Source of the DNA: Lentzea sp. NBRC 105346
Lineage (GTDB): Bacteria > Actinomycetota > Actinomycetes > Mycobacteriales > Pseudonocardiaceae
Direction of reading: 5' to 3'
NCBI RefSeq assembly: GCF_030269605.1
Contig: NZ_BSTQ01000001.1
Span: 186,001 to 250,000, forward strand
DNA: 64,000 bases
Part shown: positions 1-64,000 of the stretch, piece after piece
How the letters are laid out: each line of letters begins with the position of its first letter
Position numbering within the stretch: the first letter of the stretch is position 1
Made by a program: the position numbers and the translations under genes
The notes under the pieces: model-generated
What the model was told of the DNA's origin: nothing
The model's input: the letters and a program-made list of their open reading frames with translations, nothing else
Databases searched by the model: none

Positions 1-1
1 C

Positions 2-14944
<14,943 letters not shown>

Positions 14945-14954
14945 AAGGAACGAC

Positions 14955-17900
14955 ATGGACGGCGAAGAGAAGCTCCGGTACTTCCTCAAGCGCGTCACCG
15001 CCGATCTCCGCGACACCAGGCGGCGCCTGGAGGAGGTCGAGAACGGCGACCGGGAGCCCATCGCGATCATCGGGATGAGCTGCCGCTATCCCGGCGGCGT
15101 GCGGTCACCCGAAGACCTGTGGCGGCTCGTGGCCGAGGGACGTGACGCCATCGGCGCGTTTCCGGCCGACCGCGGCTGGGACGTCGACTTCAGCGACGAC
15201 CTCGACGCGATCGGCACCTCCTACACCCGCGAAGGCGGATTCCTTTACGACGCCGCGGAGTTCGACCCCGGCCTGTTCGGCATGTCGCCCCGTGAGGCCA
15301 CCGCGACCGACCCGCAGCACCGGTTGCTGCTGGAGACCGCCTGGGAGGCGTTCGAACGCGCGGGCATCGACCCGACCTCGGTGGGCGGCAGCCGCACCGG
15401 TGTGTTCGCCGGCCTGATGTACCACGACTACGCCGCCCGGCTGCACCGCGTGCCCGACGGTTACGAGGGCCAGCTGGGCAACGGCAACGCGGGCAGCATC
15501 GCCTCCGGCCGCATCTCCTACACCTTCGGCCTGGAAGGTCCCGCGGTCACCGTCGACACGGCCTGCTCGTCGTCGCTGGTCACGCTGCACCTCGCCGTTC
15601 AGGCGCTGCGGGCGGGGGAGTGCGACATGGCGCTCGCCGGCGGCGTCACCGTGATGGCCACGCCCGGCACGTTCATCGAGTTCTCCCGGCAACGCGGCCT
15701 CGCCGCGGACGGCCGGTGCAAGTCGTTCTCCGACAACGCCGACGGCACGGGCTGGTCGGAAGGCGCCGGAATGCTGCTGGTGGAACGACTTTCCGACGCG
15801 CGACGTCTCGGCCACCCCGTCCTCGCCGTGGTCCGCGGCACTGCCGTGAACCAGGACGGCGCCTCGAACGGTCTCACCGCACCCAACGGGCCGTCGCAGC
15901 AACGTGTGATCCGTGCCGCGCTCGACAGCAGTGGACTGTCCACTTCAGACGTTGATCTCGTCGAGGCGCACGGTACGGGAACGCGTCTGGGCGACCCGAT
16001 CGAGGCGCAGGCCCTGCTCGCCACCTATGGCCAGGATCGCCCCCTCCGGGAGGGATCGAATCCGGAACCGCTGCGGCTCGGGTCGATCAAGTCGAACATC
16101 GGCCACACCCAGGCCGCCGCCGGTGCCGCCGGGGTGATCAAGGCCGTCATGGCGATGCGCGCGGGCGTCATGCCGAAGTCGCTGCACCTCACCGAGCCCA
16201 GCAGCCAGGTCGACTGGACGGTGGGCGAGGTCGCTCTGCTGCGTGAACCGGAACCGTGGCCCGACCTCGGCCGGCCTCGTCGCGCCGCGGTGTCGTCATT
16301 CGGTGTCAGTGGTACGAACGCGCACGTCGTCCTGGAACAGGTCACCGACGAGGAGGAGACGACACCGCGCACGACCGGCCCGCTGCCGTACGCCGTGTCG
16401 GGCAAGACCGCGGACGCGTTGCGGGCACAAGCGGAGCAGCTCGCCGGCGTCACGCACTGCGTCCGCACGGCGGCGACCCTGTCGCGACGTGCCCAGCTCG
16501 ACCACCGTGCCGTCGTGGTCGCCGCGGACACCGACGAACTGCGTGCGGGGTTGCGTGCCATCGCTGGAGGAGCGGGTGCGCCGAACGTCGTCTCCGCGGC
16601 GCGCACCACCGTCGAACCGCGCCAGGTCGCGTTCGTGTTCCCCGGCCAGGGTGCGCAGTGGCCCGGTATGGGCACCGAGTTGCTGTCCGAACCGGTGTTC
16701 GCGGCACGGATGCGCGAATGTGACGACGCCCTTGGGTCCTTTGCGGACTTCTCCGTGCTCGATGTGCTGTCCGACGCGACCGCGTTGAACCGCGTCGACG
16801 TCGTGCAACCCGTGCTGTTCGCGATCATGGTGTCGGTCGCCGAGCTGTGGCGGGCACACGGTGTCGAACCGGCCGCCGTGATCGGTCACTCGCAGGGGGA
16901 GATCGCGGCGGCGGTGGTCGCGGGCGCGTTGTCGCTGGAAGATGGCGCGAAGATCGTCGCCTTGCGCAGCAAGGTACTCGCCGGACTCTCCGGTGAGGGA
17001 GCGATGTTGTCGGTGTCGTTGCCGCTCGCCGAGGTCGAACCGCTCATGCCCGGCGGCGTGTCGATCGCCGCCGTGAACGGTCCGCGGACCGTTGTCGTGT
17101 CCGGCGAGCCGGAGGCGTTGACCGAGCTGCAGGCCGAGCTCGCCCGGCGCGGCGTGCGGCGGTGGATGCTGCCGGGGGACGTCGCCTCGCACTCCGAGCA
17201 GGTGGACGCGCTGCGCGCCGAACTGCTCGACGCGCTCGCCGGCGTCGTACCGCGTCCGGCGCGCATCCCGTTCTGCTCGACCCTCACGGGAGGTCTGTTC
17301 GACACCGCCGGGCTCGACGCGGAGTACTGGTTCCGATCGCTGCGCGAGGCCGTGCGGTTCGACCTCGCCTCCGCCGCGTTGCTCGCGGACGGTTTCGACG
17401 CGTTCATCGAAGTCAGCGCGCATCCGGTACTGACGATGTGGGTCCAGGAGACCATCGACGACACCGAGGCCGACGCCGTCGCGTTCGGCACTTTGCGCCG
17501 CGAGGACGGCGGCCTTCGGCGGTTCCTTCAGTCCGTGGCGCACGCGCACGTCAACGGCGTGGGCGTGACGTGGCCGGAGCTCGACGCCGCCGGTACCGCA
17601 GACCTGCCGACCTACCCGTTCCAGCGACAGCGCTTCTGGCTCGACGTCCCGCCGGCACCGGGTGATGTCGCCGCGGCCGGGCTCACCGCCGCGGACCACC
17701 CACTGCTCGGTGCGGCCGTCACGCTCGCGAACGACGACAGCGTCCTGTTCACCGGGCGGATCTCCGCGCAGACGCACCCGTGGCTCCTCGACCACACCCT
17801 GCTCGGCTCGATCCTGCTGCCCGGAACGGCGCTGCTGGACCTGGCGTTGCGGGCCGGACGGCACGTCGGCCGCGAGCACGTCGACGACCTCGTGCTCGAA

Positions 17901-20900
17901 GCCCCGATCGTCCTGCCCGACGACGGCGACGTGCGCATCCAGGTCGCCGTCGGCCGGGGAACGCTGGCGGTTCACTCCACTGTGGACGGTGAGTCGTGGA
18001 CGCGCAACGCCACCGGAACGCTGTCCGACACGGCGCTGCCGCCGACGCGTCTCGGCCAGTGGCCGCCCAGCGCCGAAGAAGTCGGCATCGACGGCCTCTA
18101 CGACGCGCTCGCCGACGCCGGGTTCGGCTACGGCCCGGTGTTCCAAGGGCTGCGGCGGGTGTGGCGGCGTGACGGCGAGGTGTTCGCCGAGGTCGTGGTG
18201 CCCAACGCGGGCGGCTTCGCGCTGCACCCGGCGCTGCTGGACGCGGCACTGCACGCGATCGGCGCCGGCGGTCTGCTGCCCGACGACCAGCGCCGGGTCC
18301 CGTTCTCGTGGAGCGGTGTGCGCCTGCACGCGAGCGGTGCGTCGTCGTTGCGCGTGCGGATCGCCCGCGGCGACGGCGACGCCGTGTCGCTCACGGCGAC
18401 CGACGACGCGGGCACGCCGGTGCTGTCCGTGGACGCTCTGGTGCTGCGGCCCGTGACGGCGGTGCCGATGCAGAACGTCCGGGACTCGCTGTTCCGCGTC
18501 GATTGGCTGCCGGGCTCGGGCGATCCCGTTACGGCACCGGAGATTCACTCCGCCGCGGACCTCACGGCGTTGACCGATGTGCCCGGCCATGTGGTCGTCG
18601 ACGGTACCGGAAAAGAGGTGCGTCCGACGGTCCTCCGCGTGCTCCAAGTGCTGCGGACGTGGCTCGCAGACCCGCGTTTCGCCGCCTCCACGCTGATCGT
18701 GCGCACGGATGGCGCGGTCGCGGTGCACGCCGGTGAGGACGTCGACCTCGCCGGCGCGGCCGTGTGGGGTCTCGTACGCTCTGCGCAGTCCGAGCATCCG
18801 GACCGGTTCGTCCTCGCCGACGGCGGTCCGGTCGTCGGCGCGAGCCAGGTGGCGGTGCGCGGCGACGAGGTGTTCGTGCCCCGGCTCGTGCGCGCCACAC
18901 CGCGCCTCACACCGCCGGAAGGCGCCTGGCGGCTGGACGTCCCGGAGTTCGGGCGACTGGACAACCTCGCGATGGTGCCGTGCCCGGACGTCGTCCAGCC
19001 GCTCACCGGAGACCAGGTGCGGGTCGGCATCCGAGCCGCGGGAGTGAACTTCCGCGACGTCGTGGTGTCGCTCGGCCTGCTCCCGGCGCAGCGCGTTCTC
19101 GGCAGTGAGGCCGCGGGTGTGGTGCTCGAGGTCGGTCCGGACGTCACCGACCTCGCGCCCGGCGACCGCGTGATGGGCGTGTTCAACGGCGCGTTCGGCC
19201 CGATCGGAGCGACGGGACGGGGGATGCTCGCCCGCATCCCGGACGGCTGGTCGTTCGCCGAAGCGGCCGCGGTGCCGTTGGTGTTCCTGACGGCGTACTA
19301 CGGCCTGGTCGACCTCGCCCGGCTGCGTCGTGGCGAGAAGGTGCTCGTGCACGCGGCCGCCGGCGGCGTGGGCATGGCGGCGGTGCAGCTGGCTCGCCAC
19401 CTGGGTGCGGAGGTGTACGCGACCGCCTCTCCCGGCAAGTGGTCCGTCCTGCGCGACATGGGCTTCGACGACGAGCACATCTCGTCGTCGCGTGACCACG
19501 ACTTCGCGGACCGGTTCCGCGACCTCGACGTCGTGCTGAACTCGCTGGCGGGCGACTTCGTCGACGCCTCCATGCGGACGTTGCGCGACGGCGGCCGGTT
19601 CGTCGAGATGGGCAAGACCGACATCCGCGACGCCGCGGACTTCCCGCGCGTCGGCTACCAGGCGTACGACCTGTTCCCCAGCGCGGGCGTCGAGCGCGTC
19701 GCGGAGATGTTCGCCGAGATCATGGCGCTGTTCGAACGCGGCGTACTGCAGCGGTTGCCGGTGTCGTGCTGGGACGTTCGCGACGCCGTCGACGCCTTCC
19801 GCTTCGTCAGCCAAGCCCGGCACGTCGGCAAGGTCGTGCTCACGATGCCACGCCAGGTCGGGGGAACCGTCCTCGTCACCGGTGGCACCGGCGCCATCGG
19901 TTCCCAGGTAGCACGGCACCTCGTGCGTCACCACGGAATCTCCGACGTGCTCCTGCTCAGCCGTACCGGCCCGGACGCCGCGTCGTTCGCCGATCTGCGA
20001 GACGAACTGGGATCAGCCGTGCGTGCCGTGGCGTGCGACGTGTCCGATCGCGCGGCGCTGGCCTCGGCACTGTCCGGGGAACGGCTCGGCGCGGTGATCC
20101 ACACAGCTGGTCTTCTGTCTGACGCGACCGTGGAAACGCTGACACCGCACCAGATCGACGCCGTGATGCGGCCGAAGGCCGACGCCGCGGTCCACTTGCA
20201 CGAACTCGTCGGTGACGACGTCCCGCTCGTGCTGTTCTCGTCGGCGGCGGGTGTGATCGGAGCTCCTGGCCAGGCGAACTACGCCGCGGCGAACGCCGCT
20301 CTCGACGCGCTCGCCCAGCGCCGCAAGGCGCGCGGTGCGCCCGCGCTCTCGCTGGCCTGGGGCCTGTGGGCGCAGGACAGTGGCATGACCGGCCACCTGG
20401 GTGGCCGTCCACGCGGCACCGCTCTGTCCACAGAGGATGGTCTGGCGCTGCTCGACCTCGCGCTCACCGGCGGCGACGCGGTGGTCGTGCCGATGCGGCT
20501 CGACCGGGCCATGCCCGTGGTGCCCGAGTTGTTCCGCGAGCTCGTGCGTGCACCACGTGCGCCCATGAAGGTGGTCGCGGATCTCGATGGGCTGCTCGGC
20601 CTCGTGCGCACCGAGGCCGCCGCGGTGCTCGGCCACAGCTCGCCGGACGCCGTCGAGGTCGCGCGGGCGTTCCGCGAGCTGGGCTTCGACTCCCTCACCG
20701 CGGTCGAGCTGCGCAACCGGCTCGGCGCCCTGACCGGTCTTCGCCTGCCCACGACCCTGGTCTTCGACCATCCGACGCCGTCCGCGCTCGCCGCCCACCT
20801 GCTCGACACCCTGCGCGGCAGCGCGTCCGTCAGCGATGTCGAGCCGGCCCGTCCGGCGGACGAGCCGGTCGCGATCATCGGCATGGCGTGCCGGTTCCCC

Positions 20901-23900
20901 GGCGGAGTGTCCACACCGGACGAACTGTGGGAGCTGCTGCTCGCGGAGCGCGAGGCGATCACCGAGTTCCCCGCCGACCGCGGCTGGGACACCGGTGGCC
21001 TCGGTGGGTTCCTGACCGGTGCCGGTGACTTCGACGCCGCCTTCTTCGGCATCTCACCCCGTGAGGCGCTGGCGATGGACCCGCAGCAGCGCCTGCTGCT
21101 GGAAACCGCGTGGGAGGCGTTCGAACGGGCGGGCGTCGACCCGGCCTCGTTGCGCGGCACCGATACCGGTGTGTTCGTCGGCGGCGGCGCCCAGGACTAT
21201 GTTCCGGACGACGTGCCCGCCGACCTGGAGGGATACCTGCTCACCGGCAACGCGGGCAGCGTCGCGTCCGGGCGGCTCGCCTACGTCTTCGGACTGGAGG
21301 GGCCGGCCGTCACCATCGACACCGCCTGCTCGTCCTCGCTGGTCGCGCTCCACCTCGCGGCATCGTCCCTGCGGTCGGGGGAGTGCTCGCTGGCCTTGGC
21401 GGGCGGCGTCACGGTCATGCCGACACCGCGCATGTTCGCCGAGTTCTCCCGGCAGGGCGGCCTCGCGTCCGATGGGCGATGCAAGGCGTTCTCGGCTGCC
21501 GCCGACGGCACCGTGTTCGCCGAGGGCGTCGGCGTGCTCGTGGTAGCGCGTCTCTCCGACGCACACCGTCTGGGACACCCCGTGCTCGCCGTCGTGCGTG
21601 GGTCGGCGGTCAACTCCGACGGCGCCTCCAACGGCCTCGCCGCCCCGAACGGCCCGTCCCAGCAGCGCGTGATCCGCCGGGCACTCGCCGCCGCCGGACT
21701 GTCCACTTCGGACGTCGATGTGGTGGAGGCGCACGGGACGGGTACGGCGTTGGGTGATCCGATCGAGGCGTCGGCGTTGCTCGCCACCTATGGGCAGGAT
21801 CGTTCGACGCCGGTGTTGCTCGGGTCGGTGAAGTCGAACATCGGTCACACGCAGGCGGCGGCGGGTGTGGCCGGTGTGATCAAGATGGTGCTGGCGATGC
21901 GGCATGGTGTGGTGCCCGCGTCGTTGCACGTATCCGAGCCGTCGCCACACGTCGACTGGCAGGCGGGTGCATTGTCGCTCGCCACCGAAACCATCTCATG
22001 GCCTTCGACGGGGCGGCCGCGTCGTGCGGCGGTGTCGTCGTTCGGCATCTCCGGCACGAACGCGCACGTGATCTTGGAGGCGCCTGGCGCGGGGATCCCC
22101 CCGTTTTCCAGCGTATCGAGTTTCGACGTGGATTCCGGTGCTGCTGGGGAATCTGTGGACAACTCGGCGCCTGTGGACAACTCGCCGGTTGTTGATCTTC
22201 GCGGCGCGGAGTTGTCGGTCTCCCGTGCGACGATTGGAGTGGGGACCTCGCTCCCCCCTTGGGGGGAAACGCCGTTTGTCGTTTCGGCGAAGTCCGAGCT
22301 TGCGCTGCGCGAATACGTGGAGCTGATCAAGCGAGTCGACGGCGATCGGCGCGACATCGCGCACACGCTGGCCCGCCGCACGGTGTTCGACCACCGCGCC
22401 GTCATCCTCGCCGGAAAGGTGATCACCGGCCGACGCCACGACGGCACGCTGGCGGTGATCTTCTCCGGCCAGGGTGTGCACGACCTCACCCAGCTGGAAC
22501 TCTTCGAGCTGCAGGTCGCCGAGTTCCAGCAGCTCGAACGGCTCGGCGTGCGGGCCGACCACCTCATCGGCCACTCGCTCGGCGAACTGGTTCTCGCCCA
22601 CGTGTCCGGAGAGTGGACCGAGGAGCAGGCCCGCACGATCGTCAAGGCGCGCGAGCGCCTGATGGAGCCGCTCGCCGGCGGCGTGATGGTCGTGGTCGAG
22701 GCGTCGGAAGACGAGATCGAGCTCGTCGATGGCGTGTCGATCGCGGCGGTCAACGGCCCGAACACGGTCGTGTTGTCCGGTGACGAGGCCGCGGTGCTGG
22801 AGACCGCCCAGCGGTGGCGGCACAAGCGGCTGAACACGCGGCACGCGTTCCACTCGCATCACATGGAGCCGATGCTCGCCGAGTTTCGGCAAGTCCTGGA
22901 ACGGGCGGGCGTGCCGAGGCCGGAGCACTGGGTGCGGCACGTACGCGACACGGTCCGATTCCACGATCGCCTCAGCGCGGCGAATCCGGATCACGTGATC
23001 GAGATCGGTTCGGGCAAGCCGTTGCTGGAGCAGGTGGCGAAGGCGTGGGTCAACGGCGCGCAAGTCGGCTGGCACCTGCCCGGCCGGCTCGTCGAGCTCC
23101 CCACCTACCCGTTCGAACGGGAGCGCTACTGGCTCCGGCACAGTGCCACCGCCCCTGCCGAGTACGAGATCACCTGGCAGCGCGTTGCCGAACGGCCGGC
23201 CGCCCGCCACCCGGACGTCGTGCTCGCCGAAGCACGCGACGGCGCCGAAGCACTCTCGATCATCCAGCGGCACACCGCTGCCGAACCGCTGTGGTTCGTC
23301 ACGCGAGGAGCCGTTTCCGTCGACGGGGAACGCCTCGCCAGCCCAGAACAGGCCCAGGTCTGGGCGGTCGCCCGCGTCGCCGCCCTCGAACACCCCAGCC
23401 GCGTCGGCGGTGTCATCGACGCACTCGACGACCGCCACCTCGACGACGGACACCTCGGCACCGCGCTGGCGCTCGGCGAGGACCAGATCGCCATCCGCGA
23501 CAACGGCCTCCACGTCCGCCGTCTGATCACGGCCTCACCATCGACCGACCGTTGGCGGCCACGCGGCACCGTCCTCGTCACGGGCGCCACCGGCGGACTC
23601 GGCCGCCACGTCACCCACTGGCTGCTCGACAACGGCGCGGACACCGTTCTCGCGCTGAGCCGCGGCGGCGGCGCCGACGGCCCACGTGTGATCGACATCC
23701 GGTGCGACGTCACCGACCGCGACGCACTCGCCGCCGTGCTCACCGCGCATCCGATCACCGCCGTGGTGCACGCGGCCGGTGCTGAACAAGCCACCGCGCT
23801 CGACACCATGACGACAGAGGAGTTCCACGACGTCCTGTCCGCGAAGGTGATCGGCGCCCAGAACCTGCACGAACTCACCGACCGCCTCGACGCGTTCGTC

Positions 23901-25277
23901 CTGTTCTCCTCGATCTCCGGCATCTGGGGCAGCGCGGGCCAGGCCGCGTACGCCGCCGCCAACGCCCACCTCGACGCCCTGGCCGAACAACGCCGGGCGG
24001 ACGGACTGCCGGCCACGTCGCTCGCCTGGGGACCGTGGGCAGGCGGCGGAATGGGGTCAGCGCCCGGAGTCGCGGCACAGCTGACCCGTCGTGGCCTGCG
24101 TCTGCTCGCACCCGATGCCGCCGTGCGGGCACTGCGCACCACCGGCCGGAACGTCGTCGTCGCGGACGTCGACTGGGATCGCTTCACCACGATCTTCACC
24201 GCCGCGCGCCCCAGCCCGTTGCTCGAACACCTCGCGACCACCGTGGACGACGAACGCGGTAACACACCCGTGCGGGAAGTTCTGCGTGCCGCGATCGCGG
24301 ACGTGCTCGGACATGCGTCCCCGGAAGCGGTCGACATGACGCTGGCGTTCCGCGACGCCGGTTTCGACTCCATCTCCGCGGTCGACCTGCGCACCCGCCT
24401 GTCCCGCGCGACCGGTCTGCGCCTGTCCGCCACCGTCGTGTTCGACCACGAGACACCCGAGGCGCTGGCAGCGCACCTCGAAAAGTCACACCAGGACAAG
24501 CCACACCGGCCGGGCGGCGTGTTCCACGACGCCTGTGCGCAAGGCAAGGTCGAGGAGTTCTTCGACGCCGCCCACGCGCTCGCACGGCTGCGACCCGAGT
24601 TCATCGACACCGGCGAGCCGGTGCGGGTGGACGCGTTGAGCGACGGCGACCTCGGTCTCGTCGGATTCCCCGCCTACTTCGGCCCCGCCGGAGCACACCA
24701 GTACGAGCGGTTCGCCGCGACCCTTGACGGTGTCGCCGTCTGTTCCCTGCCCGGTCGCGCCGACGGCGAACGCCTGCCCGCCACGGTCGAGGCGCTCTTC
24801 GGGACACTCGCCGCCGCGACCGCGGCGAAGTCCGTCCTCTTCGGACATTCCAGCGGAGGCTTCCTCGCTCATGGCGTCGCATCCGCGCTGGAACGTGCCG
24901 GCAGGGCGCCACGGGCCGTCGTTCTCATCGACCCCACGTGGCCCGGCGGTGACGTGTCGGCGTTCGCGGACGGCTGGCGCGCCGAGCTGCTCGACCGCAT
25001 GGACCGCCTCGGCGTCGTAGACGAGTCGTGGGACGACCCGTGGATCACCGCGCTCGGGCGCTACCACCGCCTCCTCACCGCGTGGACCCCGCAGCCGATC
25101 GGCACGCCCACCCTGGTGCTGCGCGCGGCCGACCCGGTCACCGGTTCCGCACCGACCCCGGTGCTGTGGCGGTTGCCGCACACCGAGATCGAGGTGCGCG
25201 GCAACCACTTCACCGTGCTGGAGGACCACGCCGAGGAAACCGCGAAGGTGGTGCGTGACTGGCTGCTCAGCCTGTGA
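14955..25277 (+). CDS. Modular type I polyketide synthase, two terminal modules with thioesterase
   Basis: Starts at ATG 14955 behind AAGGA, 10 bases after the previous PKS, and encodes 3440 residues. The N-terminus ([10 protein letters not shown] and on) is a typical coiled-coil docking segment. Domains: KS 34-460, AT 557-895, DH 912-1169, ER 1326-1632, KR 1636-1815, ACP 1879-1952; KS 1969-2375, AT 2497-2725, KR 2871-3035, ACP 3106-3175; thioesterase 3186-3440. The first AT (GHSQGE, VASHS) is methylmalonyl-like; the second (GHSLGE, HAFH) is malonyl-like but strongly shortened. The first module carries every reductive domain. The last KR has the A-type Trp ([10 protein letters not shown]). 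The thioesterase shows its nucleophile in GHSSGG and a late catalytic His in GNHF. The chain is therefore released here, as a macrolactone or a free acid. Confidence 0.97.
22053..22415 (+). repeat. KS-AT linker repeat, copy 4
   Basis: Linker of the terminal module, nearly identical to copy 3 and very similar to copy 1, with the [10 protein letters not shown] tandem and the [12 protein letters not shown] segment. The KS-AT linker of the other module in this protein (about 16.33-16.45 kb) lacks the element and is short, so the repeat is not a general feature of these linkers. Confidence 0.85.
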
Positions 25278-26427
25278 CGAGCAGCGGCAACCGCTGCACC
25301 AGGATCATCCCGCGCGGATCGGTCAGCTCCACGTCGTCGCGCGCTACCGTCCACTTCGGATAGCGGTCCATCAGGAGGTTCAACGCGATCCTGCCTTCCA
25401 ACCGGGCGAGCGGCGCACCCAGGCAGAAGTGGATCCCGTGCCCGAACGCCAGGTGACGGTTCTCCCGTCCCAGCACGAACCTGTCCGGCTCCGGGAACAC
25501 GGAGCCGTCCCGGTTCGCCGACGCGATCCACGTCATCAGGATCTGCCCGGCCGGGATCGTCGCCCCACCCAGTTCGACCTCGCGCGTCGTGCGCCGCCCC
25601 ACCTTGGAAATCGGTGGGAACAACCGCAGCGACTCCTCGATCACCGCGGGCACCAACGACCGATCGGCGCGCACGAGCGCCAGCACGTCCGGGTTGTCCT
25701 CGAGGCACAGCACCGTGCTGCCGATCAGAGCGGTGGTCGTGATGTGGCCGGCGATCAGCAACAACGCCACGAACCCGAAGAGCTCGTCGTCCGACAACCC
25801 CCGCCCGTCCACGGTCGTGGTGACGAGCTTGCTGATCAGATCGCCGCCCGGCGCGGCACGGCGGGCGCGCACGTGCCCCAGCAGATACTCGTTCATCTCC
25901 TTGAGCATCGGCACCAGCGCCGCCAGCTCTTCCTGCGTCGGCAACCGGTCGCGCCCGACGGTGTCGAGCAAACCGTCGGCCCAGGCCTGGAAGGCGTCGC
26001 GATCTTCGGCGGGGATGCCGAGCAGCTCGCAGATCACGATGATGGGCAAGGGATGACTGAGGCCGGCCACGAGGTCGATCCGCCCGGCACCGTCGACCTC
26101 GTCGAGCAATGCCGTCACGAGCTCGGTGATCCGCGGTTCCAGCTCGGCGACCAGCCGCGGCGTGAACACCTTGTTGACGAGCCCGCGCAACTGCCCGTGC
26201 CGGGGCGGGTCGATGCCGACGAAGTTGCCCTCCCGCAACATGTCGATCTCCGGCGGACCCGGCACCAGTGAGCTGAGATCACTCGAGAACCGCTCCGGAT
26301 CAGCGAACATCTCGCTGATCTCCGCGTACCCGAACACCTCCCAGAATCCACCGTCTTTGTGGTGGCTCACGGGTTCGGTGGCACGCATGTGCGCCAGCCG
26401 ATCGAAGAACTCCTGTGTGCTCGTCAC
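25267..26427 (-). CDS. Cytochrome P450, probable polyketide tailoring oxidase
   Basis: Soluble bacterial class I P450 of 386 residues from GTG at 26427 ([13 protein letters not shown]); the open frame extends further upstream but does not look like P450 there. Visible signatures are the I-helix oxygen-activation motif AGHITTT, the K-helix ESLRLFPP (ExxR), and the heme loop [10 protein letters not shown] with Cys near residue 335. It converges on the terminal PKS gene, and the two stop regions overlap by 11 bases. That placement suggests hydroxylation or epoxidation of the released polyketide. No ferredoxin or reductase gene is adjacent, so redox partners would have to come from elsewhere. The substrate cannot be read from the sequence. 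Confidence 0.93.
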
Positions 26428-26508
26428 ACCGACCCAGCGTAGGCGGCCGGACGCCGAACATGTCCACGTGAGACAACTGAATCCACGCACCAGGCGTCAT
26501 CACTATTA

Positions 26509-26536
26509 TGTCAGTGTAGACTGAAATAAGCTGACA
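26509..26536. promoter_or_regulatory. Inverted repeat in divergent promoter region
   Basis: TGTCAG at 26509-26514 and CTGACA at 26531-26536 form an interrupted palindrome, with a second nested pair (CAGT/ACTG) inside the left half. It sits in an unusually A+T-rich patch between the P450 start (26427, minus) and the hydratase-family gene (26686, plus). An operator for one or both genes is plausible; no regulator can be assigned. Confidence 0.35.
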
Positions 26537-26685
26537 GTCATTGGGTGGCTGCGCTGACTGGGGCCGAGAAGCCGGATCGGGTGTTCTGGTGTTCGGTAGC
26601 TTTCGGTCTGCGACAACGATCACTCTTCCAGCAGGGCCCGTCGCGTCAATGAACACCTTGAGTCGACAAGAAGGCGAGAACCGTC

Positions 26686-27504
26686 ATGGCGAGTCCACTG
26701 GCCGTCAGCGAGCGTTCGGACGGCTACTGGCGGGTCACGTTCGACAATCCGCCGCTCAACCTGATGAGTCCGGAGACCATGATCGGCCTGCGTGAGGTGA
26801 TCGACCGCCTGGAGGCCGACCCGGCGGTCAAGGTCGTGGTGTTCGACAGTGCAGACGAGGAGTTCTTCCTGGCGCACTTCGACATCGTCCGGGGCGGTGA
26901 GGTGCCGGGTGAGCCAGGCCCGACCGGTCTGCCCTACTGGGCGGACATCGTCACCCGGCTGACCGGGGCGCCGTTCGTGAGCATCGCCGAGATCCGCGGC
27001 CGGGCCCGTGGCATCGGCAGCGAGTTCGCGCTGGCGTGCGACCTGCGGTTCGCCAGCCGGGAACGCGCCGTCTTCTGCCAGCCGGAGGTGGGAATCGGGC
27101 TCATCCCGGGCGGTGGCGCTCTCGAGGTGCTGCCCAGGATGATCGGCCGGTCCCGCGCGCTGGAGATCGCCCTGGGCGCCGAGGACTTCGACGCCGAGCT
27201 GGCCGAACGCTACGGCTGGATCAACCGGGCGCTACCGGACGCGGAGCTCGCGACGTTCGTCGACCGCTTCGCCCGCCGCGTCGCGAGCTTCGAACAGGCC
27301 GCTCTCGTCGCGACGAAGGCGCTGGTCGACAAGCGGGCCGGCGTGCCGTCGCACGACGAACGACGGGAGACCTCGACGCTCTTCCGCGAGTCCGGCACCT
27401 GGCCTGGGACGCGCAAGCGGATCGGCGAAGCCGTCGCGCGGGGTCTGCAGCAGCGCGGCGACTTCGAGCTCAACCTGGGCGCCCGGCTCGGCCCCGCCGA
27501 ATGA
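26686..27504 (+). CDS. Enoyl-CoA hydratase/isomerase (crotonase) family protein
   Basis: 272 residues, a normal length for the crotonase fold. The N-terminal strand RVTFDNPPLNLMS, the first oxyanion-loop region (DEEFFLAHFD) and the second (GRARGIGSEFALACDLRF) are recognisable. PEVGIGLIPGGGALEVLPR matches the usual family core. The two Glu residues of classic hydratases are not both obvious: Glu in GSEFALACD is present, and PEVGIGLIPGGG carries one more. Known family reactions include hydration, isomerisation, dehalogenation and C-C bond cleavage of acyl-CoAs. Read divergently from the P450, it may belong to the polyketide cluster or be general acyl-CoA metabolism. There is no HMG-CoA-synthase-like partner for beta-branching nearby, so I do not assign that role. 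Confidence 0.85.
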   Translation: MASPLAVSERSDGYWRVTFDNPPLNLMSPETMIGLREVIDRLEADPAVKVVVFDSADEEFFLAHFDIVRGGEVPGEPGPTGLPYWADIVTRLTGAPFVSIAEIRGRARGIGSEFALACDLRFASRERAVFCQPEVGIGLIPGGGALEVLPRMIGRSRALEIALGAEDFDAELAERYGWINRALPDAELATFVDRFARRVASFEQAALVATKALVDKRAGVPSHDERRETSTLFRESGTWPGTRKRIGEAVARGLQQRGDFELNLGARLGPAE

Positions 27505-27933
27505 GCATCGGCGGCAGCTCGCACATCGGTGTCTGATCCAGGTGCGTCCGGATGGAGTTCCGAGGTCCTCCCGCATGACATGCAGGGCGGAGTGCCTCTC
27601 GTAGGCTGGATGAGCTACCTCGCGGATCCCGGGCCCGTCAACGCGGTCGCAAAGGATGAGGCGATAGTCCGACCAGGCGTAACGGAAGATCGATCATGGT
27701 GTCGGACGCCAGACCGCGTCGGTTCCGCAGATCAGCTGGATTAGGACGATCACCAGCTCTTCGCACGCGCCCCCATCAAGGGCGGCTACGTGATGGCGGG
27801 CCGCGAGGAGCTCGCGACCGGCACGCTCACGGGTCATGAACTCGATGAAGTGGCGGCGACGCCGAGTTCCGCCGTGGACAACCGAGGAGGGTGACGGATG
27901 TTTGACCCTGACGCCGGAGGGTACGGCTGACGT
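27505..27933. other. Intergenic stretch without a convincing gene
   Basis: About 430 bases follow the crotonase gene. Short open frames on both strands, for example 27529-27744, lack a family signature, and an in-frame TAG interrupts the best plus-strand one. The segment may be decayed coding DNA, but I could not recognise the parent gene. No clear hairpin terminator was seen. Confidence 0.5.
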
Positions 27934-28272
27934 ATGACCCGAACTCGCTGCAGCGCTGAAGGTGCCGAAGTGACGCTGCGGTCCAAGACGATGGTCCTGG
28001 ACTTCACCGGGGACTGCGACGGTGCGGCGGCCATCCGGTTGGTCGCCGAGCTGCCGGATGCGGGTGGAGCCGAGGACGGCGGGACCGTCGTGCTGGAGCA
28101 GGATGCCGCGACCGTCACCCAGCCAGGTGGTGAGATCCGCCTGACCGCACGGGAACCGCTGCGCTGGAACGGCGAACCGGTAGATGTCGAGTTCGTGCTG
28201 CCGGAGAGTCCTGACTCGACGGTGCTCGCCGTGCGCGGACTCGTCGTGCGGCTGGAGCCTGTCGCCGATTGA
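27934..28272 (+). CDS. Hypothetical small acidic protein
   Basis: 112 residues if started at ATG 27934; an in-frame GTG at 27970 (VTLRSKTMVLDFTGDCDG) with AAGG upstream gives a shorter 100-residue form. The composition is Asp/Glu/Val-rich with alternating hydrophobic residues (TVLAVRGLVVRLEPV), suggesting a small beta-rich soluble protein. No signal peptide, membrane segment or known motif was seen. The opposite strand is also open here, so coding strand is judged on composition only. Confidence 0.4.
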   Translation: MTRTRCSAEGAEVTLRSKTMVLDFTGDCDGAAAIRLVAELPDAGGAEDGGTVVLEQDAATVTQPGGEIRLTAREPLRWNGEPVDVEFVLPESPDSTVLAVRGLVVRLEPVAD

Positions 28273-28287
28273 GACCCGGATGGCAGC

Positions 28288-28557
28288 TCATCGGACTTGC
28301 CGGGTGGATCGCCGCACCTCGAACGGGTACGCGTTGCCGTTGTGAGGCCGCAGAACGCGACCAACGGCCTTGAGCACGTTCGGGTCCACGAGATCGCCCT
28401 GCAGGTGGAACACCGAGCTCTGCTCCACGGCGGCAGCTCGAGGTGGAACGGCAGGTGCCGTAGTCGGTGGGGGGCACGAGCAGCATTCCCTGGCCTCGGG
28501 CTCGGCCTCGAACAGCTCACGTACCTCGTCCGCCGACCGGCAAACGCGGGTGAACAC
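28288..28557 (-). CDS. Hypothetical 89-residue protein coupled to the SDR gene
   Basis: Starts at GTG 28557, one base after the SDR stop on the same strand, which suggests translational coupling. The product has an acidic helix (SADEVRELFEAEPEARE), a Cys/Pro-rich middle (CCSCPPPTTAP) and a C-terminal part reading VFHLQGDLVDPNVLKAVGRV. No family is recognised. Because the start is fixed by the SDR end and the composition looks like protein, I favour it over the overlapping minus-strand alternative in another frame. Confidence 0.45.
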   Translation of the reverse strand: MFTRVCRSADEVRELFEAEPEARECCSCPPPTTAPAVPPRAAAVEQSSVFHLQGDLVDPNVLKAVGRVLRPHNGNAYPFEVRRSTRQVR

Positions 28558-28558
28558 G

Positions 28559-29458
28559 TCACGTGAGCAGCTGGCCGCCGGTGACGCCGAGGACCTCGCC
28601 CGTGACGTAGCCGGACTCCTGCGATGCGAAGAAGACGAAGACAGGTGCCAGCTCAGCGGGTTGCGCGGCACGGCCCATCGGCGTCTGCGCACCGAAGTCG
28701 TCGACCTTCCCCGCGGGCATCGTCGCCGGGATCAGCGGTGTCCACACCGGACCGGGCGCGACGGAGTTGACCCTGATCCCCTTGCCGATGAGGTCGGCCG
28801 ACAGCGCCTTGGTGAAGTTCACGATGGCGGCTTTGGTGGCCGCGTAGTCCATGAGCGGGGGAGAGGGCATGAACGCCTGGATCGACGAGGTGTTGATGAT
28901 CGTGGAGCCGGGACGCATGAGCGGCACCGCCGCCTTGCACAGCCAGAACATCGCATAGATGTTGGTCTTGAACACCCGGTCGAACTGCTCGCTGCTGATG
29001 CCGAGCAGACCGTCGCTCTGCGCCATCTGGTAGGCCGCGTTGTTCACGAGCACGTCGATCCGCCCGAACTCCTCCTCGGCGCGCTTGACCAGCTCGCGGC
29101 ACGCGTCCTCGGTGCGCAGATCGCCGGGCACCAGCACGGCCTGCCGACCGGCGTCGCGCACGAGCTCGGCGGTGCGCTCGGCATCGGCCTGTTCTTCTTC
29201 AAGGTACGAGAGCAGCACGTCCGCGCCTTCGCGGGCGAACGACAGTGCCACGGCGCGGCCGATGCCCGAGTCACCGCCGGTGATCACCGCCTTCGCGTCG
29301 GGCAGCCGGTCGCTGCCCCGGTAGGTGTGCTCACCGTGGTCGGGCTCAGGGCTCATCCGGCGGTCGGTGCCGGGATGCGGCTGTTCCTGGCCCTCCTGGT
29401 GACCGGGCCGCGGGTACTGCTCGCGCGGATCCTGCCGGGTGTACTGGTCTGCGGACAT
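28559..29458 (-). CDS. Short-chain dehydrogenase/reductase, stress-associated type with long N-terminus
   Basis: 299 residues. Residues 1-50 are a hydrophilic Gln/Pro/His/Arg-rich extension, typical of the general-stress SDR group that includes Bacillus YhdF and YdaD. The NAD(P) motif ITGGDSGIGRA, the NNAA strand, and the catalytic Ser (NTSSIQAF) and Tyr-x3-Lys (YAATK) are all present. Family members act on small alcohols, aldehydes or ketones as soluble oxidoreductases; the physiological substrate is usually unknown. A small gene follows immediately downstream. Nothing ties it to either biosynthetic cluster. Confidence 0.93.
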   Translation of the reverse strand: MSADQYTRQDPREQYPRPGHQEGQEQPHPGTDRRMSPEPDHGEHTYRGSDRLPDAKAVITGGDSGIGRAVALSFAREGADVLLSYLEEEQADAERTAELVRDAGRQAVLVPGDLRTEDACRELVKRAEEEFGRIDVLVNNAAYQMAQSDGLLGISSEQFDRVFKTNIYAMFWLCKAAVPLMRPGSTIINTSSIQAFMPSPPLMDYAATKAAIVNFTKALSADLIGKGIRVNSVAPGPVWTPLIPATMPAGKVDDFGAQTPMGRAAQPAELAPVFVFFASQESGYVTGEVLGVTGGQLLT

Positions 29459-29541
29459 CTGAGGTCACCTCAAGACGAGTGAAACTTCGGAACCGCAGGT
29501 GTTCCCCTGCGGGTGATGTTCAACCGCGACCCCGTTGACCG

Positions 29542-31158
29542 TCATGCCCGCACGAGTACTCGGGTGTCGCGGACGGCGGCGAGGGAGAGCGTCTTGTAGC
29601 CGACGTCGTCGAACAGCACCATCAACCGGTCCGCCTCGTGGCGCACGACCGTGCCCCGGCCCCATTGTTCATGCCGCACAACGGAATTCGGCGGGTACGC
29701 GCCGGTCTCCGAGCCGTCGTCCGGCACGCCCTCGTCGCAGTTGTCGCAGTTGCCGCAAGGGTGGTCGAGCTCCTGACCGAAGTAGCCGAGGAGAAGTCGC
29801 CTGCGACAGTCACGTGTCTCGGCGTACTGGTGCATGACCTCCACACGCGAGCGGTCTCGTTTCTCCTGTCTCCCGGCCTCCTTGGCCGCGGCCGCGACGG
29901 CTTTCGCCGGTGGGGGAGCGTTTTCCTCGTACCGCACCCGGTCGTCGCTGGTGTGCACGACCTCCGCGCTCTCCAGCAGGTTCACCACAGTGGTGACCTT
30001 CCTGCGGGAGCGGTCCAGCCGTCGCGCCAGATCGGTGATCGTGATGCCGGATCGCCGGCGGCGCACGGCTGCGGCGACGTCACGCACGCACTCGCGGTCC
30101 AGCGTTCGGGTGGTCAGGAACCGTTGCAGGCCTTGGTCTTCCGGGCGGTGGAAGAGCACCACCTCCGCGGGCTCGCCATCGCGGCCGGCCCGGCCGATCT
30201 CCTGGTAGTACGCGTCCAGCGAGCCTGGCGTGGCGGCGTGCGCCACAAATCGCACGTCCGGTTTGTCGATGCCCATTCCGAACGCGGACGTGGCCGCGAC
30301 GACGCCGAGGTCACCCCGCATGAAGCCGTCCTGCACCCGTCTTCGGTCCGCGGCCTTCATCCCGGCGTGGAAAGCCGCTGCGATCACGCCCCGCGCGGCC
30401 AGGTCCGCGGCGTACCTCTCGGCGTCCTTGCGGGTGGGCACGTACAGCAGGCCGGGCCCGGCGCGGTCCGCCACCCAGTCGACGACCGCCCGTCTGCGCT
30501 CGCCGTCGTCGGTGCAGAATCGCGCGGCGAGGTGCAGGTTGGGCCGGTCGAACCCGGCGACGATGACCACCGCGTCGCGCAGGCCGAGGTGCTCGACGAT
30601 GTCGGCTCGGACCGGACCGCTCGCCGTGGCGGTGAGAGCCAGCACGGGTGGATGTCCCAGTCGCTCGATCACGTGCCGCAGTCGCAGGTAGTCGGGCCGG
30701 AAGTCGTGACCCCACGCCGAGACGCAGTGGGCCTCGTCCACCACGAACAACGAAGGCCTCGCCTGGTGCAGGCGGCGGAGCGTGTCGGCGTTCGCGAGTT
30801 GTTCGGGGGAGAGGAAGAGGTACTCGGTCCTTGTCTCGGTGAACGCCTGCCAGGCTTCCTCGTTGCACTTGGACGACTGCGCCGAGTTGATCGCGGCGGC
30901 CGCCGGCGCGTCGGCGGCGCGCAGGGACGTGACCTGGTCGCGTTGCAACGCGATCAGCGGAGACACGATCACGGTCGGGCCGTCGAGCAGGATCGCCGGC
31001 ACCTGGTAGATGGCGGACTTCCCGGCGCCGGTCGGCATGACGACCACAACGTCGCGGCCGTCGAGGAGGTGCCGCATGCCGAGCAGCTGCTCCTGACGCA
31101 GTTCCGTCCAGCCGAAGACCTGTTCGGCTGTCCGGAGAAGTCGCTCGTCAGCCGGCAT
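29542..31158 (-). CDS. RecQ-family ATP-dependent DNA helicase
   Basis: 538 residues, the short actinobacterial form. Helicase motifs in order: the Q-motif region (GWTELRQEQL), Walker A MPTGAGKS, Walker B DEAH (VVDEAHCVSAWG), ALTATA, the C-terminal helicase half (VAATSAFGMGIDKPDV) and QEIGRAGRDG. A Zn-binding RQC-like segment follows with Cys residues in RDCRRRLL and CGNCDNC. The extreme C-terminus (RGTVVRHEADRLMVLFDD) is a small SH3-like tail seen in related helicases. It would unwind DNA 3' to 5' during repair and recombination. Its start overlaps the end of the upstream hydrolase gene by 11 bases, so the two are probably one operon. Confidence 0.94.
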   Translation of the reverse strand: MPADERLLRTAEQVFGWTELRQEQLLGMRHLLDGRDVVVVMPTGAGKSAIYQVPAILLDGPTVIVSPLIALQRDQVTSLRAADAPAAAAINSAQSSKCNEEAWQAFTETRTEYLFLSPEQLANADTLRRLHQARPSLFVVDEAHCVSAWGHDFRPDYLRLRHVIERLGHPPVLALTATASGPVRADIVEHLGLRDAVVIVAGFDRPNLHLAARFCTDDGERRRAVVDWVADRAGPGLLYVPTRKDAERYAADLAARGVIAAAFHAGMKAADRRRVQDGFMRGDLGVVAATSAFGMGIDKPDVRFVAHAATPGSLDAYYQEIGRAGRDGEPAEVVLFHRPEDQGLQRFLTTRTLDRECVRDVAAAVRRRRSGITITDLARRLDRSRRKVTTVVNLLESAEVVHTSDDRVRYEENAPPPAKAVAAAAKEAGRQEKRDRSRVEVMHQYAETRDCRRRLLLGYFGQELDHPCGNCDNCDEGVPDDGSETGAYPPNSVVRHEQWGRGTVVRHEADRLMVLFDDVGYKTLSLAAVRDTRVLVRA

Positions 31159-31909
31159 CGCGCAGGTCGAACCTTTCGGCGGCCCACCTCGCCAGGCGCG
31201 GCCGCAGCGCGAGGTACGCGTCCGGGTCGAGCCCCATACCGGTGTGCGTACAGTGCACCTCCACGCACTCGGCGGACGGGTCGAGGCACAGCTGCCACGG
31301 CACGATGCCGTCCGACTTGGAGTACACCGACACCGCGGACATTTCCAGCGGCGTGGTGGCCGCCGCGACGTTGTCCTCGAAGCAGGTGCCCGACAAGCAG
31401 TCGCTGTCCATCAGACCGGGCACGCCGATCGCCGACAGCCCCGCCAGCACCCTCGCGGCGAGCAGCACGTGCAGATGGGCGCCCATCGGATCGAGCACCG
31501 GGCTGCCCAGCATCACCAGCCCGCACACCAGGTCCGGACGGCGAGCGGCGGCCAGCCGGGCCAGTCCGCCGCCGCGGCTCTGTCCCAGCAGCACCACCGG
31601 CCCGCCGGTGGTCTCGGCGTGCTCCTCCAGGCGTTGTTCGATGCGGTCGACCAGCTCGGAGGTGCAGCCCACGTTGAAGCCGACGCCGGCACCGGTCGGC
31701 ACGTAACCGCGGGCGCGCAGCCAGGTGGTGGCGAAGGTGAGGCTGAAGTCGCTCGTCCCGAAGCCGGGCACCAGGACCACGCCGAGGCCGGCGCCCTCGT
31801 GAGGGTCCGCGTCGCGCCAGACCGGATGGCGCAGCAGGCGAGGGATCGTGAGGGCGGCGACGGCGACGTGTTCGCGTGCCAGCGATCGCAGTTGTCCAAC
31901 ACCACTCAT
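31148..31909 (-). CDS. Alpha/beta hydrolase (esterase/lipase-like)
   Basis: 253 residues from ATG 31909, chosen because GGAG lies about 8 bases upstream; an in-frame ATG at 31915 is too close to it. The fold is recognisable from VVLVPGFGTSD (oxyanion loop), GFNVGCTSELVDRI, the nucleophile elbow LLGQSRGGG, SKSDGIVPW (acid region) and CTHTGMGLD (late His). There is no signal peptide, so the product is probably cytoplasmic. Its stop overlaps the RecQ start. A decayed relative of this gene lies at 43.43-43.56 kb, so the family has been duplicated in this neighbourhood. The substrate is unknown. Confidence 0.88.
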   Translation of the reverse strand: MSGVGQLRSLAREHVAVAALTIPRLLRHPVWRDADPHEGAGLGVVLVPGFGTSDFSLTFATTWLRARGYVPTGAGVGFNVGCTSELVDRIEQRLEEHAETTGGPVVLLGQSRGGGLARLAAARRPDLVCGLVMLGSPVLDPMGAHLHVLLAARVLAGLSAIGVPGLMDSDCLSGTCFEDNVAAATTPLEMSAVSVYSKSDGIVPWQLCLDPSAECVEVHCTHTGMGLDPDAYLALRPRLARWAAERFDLRDAG

Positions 31910-31983
31910 CGTCATCTCTCCGCTCCGTCCATCCAACCGCAGGGGAATTAGCCCGGCAGGGCGCGGGCAAACACGGAGCAGAG

Positions 31984-33225
31984 TCACGTTTGGCGTGCCG
32001 TCGCCGGGGTGAGCCGGAAACCGCTGCGCGGGCGCGCCGGAATCCTGCTCAGTGAGATCGTGAGGTCCTGGCCGGGCACCTCGTAATCCAGGTTCGCCAG
32101 GCGGGTGCACAGCTCGGCGAGCAGCGCGACGGTGAACGGTTCGCCGGGGCAGCGATGCCCGGTGTGCGGATCGCCGGCGCCCTGGGGCACGAGGTCCCAG
32201 GCACCGATCTCCCGGTCGAGGAACCGCTGTGGGTCGAACCGGTACGGATCCGTCCACAAGCGACCGTCGTGGTTCTGACCGTACAGGTCCAGCAGGACAA
32301 GGGAACCCTCTGGTACGTGCTCGCCCTGCCACGTCAGATCCCGGGCGGCGCGGCCACCGAGGAACGGCGCGAACGGGTAGAACCGGCGCAGCTCGTGCGC
32401 GAACGCGACAGCGAAGTCACCGCCGGCGCGAAGTGGTTCCCGGTGCTGCGGCCGGCGGTGCAGCGCGTGTCCGGCGTAGGCGACGAACCAGCACACCGCC
32501 ACCGTCGGCCGGATCACGTTCAGCAGCTCCACCGCCGCGGTGTGCGGGTCGAGCAGCTCGCCGTCCGCGTCACGGTGCCGGGCGACGACCTCGAGGGCTG
32601 ATCCCTGTGGTGCGTCGAACTCCTTGTCGCGCACCTGCTGCACGAGGGCTCCGAGCCACGCCTCACGGCGCTTGCGGGCTTTGCGGGCGCGCCAGTGCCG
32701 GGGGCCGGCCGTGGCGAACCCGTCGACCATGGCCACCAGATCGGCCGCCAGTTCGGCCACCTCGTGGGTCTGCACGGGTATGCCCGCCCAGCGGCGCACT
32801 CCCGCCGTCAGCGCCCGGCTCGCCTCGTCGAACAGCACGACCTCGCGGCCCGCGCGCCACCCGACGACGGTGTCCTCCCACGCGGCCGCCACGCAGGCGA
32901 CCAGTGAGGCGACTGATTCCGGTGTCACCAATGACAGAAAGAAGCTCTTGCGTTGCCGGTGGGCGTCACCGTCCAGTGTGTGCACCGCGCCATGACCGAA
33001 CAGCGTGCTCAGCACGGGGCTGGGGATCGCGCCGTGCCGCTGCACGTGCTTCTCGTCGTAGAAGAACTGCGCGGCTTCGGGTCCGCACAACCCGAGGGCG
33101 GGCCGGCCCATGACACGTGTCCGCACCACATCGCTACCGGTGCCGCGCCGGAGGCCGGGCAGCCACGCGTAGCCCTCGAGCAGGAGCCGCAGTGACTGGT
33201 CCCCACGGTGATCTCGCATTCCCAT
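31984..33225 (-). CDS. CYP152-type P450 (fatty acid hydroxylase/decarboxylase, peroxygenase-like)
   Basis: 413 residues from ATG 33225, or ATG 33219 two codons later. It differs from the other two P450s in the window: the opening LRLLLEGYAWLP, the RPTVAVCWFVAY helix with Arg-Pro in place of the usual acid-alcohol pair, and the heme loop GHRCPGE (Cys near 359) match the CYP152 family. Known members (SP-alpha, BS-beta, OleT) use hydrogen peroxide to hydroxylate fatty acids at the alpha or beta carbon or to decarboxylate them to terminal alkenes. The Arg-Pro pair binds the substrate carboxylate in that family. The gene is divergent from cydA and has no redox partner beside it, as expected for a peroxygenase. 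Confidence 0.9.
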   Translation of the reverse strand: MGMRDHRGDQSLRLLLEGYAWLPGLRRGTGSDVVRTRVMGRPALGLCGPEAAQFFYDEKHVQRHGAIPSPVLSTLFGHGAVHTLDGDAHRQRKSFFLSLVTPESVASLVACVAAAWEDTVVGWRAGREVVLFDEASRALTAGVRRWAGIPVQTHEVAELAADLVAMVDGFATAGPRHWRARKARKRREAWLGALVQQVRDKEFDAPQGSALEVVARHRDADGELLDPHTAAVELLNVIRPTVAVCWFVAYAGHALHRRPQHREPLRAGGDFAVAFAHELRRFYPFAPFLGGRAARDLTWQGEHVPEGSLVLLDLYGQNHDGRLWTDPYRFDPQRFLDREIGAWDLVPQGAGDPHTGHRCPGEPFTVALLAELCTRLANLDYEVPGQDLTISLSRIPARPRSGFRLTPATARQT

Positions 33226-33352
33226 ACGAAGCCTGTGCCCACTTCATTGAGCTTCAAACGCGAGTCGTGTGCGGGCACGCGTGCACTCGCTCGTTTGGCT
33301 GTTCGGCGCGCGGGTAAACCGCCCACGTCGGCGGCGCGTGGTGTGGAGGATC

Positions 33353-34690
33353 GTGCTCGAGTTCCTGGCTGATGCGAGCGGAAACCTGTATCCGGCGCGG
33401 ATGCAGATGGCGCTGTCACTGGGCTGGCACATCGTGTTCGCCTGCTTCGGTATCGCGTTCCCGGCGATCGTGGTGTTCACCGAGTGGCGCGGCCACCGGC
33501 GCGGTGACGAAGTGCTGATCGCCTTGGCGCACAAGTGGGCCAAGGCGATGGGTGTGCTGTTCGCGGCCGGCGCGGTGTCGGGCACGTTGTTGTCGTTCGA
33601 GATGGGCATCCTCTGGCCGGGGCTGATGGGCCGGTTCGGTGAGGTGTTCGGGTTTCCGTTCGTGCTGGAGGGGTTCGCGTTCTTCGTCGAGGCGATCTTC
33701 GTCGGCGTGTACCTGTTCGGCTGGAACCGGTTGTCGCCGCGGGCGCACATGCTCAGTGCGCTGCCGATGGTGGCCGCGGGCATCGTGGGCGCGTTCTGCG
33801 TGGTGTCCGCCAACGCCTGGATGAACAACCCCACCGGGTTCCGCCTGGACGCGCAGGGCAACGTGGTCGACGCGCGGCCGTGGGCCGCCATGTTCGGCCC
33901 GTCGGCGTGGGCGCAGTTCGTGCACATGTGGCTGGCGGCGTTCATGGTGACGGGGTTCCTGATCGCCTCGGTCTACGCGGTGGGCATGTTGCGCGGCCAC
34001 CGTGACCGCTACCACCGGGCCGGGCTGCTCATCCCGTTGACCGTCGCGGCGATCGCCACGCCCGTGCAGATCGGCGTCGGGGACTGGATCGCGAACGTGG
34101 TCGCGGACAACCAGCCCGCGAAGCTCGCCGCGATGGAGGGCCAGTACGAGACGACCGCCGGTGCCGGATTGTCGATCGGTGGCATCTACCGCGGCAACGA
34201 ACTGCACTACGCCGTGGAGATCCCGTACGGGCTGTCGCTGCTGATCCACCACGATCCGGACGGTGTGGTGCCGGGCCTGGAGGAAGTGCCGGCCGACGAA
34301 CGACCACCGGTCAATGTCGTGCACCTCGCCTACAACGCCATGGTCGGTATCGGAGTCGTACTGCTGTTGCTCATCGCTTGGTACGGCTTGGTGTGGTGGC
34401 GAAGGCGGCGTCTGCCGGACACGGCGTGGTTCCTGCGGGCTGTCGCGGTGTCGGGCGTCGCGGCGGTGATCGCGATGGAAGCGGGGTGGATCACCACCGA
34501 GGTCGGCAGGCAGCCGTGGATCGTCTACGGCATCCTGCGCACCGCCGCGGCCGTGAGTCCGGCGCCGGGACTCGGCTGGGGCCTGGTGGCGGTGGTGGCC
34601 GTCTACACCGCGCTCACCGTCTTCACCGTGGTCGTGCTGCGCAGGCTGGCGCGGGACCAGGACACACCGGCGCCGCAGGAGCAGCGGTGA
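33353..34690 (+). CDS. cydA: Cytochrome bd-type quinol oxidase subunit I
   Basis: 445 residues from GTG 33353 with GGAGG just upstream; an earlier in-frame opening has no sequence support. The protein is polytopic, with a heme-ligand His in LGWHIVF, a second in QFVHMWLAAF and the family signature GRQPW near the end. The quinol-binding loop between residues about 245 and 320 is short, so this is the short Q-loop class. Together with subunit II it reduces oxygen to water with quinol electrons at the inner membrane and resists low oxygen and nitric oxide. The stop overlaps the next start (GTGA). No cydDC transporter genes follow. Confidence 0.95.
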   Translation: MLEFLADASGNLYPARMQMALSLGWHIVFACFGIAFPAIVVFTEWRGHRRGDEVLIALAHKWAKAMGVLFAAGAVSGTLLSFEMGILWPGLMGRFGEVFGFPFVLEGFAFFVEAIFVGVYLFGWNRLSPRAHMLSALPMVAAGIVGAFCVVSANAWMNNPTGFRLDAQGNVVDARPWAAMFGPSAWAQFVHMWLAAFMVTGFLIASVYAVGMLRGHRDRYHRAGLLIPLTVAAIATPVQIGVGDWIANVVADNQPAKLAAMEGQYETTAGAGLSIGGIYRGNELHYAVEIPYGLSLLIHHDPDGVVPGLEEVPADERPPVNVVHLAYNAMVGIGVVLLLLIAWYGLVWWRRRRLPDTAWFLRAVAVSGVAAVIAMEAGWITTEVGRQPWIVYGILRTAAAVSPAPGLGWGLVAVVAVYTALTVFTVVVLRRLARDQDTPAPQEQR

Positions 34691-35703
34691 CCCTCGCGGA
34701 GTTGGTACTGGGAGCTGCGTTCGCGGGCCTGCTCGCCTACGCGTTGTTCGGCGGTGCGGACTTCGGCGGCGGGGTGTGGGACCTGCTGGCGGGCGGCACC
34801 GAACGCGGGCGCCGGATGCGGGACCGGATCGAGCGCTCGATCGGCCCGGTCTGGGAGGCCAACCACGTCTGGCTGATCTTCGTGCTGGTGGTGCTGTGGA
34901 CCGGCTTCTCCCGTGCGTTCGCCGCGGCGGTGAGCACCCTGTACATCCCGCTCACGCTGGCCGGCTTCGGCATGATCGCCCGAGGAGCCGCGTTCGCCTA
35001 CCGCAAGAGCGTCAGCACGCCGGGAATGCGCCGCTTCTTCGGCGCGGCCTTCGCGTTGTCCTCGTTGCTGACACCATTCTTCCTCGGCGGCGTGGTCGGT
35101 GGAGTGGCCTCCGGCCGGGTGCCGCCCGGCATCGCCGAGGGCGACGTGCTGAGCAGCTGGGTCAACCCCACCTCGCTGCTGGGCGGCACGCTCGCCGTGC
35201 TGGTCTGCGCCTACCTGGCGGCGGTGTTCCTGTGCGGCGACGCGAGGCGCGATGGGGAACACGACCTGGCCGACGCGTTCCGCTCGCGCGCCTTGGTGAC
35301 CGCGTCCGTGACGGGGGCGGTCGGCCTGGCCGGGATCGCGGTGCTGCACGCCGACGCGCCGGTGCTGTTCAACGGCCTGATCGGACGCGGCCTGCCGATC
35401 GTGGTGTCGTCCGTCGCCGCCGGGCTCGGCGCGCTCGGCCTGCTGCTGACCCGTCGCTACATCGTCGCGAGGATCGCCTCCGCGCTCGCGGTCACCGCGA
35501 TCCTGATCGGCTGGGCGGTCGGGCAGTACCCGTGCGTGCTGGTGCCATACCTGACCGTCGACCAGGCCGCGACGGGCCGCTCCACCCTCGTCGCCCTGCT
35601 CATCGCGCTCGGCGCGGGCACACTGATCCTGGTTCCTTCGCTGACATATCTCTATGCGCTGTTCCAGCGTCCCGTGGAGATCACCGGCCGACGCGAGCGC
35701 TGA
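34687..35703 (+). CDS. cydB: Cytochrome bd-type quinol oxidase subunit II
   Basis: 338 residues from GTG 34687, overlapping the cydA stop by four bases, so the two are translationally coupled. The N-terminus GADFGGGVWDLLAGG and the WEANHVWLIFVLVVLW segment are typical of subunit II. About eight hydrophobic helices are visible. It is the partner of subunit I in the oxidase. A hairpin about 130 bases beyond the stop may end the operon. Confidence 0.95.
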   Translation: MTLAELVLGAAFAGLLAYALFGGADFGGGVWDLLAGGTERGRRMRDRIERSIGPVWEANHVWLIFVLVVLWTGFSRAFAAAVSTLYIPLTLAGFGMIARGAAFAYRKSVSTPGMRRFFGAAFALSSLLTPFFLGGVVGGVASGRVPPGIAEGDVLSSWVNPTSLLGGTLAVLVCAYLAAVFLCGDARRDGEHDLADAFRSRALVTASVTGAVGLAGIAVLHADAPVLFNGLIGRGLPIVVSSVAAGLGALGLLLTRRYIVARIASALAVTAILIGWAVGQYPCVLVPYLTVDQAATGRSTLVALLIALGAGTLILVPSLTYLYALFQRPVEITGRRER

Positions 35704-35833
35704 CCACTCGACGGGCTTTGCGTAACGGATGTTCTTGCGCCGCAATACCAATCCGCGCGTCAGGAGCCCCGGAGAGGCCATTCGCTTCTTCCTTTGTGGA
35801 CAACCCGATTACATGCGGTCACGCCCGTTCGAT

Positions 35834-35850
35834 GGTTGCCTTGTGCAACC
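35834..35850. terminator. Possible hairpin downstream of cydB
   Basis: GGTTGC (35834-35839), a five-base loop and GCAACC (35845-35850) form a perfect 6 bp stem about 130 bases after cydB. There is no clear T-run, so this is a weak terminator candidate at best; it could also be part of the promoter of the STAS gene. Confidence 0.3.
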
Positions 35851-35945
35851 TTCCGCTCAGTCTTATGGTGAGAACAGCAGCACAACCTCACAGTCCGTCG
35901 AGTTGAGCCACCAGCTCGGTGACCTCTATCCGAGGAGCCACCGAC

Positions 35946-36353
35946 ATGCAGGAACAGCTCAGCGGCTGCTCAGTCCGCACAGTGCACTGCGACGGGGTTC
36001 CCGTCGTCTCGGTGGCGGGTGAGGTGGACATCGGCACTGTCCGGCCGCTCGTCGCCGAACTCACGGCACAGTTGAACCGATCCCCGGCCGCATTGGTCGT
36101 GGACTTGCGCGCCGTGTCGTTCTTCGACTCGTCGGGCGTCAACGGCCTGCTGACCTCACACCACCTGGCGGTCGACCGTCGTGTTGAGCTGCACGTGGTG
36201 GTGGTCCGGCCGATCGTGCGACGAACGCTCCAAATCACCGGTCTGGACGAGCTGTTCCGGCTCCACGCGACTGTTCCGGAAGCGCTCCGGGCGATCAGGC
36301 CGCTGCCGGTGCCCGGTCTCACGCGACCGCAGCGGACTGGACGCGTTCGTTGA
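35946..36353 (+). CDS. STAS-domain anti-sigma factor antagonist
   Basis: 135 residues from ATG 35946, which has GAGGAG upstream; an in-frame GTG at 35919 lacks that signal. A single STAS domain covers residues 10-110, with the phosphorylation site region FFDSSGVNGLL. Such proteins bind and neutralise an anti-sigma kinase when unphosphorylated. No anti-sigma kinase gene lies in the window, but a SpoIIE-type phosphatase that could dephosphorylate this Ser lies 2 kb downstream. The two probably belong to the same stress-signalling block. Confidence 0.9.
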   Translation: MQEQLSGCSVRTVHCDGVPVVSVAGEVDIGTVRPLVAELTAQLNRSPAALVVDLRAVSFFDSSGVNGLLTSHHLAVDRRVELHVVVVRPIVRRTLQITGLDELFRLHATVPEALRAIRPLPVPGLTRPQRTGRVR

Positions 36354-36434
36354 GAATGGCGATGGTGTCCGGGAATGCCGGCCCGCTGAACGAACGTAGT
36401 GAACAAGGCGAGCACGTCGCGGCGTTGTCCGGCG

Positions 36435-36650
36435 CGTTGTGCGGGCATGGCGTGCGGTGTTCCGGTCGTGACCACCGCAGTCGGAGCGTTGAACGACATC
36501 GTGGTGCATGGGGTGACCGGCTGGCACGTGCCGCCGAGCGAGTCGCGCGTGACCCGCTGTCGGTAGGGCCTCGCGCATCGACGAAGCGCCATTGGGTGAG
36601 CAGGACCGAGTACCCGCGAAGCGCCTGCGGGAAACCCGGCATCGGCGAAT
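36435..36650 (+). pseudogene. Remnant of a family 4 glycosyltransferase C-terminus
   Basis: From 36441 the plus strand reads [17 protein letters not shown], then [15 protein letters not shown], which is the donor-nucleotide region of GT4 glycosyltransferases (usual form [10 protein letters not shown]...GVTGLLVPP). It meets a TAG near 36561. Downstream, a different frame gives LGEQDRVPAKRLRE, resembling the next helix of the same family. No start codon, N-terminal domain or continuous frame exists, so this is a decayed fragment. Confidence 0.75.
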
Positions 36651-36739
36651 GTCTTCAGGTGGGCCTCCACCCGGTTTCGTGATCAGTCCGGCGCGGGTAC
36701 GCAAGCACCGGTTGAGCCGGAAGCCATGGTGGAGGGACC

Positions 36740-37462
36740 GTGAGCGCGATCGACGACAGCACCTTCCGTGGACTCGCCGGCACGCTGAGCGGAGTCGCTC
36801 GCACGTTGCAGGCCGAACCGGACCTCGACACGACCCTCATGGCGATCGTCAAGGCGGCGGTCGACTACATCCCCGGTGCCGAGCACGCCGGGATCTCTCT
36901 TGTCGAGCGCGGCAAGGTCCGCACCGTCGCACCGACGTGCGACATCGTCGAGACCATCGATCAGTTGCAGTACGACATGCGCGAAGGACCCTGTGTCGAC
37001 GCGATTGCCGAGCACCAGACCTACCGCAGCGGCGACATCGGCAAGGAAACGCGATGGCCTGTTTTCGGCCCGGCCGCCGCCGGGCACGGCATCCACTCGA
37101 TGCTGTCCTACCGGCTGTTCGTGACCGATACGACCCTCGGCGCGCTGAACCTCTACTCCAGCCGTTTCGACGCCTTCGAGCCGCGAACCGAACCGGACGG
37201 CCGGCTGTTCGCCGACCACGCCGCGATCGCGCTGATCGGTGCGCAGAGGCACGCGCAGATGACCATCGCGGTCGAGCACCGCGACACCATCGCCACCGCC
37301 AAAGGCATCCTCATGGAACGTCACGATGTCGACGCCGCCCGTGCGTTCAGGATGCTGGTCGAGGCCTCTCAGAAGGCCAACATGAAACTGCACCAGGTCG
37401 CGGCGTGGCTGGCCGAAAATCGCCGGGAGGCCTTGGGAGTTCCTCCAGCGAACCGGCGGTGA
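36740..37462 (+). CDS. GAF-ANTAR domain response regulator
   Basis: 240 residues from GTG 36740 with GGAGGG four bases upstream. A GAF sensor domain spans residues 20-165 (PGAEHAGISLVERGK, EGPCVDAI). An ANTAR RNA-binding domain covers residues 180-232, with the hallmark TIATAKGILMERHDVD. ANTAR proteins bind paired hairpins in mRNA leaders and prevent termination; many mycobacterial ones respond to stress signals through GAF. It is the first of four such proteins in 5 kb. Confidence 0.92.
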   Translation: MSAIDDSTFRGLAGTLSGVARTLQAEPDLDTTLMAIVKAAVDYIPGAEHAGISLVERGKVRTVAPTCDIVETIDQLQYDMREGPCVDAIAEHQTYRSGDIGKETRWPVFGPAAAGHGIHSMLSYRLFVTDTTLGALNLYSSRFDAFEPRTEPDGRLFADHAAIALIGAQRHAQMTIAVEHRDTIATAKGILMERHDVDAARAFRMLVEASQKANMKLHQVAAWLAENRREALGVPPANRR

Positions 37463-37573
37463 GCAGCTGGATGGCGTTTCCAAACCCGCGGCGGACGACC
37501 GTGTGGGTTGAGAGGTCGTGCGGCGGGTATGCCCTGGACCACAACGCCAGCCGATGGACCTGAGGGGGGTGTG

Positions 37574-38302
37574 GTGGCGGTGACTTCTGATGTGTCGCTG
37601 ACCCAGGAGCTGGCAACCGTGTTCGCCCGCATGTCCGGTCTGCTGCTGTCCTCCGAGACGGTGAACACGGCGTTGAAACTCATCACGTCGGTGGCCGCCC
37701 AGACGTTCCCCGGCACGGTGGGCGCGGGGATCACGTTGCTGGACGACCGCGGCGAGCGGATCACCGCCGCGGCCACCGACGCCATGGTGGACCGGGTCGA
37801 CCGGCTGCAGTACCGACTCGGCGGGGGCCCTTGCCTGACGGCCTGGGAAGACCGCGTCGTGGTGCGCGTGCACGACCTCACCCAGGACACCCGTTGGCCG
37901 GACTGGGCGCGGCACGCGTGCGAGGCGGGGCTGCGGTCCTCCCTCAGCGCACCGCTCGTCGCGGGAGCGACGGCGCTGGGCGCGATGAAGGTCTACGCGG
38001 CCCAGCCGAACGCCTACGCGGAGCGGGAGGAACACCTGTTGATCTTGTTCGCGGCCCAGGCGGCGATGCTGCTGGCCAACACGCGCACCACGCAGGACGC
38101 TGAGAGAGTCGCCGAGCAGCTCAAGGACAACCTGCGCGGCCGGGAAGTGCTCGCGGTGGCGAAAGGCATCCTCATGGCCCGGAACGGCGTCGACGAGCGT
38201 GCGGCGTTCCTGACGCTGACCGACACCGCTCAACGACAGGGAACGACGCTGCGCCAGACCGCCGAGCAGATCGCCCGGTCCACTGTCCGACGTCGCCGCT
38301 GA
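37574..38302 (+). CDS. GAF-ANTAR domain response regulator
   Basis: About 242 residues. The start is uncertain among GTG 37571, 37574 and 37580, all close behind a GAGGGGGG ribosome-binding stretch; I took the middle one. GAF domain about residues 15-165 (FPGTVGAGITLLDD, GGGPCLTAWE) and ANTAR domain 180-238 (VLAVAKGILMARNGVD). The stop is two bases from the start of the phosphatase gene, so the two are co-transcribed and likely coupled. Confidence 0.9.
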   Translation: MAVTSDVSLTQELATVFARMSGLLLSSETVNTALKLITSVAAQTFPGTVGAGITLLDDRGERITAAATDAMVDRVDRLQYRLGGGPCLTAWEDRVVVRVHDLTQDTRWPDWARHACEAGLRSSLSAPLVAGATALGAMKVYAAQPNAYAEREEHLLILFAAQAAMLLANTRTTQDAERVAEQLKDNLRGREVLAVAKGILMARNGVDERAAFLTLTDTAQRQGTTLRQTAEQIARSTVRRRR

Positions 38303-38304
38303 TC

Positions 38305-39768
38305 ATGAATGACGACGCGACCGACCAGCAGCGCCGCAGCCTCGCGCTCGCTCTGCAGCACGCCGGACTGAGCGCCGGTCAGCTGTGGCTGCGCTACTTC
38401 GCGCTCGGCGGTGATGCCGGGCCCATCGAGGTAGACGCTTACGTGCACGGACTCAGCTCGCTGGATCCGCTGCAACGGGACATCCTGGCGCACGCGGTGA
38501 ACGAACGCCTCGACGAGCTGACCTGGACCCATCGCGCGTCGTACACGCGTCCGTTCCGGGCGAGCGAACCCCGCAGCGAGCCGCTGGCGGCCCTGGTGAC
38601 ACTGCTGGACGGTGCCGAACTGGCCCCGCCGGACCGGCTGCCGGTCATCGCGGAGGCGGCCGGTCAAGCGCTCGGCCTGACGGTCGGCATCCACCTGATC
38701 GACTACGCGCAGCGCTGCCTGTATCCCCTGCCCGCGACACGGCTCCACACGGGTAACGGCAAGGCGCTGGACGTGGACACGACTCTCGCCGGACGCGCCT
38801 TCCGGCAGGTGCAGATGCTGCCCGCCGATGTCCCCGGCTCACCACGTCTTTGGGTGCCGCTGGTCGACGGTGCCGAACGGCTCGGCGTGCTCGAGGTCGG
38901 CGTCGCGAGCACGGACGATCTCTACGACCCAGGACTGCGCACGCAGTGCCGTTGGCTGGCCAGCCTGCTGGGACACGTCGTCACCGCGCAGAGCCAGTAC
39001 GGGGACGGCATCGACCGCGTGCGCATTCGCGACCGGCGGACGGTGAACGGCGAGCTGGTCTGGTCGCTGCTGCCACCGCAGACCGCGGGCGTGGACAACT
39101 TCGTGGTGACCGCCCTGCTGGAACCCGGCCAGAACGTCAATGGGGACGCGTTCGATTACGCGCTGTCCGAGACCACCGCCGACCTCATCGTCGTCGACGC
39201 GGTCGGACACGACCTGCACAGCGGCCTGATCGCCGCGACCGCGCTGGCCGCCTACCGCAGCGCCCGGCACAGCGGACACCGCCTCTACGAACAGGCCAGG
39301 ACGATCGACGAGGCCATCAACCAGCAGTTCGGCGGCACCGCGTTCGCCTCCGCGGTGCTCGTCGAACTCGACCTGGCCACCGGGCGTCTGCGCTACGTCA
39401 ACGCCGGCCATCCGCATCCCCTGATCATGCGGTCGGGAAAGATCGTGCGGCCGCTGGCCGGCGGGCGCAGGCAGCCACTCGGCCTCGGCTGGACCGACCT
39501 GGTCATCGGCGAGGAGTCGCTGCAACCGGACGACTGGCTGGTGCTGCACACCGACGGCATCACCGAAGCCCGCGACGACACCGGCGACTTCTTCGGCGAC
39601 GCCCGGCTGGCAGACTTCCTGCGCCGCGAGGCGGCCGCCGGACATCCGCCGCCCGAGACCGCGCGACGGCTCGTCCGGGCGGTCCTGACCCACCAGCACG
39701 GCGTCCTGCAGGACGACGCCACCGTCCTGCTCGCCCGCTGGACCACTCCGTCACAGATCGTCCCGTGA
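38305..39768 (+). CDS. SpoIIE/RsbU-type PP2C serine phosphatase with GAF-like sensor
   Basis: 487 residues. The N-terminal 100 residues have no recognised domain. A GAF-like segment spans about 110-235 (LGLTVGIHLIDYAQRC, GVLEVGVAS). The C-terminal PP2C_SIG phosphatase covers 265-480, with metal-binding Asp residues in NGDAFDY and VDAVGHD and the closing DDATVLLARW. Enzymes of this class dephosphorylate STAS-domain antagonists and so release sigma factors. The STAS protein at 35.9-36.4 kb is the obvious candidate substrate. It starts two bases after a GAF-ANTAR gene. Confidence 0.92.
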   Translation: MNDDATDQQRRSLALALQHAGLSAGQLWLRYFALGGDAGPIEVDAYVHGLSSLDPLQRDILAHAVNERLDELTWTHRASYTRPFRASEPRSEPLAALVTLLDGAELAPPDRLPVIAEAAGQALGLTVGIHLIDYAQRCLYPLPATRLHTGNGKALDVDTTLAGRAFRQVQMLPADVPGSPRLWVPLVDGAERLGVLEVGVASTDDLYDPGLRTQCRWLASLLGHVVTAQSQYGDGIDRVRIRDRRTVNGELVWSLLPPQTAGVDNFVVTALLEPGQNVNGDAFDYALSETTADLIVVDAVGHDLHSGLIAATALAAYRSARHSGHRLYEQARTIDEAINQQFGGTAFASAVLVELDLATGRLRYVNAGHPHPLIMRSGKIVRPLAGGRRQPLGLGWTDLVIGEESLQPDDWLVLHTDGITEARDDTGDFFGDARLADFLRREAAAGHPPPETARRLVRAVLTHQHGVLQDDATVLLARWTTPSQIVP

Positions 39769-39841
39769 TCCCTCGCGGTCGGCTGCGGCTGAACACCGAT
39801 CTTCCCGGATTCCATCGCTTTTTCGGCGGACGAGGAGAATC

Positions 39842-40093
39842 GTGGACACCATGACCCCGCCCTTCCACGGCCGGTCGGACGACGCCACTGCCGCGCGTCG
39901 GATGCTCGACTCGGTGACGAGCCGGGCAGCGCTGCACGAAGCGGCCGGTGCGGTCCTCGCCTGGGGAGGCGGTGACCCGGCGCAGGCGCTGGAGATGCTG
40001 TGCGACCGGCACAGCGAAGCCGAGGTCGCGCGGGTGACAGCGCGCGTCGACGCCGAGGCGGACCGGCGCTCGGATCCGGACTGGGGCGACTAG
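39842..40093 (+). CDS. Small ANTAR-like protein
   Basis: 83 residues from GTG 39842 with GAGGAG five bases before it. Residues 28-72 (RAALHEAAGAVLAWGGGD and ALEMLCDRHS) resemble the helical ANTAR fold, with Gly-Ala-Val-Leu where AKGIL normally sits. There is no sensor domain. It could be a stand-alone RNA-binding module or a dimerisation competitor for the larger ANTAR proteins. Its stop overlaps the convergent GAF-ANTAR gene by four bases. Confidence 0.65.
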   Translation: MDTMTPPFHGRSDDATAARRMLDSVTSRAALHEAAGAVLAWGGGDPAQALEMLCDRHSEAEVARVTARVDAEADRRSDPDWGD

Positions 40094-40824
40094 CGCGAGT
40101 CCGCCGCCTGGAGAGCAGTTGGGTCGACGCTGCCGTCGGTGAGCCCGCGGGCGACGTCGCGGATGGAAATCCTCCGGATGCCCGCGTAGTCGAAGATCAG
40201 GCCGCGCGCCTCGTCCGTGCCGGTGCCGAGCGCACCGGCGACGATGCCGATGGCGTGCGCGATCACCACGCGGTCGTTCAGCGCGGTCAGCGTCTGCTCG
40301 GCCAACCGATGCAACCGCATCGGGTCGTGCTGCTGGGACAGACCGAGCGTCGCGAGATCGGCCAGCACGCGGCCCAGCCTGGCCTCCCAGTCATCCCACC
40401 GGACGACTTCGGCGTACAGCACGTTCAGGCCACCCACCGCCCGGCCGTCCAGCCGGAGCGGAACGGCGTGGATCGACCGGAAACCCGCGTCGAGCGCCGC
40501 CTGACCGAACATCGGCCAGCGATCTCGCTCGGCCGCGATGTCCGGACAGCCGACCTCTGTGTCCTCGCGGACGCAGTCCACACACGGGCCCTCGTCGATC
40601 TGGCTCTGCAGCAGTTCCACGAACCGCGCCTGCTCATCGGAGGCCGACACGACGCTGATGCCGCCCCGCGGATCGACCAGCATCACCCCGGTGGCCGTTG
40701 CGCCGAGAACCCTGCTGCACGCGGCTGTCACCAGGCGCAGTACCGAGTCCGCGTCGTGACGATCGACCAACGTCGCGGTCAGCTCGCTCAACGCGGTGGC
40801 GATCTGGTCCTGGACACCGGGCAC
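40090..40824 (-). CDS. GAF-ANTAR domain response regulator
   Basis: 244 residues. GAF domain residues 20-160 (LGATATGVMLVDPRGG, DEGPCVDCV), then a divergent ANTAR domain 178-232 (VVIAHAIGIVAGALGTG) in which the usual Lys-Gly pair is Ile-Gly. That change in an otherwise conserved RNA-contact helix may alter or abolish RNA binding. It converges with the small ANTAR-like gene and lies 44 bases downstream of another GAF-ANTAR gene on the same strand. Confidence 0.88.
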   Translation of the reverse strand: MPGVQDQIATALSELTATLVDRHDADSVLRLVTAACSRVLGATATGVMLVDPRGGISVVSASDEQARFVELLQSQIDEGPCVDCVREDTEVGCPDIAAERDRWPMFGQAALDAGFRSIHAVPLRLDGRAVGGLNVLYAEVVRWDDWEARLGRVLADLATLGLSQQHDPMRLHRLAEQTLTALNDRVVIAHAIGIVAGALGTGTDEARGLIFDYAGIRRISIRDVARGLTDGSVDPTALQAADSR

Positions 40825-40868
40825 CCGGCCAGCATAGGACTCGGCTTCGTACGGTGCCGCATGGGAGA

Positions 40869-41576
40869 TCAGTCCGCCAGCTGATCGAGTGGGATGCGTC
40901 GCGCCAGGACGTCTCGGGCTACCTCCAGAACCGATCGGCCCGCGGAGAACGCGTGCGCGCGCAACCGCAGGAACGCGTCCTCGAGGCTGATCCGCAGCTG
41001 CGCGGCCAGCATTCCGGTCGCCATGTTCACGTCCTGGTACGACACTTCCACCCGCAGCCGTTCCTCCGCCCCGGTCTGCTCGTTCTGCGCGAGCAACGCG
41101 TGGGTGATGAGGTCGGCCAGCACAGCGGCATCAGCGATGGCGTCGGCGGACAGACCGCCGGGGCGGCGGCGGTACAGGTCGAGCGTGCCGAGCCGTATCC
41201 CACCGACCTGCAGCGGGAACGCGAACATGGCGGCCAAACCCTCCTTCTCGCTCGCCATCGCGAATCCCGGCCAGCGCACCTCGTCAGCGGTCAGATCCGC
41301 GACCAGCACGGGCCCGCCGGTGTCGAACGCCTCGACACCCGGTCCTTCCCCCAGCGTGTACTGGAGTTCCTCGATCGCGGCCGCCCACGCGTCGCCGGCA
41401 CCGACCACCTCCAGGGCCCGCGCGTTGCCGCGCAAGGTCAACGCCGCGGCGTCGACACCCGGCAGGACGCGCACGCACACGTCACACAGCGCCTGCCCCA
41501 GTCCCGCACGGCCGGACGCGGTGCTGCACTCGATCACCATGCGCGTGAGCCGGTCCCGACGTTGCCCGTCCAACAT
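40869..41576 (-). CDS. GAF-ANTAR domain response regulator
   Basis: 235 residues. GAF region residues 30-160 (GVDAAALTLRGNARAL, LGEGPGVEAFD) and ANTAR domain 172-228 (VNMATGMLAAQLRISLEDAF). The pair is likely transcribed with the 40090-40824 gene. Upstream on the same strand is the decayed tail of yet another ANTAR gene, so this locus has lost at least one member. Confidence 0.88.
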   Translation of the reverse strand: MLDGQRRDRLTRMVIECSTASGRAGLGQALCDVCVRVLPGVDAAALTLRGNARALEVVGAGDAWAAAIEELQYTLGEGPGVEAFDTGGPVLVADLTADEVRWPGFAMASEKEGLAAMFAFPLQVGGIRLGTLDLYRRRPGGLSADAIADAAVLADLITHALLAQNEQTGAEERLRVEVSYQDVNMATGMLAAQLRISLEDAFLRLRAHAFSAGRSVLEVARDVLARRIPLDQLAD

Positions 41577-41703
41577 CCGTCCTCAATGCCACTGGTCGTG
41601 CAGCCGCGGTTCGCCAGCCCACTCAACCCGTTGTCGTGCCAGCGTACGAACTACGACCGGTCATCCGCACGTCGGCAGGATGCGGAGCGCTCGGGTGAGC
41701 CGG

Positions 41704-41865
41704 TCAGCTCACCGCCGCAGGCCCGCGACGAACCGGTCCGCGATCCATGATCGCCCCCTTCGCCTGGTCGATCACCGCCCGCGACTCCAAAGCGGTACGA
41801 AGCTGCTCGGCCGGCCGGCGCGCGTGCAGGTAGCGGGCGTGGCTGCGGAGCACCGGCTGTTCGTC
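41704..41865 (-). pseudogene. Remnant of an ANTAR domain
   Basis: The minus strand reads LRTALESRAVIDQAKGAIMD, a textbook ANTAR first helix, preceded by LHARRPAEQ. A TGA opens the segment (41866-41868), and after IMD the frame degenerates to an Arg/Pro string and a stop at 41704. No GAF domain or start is attached. The rest of the 41577-41912 interval holds nothing else recognisable. Confidence 0.7.
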
Positions 41866-41912
41866 TCAGATTGGCATTGCCCATGGGGCCGCGCGACCAG
41901 CGGACACGGTGC

Positions 41913-42754
41913 TCATTCGGGTCGGCCACCCCTGTGTTCTCCGGACGAACCGGTCCGCGCCGCCGCCTCGGCGATGATCGAGGCCGTCACGCCCCCGTGC
42001 TGGTAGGGGAAGGTGTGCGCGCCCGGCGCCGTCGTGGACCGTCCCTTCGGCGCGGCATCGGTAAGCCGGTCGACCCACCACTGCGGAGCGAAGGCATCGT
42101 GCTCCCCGCGGGCGAGCAGCACGGGACACGCGATCTCGGTGATCAACTTCTCCGGCTGGTCCCGTTGCGCTGAGCGGATGAAGCGCAGCAGTTCTCCGGG
42201 CCCGCCACGCAGGTAGTACGGAACGATCGCGGGTTGCAGCCCCAGCGGCTCGTGCCGGGAATTGCGCACGTATGCGCGGAGCAGGGCCGGCATCCGCCGC
42301 TGCTCGGGCGGAAACGTCGGTCCCAGCAGAGCCAGCGCCCCGACCAGGTCCGGTCGAGCCGCAGCCACCCGCAACGCGGCCTGTGCACCCGTCGAATGTC
42401 CCACCAGCACAACAGGTTCCCGCGCGATCTCGTCGATCCACGCCGACACGACGTCCGCCACGGCCGGTACCTCGGCCGGGCACGGCCGAGGCTCCGGTGG
42501 CCGAAGCCGGGCACGTCCAGCAGGTACGACCTCGCCCAGCCGCCGCACCCGGCCAGCGCGTCAAGGAGGTACCCCAGTGCGCCGAGGCCTGGGATCATCA
42601 CGACGGGCGGACCCATCAGGTGTTCGCCGCCCGCCTCGAGACTCCGCACGCGCCTGCCCGCCACCATGTCCCACCGGATCCGGCGCCGATGCCACTCCTG
42701 CTCCCGCACAGCCGTGATCCTTTCGTCGCTGCCCGTGGATTGCCGGTCGGGCAT
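41913..42754 (-). pseudogene. Alpha/beta hydrolase split by a one-base frameshift
   Basis: Translation from ATG 42754 gives MPDRQSTGSDERI, then VVMIPGLGALGYLLDAL and YLLDVPGFGH, the N-terminal half of an alpha/beta hydrolase. The frame is then lost near 42495-42500. One frame over, the protein continues PEPRPCPAEVPAVADVV, VVLVGHSTGAQAALRV (nucleophile elbow), LLARGEHDAFAP (acid) and GAHTFPYQHG (His). Adding one C in the CCACCGG stretch restores about 280 continuous residues with a full Ser-Asp-His set. It is a recent pseudogene or an assembly error. Confidence 0.75.
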
Positions 42755-42834
42755 CGGCGAAACACCCACGTGCGGCCGCGCACGTCGTCTGCGCCGTCGC
42801 GGTTGGCCGACGGTGACGTGGGTATGCGATCCGC

Positions 42835-43011
42835 ATGCGTCTTGGCGTGCTGGACATCTGGTCGAACTCCGCCCGGTTGCAGATCGTCGACGTGCGTCCT
42901 GGAGCGGACACCAGCGTCGCGCTACCGCTGCGGCCATTGGTGCGCATGGCGGAACAACTCGACACCGCGGTGACACAGCTGCGCAGCTTCTCGGATCAGG
43001 AGGTGCCGTGA
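42835..43011 (+). pseudogene. Truncated exopolyphosphatase (Ppx/GppA) N-terminus
   Basis: 58 codons starting MRLGVLDIWSNSARLQIVDV, which closely follows the N-terminus of actinobacterial Ppx1 ([20 protein letters not shown]). The phosphate-loop Gly is replaced by Trp, and the protein ends after LVRMAEQLDTAVTQLRS, where an intact enzyme has some 250 further residues. It cannot be catalytic. The stop overlaps the next start (GTGATG), so it may still be translated ahead of the membrane protein gene. Confidence 0.7.
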
Positions 43012-43421
43012 TGCGATCGACGGATGGCCGGGCGTTGGCTCGGGCGCACGGCGTGTTCAACATCCTGGGTGGACTGTGGCCCTTGGTTAGCGCCCGCACC
43101 TTCGAGGCGGTGTTCGGCCGGAAGACCGATCGATGGCTGCAACAGACCACCGCCGGCCTGCTGATCTCGGTGGGATGGACACAGACCCGTGCCGCGACGA
43201 ACGCGCAGTGGACCCACGCACGCAGGATCGGAATGGCCACGGCGATCACGCTGTTCGTGATCGACCTCGTCTATGTCCCGAAAGGACGGATCAGCAAGAC
43301 CTATCTGCTCGACGCGGCCATGGAGGCCGGGTGGCTCGCGGCCTGGGCGCGATCGTTCGACGCATCCTCTCGGCGTCGTTCGTCGGCCCATGCGGCCAAG
43401 CGCGGCTCGAGGGTCGCGTAG
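43011..43421 (+). CDS. Small membrane protein of unknown function
   Basis: 136 residues from ATG 43011; GTG 43008 is an equally placed alternative. Four hydrophobic segments are visible, around HGVFNILGGLWPLV, QTTAGLLISVGW, MATAITLFVIDLVYV and LDAAMEAGWLAAW. There are no catalytic motifs. The C-terminus is a basic Arg/Lys-rich tail (SSRRRSSAHAAKRGSR), probably cytoplasmic. It overlaps the truncated Ppx remnant upstream. I do not recognise a named function. Confidence 0.75.
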   Translation: MRSTDGRALARAHGVFNILGGLWPLVSARTFEAVFGRKTDRWLQQTTAGLLISVGWTQTRAATNAQWTHARRIGMATAITLFVIDLVYVPKGRISKTYLLDAAMEAGWLAAWARSFDASSRRRSSAHAAKRGSRVA

Positions 43422-43430
43422 ACGTCGGGA

Positions 43431-43563
43431 TCACCAGCGGGCAGCGTCTCCGGTGTCGTCGGCGTGTTGGTCGAGGCGTCGCACGACTCGGTCCACGAGT
43501 GCGGTGGCGCACCCGACGTTCAGTCCTATGTGGGCACTCACAGGACGAGATCGGCGATCCCGT
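43431..43563 (-). pseudogene. Fragment of an alpha/beta hydrolase related to the 31 kb gene
   Basis: Reading the minus strand gives SRPVSAHIGLNVGC, then ATALVDRVVRRLDQHADDTG, followed by a stop at 43431. The intact hydrolase at 31148-31909 has GFNVGCTSELVDRIEQRLEEH and ETTGG at the same place. The fragment ends just before the catalytic Ser motif, and nothing recognisable precedes it. It is a decayed paralogue. Confidence 0.7.
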
Positions 43564-43617
43564 TCACCCGGCACCCCGCAGATCACCTTACGCCGCCCGG
43601 AACGCGAGAATGTGCCG

Positions 43618-44529
43618 ATGAGAAACCCGCTCGGTCGCCCAGATCTGCGTCCCTACTCGCGTTACCAGGAGCGAGCCGTGCCCGACGCTGAAGTGACGGC
43701 GCGGTTCCTCGGCACCAGTTCGGTGTTGCTGCGCGACGAGGACACCGCGCTGCTCGTCGACGGCTTCGTCACCCGGCCGGGTCTGCTGCGGGTCGCGCTG
43801 GGGAAGATCGCACCCGACCCGAGGTCGGTCCGCGGTGCGATGGAGCGCCTGGGTACTCCACCGATCGCGGCGGTGATCTGTGCGCATTCCCACTACGACC
43901 ACGCCCTCGACGCACCCGTGTGGGCGGCGCTGACGCGCGCGGAGCTGGTGGGTTCGGAGTCGACGGCGAACATCGGGCGCGGTCTGGGCGTGCCCTCGGA
44001 GAGGCTGCGGGTCGTCGGTGACGGCGATGTCACCGCGTTCGGCGCGTTCGAGGTGACGTTCGTCGAGACGGTGCACAGCCCGGACGACCGCTACCCCGGT
44101 GTCGTGGACCGCCCGCTCGTCCCGCCGGCGCGCAGCCGGGCGTGGCGGACGGGCAAGGTGTACTCGATCTTCGTGACGCACCCGCGTGGCACGGTGCTGG
44201 TGCACGCCAGCGCGAACTTCCGGTCCGGCGCGCTACGGGGTCGCACGGCAGACGTCGTGTACCTGGGCATCGGCACAGTGGGGAAGCAGCCGTCCGAGTT
44301 CATCGAGACCTACTGGGACGAGGTGGTCCGGGCGACCGGAGCGCGCCGGGTGGTCCTGATCCACTGGGACGACTTCTTCGTCGGCCTCGACCGGCCGTTG
44401 CGTCCGCTGCCACGGCTCGCCGACGATCTCGACCGGACGATGAGCCACATCCTGCCGATGGCGGCCCGCGACGGTGTCGAGGTCGCGTTGCCGGTGGCGT
44501 GGCAGCAAACCGATCCGTTCAGCCGGTGA
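43618..44529 (+). CDS. Metallo-beta-lactamase-fold hydrolase
   Basis: 303 residues from ATG 43618; a GTG at 43678 (VPDAEVTARFLG) would give a shorter form that still holds the whole fold. The metal motif CAHSHYDHALD is clear (HxHxDH), with further candidate ligand positions at FVETVHSPDD and near VLIHWDDFF. There is no signal peptide. MBL-fold proteins of this type hydrolyse esters, lactones or phosphodiesters; the substrate is not evident. It converges with the MFS transporter gene 15 bases away. Confidence 0.85.
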   Translation: MRNPLGRPDLRPYSRYQERAVPDAEVTARFLGTSSVLLRDEDTALLVDGFVTRPGLLRVALGKIAPDPRSVRGAMERLGTPPIAAVICAHSHYDHALDAPVWAALTRAELVGSESTANIGRGLGVPSERLRVVGDGDVTAFGAFEVTFVETVHSPDDRYPGVVDRPLVPPARSRAWRTGKVYSIFVTHPRGTVLVHASANFRSGALRGRTADVVYLGIGTVGKQPSEFIETYWDEVVRATGARRVVLIHWDDFFVGLDRPLRPLPRLADDLDRTMSHILPMAARDGVEVALPVAWQQTDPFSR

Positions 44530-44544
44530 GGGAGTGCGGAGGGG

Positions 44545-45780
44545 TCACCGGACCGACTTGATCGGCACGATGGCGAGGCCGCCGAGCAACGCGAACACGA
44601 TGCCGACGGGGAACAACCCGGCATACCCGACGCCGGTGACGATCACCCCGGCCACCGCGGGTGCGATCACCTGGGGCAGCGTGCCCGCGATGTTCATGAC
44701 GCCCAGGTCCCTGGCGAAGTCTCCCGTGGCCGGCAACACCTCCGAGATGAGGGCGGTGTCGACGGCCACGTAGAACCCGAACGCCACACCGGTCAACATC
44801 GCGTACGCCACCATGCCCGCTTTCGTCGGCGCCACAAGGGGCATCAGCAGGGCGGCCGCGAGCAGCACCGAACCGGCGAACACGAAGATCCGCCTGCGTC
44901 CGAGCCGGTCCGACAGCGGTCCGGAGAGGACAGTGGTCAGGATCGTGCCGCCCGCCGTCGCGATCCCCAGTGACGGCAGGAACCCGACCGCTTCGTCACC
45001 GAGCCCGACGTGGTCCTGGAGGATGTAGAGCTGGTAGCTGCCGACCGTGAAGTGCCCGGACAACAGGAACAGCCGCCCGAGAAACGCCCAGCCGAGGTCG
45101 GGATTCCTGCGCGGGTCGAACCAGAAACACGCCAGCACCGCACGCGCCGAGAGCGCGCCGCGCGGCCGCTTCCGGTTGTCGCGCTCGGGGTTGAACACGA
45201 CGAACGACGTGAGCGCGACCACCGTGATCCCGCCGATCGTGAGATAGCCACCGGGCAGGTCACCGGCGAACCGCGTCGCCAGGATCTGCCCGCCGATCGC
45301 CCCGACCATGACCCCCGCGCCCGCGATCGAGGAGAACACACCCCTCCTCGCCGCGGGCACCCGATCGGGCAGGACCGCGGCGAAAGCGCCCTGCGCGGTG
45401 CTGTACGCGATCTGCACGCAGACCCACCAGGCGGCGATCTGCAGGGTCGTGCCGGCCGTCCCGAGCCCGATCAGCGCAAGCCCTTCGGCGAACGCTCCTC
45501 CGACGATCCATGGTCCCCGCGCACCGAACCGTGAACGTGTCCGGTCGCAGATCGCGCCGGCCACCGGCTGGGTGAGCATCGCGGCCACCGCGCCGAAGGC
45601 GGTGACGAGAGCGAGGTTCACCGCCTTCGTCCCGTCGTGGACCGCGGCGACCTGCAACGGCAGCAGGACCCCGGACAGCCCGACAACCTGCACGGACATG
45701 CCCAGGTTCGCGGGAAACGCCCAGATCAGCAGCCGCCGCAGCGGCCTGACGGCGAGCTCATCCGCCACCAACGTCGTCAT
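44545..45780 (-). CDS. MFS transporter
   Basis: 411 residues from ATG 45780 (MTTLVADELAVRPLRR); the open frame continues upstream without transporter-like sequence. Twelve hydrophobic helices can be traced. The loop after helix 2 (DRTRSRFGARGPWIVGG) and the later SDRLGRRRIFVF are the paired MFS loop motifs; the first resembles the sugar/GPH-like branch (DRTRSRWGRRRPW). Proton-coupled movement of a sugar-like or drug-like solute is likely. A palindrome about 45 bases upstream may be its operator. Confidence 0.88.
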   Translation of the reverse strand: MTTLVADELAVRPLRRLLIWAFPANLGMSVQVVGLSGVLLPLQVAAVHDGTKAVNLALVTAFGAVAAMLTQPVAGAICDRTRSRFGARGPWIVGGAFAEGLALIGLGTAGTTLQIAAWWVCVQIAYSTAQGAFAAVLPDRVPAARRGVFSSIAGAGVMVGAIGGQILATRFAGDLPGGYLTIGGITVVALTSFVVFNPERDNRKRPRGALSARAVLACFWFDPRRNPDLGWAFLGRLFLLSGHFTVGSYQLYILQDHVGLGDEAVGFLPSLGIATAGGTILTTVLSGPLSDRLGRRRIFVFAGSVLLAAALLMPLVAPTKAGMVAYAMLTGVAFGFYVAVDTALISEVLPATGDFARDLGVMNIAGTLPQVIAPAVAGVIVTGVGYAGLFPVGIVFALLGGLAIVPIKSVR

Positions 45781-45824
45781 GCGGTCCGTCCGCCCTCGCA
45801 GGTAAGGGGTTTCCCGGACCTTAG

Positions 45825-45836
45825 CGAAATCTTTCG
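45825..45836. promoter_or_regulatory. CGAAA-TC-TTTCG palindrome upstream of the MFS gene
   Basis: A 5+5 inverted repeat with a two-base centre lies 45-56 bases before the MFS start, in promoter distance. It stands out in this G+C-rich sequence. LacI-type repressors often bind palindromes of this style, which would fit a sugar-like transporter, but no LacI gene is in the window. Confidence 0.35.
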
Positions 45837-46293
45837 TGGCCAAAAGTGGTCGAGCGAACGCGGCGGCTCTAGGAGGCGTCTCCGGTTCTCTGCCGGAGAC
45901 CTCGTTCGCGTGGTCGGCACTTGCTTCTACGACCGGAACCAGCGTCGCGCGCTTGTCATCGGACGTCCATTTCCGGACGCCTGTGGTTTCCCGGTGTGTC
46001 CGCATGGCGGTGGATCTGTCGGTACGCCGACATGATGCCCCAAGGCGATGCCTGCGCTTGCTGGTGTCCAGGCGTGCCACCGGCCGCGCATTCTCCAACA
46101 CCGCCTCGCGGGGTCGGCGGGCTCGTGAGCAGGTACTACCGCGGCCTCAGCCAGCGGTCGCAGGCGGCATGGTCTATGCCCGTCCGACGGCGGAGGCAGG
46201 GGCACGATGGTCTCTCTGCCGCCTTTGCCGTGCGCGAGCAGTGCGCGGCGCACGGTGGCGGGTTTCCCGCGATCGTGCGGGACCGTCGGCCGG
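45837..46293. other. Intergenic stretch without a convincing gene
   Basis: About 460 bases between the divergent MFS promoter and the 3' end of the LuxR gene. Both strands have open frames, but they are Arg/Pro-rich and match nothing I know. No hairpin terminator stood out for the LuxR gene, which ends at 46294. Confidence 0.5.
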
Positions 46294-48720
46294 TCACACC
46301 TGGCGTGCGCCGGTCACCCACGCGGCGATGTGCGCCCTGCTGCGCAGGTCGAGCTTGGTCCGGATGCTCTCCAGGTGACTGGCCACCGTGCGGGCCGAAA
46401 CGCCGAGCCTGACGGCGATCGCCCGGTTGGTCAGCCCGTCGGCGACCAGGTTCGCGACCTCCTGCTCGCGTGCGCTGAGCACGGGGGAGTCGTGGTCGTC
46501 GAGCGCGTAGGCGATGGTTTGGTCGAGCGTCATCTTCGCGCCCTCGCTGAAGAAGGCGTCCGCGGTCGCCGGATCGAAGGCCGACCGCGCCACTGACAGG
46601 GCGGTGGCGCAAAGGGTGTTCCACCACGGAGAGCCGATGTCTCCGCCATCCCGTTGCGCGTTCTTCGCGGCACCGAACAGGCGTAGCGCGACGTCCGGTC
46701 TACCTCGGTGGGCCGCGACGGCAGCGGTGCTCTTCAACCCCACGACGATCCCGTGGGAGTCATCGAGCGAAAGCGCCACGCTGAACCATGCCGCCGCGCG
46801 GTCGTAGTCCTGCCGCTGCAAAGCGATGCTCCCGGCGGTGTTGACCAGATCGCACATGATGACGGTATCCGTGGACTGCGTGGCGATGGCGGCAAGTCCT
46901 TCGTCGATCGCGTCCTGCGCCTCGTCCAGCCGGCCGTGTTGTGCGTACTCCAACGCGATCAGCGAATGGGTCGCCGCGAGAAGGCGAGGCTCGTTCTGCG
47001 CACGCGCGTTCGCGAGTAACTCCGGGAGCAGTCGCGTCATCGCGTCTCTGTCACGAAGTCGTTCGAGGGTGATCGCCAGTGCGTGTAACGCGCGGTATTC
47101 CAGCCACCGGTTCCCGGCCTTCCTGGCATCAGCGACCGCGCGGCCGCCGGCTTCACGCGCGAGATCGTAGTCTCCGCTGCAGATCAGTTCGTTGCACAGT
47201 TCGATGTGGAGGATGGCGGTGCCCAGGATCGAACGTTGCCGAGCCAGTGCGTCCTCGATCAAGCGACGGCTGCCGTTGCGGGACAAGGTCAGCCTCCGCG
47301 CCGACACGAGTGCCGCGACGAGGTTCGCGTACCGTTCGTCGTCGGCCGGGGTGGCCAGTGTGATCGCGTACTCGAGGTTGTGCCGGTGGCCGCGGCGTTT
47401 GGTCCGTTGCTCCGGACGCGTCATACCTTCCGGCTTCGGTATCCCCGCGGACAGCTGAGCGAGCAGGTCGGCGAAGCGGCTCGCGGTGGCGTCCCATTCG
47501 CCGCGGCGTCGTGACTCGGCGCGGCCGAAGAGGCGCAACGACTCCAGAACGCGCAGCCGCTCGTTGTCCGCGACCACCAACGACTTCGCCACGAGAGCGG
47601 TGAGCCCGGTCCACAGTTCGGCGGCGCTCAGCCCGAGATCCGAGCACACCACGGCCGCGTCACTCCGGCCGAAACCGTCGGCGAACACGGAGATCCTGCG
47701 GAAGACGGCCTGCTCGGTCTCCGTTGCCAGGTCGTAGCTCCACTCGATCGTCGCGGCCAGACTCCGGTGCCGCTCCGGCGCGGTCCGGGGCCCTCCCGAC
47801 AGCAGCGTCAGCCGTTCGTCGAGGCACGCGACGAGCTCGGCCGGAGGCAGCACGGCGACCTGCCGCGCCGCGAGTTCGATCGCCAGGGGCAGCCCGTCGA
47901 GCCGCCGGCACAGATCCGCGACCACGACCTCGAGCTCACCGGTCAGCTGGAAGTCCGGAGCGGCGCCGCGCGCACGGTCGGCGAACAGCGCCAACGCGGG
48001 ATCACGAGGCAGCGAGGCGAGTGGGAGGACCTGCTCCCCGGCTGTGTTCATCCGTTCCCTGCTGGTCGCCAGGATCGCCAGCTCGCCGCCCGCCGCCCCG
48101 AGCCGGGTGACGAGCCGGCCGCACGCGTCGACGACGTGCTCACAGTTGTCGAGCACGAGCAGCAGGCGCCCGGATCCGCGCATGTCCGAGAGGACGTCGA
48201 CCGGGTCCGTCCCGATAACGGCCGCCACGGCCTCGTCGACACCGGCGCCGGTGTCCAGCGCCGCCAGTTCGACCCACCACACCCGGCCGAACGCCGGGGC
48301 GCACTGCTGGACGTACTCCGCGGCGAGCCGGGTCTTGCCGATTCCGCCCGGACCGGTCACCGTGACGAGTTTCCGGTGGGGCAGGAGGCGCCGAAGCTCG
48401 GCGAGCTCACGCCGGCGACCGACGAACTGGTCGGGCACCTGCACCGGCAGAACGGTCGCATGGGACTGCTGGGTCGCGGGCGACCGCGGTTGCCGGCCGG
48501 AGGCGAACTGGTCGTGCAGCGTGGCGGTGGCGATGCGGAGCGCGGACGAGAGGGTCCGCCACGAGACGCCGCTCTCGCGTGCCCCGGACACCGCATCCCG
48601 GAGAGCCCCGGCGGTGGCGCGCTGCAACTCGGCCAGCGCCGCCGCACGCTCGGTCTCGTCCGCCGCTTCCGCCACCCGCGTGACCAATGCTCTGAGTGTG
48701 GCGACGTGATCGTTCGACAT
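46294..48720 (-). CDS. Large ATPase-LuxR transcriptional regulator
   Basis: 808 residues. Residues 1-95 include a helix-turn-helix-like stretch (GVSWRTLSSALRIATATLHDQFA). An NB-ARC/AAA-type ATPase follows with Walker A GPGGIGKTRLA and Walker B LLLVLDNCEHV, then ATSRE and GLPLAIELAARQ. The middle is helical TPR-like repeat. The C-terminus is a LuxR HTH (LSAREQEVANLVADGL, SARTVASHLESIRTKL). Such proteins are typical pathway-specific activators of secondary metabolism. Read divergently from the P450 at 49.0 kb, it probably controls the second cluster. Its relative at 50.25 kb is exactly the same length. Confidence 0.92.
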   Translation of the reverse strand: MSNDHVATLRALVTRVAEAADETERAAALAELQRATAGALRDAVSGARESGVSWRTLSSALRIATATLHDQFASGRQPRSPATQQSHATVLPVQVPDQFVGRRRELAELRRLLPHRKLVTVTGPGGIGKTRLAAEYVQQCAPAFGRVWWVELAALDTGAGVDEAVAAVIGTDPVDVLSDMRGSGRLLLVLDNCEHVVDACGRLVTRLGAAGGELAILATSRERMNTAGEQVLPLASLPRDPALALFADRARGAAPDFQLTGELEVVVADLCRRLDGLPLAIELAARQVAVLPPAELVACLDERLTLLSGGPRTAPERHRSLAATIEWSYDLATETEQAVFRRISVFADGFGRSDAAVVCSDLGLSAAELWTGLTALVAKSLVVADNERLRVLESLRLFGRAESRRRGEWDATASRFADLLAQLSAGIPKPEGMTRPEQRTKRRGHRHNLEYAITLATPADDERYANLVAALVSARRLTLSRNGSRRLIEDALARQRSILGTAILHIELCNELICSGDYDLAREAGGRAVADARKAGNRWLEYRALHALAITLERLRDRDAMTRLLPELLANARAQNEPRLLAATHSLIALEYAQHGRLDEAQDAIDEGLAAIATQSTDTVIMCDLVNTAGSIALQRQDYDRAAAWFSVALSLDDSHGIVVGLKSTAAVAAHRGRPDVALRLFGAAKNAQRDGGDIGSPWWNTLCATALSVARSAFDPATADAFFSEGAKMTLDQTIAYALDDHDSPVLSAREQEVANLVADGLTNRAIAVRLGVSARTVASHLESIRTKLDLRSRAHIAAWVTGARQV

Positions 48721-49020
48721 GTCTGCTCCCTCGAATGCGCAGAATCTGCCACGGATTCGTGACGCACTCCAAAATTGCGTCTCGTTAGGAAACCGGCGCT
48801 ACCAGTGCAATTCGTAGTGACCGGGAAAGACCGACAGCTAATCGAGAGGTTGCCACTCGTCGTTCGGTTTTCGAACATGGTGTGCGGTCTCACTTGGCCG
48901 TAGGGCTGACCTGCATAAAGTGTGGACAATGCGCCTGTTGCACACCTTGCCGATGTCGTGGGAGCGTGTCCGTGGTCTTGTTGCCGACGAATTATGGACG
49001 TCATTCCAGTGGGGGTGTTG
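48721..49020. promoter_or_regulatory. Divergent promoter region, LuxR regulator and P450
   Basis: 300 bases between two divergent starts, with A+T-richer patches near 48765-48785 (CCAAAATTGCG) and 48915-48930 (CATAAAGTGTGG). Promoters for both genes must lie here, but I could not fix -35/-10 boxes with confidence, nor a LuxR operator. Confidence 0.4.
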
Positions 49021-50226
49021 ATGACGCACGCGAGCAGTCCGCCTGTCATGCCGGAGGCGAATGGGGACCGCAATGCCATGCTCGACTGGTTTCGCACGAT
49101 GCGGGAGCGGTGGCCGATCAACTGGTTGCCCGAGCGTCGGCTGTGCCACCTGTTCCGCTATTCCGACATTCTCTCGGTGCTCGCGGATCCGGCTACCTTC
49201 TCGTCCAACCTGCGCATGGCGCCGGACCAGGACATCTTCCGGCCGTTCGCGAAGGGCAACTTCCTTTTCATGGACGCGCCGCGGCATCGTGAGCTGCGTG
49301 GCCTGGTGAACCAGGCGTTCACGGCACGGGCCATCGCGGACAAACGACCGCGAATCGCGGCGGCGGCGAACGATCTGCTCGACACGCTGCACGAGCAACC
49401 CGCGGACCTGGCCACCGGGTTCGCCTATCCGCTGCCGACGGCCATCATCTCCGACGTTCTCGGGATCCCGGCCGGCGAGCGCGCCCAGTTCCACCGGTGG
49501 ACCGACACGTTCCTGACCGCCTCGCGGGACGCCGAGATCGACAACATGTTCGCGGACGCCTTCGTCGAGGCCGTCCGCGACTCCGTGGCCGAGATGAACG
49601 CGTACCTGAGCGACCAGGTCCGGCAGCGGCGCGCCGCCCAGCGAGAAGACCTGCTCGGGGCACTGGTGGCCGCGGAGGTCGACGGCATGCGGCTGGACGA
49701 CGAGGAGATCGTCGGCGTCGTGGCGTTGTTGATGCAGGCCGGGCACTCGACCACCGCGATGCTGATCTGCAACACCCTGCTGGCGCTGGACGACAACCCG
49801 GACGCCTTCGCCGAGGTGCGCGCGAGGCCGGAGCGGCTGGCGGCGGTGGTCGACGAGGCGATGCGGTTCAGCGTGCCCACACCGGAGACGATGCGGATCA
49901 CCACGCGTGAGGTGGAGCTCGGTGGTAACACCCTCCCCGCGGGCACCGTGGTGGTCCTCTGGCTGGCGTCGGCCAACCGCGACGAGACGGTGTTCACCGA
50001 ACCCGACCGGTTCGACCCCCGCCGCACGCCGAACCCGCACATCGGCTTCGGGCAAGGAGTGCATTTCTGCCTCGGTTCGTCCCTGGCGCTGCAGGAGGCC
50101 ACCGTCGCGCTGGAGACGCTGTTGTCGCGGTACTCGGAGATCGTCGTCGACCGCGACGCGGTGGAGGTCTACCAGACCGACTCGCTGCTGGCCGTCCGGA
50201 GGCTGCCGGTCTTCCTGCGACCCTGA
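49021..50226 (+). CDS. Cytochrome P450, probable tailoring oxidase of the second cluster
   Basis: 401 residues from ATG 49021 (MTHASSPPVM) with a G-rich site before it; the longer upstream reading is not P450-like. Signatures: I-helix QAGHSTTAML, K-helix DEAMRF (ExxR), heme loop GFGQGVHFCLG with Cys near 350. It lies between two ATPase-LuxR genes, 25 bases before the second. It probably hydroxylates a precursor or the NRPS-bound or released product. No redox partner genes are adjacent. Confidence 0.92.
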   Translation: MTHASSPPVMPEANGDRNAMLDWFRTMRERWPINWLPERRLCHLFRYSDILSVLADPATFSSNLRMAPDQDIFRPFAKGNFLFMDAPRHRELRGLVNQAFTARAIADKRPRIAAAANDLLDTLHEQPADLATGFAYPLPTAIISDVLGIPAGERAQFHRWTDTFLTASRDAEIDNMFADAFVEAVRDSVAEMNAYLSDQVRQRRAAQREDLLGALVAAEVDGMRLDDEEIVGVVALLMQAGHSTTAMLICNTLLALDDNPDAFAEVRARPERLAAVVDEAMRFSVPTPETMRITTREVELGGNTLPAGTVVVLWLASANRDETVFTEPDRFDPRRTPNPHIGFGQGVHFCLGSSLALQEATVALETLLSRYSEIVVDRDAVEVYQTDSLLAVRRLPVFLRP

Positions 50227-50250
50227 CGGCACGGGGGAGGACTGTCCAAT

Positions 50251-52677
50251 GTGGTCGTGCGACGGTGGCCGGCGTTGAGCGCGGGGTGTGCGGAGTGCGA
50301 CCGGATCCGGCGCGAGAACGCGGGCCGGCCGGTCCGGTACTGCTCGAACGCGTGCCGCCAGCGAGCGTATCGGCAGCGGACGAAGACTCCGGGGGCCGAT
50401 GGATCCGCCGCGGTGGGCATGATCGCGCTGACGAGCTTCGTCGGGCGGGCCATCGAGCTGGGCGAGGTGGAGCGCCTGCTGCGGTCCAACCGCCTGGTCA
50501 CCGTGGTCGGGCCCTTCGGTGTCGGCAAGACCCGGCTGGCGGCCGAGGTCGCGGGGCGGGCCTGCCGGGCCGGGCGGGCGGAGGTGGCCGTCGTGGAACT
50601 CGCCTCGGCGACGGGCCCCGATGGGCTGGCTCGCGCCATGGCCGCCACCTGGGGACTGCTGGAACCGCCGGGTGTGTCGGTGGTCGAGGCACTCGTCGCC
50701 AAGCTGAGCGGGCGGCAGGTCCAGCTCGTGCTGGATAACTGCGAGCACCTGCTCGGCGAATGCGCCTCGCTGCTGAGCGAGCTGCTTCCCCGGCTTGCGG
50801 GGCTCACCGTGCTGGCGACCAGCCGGGAGCCGCTGCGCCTTCCCGGCGAGGTGGTGTTCTCCCTCGCCGGGCTGCCGAGTCCGGCCGTCATCGGCGGTCT
50901 GTCGTTCGCCGACTCGCTCGGGTTCGACGCCGTACGTCTCTTCGTCGACCGCGCGCGGGCGGTGCGGCCGGAGCTCGGCTTCACCGACGCCGACGCCGAG
51001 AGCATCGTCACCGTGTGCGTGCGGCTCGACGGGGTTCCGCTGGCGATCGAGCTGGCCGCGCGGCTGATGCGGACGTACCGGCTCGTCGAGATCAGGGACC
51101 GCCTCGACGACCGGCTGAAGCTGTTCACCGGCGGCTGGCGGACGTCCGATCGACGGCACCACAGCCTCCGTGGCGCGATCCGGTGGAGTTACGACCTGCT
51201 CTCCCCGGACGAGCAGGCGTTGTTCCGCAGGTTGTCCTTCCTGCCGGGCCGGTTCGACGCCGAGGCCGCCGAGCTCGTCGCGGATTCCGTGTCCGGGCGG
51301 TCTTCGGCCCTGGAGACGCTGAGTTCACTCGAGGCCAAGTCACTGATCCGGGCCCGGCCCGACATCGGAGGGTTCGACATGCTCGAGTCGATCCGCTGCT
51401 TCGGGCGGGAGCGGCTCGCGGAACACGGGGAAGAAGACCAAGCGGCAGAGAGGTTGCTCGGCTGGCTGGTCAAGCTGGTGAGCCCGCTGATGGACAACGT
51501 CTCGGCGCCGGTCGGCCTGCTCACCCGCCTGCAGCAGCACCACGAGAATCTCGCGCACGTGTTCAGGTGGCTCGGCGACGGCGAGGACGAACGCCGGCTG
51601 CTCGTGGCCGTCGCGATGGTCGTGAGCCGGCTGAGCCTCGGCTATTCGGGGCTGCGTGGGCAGCAGCTGATCGACGCGATCGGCCGGGTCACACCGTCGT
51701 CGCGATACCGCAGTCTCGCGATCGGAAGCGCCGCGTGGCTGGCGCTCTGCGAGGGCGACAACGACCTGGCACCTCAGCTCATCCGGGTGGCGGTCGAGAC
51801 CGAGCGGGCGGGCGAATGCCGCCCGGCGGTCCTCGGACGGTTGTTGCTGCAGCAGAGCCACATCGCGAGGCGCTCGGGCGATGCGGACACCACGGTCATC
51901 GCGCTGCGCGACGCCGCCGACTGCTGCCGCGAGATCGGCGACCGGCTGGGCCTCGCGTTGTGCGCCAACGACCTGGCGTGGGAGCTGCTGGACCGGGCCG
52001 ACGTCGATCGGGCCAAAGCATTGTCCGACATGGCGCGTGCCTACATCGAGACCACCGAAGTGGCACCGGCGGACCTTCGCTCCGCGGTGTTCCATACCGC
52101 CGGGGTGATCGCGCTCGAGCTCGGCGACCTCAGCGGCGCCGAGGCGAGGTTCTCCACGGCCCTGCGCGCCGCGGTGACCGGGTTGGAGCACGCCGACGCG
52201 ATCGAGGGGATCGCCATCGTCGCACTGCGCACCGGGAGGTTCGAGCGCGGGCTCCTGCTCGCCGGCGCCGTCACAGTGTTCACGGACCGGACTTCCTGGC
52301 GCGACACGTGGTGCGCCAAGCGGCTGACGCGGGCACTCGAGCTCGCGCGCGACGCGCTCCCCGAGCGGCGGCGGACCGCGCTCGTCGCGGAGGGCGCCCG
52401 TCTCGATCCCCGCAAAGCGGTGGACCACGCGCTGGAGTCCCAGAGCTCCCACCCGGCCGAGGAGCCCCAGGTGACCGCGCTCAACACCAGGGAGTGGGCG
52501 GTCGTCGACCTGGTCGCCAGAGGGCTGAACAACCACCAGATAGCGGGAAAGCTGCATCTGTCCGTGAGCACTGTGGAAAAACATGTCCGCAAGATCCGTG
52601 GCACCTTCGGGTTGCGGTCGCGCGCGCAGATCGCCGCGTGGGCGGTGCGGCACCGGCGGTTCGCCGATCACACCTGA
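50251..52677 (+). CDS. Large ATPase-LuxR transcriptional regulator with N-terminal zinc motif
   Basis: 808 residues from GTG 50251 behind GGGGGAGG. The N-terminus carries CAEC and YCSNACRQRAYRQR (Cys 13, 16, 31, 35), a likely zinc knuckle that the other regulator lacks. The ATPase has Walker A GPFGVGKTRLA, Walker B LVLDNCEHLL, ATSRE and GVPLAIELAAR. The middle is TPR-like, and the C-terminal LuxR HTH reads LNTREWAVVDLVARGLN and STVEKHVRKIRGTFGL. Phe replaces the middle Gly of the Walker A. It follows the P450 in the same direction and ends 238 bases before the chain-extension operon, which it probably activates. Confidence 0.92.
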   Translation: MVVRRWPALSAGCAECDRIRRENAGRPVRYCSNACRQRAYRQRTKTPGADGSAAVGMIALTSFVGRAIELGEVERLLRSNRLVTVVGPFGVGKTRLAAEVAGRACRAGRAEVAVVELASATGPDGLARAMAATWGLLEPPGVSVVEALVAKLSGRQVQLVLDNCEHLLGECASLLSELLPRLAGLTVLATSREPLRLPGEVVFSLAGLPSPAVIGGLSFADSLGFDAVRLFVDRARAVRPELGFTDADAESIVTVCVRLDGVPLAIELAARLMRTYRLVEIRDRLDDRLKLFTGGWRTSDRRHHSLRGAIRWSYDLLSPDEQALFRRLSFLPGRFDAEAAELVADSVSGRSSALETLSSLEAKSLIRARPDIGGFDMLESIRCFGRERLAEHGEEDQAAERLLGWLVKLVSPLMDNVSAPVGLLTRLQQHHENLAHVFRWLGDGEDERRLLVAVAMVVSRLSLGYSGLRGQQLIDAIGRVTPSSRYRSLAIGSAAWLALCEGDNDLAPQLIRVAVETERAGECRPAVLGRLLLQQSHIARRSGDADTTVIALRDAADCCREIGDRLGLALCANDLAWELLDRADVDRAKALSDMARAYIETTEVAPADLRSAVFHTAGVIALELGDLSGAEARFSTALRAAVTGLEHADAIEGIAIVALRTGRFERGLLLAGAVTVFTDRTSWRDTWCAKRLTRALELARDALPERRRTALVAEGARLDPRKAVDHALESQSSHPAEEPQVTALNTREWAVVDLVARGLNNHQIAGKLHLSVSTVEKHVRKIRGTFGLRSRAQIAAWAVRHRRFADHT

Positions 52678-52701
52678 CCGTTCGCGTGGCCAGTGAAACC
52701 T

Positions 52702-52731
52702 CAGGCACCGTCCCAATTGGAACGGTGCCTG
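52702..52731. terminator. Near-perfect 30-base palindrome after the LuxR gene
   Basis: CAGGCACCGT (52702-52711) pairs fully with ACGGTGCCTG (52722-52731), and the ten bases between are centred on CCAATTGG, so almost the whole element is self-complementary. It begins 25 bases after the LuxR stop. Position and stem strength suggest a terminator that separates the regulator from the operon below. There is no T-run, so an operator is the alternative. Confidence 0.6.
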
Positions 52732-52903
52732 TTCGCGTCTACCAGGGAAATCGACTTCGATCCCTTGCGGCACAGTGAAAGAACCTCCGTAACGCTGGTG
52801 TTCCTCATTGCCGGTGACGGACTGATCCGGCGATTCTTGAGTGTGAAGAACACGCCGGCGACACACGGTCCATTGTGGAGCTGAGTCGTACTTTCCCGAA
52901 CTC

Positions 52904-52910
52904 GGAGGTG
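52904..52910 (+). promoter_or_regulatory. Strong ribosome-binding site
   Basis: GGAGGTG lies five bases before ATG 52916. It is the only strong Shine-Dalgarno site at the head of the operon; the next four genes all begin inside the previous stop region, so translation of the cassette probably depends on entry here. Confidence 0.75.
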
Positions 52911-52915
52911 TACCC

Positions 52916-54070
52916 ATGACGAACAAGCCGCGCCGGATTTCCTTCTTCGACGCCACCTTGCGCGACGGCGAGCAGGCGCCGGGCAACGCGATGTCGCCCG
53001 AGCAGAAGGTGGACATCGCGCTGAAGATGGAAGCGCTCGGCGTCGACGTCATCGAGGCCGGGTTCCCCGGTTCTTCACCCGCGGACTTCAAGGCGACGCG
53101 GCTGATCGCCGAGACACTGACGAGGATACGGTTCGCCACGTTCAACCGGGCCAGCGTCCACGACGTCCGGCTGTCCATGGAGGCCGTCGGTGTGCGGCCG
53201 AACCACCAGATCCAGATCTGCGGCACCGGCAGCGACGTGCACCTGGTCCACAAGCGTGGGATCACGAGGGCCGAGGCGATCGCCGAGGTGGACGAGTCGT
53301 TGCGGCTGGCCGCGGAGCTCGGTGCCGAGGACATCTCGTTCGGTGTCGAGGACGCGAGCCGCGGTGAGTACGACTTCATCCACGCGCTCGTCGACACGGC
53401 ACTGGAGGCCGGGGCGCGCACGATCATCCTCGCCGACACCACCGGATGCGCGACGCCGCAGGAGTACGGCGACCTGTGCGCCGCCGTGCGGTCGTGGATC
53501 CCGGACGACGTGGTGTTGTCCACGCACTGCCACGACGATCTCGGCCTGGCGCTGGCGAACGCGATCGCGGGTATCCAGGCCGGTGCCGACGAGGTTCAGG
53601 TGACGCTGGGCGGCATCGGTGAGCGCGCGGGCAACACCCCGCTGGAGGAGCTGGCCGCCGTGCTGTCGTACAAGAGCGACTGGCTCGGTGCCACCACCAG
53701 CCTGCGCACCGAGGGCCTGTACGACGCTTACCGGCTGCTGTCCGACTGCATCTCGCTGCCCGAGATCCGCAACAAGGCGATCGTCGGGCGCAACTCGTTC
53801 GCCACGGAGGCGGGCATCCATCAGGCCGGCATGCTGCGCAACCCGGTGACCTACGAGTACATCGAGCCCGAGCGGTTCGGCCGCGAGCGCGAGCTCGTCG
53901 TCGGCAGGCACTCCGGACGCGCGATCCTGCGTCACGTGCTCGGCGGGGACGCCGACGAGGTGCTCGTGAACCGCTTGTACGAGGAGCACATCGCCAACCG
54001 CGAGCACGGCGGCTTCGAGTCGCTCGAGATGCTTCGCGACCGGGTCCGCGGTGCGGTGACGGCGCAGTGA
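52916..54070 (+). CDS. 2-isopropylmalate synthase-like enzyme (Claisen-type acyl transferase), no regulatory domain
   Basis: 384 residues. The TIM-barrel catalytic domain is complete: [16 protein letters not shown] (Arg16, Asp17), [18 protein letters not shown], metal-binding [10 protein letters not shown] (His204, His206) and [15 protein letters not shown]. The protein stops after the accessory helices ([25 protein letters not shown]). The roughly 130-residue LeuA dimer domain that binds leucine is absent, so feedback inhibition by leucine is not expected. The length is close to homocitrate synthase/NifV. The family condenses acetyl-CoA with a 2-oxo acid. First gene of a tight operon; the next start overlaps its stop by four bases. 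The oxo-acid substrate cannot be read by eye. Confidence 0.92.
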
Positions 54071-55446
54071 GCGGTCCCGTGACGCTGGTGGACAAGGTGT
54101 GGACCTCCCACGTGGTCCGCTCCGCGCAGGGCGAGCCCGACCTGCTGTACGTCGACATGCACCTGGTCCACGAGGCCACGTCGGCGCAGGCGTTCGACGG
54201 ACTCGGCCAGCGGGGCCGCAAGGTGCGGCGCCCGGACCTGACGCTGGCCGTCGAGGACCACAACGTGCCGACCGACACCCTGCTGATCCGGGATCCGGTG
54301 AGCGCGCTGCAGGTGTCGACGTTGCGCCGCAACTGCGCCGACCACGGGATCCTCCTGTTCGAGCACGGACATCGCCGGCAGGGCATCGTGCACGTCGTCG
54401 GGCCGGAGCTGGGCCTGGTGCAGCCCGGCATGACGGTCGTGTGCGGGGACAGCCACACCTCGACGCACGGCGCGTTCGGCGCGCTGGCGTTCGGGGTCGG
54501 CACCAGCGACGTCGAGCACGTCCTGGCGACGCAGACCGTTGCGGTGCAACGACCTTCGACGATGGCGGTCGAGTTCACCGGCATGCCGGCCGCGTCGGTC
54601 ACCGCCAAGGACCTGATGCTCGCGCTGATCGCGCGGATCGGCACCAACGGCGCGCGCGGGCACGTCATCGAGTACCGCGGCGAGGTCGTCTCCCGGCTCT
54701 CCATGGAGAGCCGGATGACCCTGTGCAACCTGAGCATCGAGGCGGGCGCCCGCGCGGGCCTGATCGCGCCGGACGACACCACCTTCGCCTACCTGGCCGG
54801 ACGACCCGGCGCACCCGAGGCATGGGACGACGCCGTCGCACACTGGCGGGGTCTGCGCAGCGACCCCGGCGCGGTGTTCGACCGCACGGTCACGCTGGAC
54901 TGTTCGGAGCTGAGCCCGTACGTGACCTGGGGCACGAACCCCGGCCAGGCGGTGCCGCTGTCCGGGCGGGTGCCGGAGCCCGAGTCCTTTGTGGACCCCG
55001 CGTCGGCGCGGCGCGCCCTGGAGTACATGTGTCTGCGTCCCGGAACGAGGATGCGGGACATCGAGATCGACATCGTGTTCATCGGTTCGTGCACCAACGG
55101 CCGCCTCGAGGACTTGCGCGCGGCGGCCGACGTGCTGCGCGGACGGCGTGTCACCACCAGGACCCTGGTGGTGCCCGGCTCGATGGCGGTGCGCGCCGCG
55201 GCCGAGGCGGAGGGACTGCACGAGGTCTTCCGCGCCGCGGGCGCCGAATGGCGGCTCCCCGGCTGCTCGATGTGCCTCGGGATGAACACCGACCGGGTGC
55301 GCGGCGCGCTGCGCACCGCGTCGACGTCGAACCGGAACTTCGAGGGCAGACAGGGGACGCGGGCGCGGACGCACCTGGTGTCGCCCGCCGTCGCCGCGGC
55401 CACCGCGGTCGCCGGCCGCCTCGCCCTGCCCGATGACATCTCATGA
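54067..55446 (+). CDS. 3-isopropylmalate dehydratase-like large subunit
   Basis: 459 residues from GTG 54067, overlapping the previous stop (GTGA). Aconitase-family signatures: [19 protein letters not shown], and the three Fe-S Cys residues in [11 protein letters not shown] and PGCSMCLG. With the small subunit it should move the hydroxyl of the 2-substituted malate formed by the first enzyme from C2 to C3. The general sequence is LeuC-like. The substrate could be a homologue of isopropylmalate, such as homocitrate or a longer analogue. Confidence 0.92.
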
Positions 55447-56063
55447 GGACGACTGTGCAGCCACTCATCGAACACACCGGCACCACGATGGTGCTCGCAC
55501 GCAGCGACGTCGACACCGACCAGATCATCCCGGCGGACTACTGCCGCAAGGTGACCAGGACGGGCTACGCTGACGCGTTGTTCGCCCGCTGGCGCGCCGA
55601 TCCCGGCTTCGTGCTGAACGACCCCGAACGCGCGGGCGCGACGGTGCTGGTGGCAGGACGGGACTTCGGTACCGGGAGCTCGCGGGAGCACGCCGTGTGG
55701 GCGTTGCGGGACTGGGGTTTCGTCGCGGTCATCGCTTCGAGCTTCGGTGACATCTTCCGCGGCAACGCGCCGAAGAACGGTCTGGTCCCGGTGATGCTGC
55801 CCGAGGACGCGGTGGGCGTGCTGGCCGCGGCGAGCACTGCGAACCCGCGGCTGCGGATCACCATCGACCTGGAGCGCATGGAGGTCCGAGGCCCGTCCCG
55901 CTGGCCGTTCGAACTGGAGCCGCGAGCGCGTGAGCTGCTGCTCAACGGGTTCGACGACGTCGACCTCACGCTGAGCCACGAGGCCGGGATCAGCGCCTAC
56001 GAGGGCGACCGGCCTCGCCGGCTGCCGGCGATCGGCCCCGCGTTCCTGGAAGCGGACGCGTGA
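55443..56063 (+). CDS. 3-isopropylmalate dehydratase-like small subunit
   Basis: 206 residues from ATG 55443, overlapping the large-subunit stop (ATGA). The swivel domain is recognisable by [32 protein letters not shown] and [13 protein letters not shown]. It completes the heterodimeric [4Fe-4S] isomerase. The length is normal for bacterial LeuD. The next gene starts inside its stop (GTGA), so subunit and aminotransferase are translationally coupled. Confidence 0.92.
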
Positions 56064-57184
56064 GCCGGACCTCGGCGCGGGCCGGGCTGCTGGGCGGAAG
56101 CGGACTGGTCGAGCTGCTGCGCCGGTCCGCCGGAATGGACGCCGTCGACCTCGCGCTCGGCGTGCCCGGCGTGCCCGCCCCGCCCGCGGGGCTGGTCGCC
56201 GCGGCCGGGTTCGCGTTGCTGCGCGGCGACCACCACCAGTACGCGGACCCGGCCGGGCATCCCTTGTTACGCCAACGCATCGCGGACTCGCTGGGCACCG
56301 AGGAGGACGAGATCACCGTCACCGTGGGGAGCACCGAGGGGCTCGCCGTCGCGCTGCTGTCCCTTGTGGACCCCGGCGACGAGGTCATCATGCTCGAGCC
56401 GTACTACGAGAACTTCGTCAACGCCGTTCTGCTGGCGGGTGGGGTGCCCCGGTTCGTCCGGCTGCACCGGCCGGGCTGGTGCTTCGACTCGGCGGAGCTC
56501 GCCGCCGCGTTCGGGCCACGCACCCGCGCGATGATCGTCAACTCGCCCGGCAACCCGACCGGCCGGGTGTTCTCCGGGGCGGAACTGGACGAGATCGCCG
56601 CGCTGTGCGAGAAGTGGGATGTCACGGTCGTGTCCGACGAGGTCTACTCGTCGTACGTGTTCGAGGGCGTGCACACCTCCGCCGCCGACGTACCCGCATT
56701 GCGGGACCGGTACGTGATCGTCGACTCGCTGTCCAAGAGTCACGCGGTGAGCGGCTGGCGGCTCGGCTACCTGCGCGCCCCGAAATCGTTGACGACCGTG
56801 CTGCGCCGGGTGCACGAGGCGACGACCGCGGGCGCCGCCGCGCCGCTGCAGCTGGCCGCCGCCCGTGCACTGCCGCGGGAGTGGTTCCCCGCGGAGGAGA
56901 TGCGCCGCCGCCGGGACACGGTGGCCCGCCTCTTCGCCGAGTGCGGTCTGGCGGTGGATCCGGGGCAGGGCGGTGTCTTCCTCACGGCGGGCCTCGGGGG
57001 CGCGGACAGCCGTTCGTTCGCGCGGCAGCTGCTCGAACGGACGGGCGTGCTGGTCGCGCCGGGAAGCCTCTTCGTGTCGGAGGATCACCGGGGCGACTTC
57101 GTGCGCGTCGCGTTCAACCGCACGCGGGAAGTGCTCGACACGGCTGCGACACGGCTGCGGAAGGTGGCCGCGTGTCCCGGGTAG
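56060..57184 (+). CDS. PLP-dependent aminotransferase, class I/II
   Basis: 374 residues. Fold-type I aminotransferase: NSPGNPTGRVF (substrate-carboxylate Asn-Pro-x-Gly region), SDEVYSSYVF (Asp and Tyr around the pyridine ring) and SLSKSHAVSGWRLGY with the Schiff-base Lys. It would convert the chain-extended 2-oxo acid to the L-amino acid, or supply the starting oxo acid. Its placement between isomerase and dehydrogenase, with overlapping ends on both sides, shows that transamination is part of this route; ordinary leucine operons do not carry it here. Confidence 0.9.
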   Translation: MSRTSARAGLLGGSGLVELLRRSAGMDAVDLALGVPGVPAPPAGLVAAAGFALLRGDHHQYADPAGHPLLRQRIADSLGTEEDEITVTVGSTEGLAVALLSLVDPGDEVIMLEPYYENFVNAVLLAGGVPRFVRLHRPGWCFDSAELAAAFGPRTRAMIVNSPGNPTGRVFSGAELDEIAALCEKWDVTVVSDEVYSSYVFEGVHTSAADVPALRDRYVIVDSLSKSHAVSGWRLGYLRAPKSLTTVLRRVHEATTAGAAAPLQLAAARALPREWFPAEEMRRRRDTVARLFAECGLAVDPGQGGVFLTAGLGGADSRSFARQLLERTGVLVAPGSLFVSEDHRGDFVRVAFNRTREVLDTAATRLRKVAACPG

Positions 57185-58197
57185 CGGTGATTCCGGGCGA
57201 CGGCATCGGACCCGAGGTGACCGAGCAGGCGCTGGGCACGGTGGCGTCGCTGGGGCTCGACATCGAGTTCGACGTGCTCGACCACGTCAACGCCAGCACG
57301 TTCCTGCGCACCGGCAGCGCATTGTCCGATGCGGACTTCCGGCGCGTCGCGCGCGGTGACTCGGCGCTGCTCGGTGCCGTCGGCGATCCTCGGGTGACTT
57401 CCCCCGAGTACGCGCGCGGCGTCCTGCTGCGCCTGCGGTCCGGGCTCGACCTGTACGTGAACCAGCGCCCGGCGCGGCTGCCGCACGACGACCTGAGCCC
57501 GTTGCGGGATCCGGCGAAGCGCGGGATCGACTGCATCGTGGTGCGCGAGAACACCGAAGGGCTCTACAGCGGAGTCGGGGGCGCGCTGCACGTGGCGTCC
57601 GGCCACGAGGTCGCGATCGACACCGAGATCAGCACGGCCCGTGGCGTGAGCCGGATCATCGACCACGCGTTCGGCATCGCCCGCCGTTCGGTGTGCATGG
57701 TCGACAAGTCCAATGCCGTGCCGTCCGGTGGCGCCTTGTGGCAACGCACATGGCGTTCGATCGCCGACCGGCATCCGGATGTCGTCTCATGGCACCTGTA
57801 CGCCGACGTCGCCGCGATGCGGCTGGTGAGCGACCCCGGCGAGTTCGACGTGATCGTCACGAACAACTCGTTCGGCGATGTGCTGAGCGATCTCGCCGCA
57901 GAGGTGGCCGGCGGGCTCGGCACGGCGGCGTCGATCAACCTCAACCCGGGGAGCGGATTCGCGCTGTGCGAACCGGTTCACGGCAGCGCGCCCGCCATCG
58001 TGGGTACCGGGACCGCCAACCCGATCGGCGCGATCCTCAGCGCCGCCCTGCTCGTCGGGCACCTCGGGCACCCGGCGGAGGCGGAGGCGATCCGGGCGGC
58101 GGTGGATCGGGCGATCGCCGCGGGCCGCAGAACACCGGACCTCGGTGGCTCGCTCTCGACCCAGCAGGCGGGCGACGCGGTGCGCGCCGAACTGTGA
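57172..58197 (+). CDS. Beta-decarboxylating dehydrogenase, homoisocitrate/isocitrate type
   Basis: 341 residues from GTG 57172, overlapping the aminotransferase by 13 bases. The family fold is clear: [48 protein letters not shown] and EPVHGSAP. The diagnostic strand reads [11 protein letters not shown], as in homoisocitrate and isocitrate dehydrogenases; leucine-pathway LeuB enzymes read RELTGGIYFG there. This suggests a 3-substituted malate with a polar or charged side group rather than the isopropyl group. It would oxidise and decarboxylate the isomerised intermediate to the one-carbon-longer 2-oxo acid, using NAD+ or NADP+. The NRPS start lies 26 bases on. Confidence 0.88.
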
Positions 58198-58223
58198 CCC
58201 CTTTCGTGACAAGGACTTCAAGG

Positions 58224-61200
58224 GTGGAAGCAATGCAGGACGTCCGGTTGCCGCTCACGGCCGCGCAGGCGGGATTCTGGTTCGCGCAGCAGCTCGATCC
58301 CGGCAACCCGATCTATCGGGCGCAGGAGAGCGTCGAGATCCTCGGTCCGGTCGACGCGGGCCTGCTGGTGCGGGCGCTGCGGGCGGCGATCGCCGACGCG
58401 GAGCCCTATCAGGTGCGGATCGGGCACGATGGCGACCGGGTGTGGCAGCGCGTCGAGGAGTCGGCCGACTGGCCGCTGCCCGTGGTGGACGTCAGCGGCG
58501 CGCCGGATCCGTGGGCGGCCGCGGAGAAGTGGGTTCGCGACCGGCTCGACCGGCCGGTCGAGCTCGACGGCTTCCCACTGTTCGATCTCGCCGTGCTGGT
58601 GCTCGGAGCGCAGCGGCACCTGGTTCACTTCGCCGGCCATCACATCATCGGTGACGGTGTCTCCAGCTCGATGGTGCTGAACCGGGCCGCCGAGGTGTAC
58701 ACCGAACTGGCGGCGGGCCGGCCGTGGACGCCGAGCCCCATGGGGTCGTTGCGCGACGTTCTCGCCGACGAGGCGAATTACCGCGAGAGCGAGCAGTACA
58801 CCGCCGACCGGGAGTACTGGCGACGCCTGCTCGCCGACCGGCCCGTCGCCGTGGGACTCGCCGGACGTCCCGGCCTGACCTCACATGCCTTCGTGCGGCG
58901 CAGTCACGTCGTGCCCGCGCCCGTCGCCGCGGAGCTGCGCACCCTCGCGCGTGCGTGCCGGGCCAGCCTGCCGTCGCTGATGATCGCCGCACTCGCCGTG
59001 TACGTGGAGCGGATGTGCGGGACCGGTGACGTGATGATCGGCATGCCGGTGACCGGGCGCCGGTCCGCAATCACGCGACAGACTCCGGTCACGCTCGCCA
59101 GTGAGGTACCCCTGCGGTTGCGGGTGGAGCGGGGGACGACGGTCGCCGGGCTGGTCCGGCAGGCCGCCGAGAGCGCCCGGCTCGCCTTGCGGCACCAGCG
59201 GTTCCCGCACGAGGAGATCGCCCGTGACGCGGGTGCGGTGGGTACCGGCGAACCGTTGTACGGTCCCTGTCTCAACTTCATGGCCGCCGAGCCGCCGCTC
59301 TCGTTCGCCGGCAACCCGACCGTGGCGCACAACTTCTCCAACGGACCGGTCGACGACCTGAACGTCAACGTGTACGACCGCGCGGGCGACGGCACCATCC
59401 AGGTCGACTTCAACACCAACGCCGCGCGATACACGCCCGAGGAGACCGAGCTGCATCTGCGCCGGTTCGTCGCGCTGCTGGAGACTTTCGCCGCACCGGA
59501 CCAGCCGCTCGCCACGTTCGACGTGGTGCTGCCGGAGGAACGCGAGTGGCACGACACCACGCGCGAGGTGCCCCGGCACACCGTCGTGGACGTGTTCGCG
59601 GCGCAGGCTCGCCGGACCCCGGACGCGGTCGCGCTCGTGTGTGCGGACCGGCGGCTGTCGTTCCGCGAGCTCGACGAGCGGGCGAACCGGCTGGCGCACT
59701 CGCTGATCGCGCGGGGCGCGGGCCCGGAAACCGTGGTGGCGCTCAGGTTGCCGAGGTCGGCGGACTTCGTGGTGGCGCTGCTCGCGGTGCTCAAGTCCGG
59801 CGCGGCCTATCTGCCGATCGACCCCGGCGACCCGCGCGGGTCGTACGTCATCGAGGACGCGAACCCTGTCGTGGTCCTGGACGAGATCGGTGATCCGGAC
59901 GGTTGTCCGGCGACCGATCCCGGTGTCGTGATCGACCCGGCGCACGCGGCGTACGTGATCTACACCTCGGGTTCGACCGGCCGGCCCAAGGGGGTCGTGA
60001 CCGAGCACCGCGGCCTGACGAACCTCTTCCACGACCACAATGCCCGGCTGATCGAGCCCAGCGGCGCCGGGGCCGCCGCGCTGACCGCGGCGTTCACGTT
60101 CGACACGTCGTGGGAAGGGCTGCTGTGGCTGATCGCGGGCCACGAACTGCACGTGATCACCGACGACGTGCGGCGTGACCCGTTCGCACTCGTCGAGTAC
60201 GTCCGCGAGCACCGGATCGACATGCTCGACCTCACCCCGGCGCACGCTGCCCAGCTCGTGGACGCGGGCCTGCTGGACGCCCGCCCGCGGGTCCTGTTGC
60301 TCGGCGGTGAGGCCGTGGACGAACGGCTGTGGCGGGTCCTGCGCGCGCGAGCGGCGATGAGGGTCGTCAACTACTACGGCCCGACCGAGGCCACAGTGGA
60401 CACTCTGGTGGCGGACCTGGCCCGGCACGAGCGACCCGTCATCGGCACCCCGATGTGGAACACGGGCGCGCACGTGCTCGACGCCGGGCTGCGACTGGTG
60501 CCACCGGGCGTGACCGGTGAGCTCTACCTGACCGGTGTGCAGCTCGCCCGCGGGTACCTGGGCCGGCCGGGTCTCACCGCGACGCGGTTCGTCGCGAACC
60601 CGTTCGGTCCCGGCCGCATGTACCGCACGGGAGACCTGGTCCGCCGGGACGCGACCGGGACCCTGGAGTTCGTCGGCCGCGCCGACGACCAGCTCAAGAT
60701 CCGCGGCTTCCGGATCGAGCCCGCCGAGGTCGAGGAGGTGCTGCGGCGCTGGGCGGACCAGGCCGTGGTCGTGGTCCGCGAGGACGCGCCGGGTGACCGC
60801 AGGCTCGTCGGGTACGTCACCGGCGCCACCGATCCGGCCGTCCTGCGGGTGCGGGCCGCCGAGTTCCTGCCGCCGTACATGGTGCCGTCCGCGATCGTGG
60901 CTCTCGACGCGTTTCCGTTGACCGGCAACGGGAAGATCGACCGCGCCGCCCTGCCCGCGCCGACCGCGGCACTGCCCGTCACCGACGGTCCGCGCAGCCC
61001 GGCGGAGCTCGTGCTGTGCGGGTTGTTCGCCGAGCTGCTGGGAGTCGGCGCGGTCGGTGTCGACACCGGCTTCTTCGACCTGGGCGGCGACAGCATCCTC
61101 GCGATGCAGCTGGTGAGCAGAGCCCGTCGTGCCGGGATGGTGCTGTCCACCCGGGATGTGTTCACGCACCGGACGGTCGCCGCGCTGGCTGCCGTAGCGG

Positions 61201-64000
61201 GTACGACAGTGTCGGGAACGAAGGTGGCCGCCCCCGTCCGGGTGACCGGTGCCGGCACGGTCGGTCCGACCCCCATCACCGAATGGCTCCGGGAGCTCGG
61301 CGGGCCGTTCGCGCGGTACAGCCAGTCGCTGGTACTGCGCGTGCCCGCCGGCCTCGGGCTCGATCGGTTGACCCGGTCGGCGCGGGCGCTCGTGGATCAC
61401 CACGACGCGTTCCGGATGCGCCTGGAACCGGGACACTGGTCCTTCGTCGTCGCCGAGCCCCGCACCGTGGATGCGGATCTCGTGGAACGCGTCGACGCGG
61501 CGGACGCCGATCTCGACGCGATGGTCGCGGCGTACACCCCGGCCGTGCGGGCGAAGCTCGACCCCGTGTCGGGCGCGGTCCTGCGGCTCGTGTGGTTCGA
61601 CGCGGGACCCGGCCGCGAGGGAAGGCTGCTGATCGTCGCGCACCACCTCGTGATCGACGGCGTGTCGTGGCGGGTGGTCGTGCCCGACCTGATCGCTGCC
61701 TGGCGGGGGGAAGCTCTCGAACCGGTCGGCACGTCGCTGCGCGAGTGGGCCGGGATACTCGCCCTGCAGTCCACCGAGGACGAGCGCGTGGCCGAACTCC
61801 CGTGGTGGCGCAAGGTCCTGGAGGCCGGCGACCCGCCACTGACCGAGCGGTCGCTCGAACCGGAGACGGACGTGGTCGCAACGGCACGCACCCTGCGTGT
61901 CGACGTCCCGGCGGCGGAGCTGCTGACGACCGTGCCGGCCAGATTCCGGTGTGGTGTCGACGAAGTCCTGCTGACCGCGCTCGCCCTCGCGGTGGCGCGG
62001 TGGCGCGGCACCGGTGAGACGGCGGTGCTCGTCGACCTGGAAGGGCACGGCCGCGAGCACGGCACCGCCGACCTCTCCCGGACGGTCGGCTGGTTCACCA
62101 GCGTGTTCCCGGTGCGGCTGGACCCCGGCCAGGACGTCGGACGTGCGCTCCAGCGGGTCAAGGAGCAGCTGCGGGCGTTGCCGGACAAGGGGATCGGGTT
62201 CGGTCTGCTGCGCTACCTGAACCGCGACACCGCGCCCGAGCTGTCCGGACGGACGCCGCAGATCGCCTTCAACTATCTCGGCCGCTTCGACACCGGGGAG
62301 TGGGCGGTCGCGGGTTCGCCGCTGGACGGTGCGGGTGCGGACGACCGCATGCCGCTGGCCTACCCGCTGGAGGTCGACGCGGTCGCGGACGGCGACCGGC
62401 TGACCGTCTCGTGGACGTGGCCGTCGGCGCTGTTCACCGAAGACCGGATCCGCGAACTGAGCGAGGGGTTCGTCGCGGCACTGCGTCAGGTGATCCGTCA
62501 CGCGGTCCCCGGCCTGACCCCGTCGGACGTGCGGCTCGCGCGGCTGGACCAGCAGCAGATCGATCGGCTGGAGGCGGCCCGTCCCGGAGTCACGGACATC
62601 TGGCCGCTGTCACGGCTGCAGGAGGGCATGCTTTTCCACGCCCGCTACGAAGCAGAGGACCCGTACACCCCGCAGCTGTGCGTCGACTTCGAGGCCGATC
62701 TCGACCCGGGGCGGCTACGGGCCGCGGCGACAGCGTTGCTGCACCGGCACCCGACGCTACGGGCGGGCTTCTGGGACACCGAGCTGGATCATCCGGTGCA
62801 GTTCATCGCCGGCGATGTGGAACCGAGCTGGCGGGAGATCGACCTCTCCGGCGCCGGTGACCGGTCCGCGGCGCTGGCCGGCGTCCTGGCCGAGGACCGG
62901 GAGCGGCGGTTCGACCTCTCCCGGCCACCCCTGCTGCGCTTCGCGCTGATCTCACTGGGCGGCAACACCTATCGCCTCCTGCTGACCCATCACCACATCC
63001 TGCTGGACGGGTGGTCGACGCCGACTCTGATCCGTGAGCTGTTCCAGCTGTACGCGGGCATGGCACTCCCGCCGGTCGCGTCCTATCGCGACTACCTGGC
63101 GTGGCTCGCCGGCCAGGACCGCGCGGCCGCCGAACGAGCCTGGGGTGCCGCCCTCCACGGTGTCACCGGCTCGACGTCGCTGGCGCCCGTCGACGGCCCG
63201 CGGACCGCCGCGCGGCCCGAGCAGATCACCGTGCCCCTCGATCGCGCCCTCTACCGCGCCCTCTCGGGCCGGGCACGGGCGCACGGTCTCACGCTCAACA
63301 CCGTCTTCCAGGGCGCATGGGCGATTCTGCTGAGCCACCTCACCGGCCGCGACGACGTCGTGTTCGGGGCGACGGCCGCGGGACGCCCACCGGAGCTCGC
63401 GGGCGTGGAGCGGATGGTGGGCCTGTTCATCAACACGCTGCCGCTGCGGGCGCATGTCGACCCGGCGCGGCCGGTCACCGACCTCCTGCGCGGGGTGCAG
63501 GACCACCAGGCAGGCCTCTCCGCGTTCGTGCACGTGAACCTGGCGGACGTCAGGCAACTGGCCGGGGCGGGCGAGCTGTTCGACACGATCATGGTGTTCG
63601 AGAACTACCCGTTCGACGACGAGGAGATGCGCGAGCCCGTGCCGGGCGTCCGGCTCACGAGCATCGAGGCGCACGACGCCACGCACTACGCGCTGAGTGT
63701 GGCGGTCATTCCCGGCCCCGAGCCGTACATGCACCTCGGCTACCAGCCGGACCTGTTCACCCGCGACGCTGTCGCGGCTGTCGGCGAGCAGTTCCTGCAG
63801 GTGCTCCACGAGGTGGCGCGTGACCCCTCGATGCGGGCCGGGCAGGTCGGTGTCCTGCCCGCCGGGCAACGCGCCGATGTGCTCACCCGGTGGCAGGGGA
63901 CGACCACCTCCCTGCCCGAGATCGCGTTGCCGCGCGCGTTCCGCGCCGTCGTGGAGGCGACTCCGGACGCGGTCGCGCTGGTGTGCGGTGACGTGGAACT
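58224..64000 (+). CDS. Non-ribosomal peptide synthetase, 5' part (C-A-PCP-E-C-A...)
   Basis: 1925 residues visible; the gene runs off the window. Start taken as GTG 58224 because AAGGA precedes it; GTG 58206 and ATG 58233 are in frame. Domains: condensation 1-430 (HHIIGDG at about 139), opening [19 protein letters not shown]; adenylation 440-930 ([19 protein letters not shown], Lys904); PCP 940-1010 (GGDSI, Ser957); epimerisation 1020-1440 ([21 protein letters not shown]); condensation 1455-1870 (HHHILLDGW at about 1589); start of a second adenylation domain. A hand alignment of the first A-domain pocket gives D-T-E-D-L-G-Y-V-D-K, close to Gln/Glu-type pockets but with Glu at the third position. 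The first residue is therefore loaded and flipped to D. A starting C domain implies an N-acyl cap or an upstream donor. Confidence 0.95.

Follow-up and report, generated by a model that had tools for sequence, protein, structure and literature searches.

The window, that is the whole stretch of 64,000 nucleotides of Lentzea sp. NBRC 105346 that was analysed, carries at 52916-58197 five overlapping genes coding for a synthase, a two-subunit isomerase, an aminotransferase and a dehydrogenase, and these are followed by a nonribosomal peptide synthetase (NRPS), as the first-pass annotation had described (Table 1). Neighbouring genes of this cassette overlap by 4, 4, 4 and 13 bases, and the motifs that we take to be catalytic are present in all five enzymes. 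The gap of 26 bases between dehydrogenase and NRPS given earlier holds if the NRPS starts at GTG 58224, whereas the preferred ATG 58233 gives 35. Two genes upstream, which we infer to be part of the same cluster, code for a probable tailoring cytochrome P450 and for the probable cluster regulator.

Table 1. Genes of the cassette locus and its flanks, with positions in the window
Feature	Position	Strand	Basis
Cytochrome P450	48922..50226	+	Pfam PF00067, E 3.5e-41; 24 bases 5' of the regulator, same strand
Large LuxR-type regulator (LAL-like)	50251..52677	+	C-terminal GerE (Pfam)
Condensing synthase, 2-oxo-acid/acetyl-CoA (LeuA/HphA-like, without regulatory domain)	52916..54070	+	Pfam PF00682; cassette clade; pocket F76 S141 G143 I171 E236
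LeuC-like isomerase large subunit	54067..55446	+	NCBIfam PRK05478; cassette clade apart from housekeeping LeuC
LeuD-like isomerase small subunit, Cys34 replacing housekeeping Leu	55443..56063	+	NCBIfam PRK01641 and TIGR00171 above cut-off
Class I/II PLP aminotransferase	56060..57184	+	Pfam PF00155; 1v2d E 2.1e-53; SKSHA lysine motif
LeuB-like beta-decarboxylating dehydrogenase, Ala81/Val84/Ala182	57172..58197	+	Pfam PF00180; cassette clade; pocket pattern
NRPS first part, C-A-T-E-C (E putative) and start of A2	58233..64000	+	Pfam stretches; motif positions

The NRPS extends beyond the end of the window, as far as G000:C1:258272 (L019), and comprises 4679 aa, in which Pfam delineates five condensation-type, four AMP-binding and four PP-binding stretches and one thioesterase. 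The full protein has four modules, C-A-T-E/C-A-T/C-A-T/C-A-T-TE, where the label E in the first module is our own reading. The fourth condensation domain carries HEIAADG in place of HHxxxDG, so that module 4 may be unusual. Nine code positions of each A domain were read by script from anchors picked by eye, with the tenth assumed to be Lys. Naming of the NRPS product from these codes was rejected, since the only clearly readable one is DVWHISLVD of A3, presumably of Ser type. A text search of open-licence papers with the four codes and one shortened form gave no match, and no A-domain code common to all related clusters, sought in order to locate the homologated position, was found.

The first-pass annotation regarded the cassette as dedicated, and named as the finding that would speak against it a tight clustering with housekeeping leucine enzymes in a genome lacking a second leucine set. 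Such a set is encoded and passes the NCBIfam cut-offs for LeuA (904/455 bits), LeuB (583.5/393) and LeuC (806.7/510), with housekeeping LeuD adjoining LeuC and a separate CimA likewise above its cut-off. In trees of copies from the same genomes, 11 cassette and 11 housekeeping LeuC proteins split with 100/100 support, and the dehydrogenases fell into a cassette clade (11 copies, 99/99) and a housekeeping clade (11 copies, 100/98). Identity to the housekeeping copy of the same genome is 66% for LeuC and 46% for the dehydrogenase. Because the leucine set is complete and separate, and the cassette LeuC and dehydrogenase form clades of their own, the view of a dedicated cassette holds.

The synthase, a protein of 384 aa with an HMGL-like and a partial HCS_D2 domain, has no LeuA regulatory (leucine-sensing) domain according to Pfam, in agreement with the earlier reading. 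Its best NCBIfam model is LeuA, with 367.2 bits versus a cut-off of 532, and it stays below the cut-off for every family among the best 25 of 28. The five aligned pocket positions read FSGIE. The LESNE pattern described for the IPMS pocket (PMC12961565) is shared by 62 of the 68 LeuA-like rows, which come from other phyla, and by none of the 28 cassette rows, the changes in the synthase including Leu to the larger Phe and Asn to Ile. In a quick tree of 61 rows, built from an alignment without housekeeping actinobacterial LeuA (a different subfamily, PRK03739 type, 597 aa in this genome), the 28 cassette synthases formed a single clade (SH-aLRT 100), which is actinobacterial and stands apart from the LeuA-like enzymes of other phyla.

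Changes running through the whole clade were also observed in two further enzymes. Position 34 of LeuD is Cys in all 11 cassette copies (that of the window and 10 others) and Leu in each of the 11 housekeeping ones. Positions 81/84/182 of the dehydrogenase read [AG]/V/A in every one of the 11 cassette proteins versus E/[LF]/V in the 11 housekeeping ones, the window enzyme having Ala/Val/Ala against housekeeping Glu/Leu/Val. Based on structural literature and the alignment, we take these positions of LeuD and the dehydrogenase to have roles in the pocket. The cassette may, in principle, be a second supply of leucine or 2-oxoisocaproate that feeds the NRPS by ordinary isopropylmalate chemistry, as proposed for the fma and portoamide clusters of cyanobacteria (PMC13252402), and its LeuC and LeuD indeed pass leucine-family cut-offs (699.7 vs 510 bits for PRK05478 and 227.2 vs 167, respectively). 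However, LESNE is missing from the pocket of the synthase, whose scores fall below the LeuA cut-offs, the dehydrogenase is below those of LeuB (319.7 vs 393; 239.4 vs 353.2), and LeuD and dehydrogenase bear the clade-wide changes, so that plain leucine supply is unlikely on pocket residues and cut-off scores.

The first-pass annotation had suggested a product like 2-aminoadipate, made from 2-oxoglutarate via 2-oxoadipate, and a dehydrogenase of homoisocitrate type. The reaction logic would be the same, and the dehydrogenase does carry [11 protein letters not shown] from residue 124; this motif is, however, not specific to homoisocitrate dehydrogenase, and this genome also encodes a distant paralogue with a near-identical one, [11 protein letters not shown]. 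The cut-offs for homoisocitrate dehydrogenase are missed widely (NF040626 230.3/540, NF040619 213/500, NF040855 193.7/680), and the recognition loop, [10 protein letters not shown], is hydrophobic and resembles that of LeuB. The synthase likewise misses the homocitrate-synthase cut-offs (265.9 vs 462.9; 239 vs 413.55) and has at none of the five pocket positions the residue of homocitrate synthase, H/R/T/S/H (PMC12961565). The changed pockets, with no homocitrate-synthase residue among them, argue against 2-aminoadipate and for a bulky, hydrophobic 2-oxo acid that is lengthened by one carbon. The Phe and Ile of the synthase pocket weigh against the latter. Hence, on pocket residues and cut-off scores, 2-aminoadipate and the homoisocitrate-type assignment were rejected as highly improbable, while the acetyl-CoA homologation cycle with transamination tied to an NRPS, with its full gene set and intact motifs, is retained from the earlier proposal.

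Judged from sequence comparison, the cassette probably homologates a 2-oxo acid that is non-acidic and exceeds 2-oxoisovalerate in size, and thereby supplies a building block to the NRPS. The synthase would condense a hydrophobic 2-oxo acid with acetyl-CoA, the LeuC/LeuD-like isomerase would convert the 2-alkyl- or 2-benzylmalate to the 3-substituted malate, and the dehydrogenase would, by oxidation and decarboxylation, yield a 2-oxo acid with one extra CH2. This extended acid might then be turned by the aminotransferase into a homo-amino acid, to be activated by a hydrophobic A domain of the adjoining four-module NRPS. What the sequences show directly is the full complement of genes, its distinctness from the housekeeping leucine set and the clade-wide changes in three enzymes; we infer the reactions, their substrate and the place of the product in the NRPS.

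As substrate we tentatively prefer, with confidence close to even, phenylpyruvate or 4-hydroxyphenylpyruvate, which would give homophenylalanine or homotyrosine. Two observations point to an aromatic acid. The nearest solved aminotransferases are of glutamine and kynurenine/glutamine-K types, the Thermus glutamine aminotransferase (1v2d, E 2.1e-53) being the closest. A4 of the window NRPS (DALLLGAVF) is closest to the A1 domains of the NRPSs that accompany the cassettes of L028 and G197 (53-54%, a small margin versus 52% to A3 of its own protein), which carry DAWTVAAVC, a code that we take to be of Phe type. Ranked second, and within the same general claim, is a branched-chain acid, 4-methyl- or 3-methyl-2-oxovalerate, leading to homoleucine or homoisoleucine as in mycoplanecin; we regard it as a real but lesser possibility. 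MypK and MypL together with primary LeuB and LeuC were reported to form L-homoleucine in vitro (PMC10817943), and according to PMC7459860 both ulleungmycin A and noursamycin C contain homoleucine, with putative leucine metabolic genes in the ulm and nsm/cur clusters; the altered cassette pockets would be compatible with such a residue too. On the other side, A4 groups, if weakly, with Phe-type domains, and since the mycoplanecin reconstitution relied on primary LeuB and LeuC, homoleucine formation would have less need of a LeuC, LeuD and LeuB that are dedicated and re-tuned.

The gene order, at first thought to be without parallel, recurs: 7 of 15 other dehydrogenase-bearing cassette loci (L025, L028, L029, L030, L141, L142 and L154) have the order synthase-LeuC-LeuD-aminotransferase-dehydrogenase, and the cassette is present in Streptomyces, Actinoplanes, Micromonospora and Pseudonocardiaceae. 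In L021, L022, L024 and L031 it adjoins genes read as PKS-like. The cassette of L027 neighbours a methyltransferase that weakly matches 2-ketoarginine methyltransferase (54.1 bits vs a cut-off of 425) and a 4-hydroxyphenylpyruvate-dioxygenase-like gene, which backs aromatic chemistry only loosely. The PKS-like surroundings and the methyltransferase would suit a different use, in which the extended 2-oxo acid itself, or a reduced or C-methylated form, serves as a starter or a side unit, with the aminotransferase working backwards to make the short 2-oxo acid; this appears improbable for the window, where the NRPS is the sole assembly line directly within the operon. Returning to the aromatic substrate, it is quite possible, if somewhat short of an even chance, that the cassettes represent a portable actinobacterial lineage in which synthase, LeuD and dehydrogenase were re-tuned together for a phenylpyruvate-type acid, a homophenylalanine/homotyrosine pathway separate from cyanobacterial HphA/B/CD that moved between NRPS and PKS clusters. 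A description of the five-gene actinobacterial cassette was not found among the open-licence papers searched by title and abstract opening.

Peptide natural products are thought to gain in stability and availability from homologated residues, and in the known pathway HphA has been called the gatekeeper that selects the substrate (PMC12961565). A complete cassette with its own transaminase, whose copies can be recognised by a residue signature in three enzymes, may help in mining genomes for peptides whose side chains are lengthened, and its copies form a natural enzyme set for comparing substrate choice.

The housekeeping leucine enzymes of the same genome belong to the same families as those of the cassette, which differs from them in LeuC and dehydrogenase clade, pocket residues and synthase subfamily. 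The homologation logic as such is known from HphA/B/CD and mycoplanecin, and as in supply of the Hph or Myp kind, synthase, isomerase and beta-decarboxylating dehydrogenase are encoded here with the assembly line. HphA, HphB and HphCD of Nostoc punctiforme (anabaenopeptins; homophenylalanine/homotyrosine) are likewise a dedicated, NRPS-bound synthase, dehydrogenase and isomerase for acetyl-CoA homologation, but HphCD is a single protein where the window has two overlapping genes, and the window operon includes an aminotransferase. The korormicin cluster belongs to Pseudoalteromonas, which we take to be gammaproteobacterial. Among its genes Kor16-Kor21, next to PKS and NRPS genes, are those for a 2-isopropylmalate synthase, a dehydratase and a dehydrogenase; the synthase has 513 aa, and the part of the gene table examined names no aminotransferase (PMC10079959). 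The window pocket F/S/G/I/E also fails to match A/D/A/M/S of HphA (PMC12961565, Table 1), three of the five positions being variable among HphA homologues (PMC12961565). In cystargolide and belactosin biosynthesis, too, an isopropylmalate-synthase homologue belongs to a specialised pathway that runs parallel to leucine formation (PMC11408123), but there a 3-alkylmalate leads to a beta-lactone and the clusters are without NRPS or PKS genes. A search for MypK in genomes of the genus Actinoplanes did not find it: 3 of 67 matches reached E <= 1e-45, and the stretches examined held no LeuD-transaminase fusion. The mycoplanecin cluster of Actinoplanes awajinensis also combines an actinobacterial IPMS-like synthase (MypK), a LeuD homologue and a transaminase with an NRPS, but there MypL is a LeuD-transaminase didomain and LeuB and LeuC come from primary metabolism (PMC10817943), whereas the window has five dedicated, separate genes.

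The five cassette genes ahead of the NRPS overlap, as the first-pass annotation had described, and do so successively by 4, 4, 4 and 13 bases; the gap of 26 bases that it gave before the NRPS holds if translation starts at GTG 58224 and becomes 35 bases with ATG 58233. Each of the five enzymes carries its catalytic motifs.

Features of the proposed homologation operon and its surroundings
Feature	Position	Strand	Remarks
P450	48922-50226	+	upstream of cassette, Pfam
LuxR-type regulator	50251-52677	+	upstream of cassette, Pfam
Synthase	52916-54070	+	384 aa
LeuC-like	54067-55446	+	459 aa
LeuD-like	55443-56063	+	206 aa
Class I/II aminotransferase	56060-57184	+	374 aa
Beta-decarboxylating dehydrogenase	57172-58197	+	341 aa, GTG start
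P450 (downstream stretch)	L008:8269-9438		overlaps NRPS end

The genome also encodes LeuA (597 aa, contig C11; 904 bits vs NCBIfam cut-off 455), LeuB (583.5 vs 393), LeuC (806.7 vs 510) with an adjoining LeuD, recognised by a 52% match, and CimA (contig C23; 610.8 vs 450). The cassette synthase stays under the cut-off in all 25 families shown of 28, including the LeuA, homocitrate- and citramalate-synthase models, and the dehydrogenase in all 16 families listed; cassette LeuC and LeuD exceed leucine-family cut-offs. Ordinary leucine biosynthesis is made improbable by this complete second set together with the sub-cut-off synthase and dehydrogenase. No regulatory domain was detected in the cassette synthase by Pfam, in agreement with the claim that it lacks the leucine-sensing domain.

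Paralogues were compared in 10 cassette-bearing genomes chosen from those in hand. At E <= 1e-100 each carried exactly two LeuC copies, the nearer with 70-78% and the other with 63-69% identity, and each carried one cassette-like dehydrogenase (61-68%) and one LeuB (43-47%), with additional dehydrogenase paralogues at 41-43% in four genomes. Careful trees split 11 cassette from 11 housekeeping copies for LeuC (support 100/100) and for the dehydrogenase (cassette 99/99, housekeeping 100/98). Thus, cassette LeuC and dehydrogenase are paralogues with their own history; with this separation and the second leucine set in the genome, the proposal of a dedicated set stands.

PMC12961565 lists five synthase positions considered relevant to substrate choice, being Leu/Glu/Ser/Asn/Glu in IPMS, His/Arg/Thr/Ser/His in homocitrate synthase and Ala/Asp/Ala/Met/Ser in HphA. 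As a check on the alignment columns, the LeuA-like rows that come from other phyla carry LESNE in 62 of 68 cases, and the remaining 6 differ at one position. None of 28 cassette synthase rows carries LESNE; the window's enzyme has Phe76, Ser141, Gly143, Ile171 and Glu236, with no homocitrate-synthase residue at the five positions. 2-Oxoglutarate therefore misfits this pocket, and the 2-aminoadipate-like product suggested earlier was not borne out. Furthermore, LeuD position 34 is Leu in all 11 housekeeping and Cys in all 11 cassette copies (Cys also in 16/16 cassette rows of another LeuD comparison), and the dehydrogenase motifs ERG[LF]LL and HKxNV of 11/11 housekeeping copies become [AG]RxVLL and DKxNA in 11/11 cassette copies. 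These LeuB and LeuD loops presumably contact the substrate side chain. Pocket changes run mostly to smaller or less polar residues; the exceptions are Phe76, larger than the Leu it replaces, and Ile171, not clearly smaller than Asn. The pockets would suit a 2-oxo acid that is bulky and hydrophobic.

Among solved structures, the aminotransferase comes nearest to Thermus glutamine aminotransferase and to kynurenine/glutamine-K aminotransferases, enzymes that prefer aromatic and other hydrophobic substrates. Nine-position adenylation codes of the window's NRPS were DTWDLGYVD (A1), DAYWWGGSV (A2), DVWHISLVD (A3, a Ser-type code) and DALLLGAVF (A4). The first codes of other cassette-linked NRPSs, DAWTVAAVC (L028 and G197) and DAWNIAAVC (G412), are Phe-like; no such code was found in the parts read of the G471, G543, G631 and L030 NRPSs. 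The best matches of A4 are the L028/G197 domains (53-54%), with A3 of the same protein just behind (52%). On the aminotransferase relatives, the Phe-like codes and the A4 similarity, homophenylalanine/homotyrosine is tentatively preferred as product type, at somewhat under even probability, and homoleucine/homoisoleucine is a credible second choice of lower likelihood.

The NRPS extends past the window to G000:C1:258272 (4679 aa, L019). Pfam located five condensation-type, four adenylation, four carrier and one thioesterase stretches, and with motif positions the order is read as C-A-T-E/C-A-T/C-A-T/C-A-T-TE. The fourth condensation domain (protein P0001) has HEIAADG where HHxxxDG is expected and is not among the four HH motifs of the motif scan; the replaced second His is presumably catalytic, and module 4 may be unusual. 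By eye, long modular PKS-like frames occupy window 2-25277, with other genes, including a RecQ-like helicase, between them and the NRPS operon. Downstream (L008 9983 into L010) lies a minus-strand ORF of ~11,000 aa followed by small ORFs, WXG100-like by eye, perhaps a type VII secretion neighbourhood.

The gene order, which the annotation knew from no other cluster, recurs in 7 of 15 other dehydrogenase-bearing cassette loci (L025, L028, L029, L030, L141, L142, L154). In another seven (L021-L024, L026, L027, L031) the dehydrogenase precedes the aminotransferase, which reaches just 40-45% identity and is perhaps a different gene; in one (L106, genome G010) the aminotransferase lies ~14 kb off. 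NRPS genes lie near the cassette in L028, L029/G197, L030, L023/G412, L141, L142 and L154. Its neighbours in L021, L022 and L024 are PKS-like genes, and L031 has a PKS-like fragment (read from sequence); with a Lys_Orn_oxgnase-type N-monooxygenase also beside the cassette in all four (scanned in L022 only), the cassette seems to serve other pathways than NRPS ones as well. In 12 further synthase rows (L143-L153, L115) the dehydrogenase is absent from the 12-20 kb examined, LeuC and LeuD lie near the synthase in 11, and these pathways might end at 3-substituted malate. Neighbours in L027 and L026 (scanned in L027 only) are a 4-hydroxyphenylpyruvate-dioxygenase-like protein (360.9 vs cut-off 277), a PhyH oxygenase, a PLP decarboxylase and a methyltransferase weakly matching 2-ketoarginine methyltransferase. 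L155 and L156 combine a distant synthase (39-41%) with LeuC-like, DH-like and aminodeoxychorismate-synthase-like frames, and L155 also a prephenate-dehydratase-like frame (all by eye) and an NRPS, possibly for homologation of an amino-aromatic precursor.

The GTDB contig scan revealed 11 actinobacterial loci (L021-L031) at 56-68% identity among the best 80 of 566 matches, the next being from other phyla at <=47%. At E <= 1e-90 matches occurred in 2/24 genomes of the genus, own genome counted, and 6/397 drawn from the order, own genome counted where belonging; at E <= 1e-45 in 3/67 of the genus to which the Actinoplanes couchii genome belongs and 22/392 drawn from that of the Streptomyces parvulus genome (14 at 55-67%, 8 at 36-41%). 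Such patchiness would fit horizontal transfer of the cluster. For the synthases, a quick tree with 61 sequences, built without actinobacterial housekeeping LeuA (a different subfamily) and with a program warning on long branches, chiefly own CimA and L157, placed 28 cassette rows in one clade (SH-aLRT 100), outside which fell the 24 LeuA-like rows from other phyla (taken from 69 such loci), 8 distant Streptomyces rows and own CimA.

No paper listed describes this actinobacterial five-gene cassette in its title or abstract opening. Known homologation routes towards peptide natural products are cyanobacterial HphA/HphB/HphCD (PMC12961565, PMC6562525) and MypK/MypL with primary LeuB/LeuC for homoleucine and homonorleucine (PMC10817943), and leucine-type genes are noted in the ulm and nsm/cur (PMC7459860), korormicin (PMC10079959) and fma/portoamide (PMC13252402) clusters. 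The window's cluster shares the working logic of Hph and Myp but differs in its unfused isomerase, the aminotransferase carried in the operon, the dedication of all steps and the pocket residues; by the sequence features tested it is neither set.
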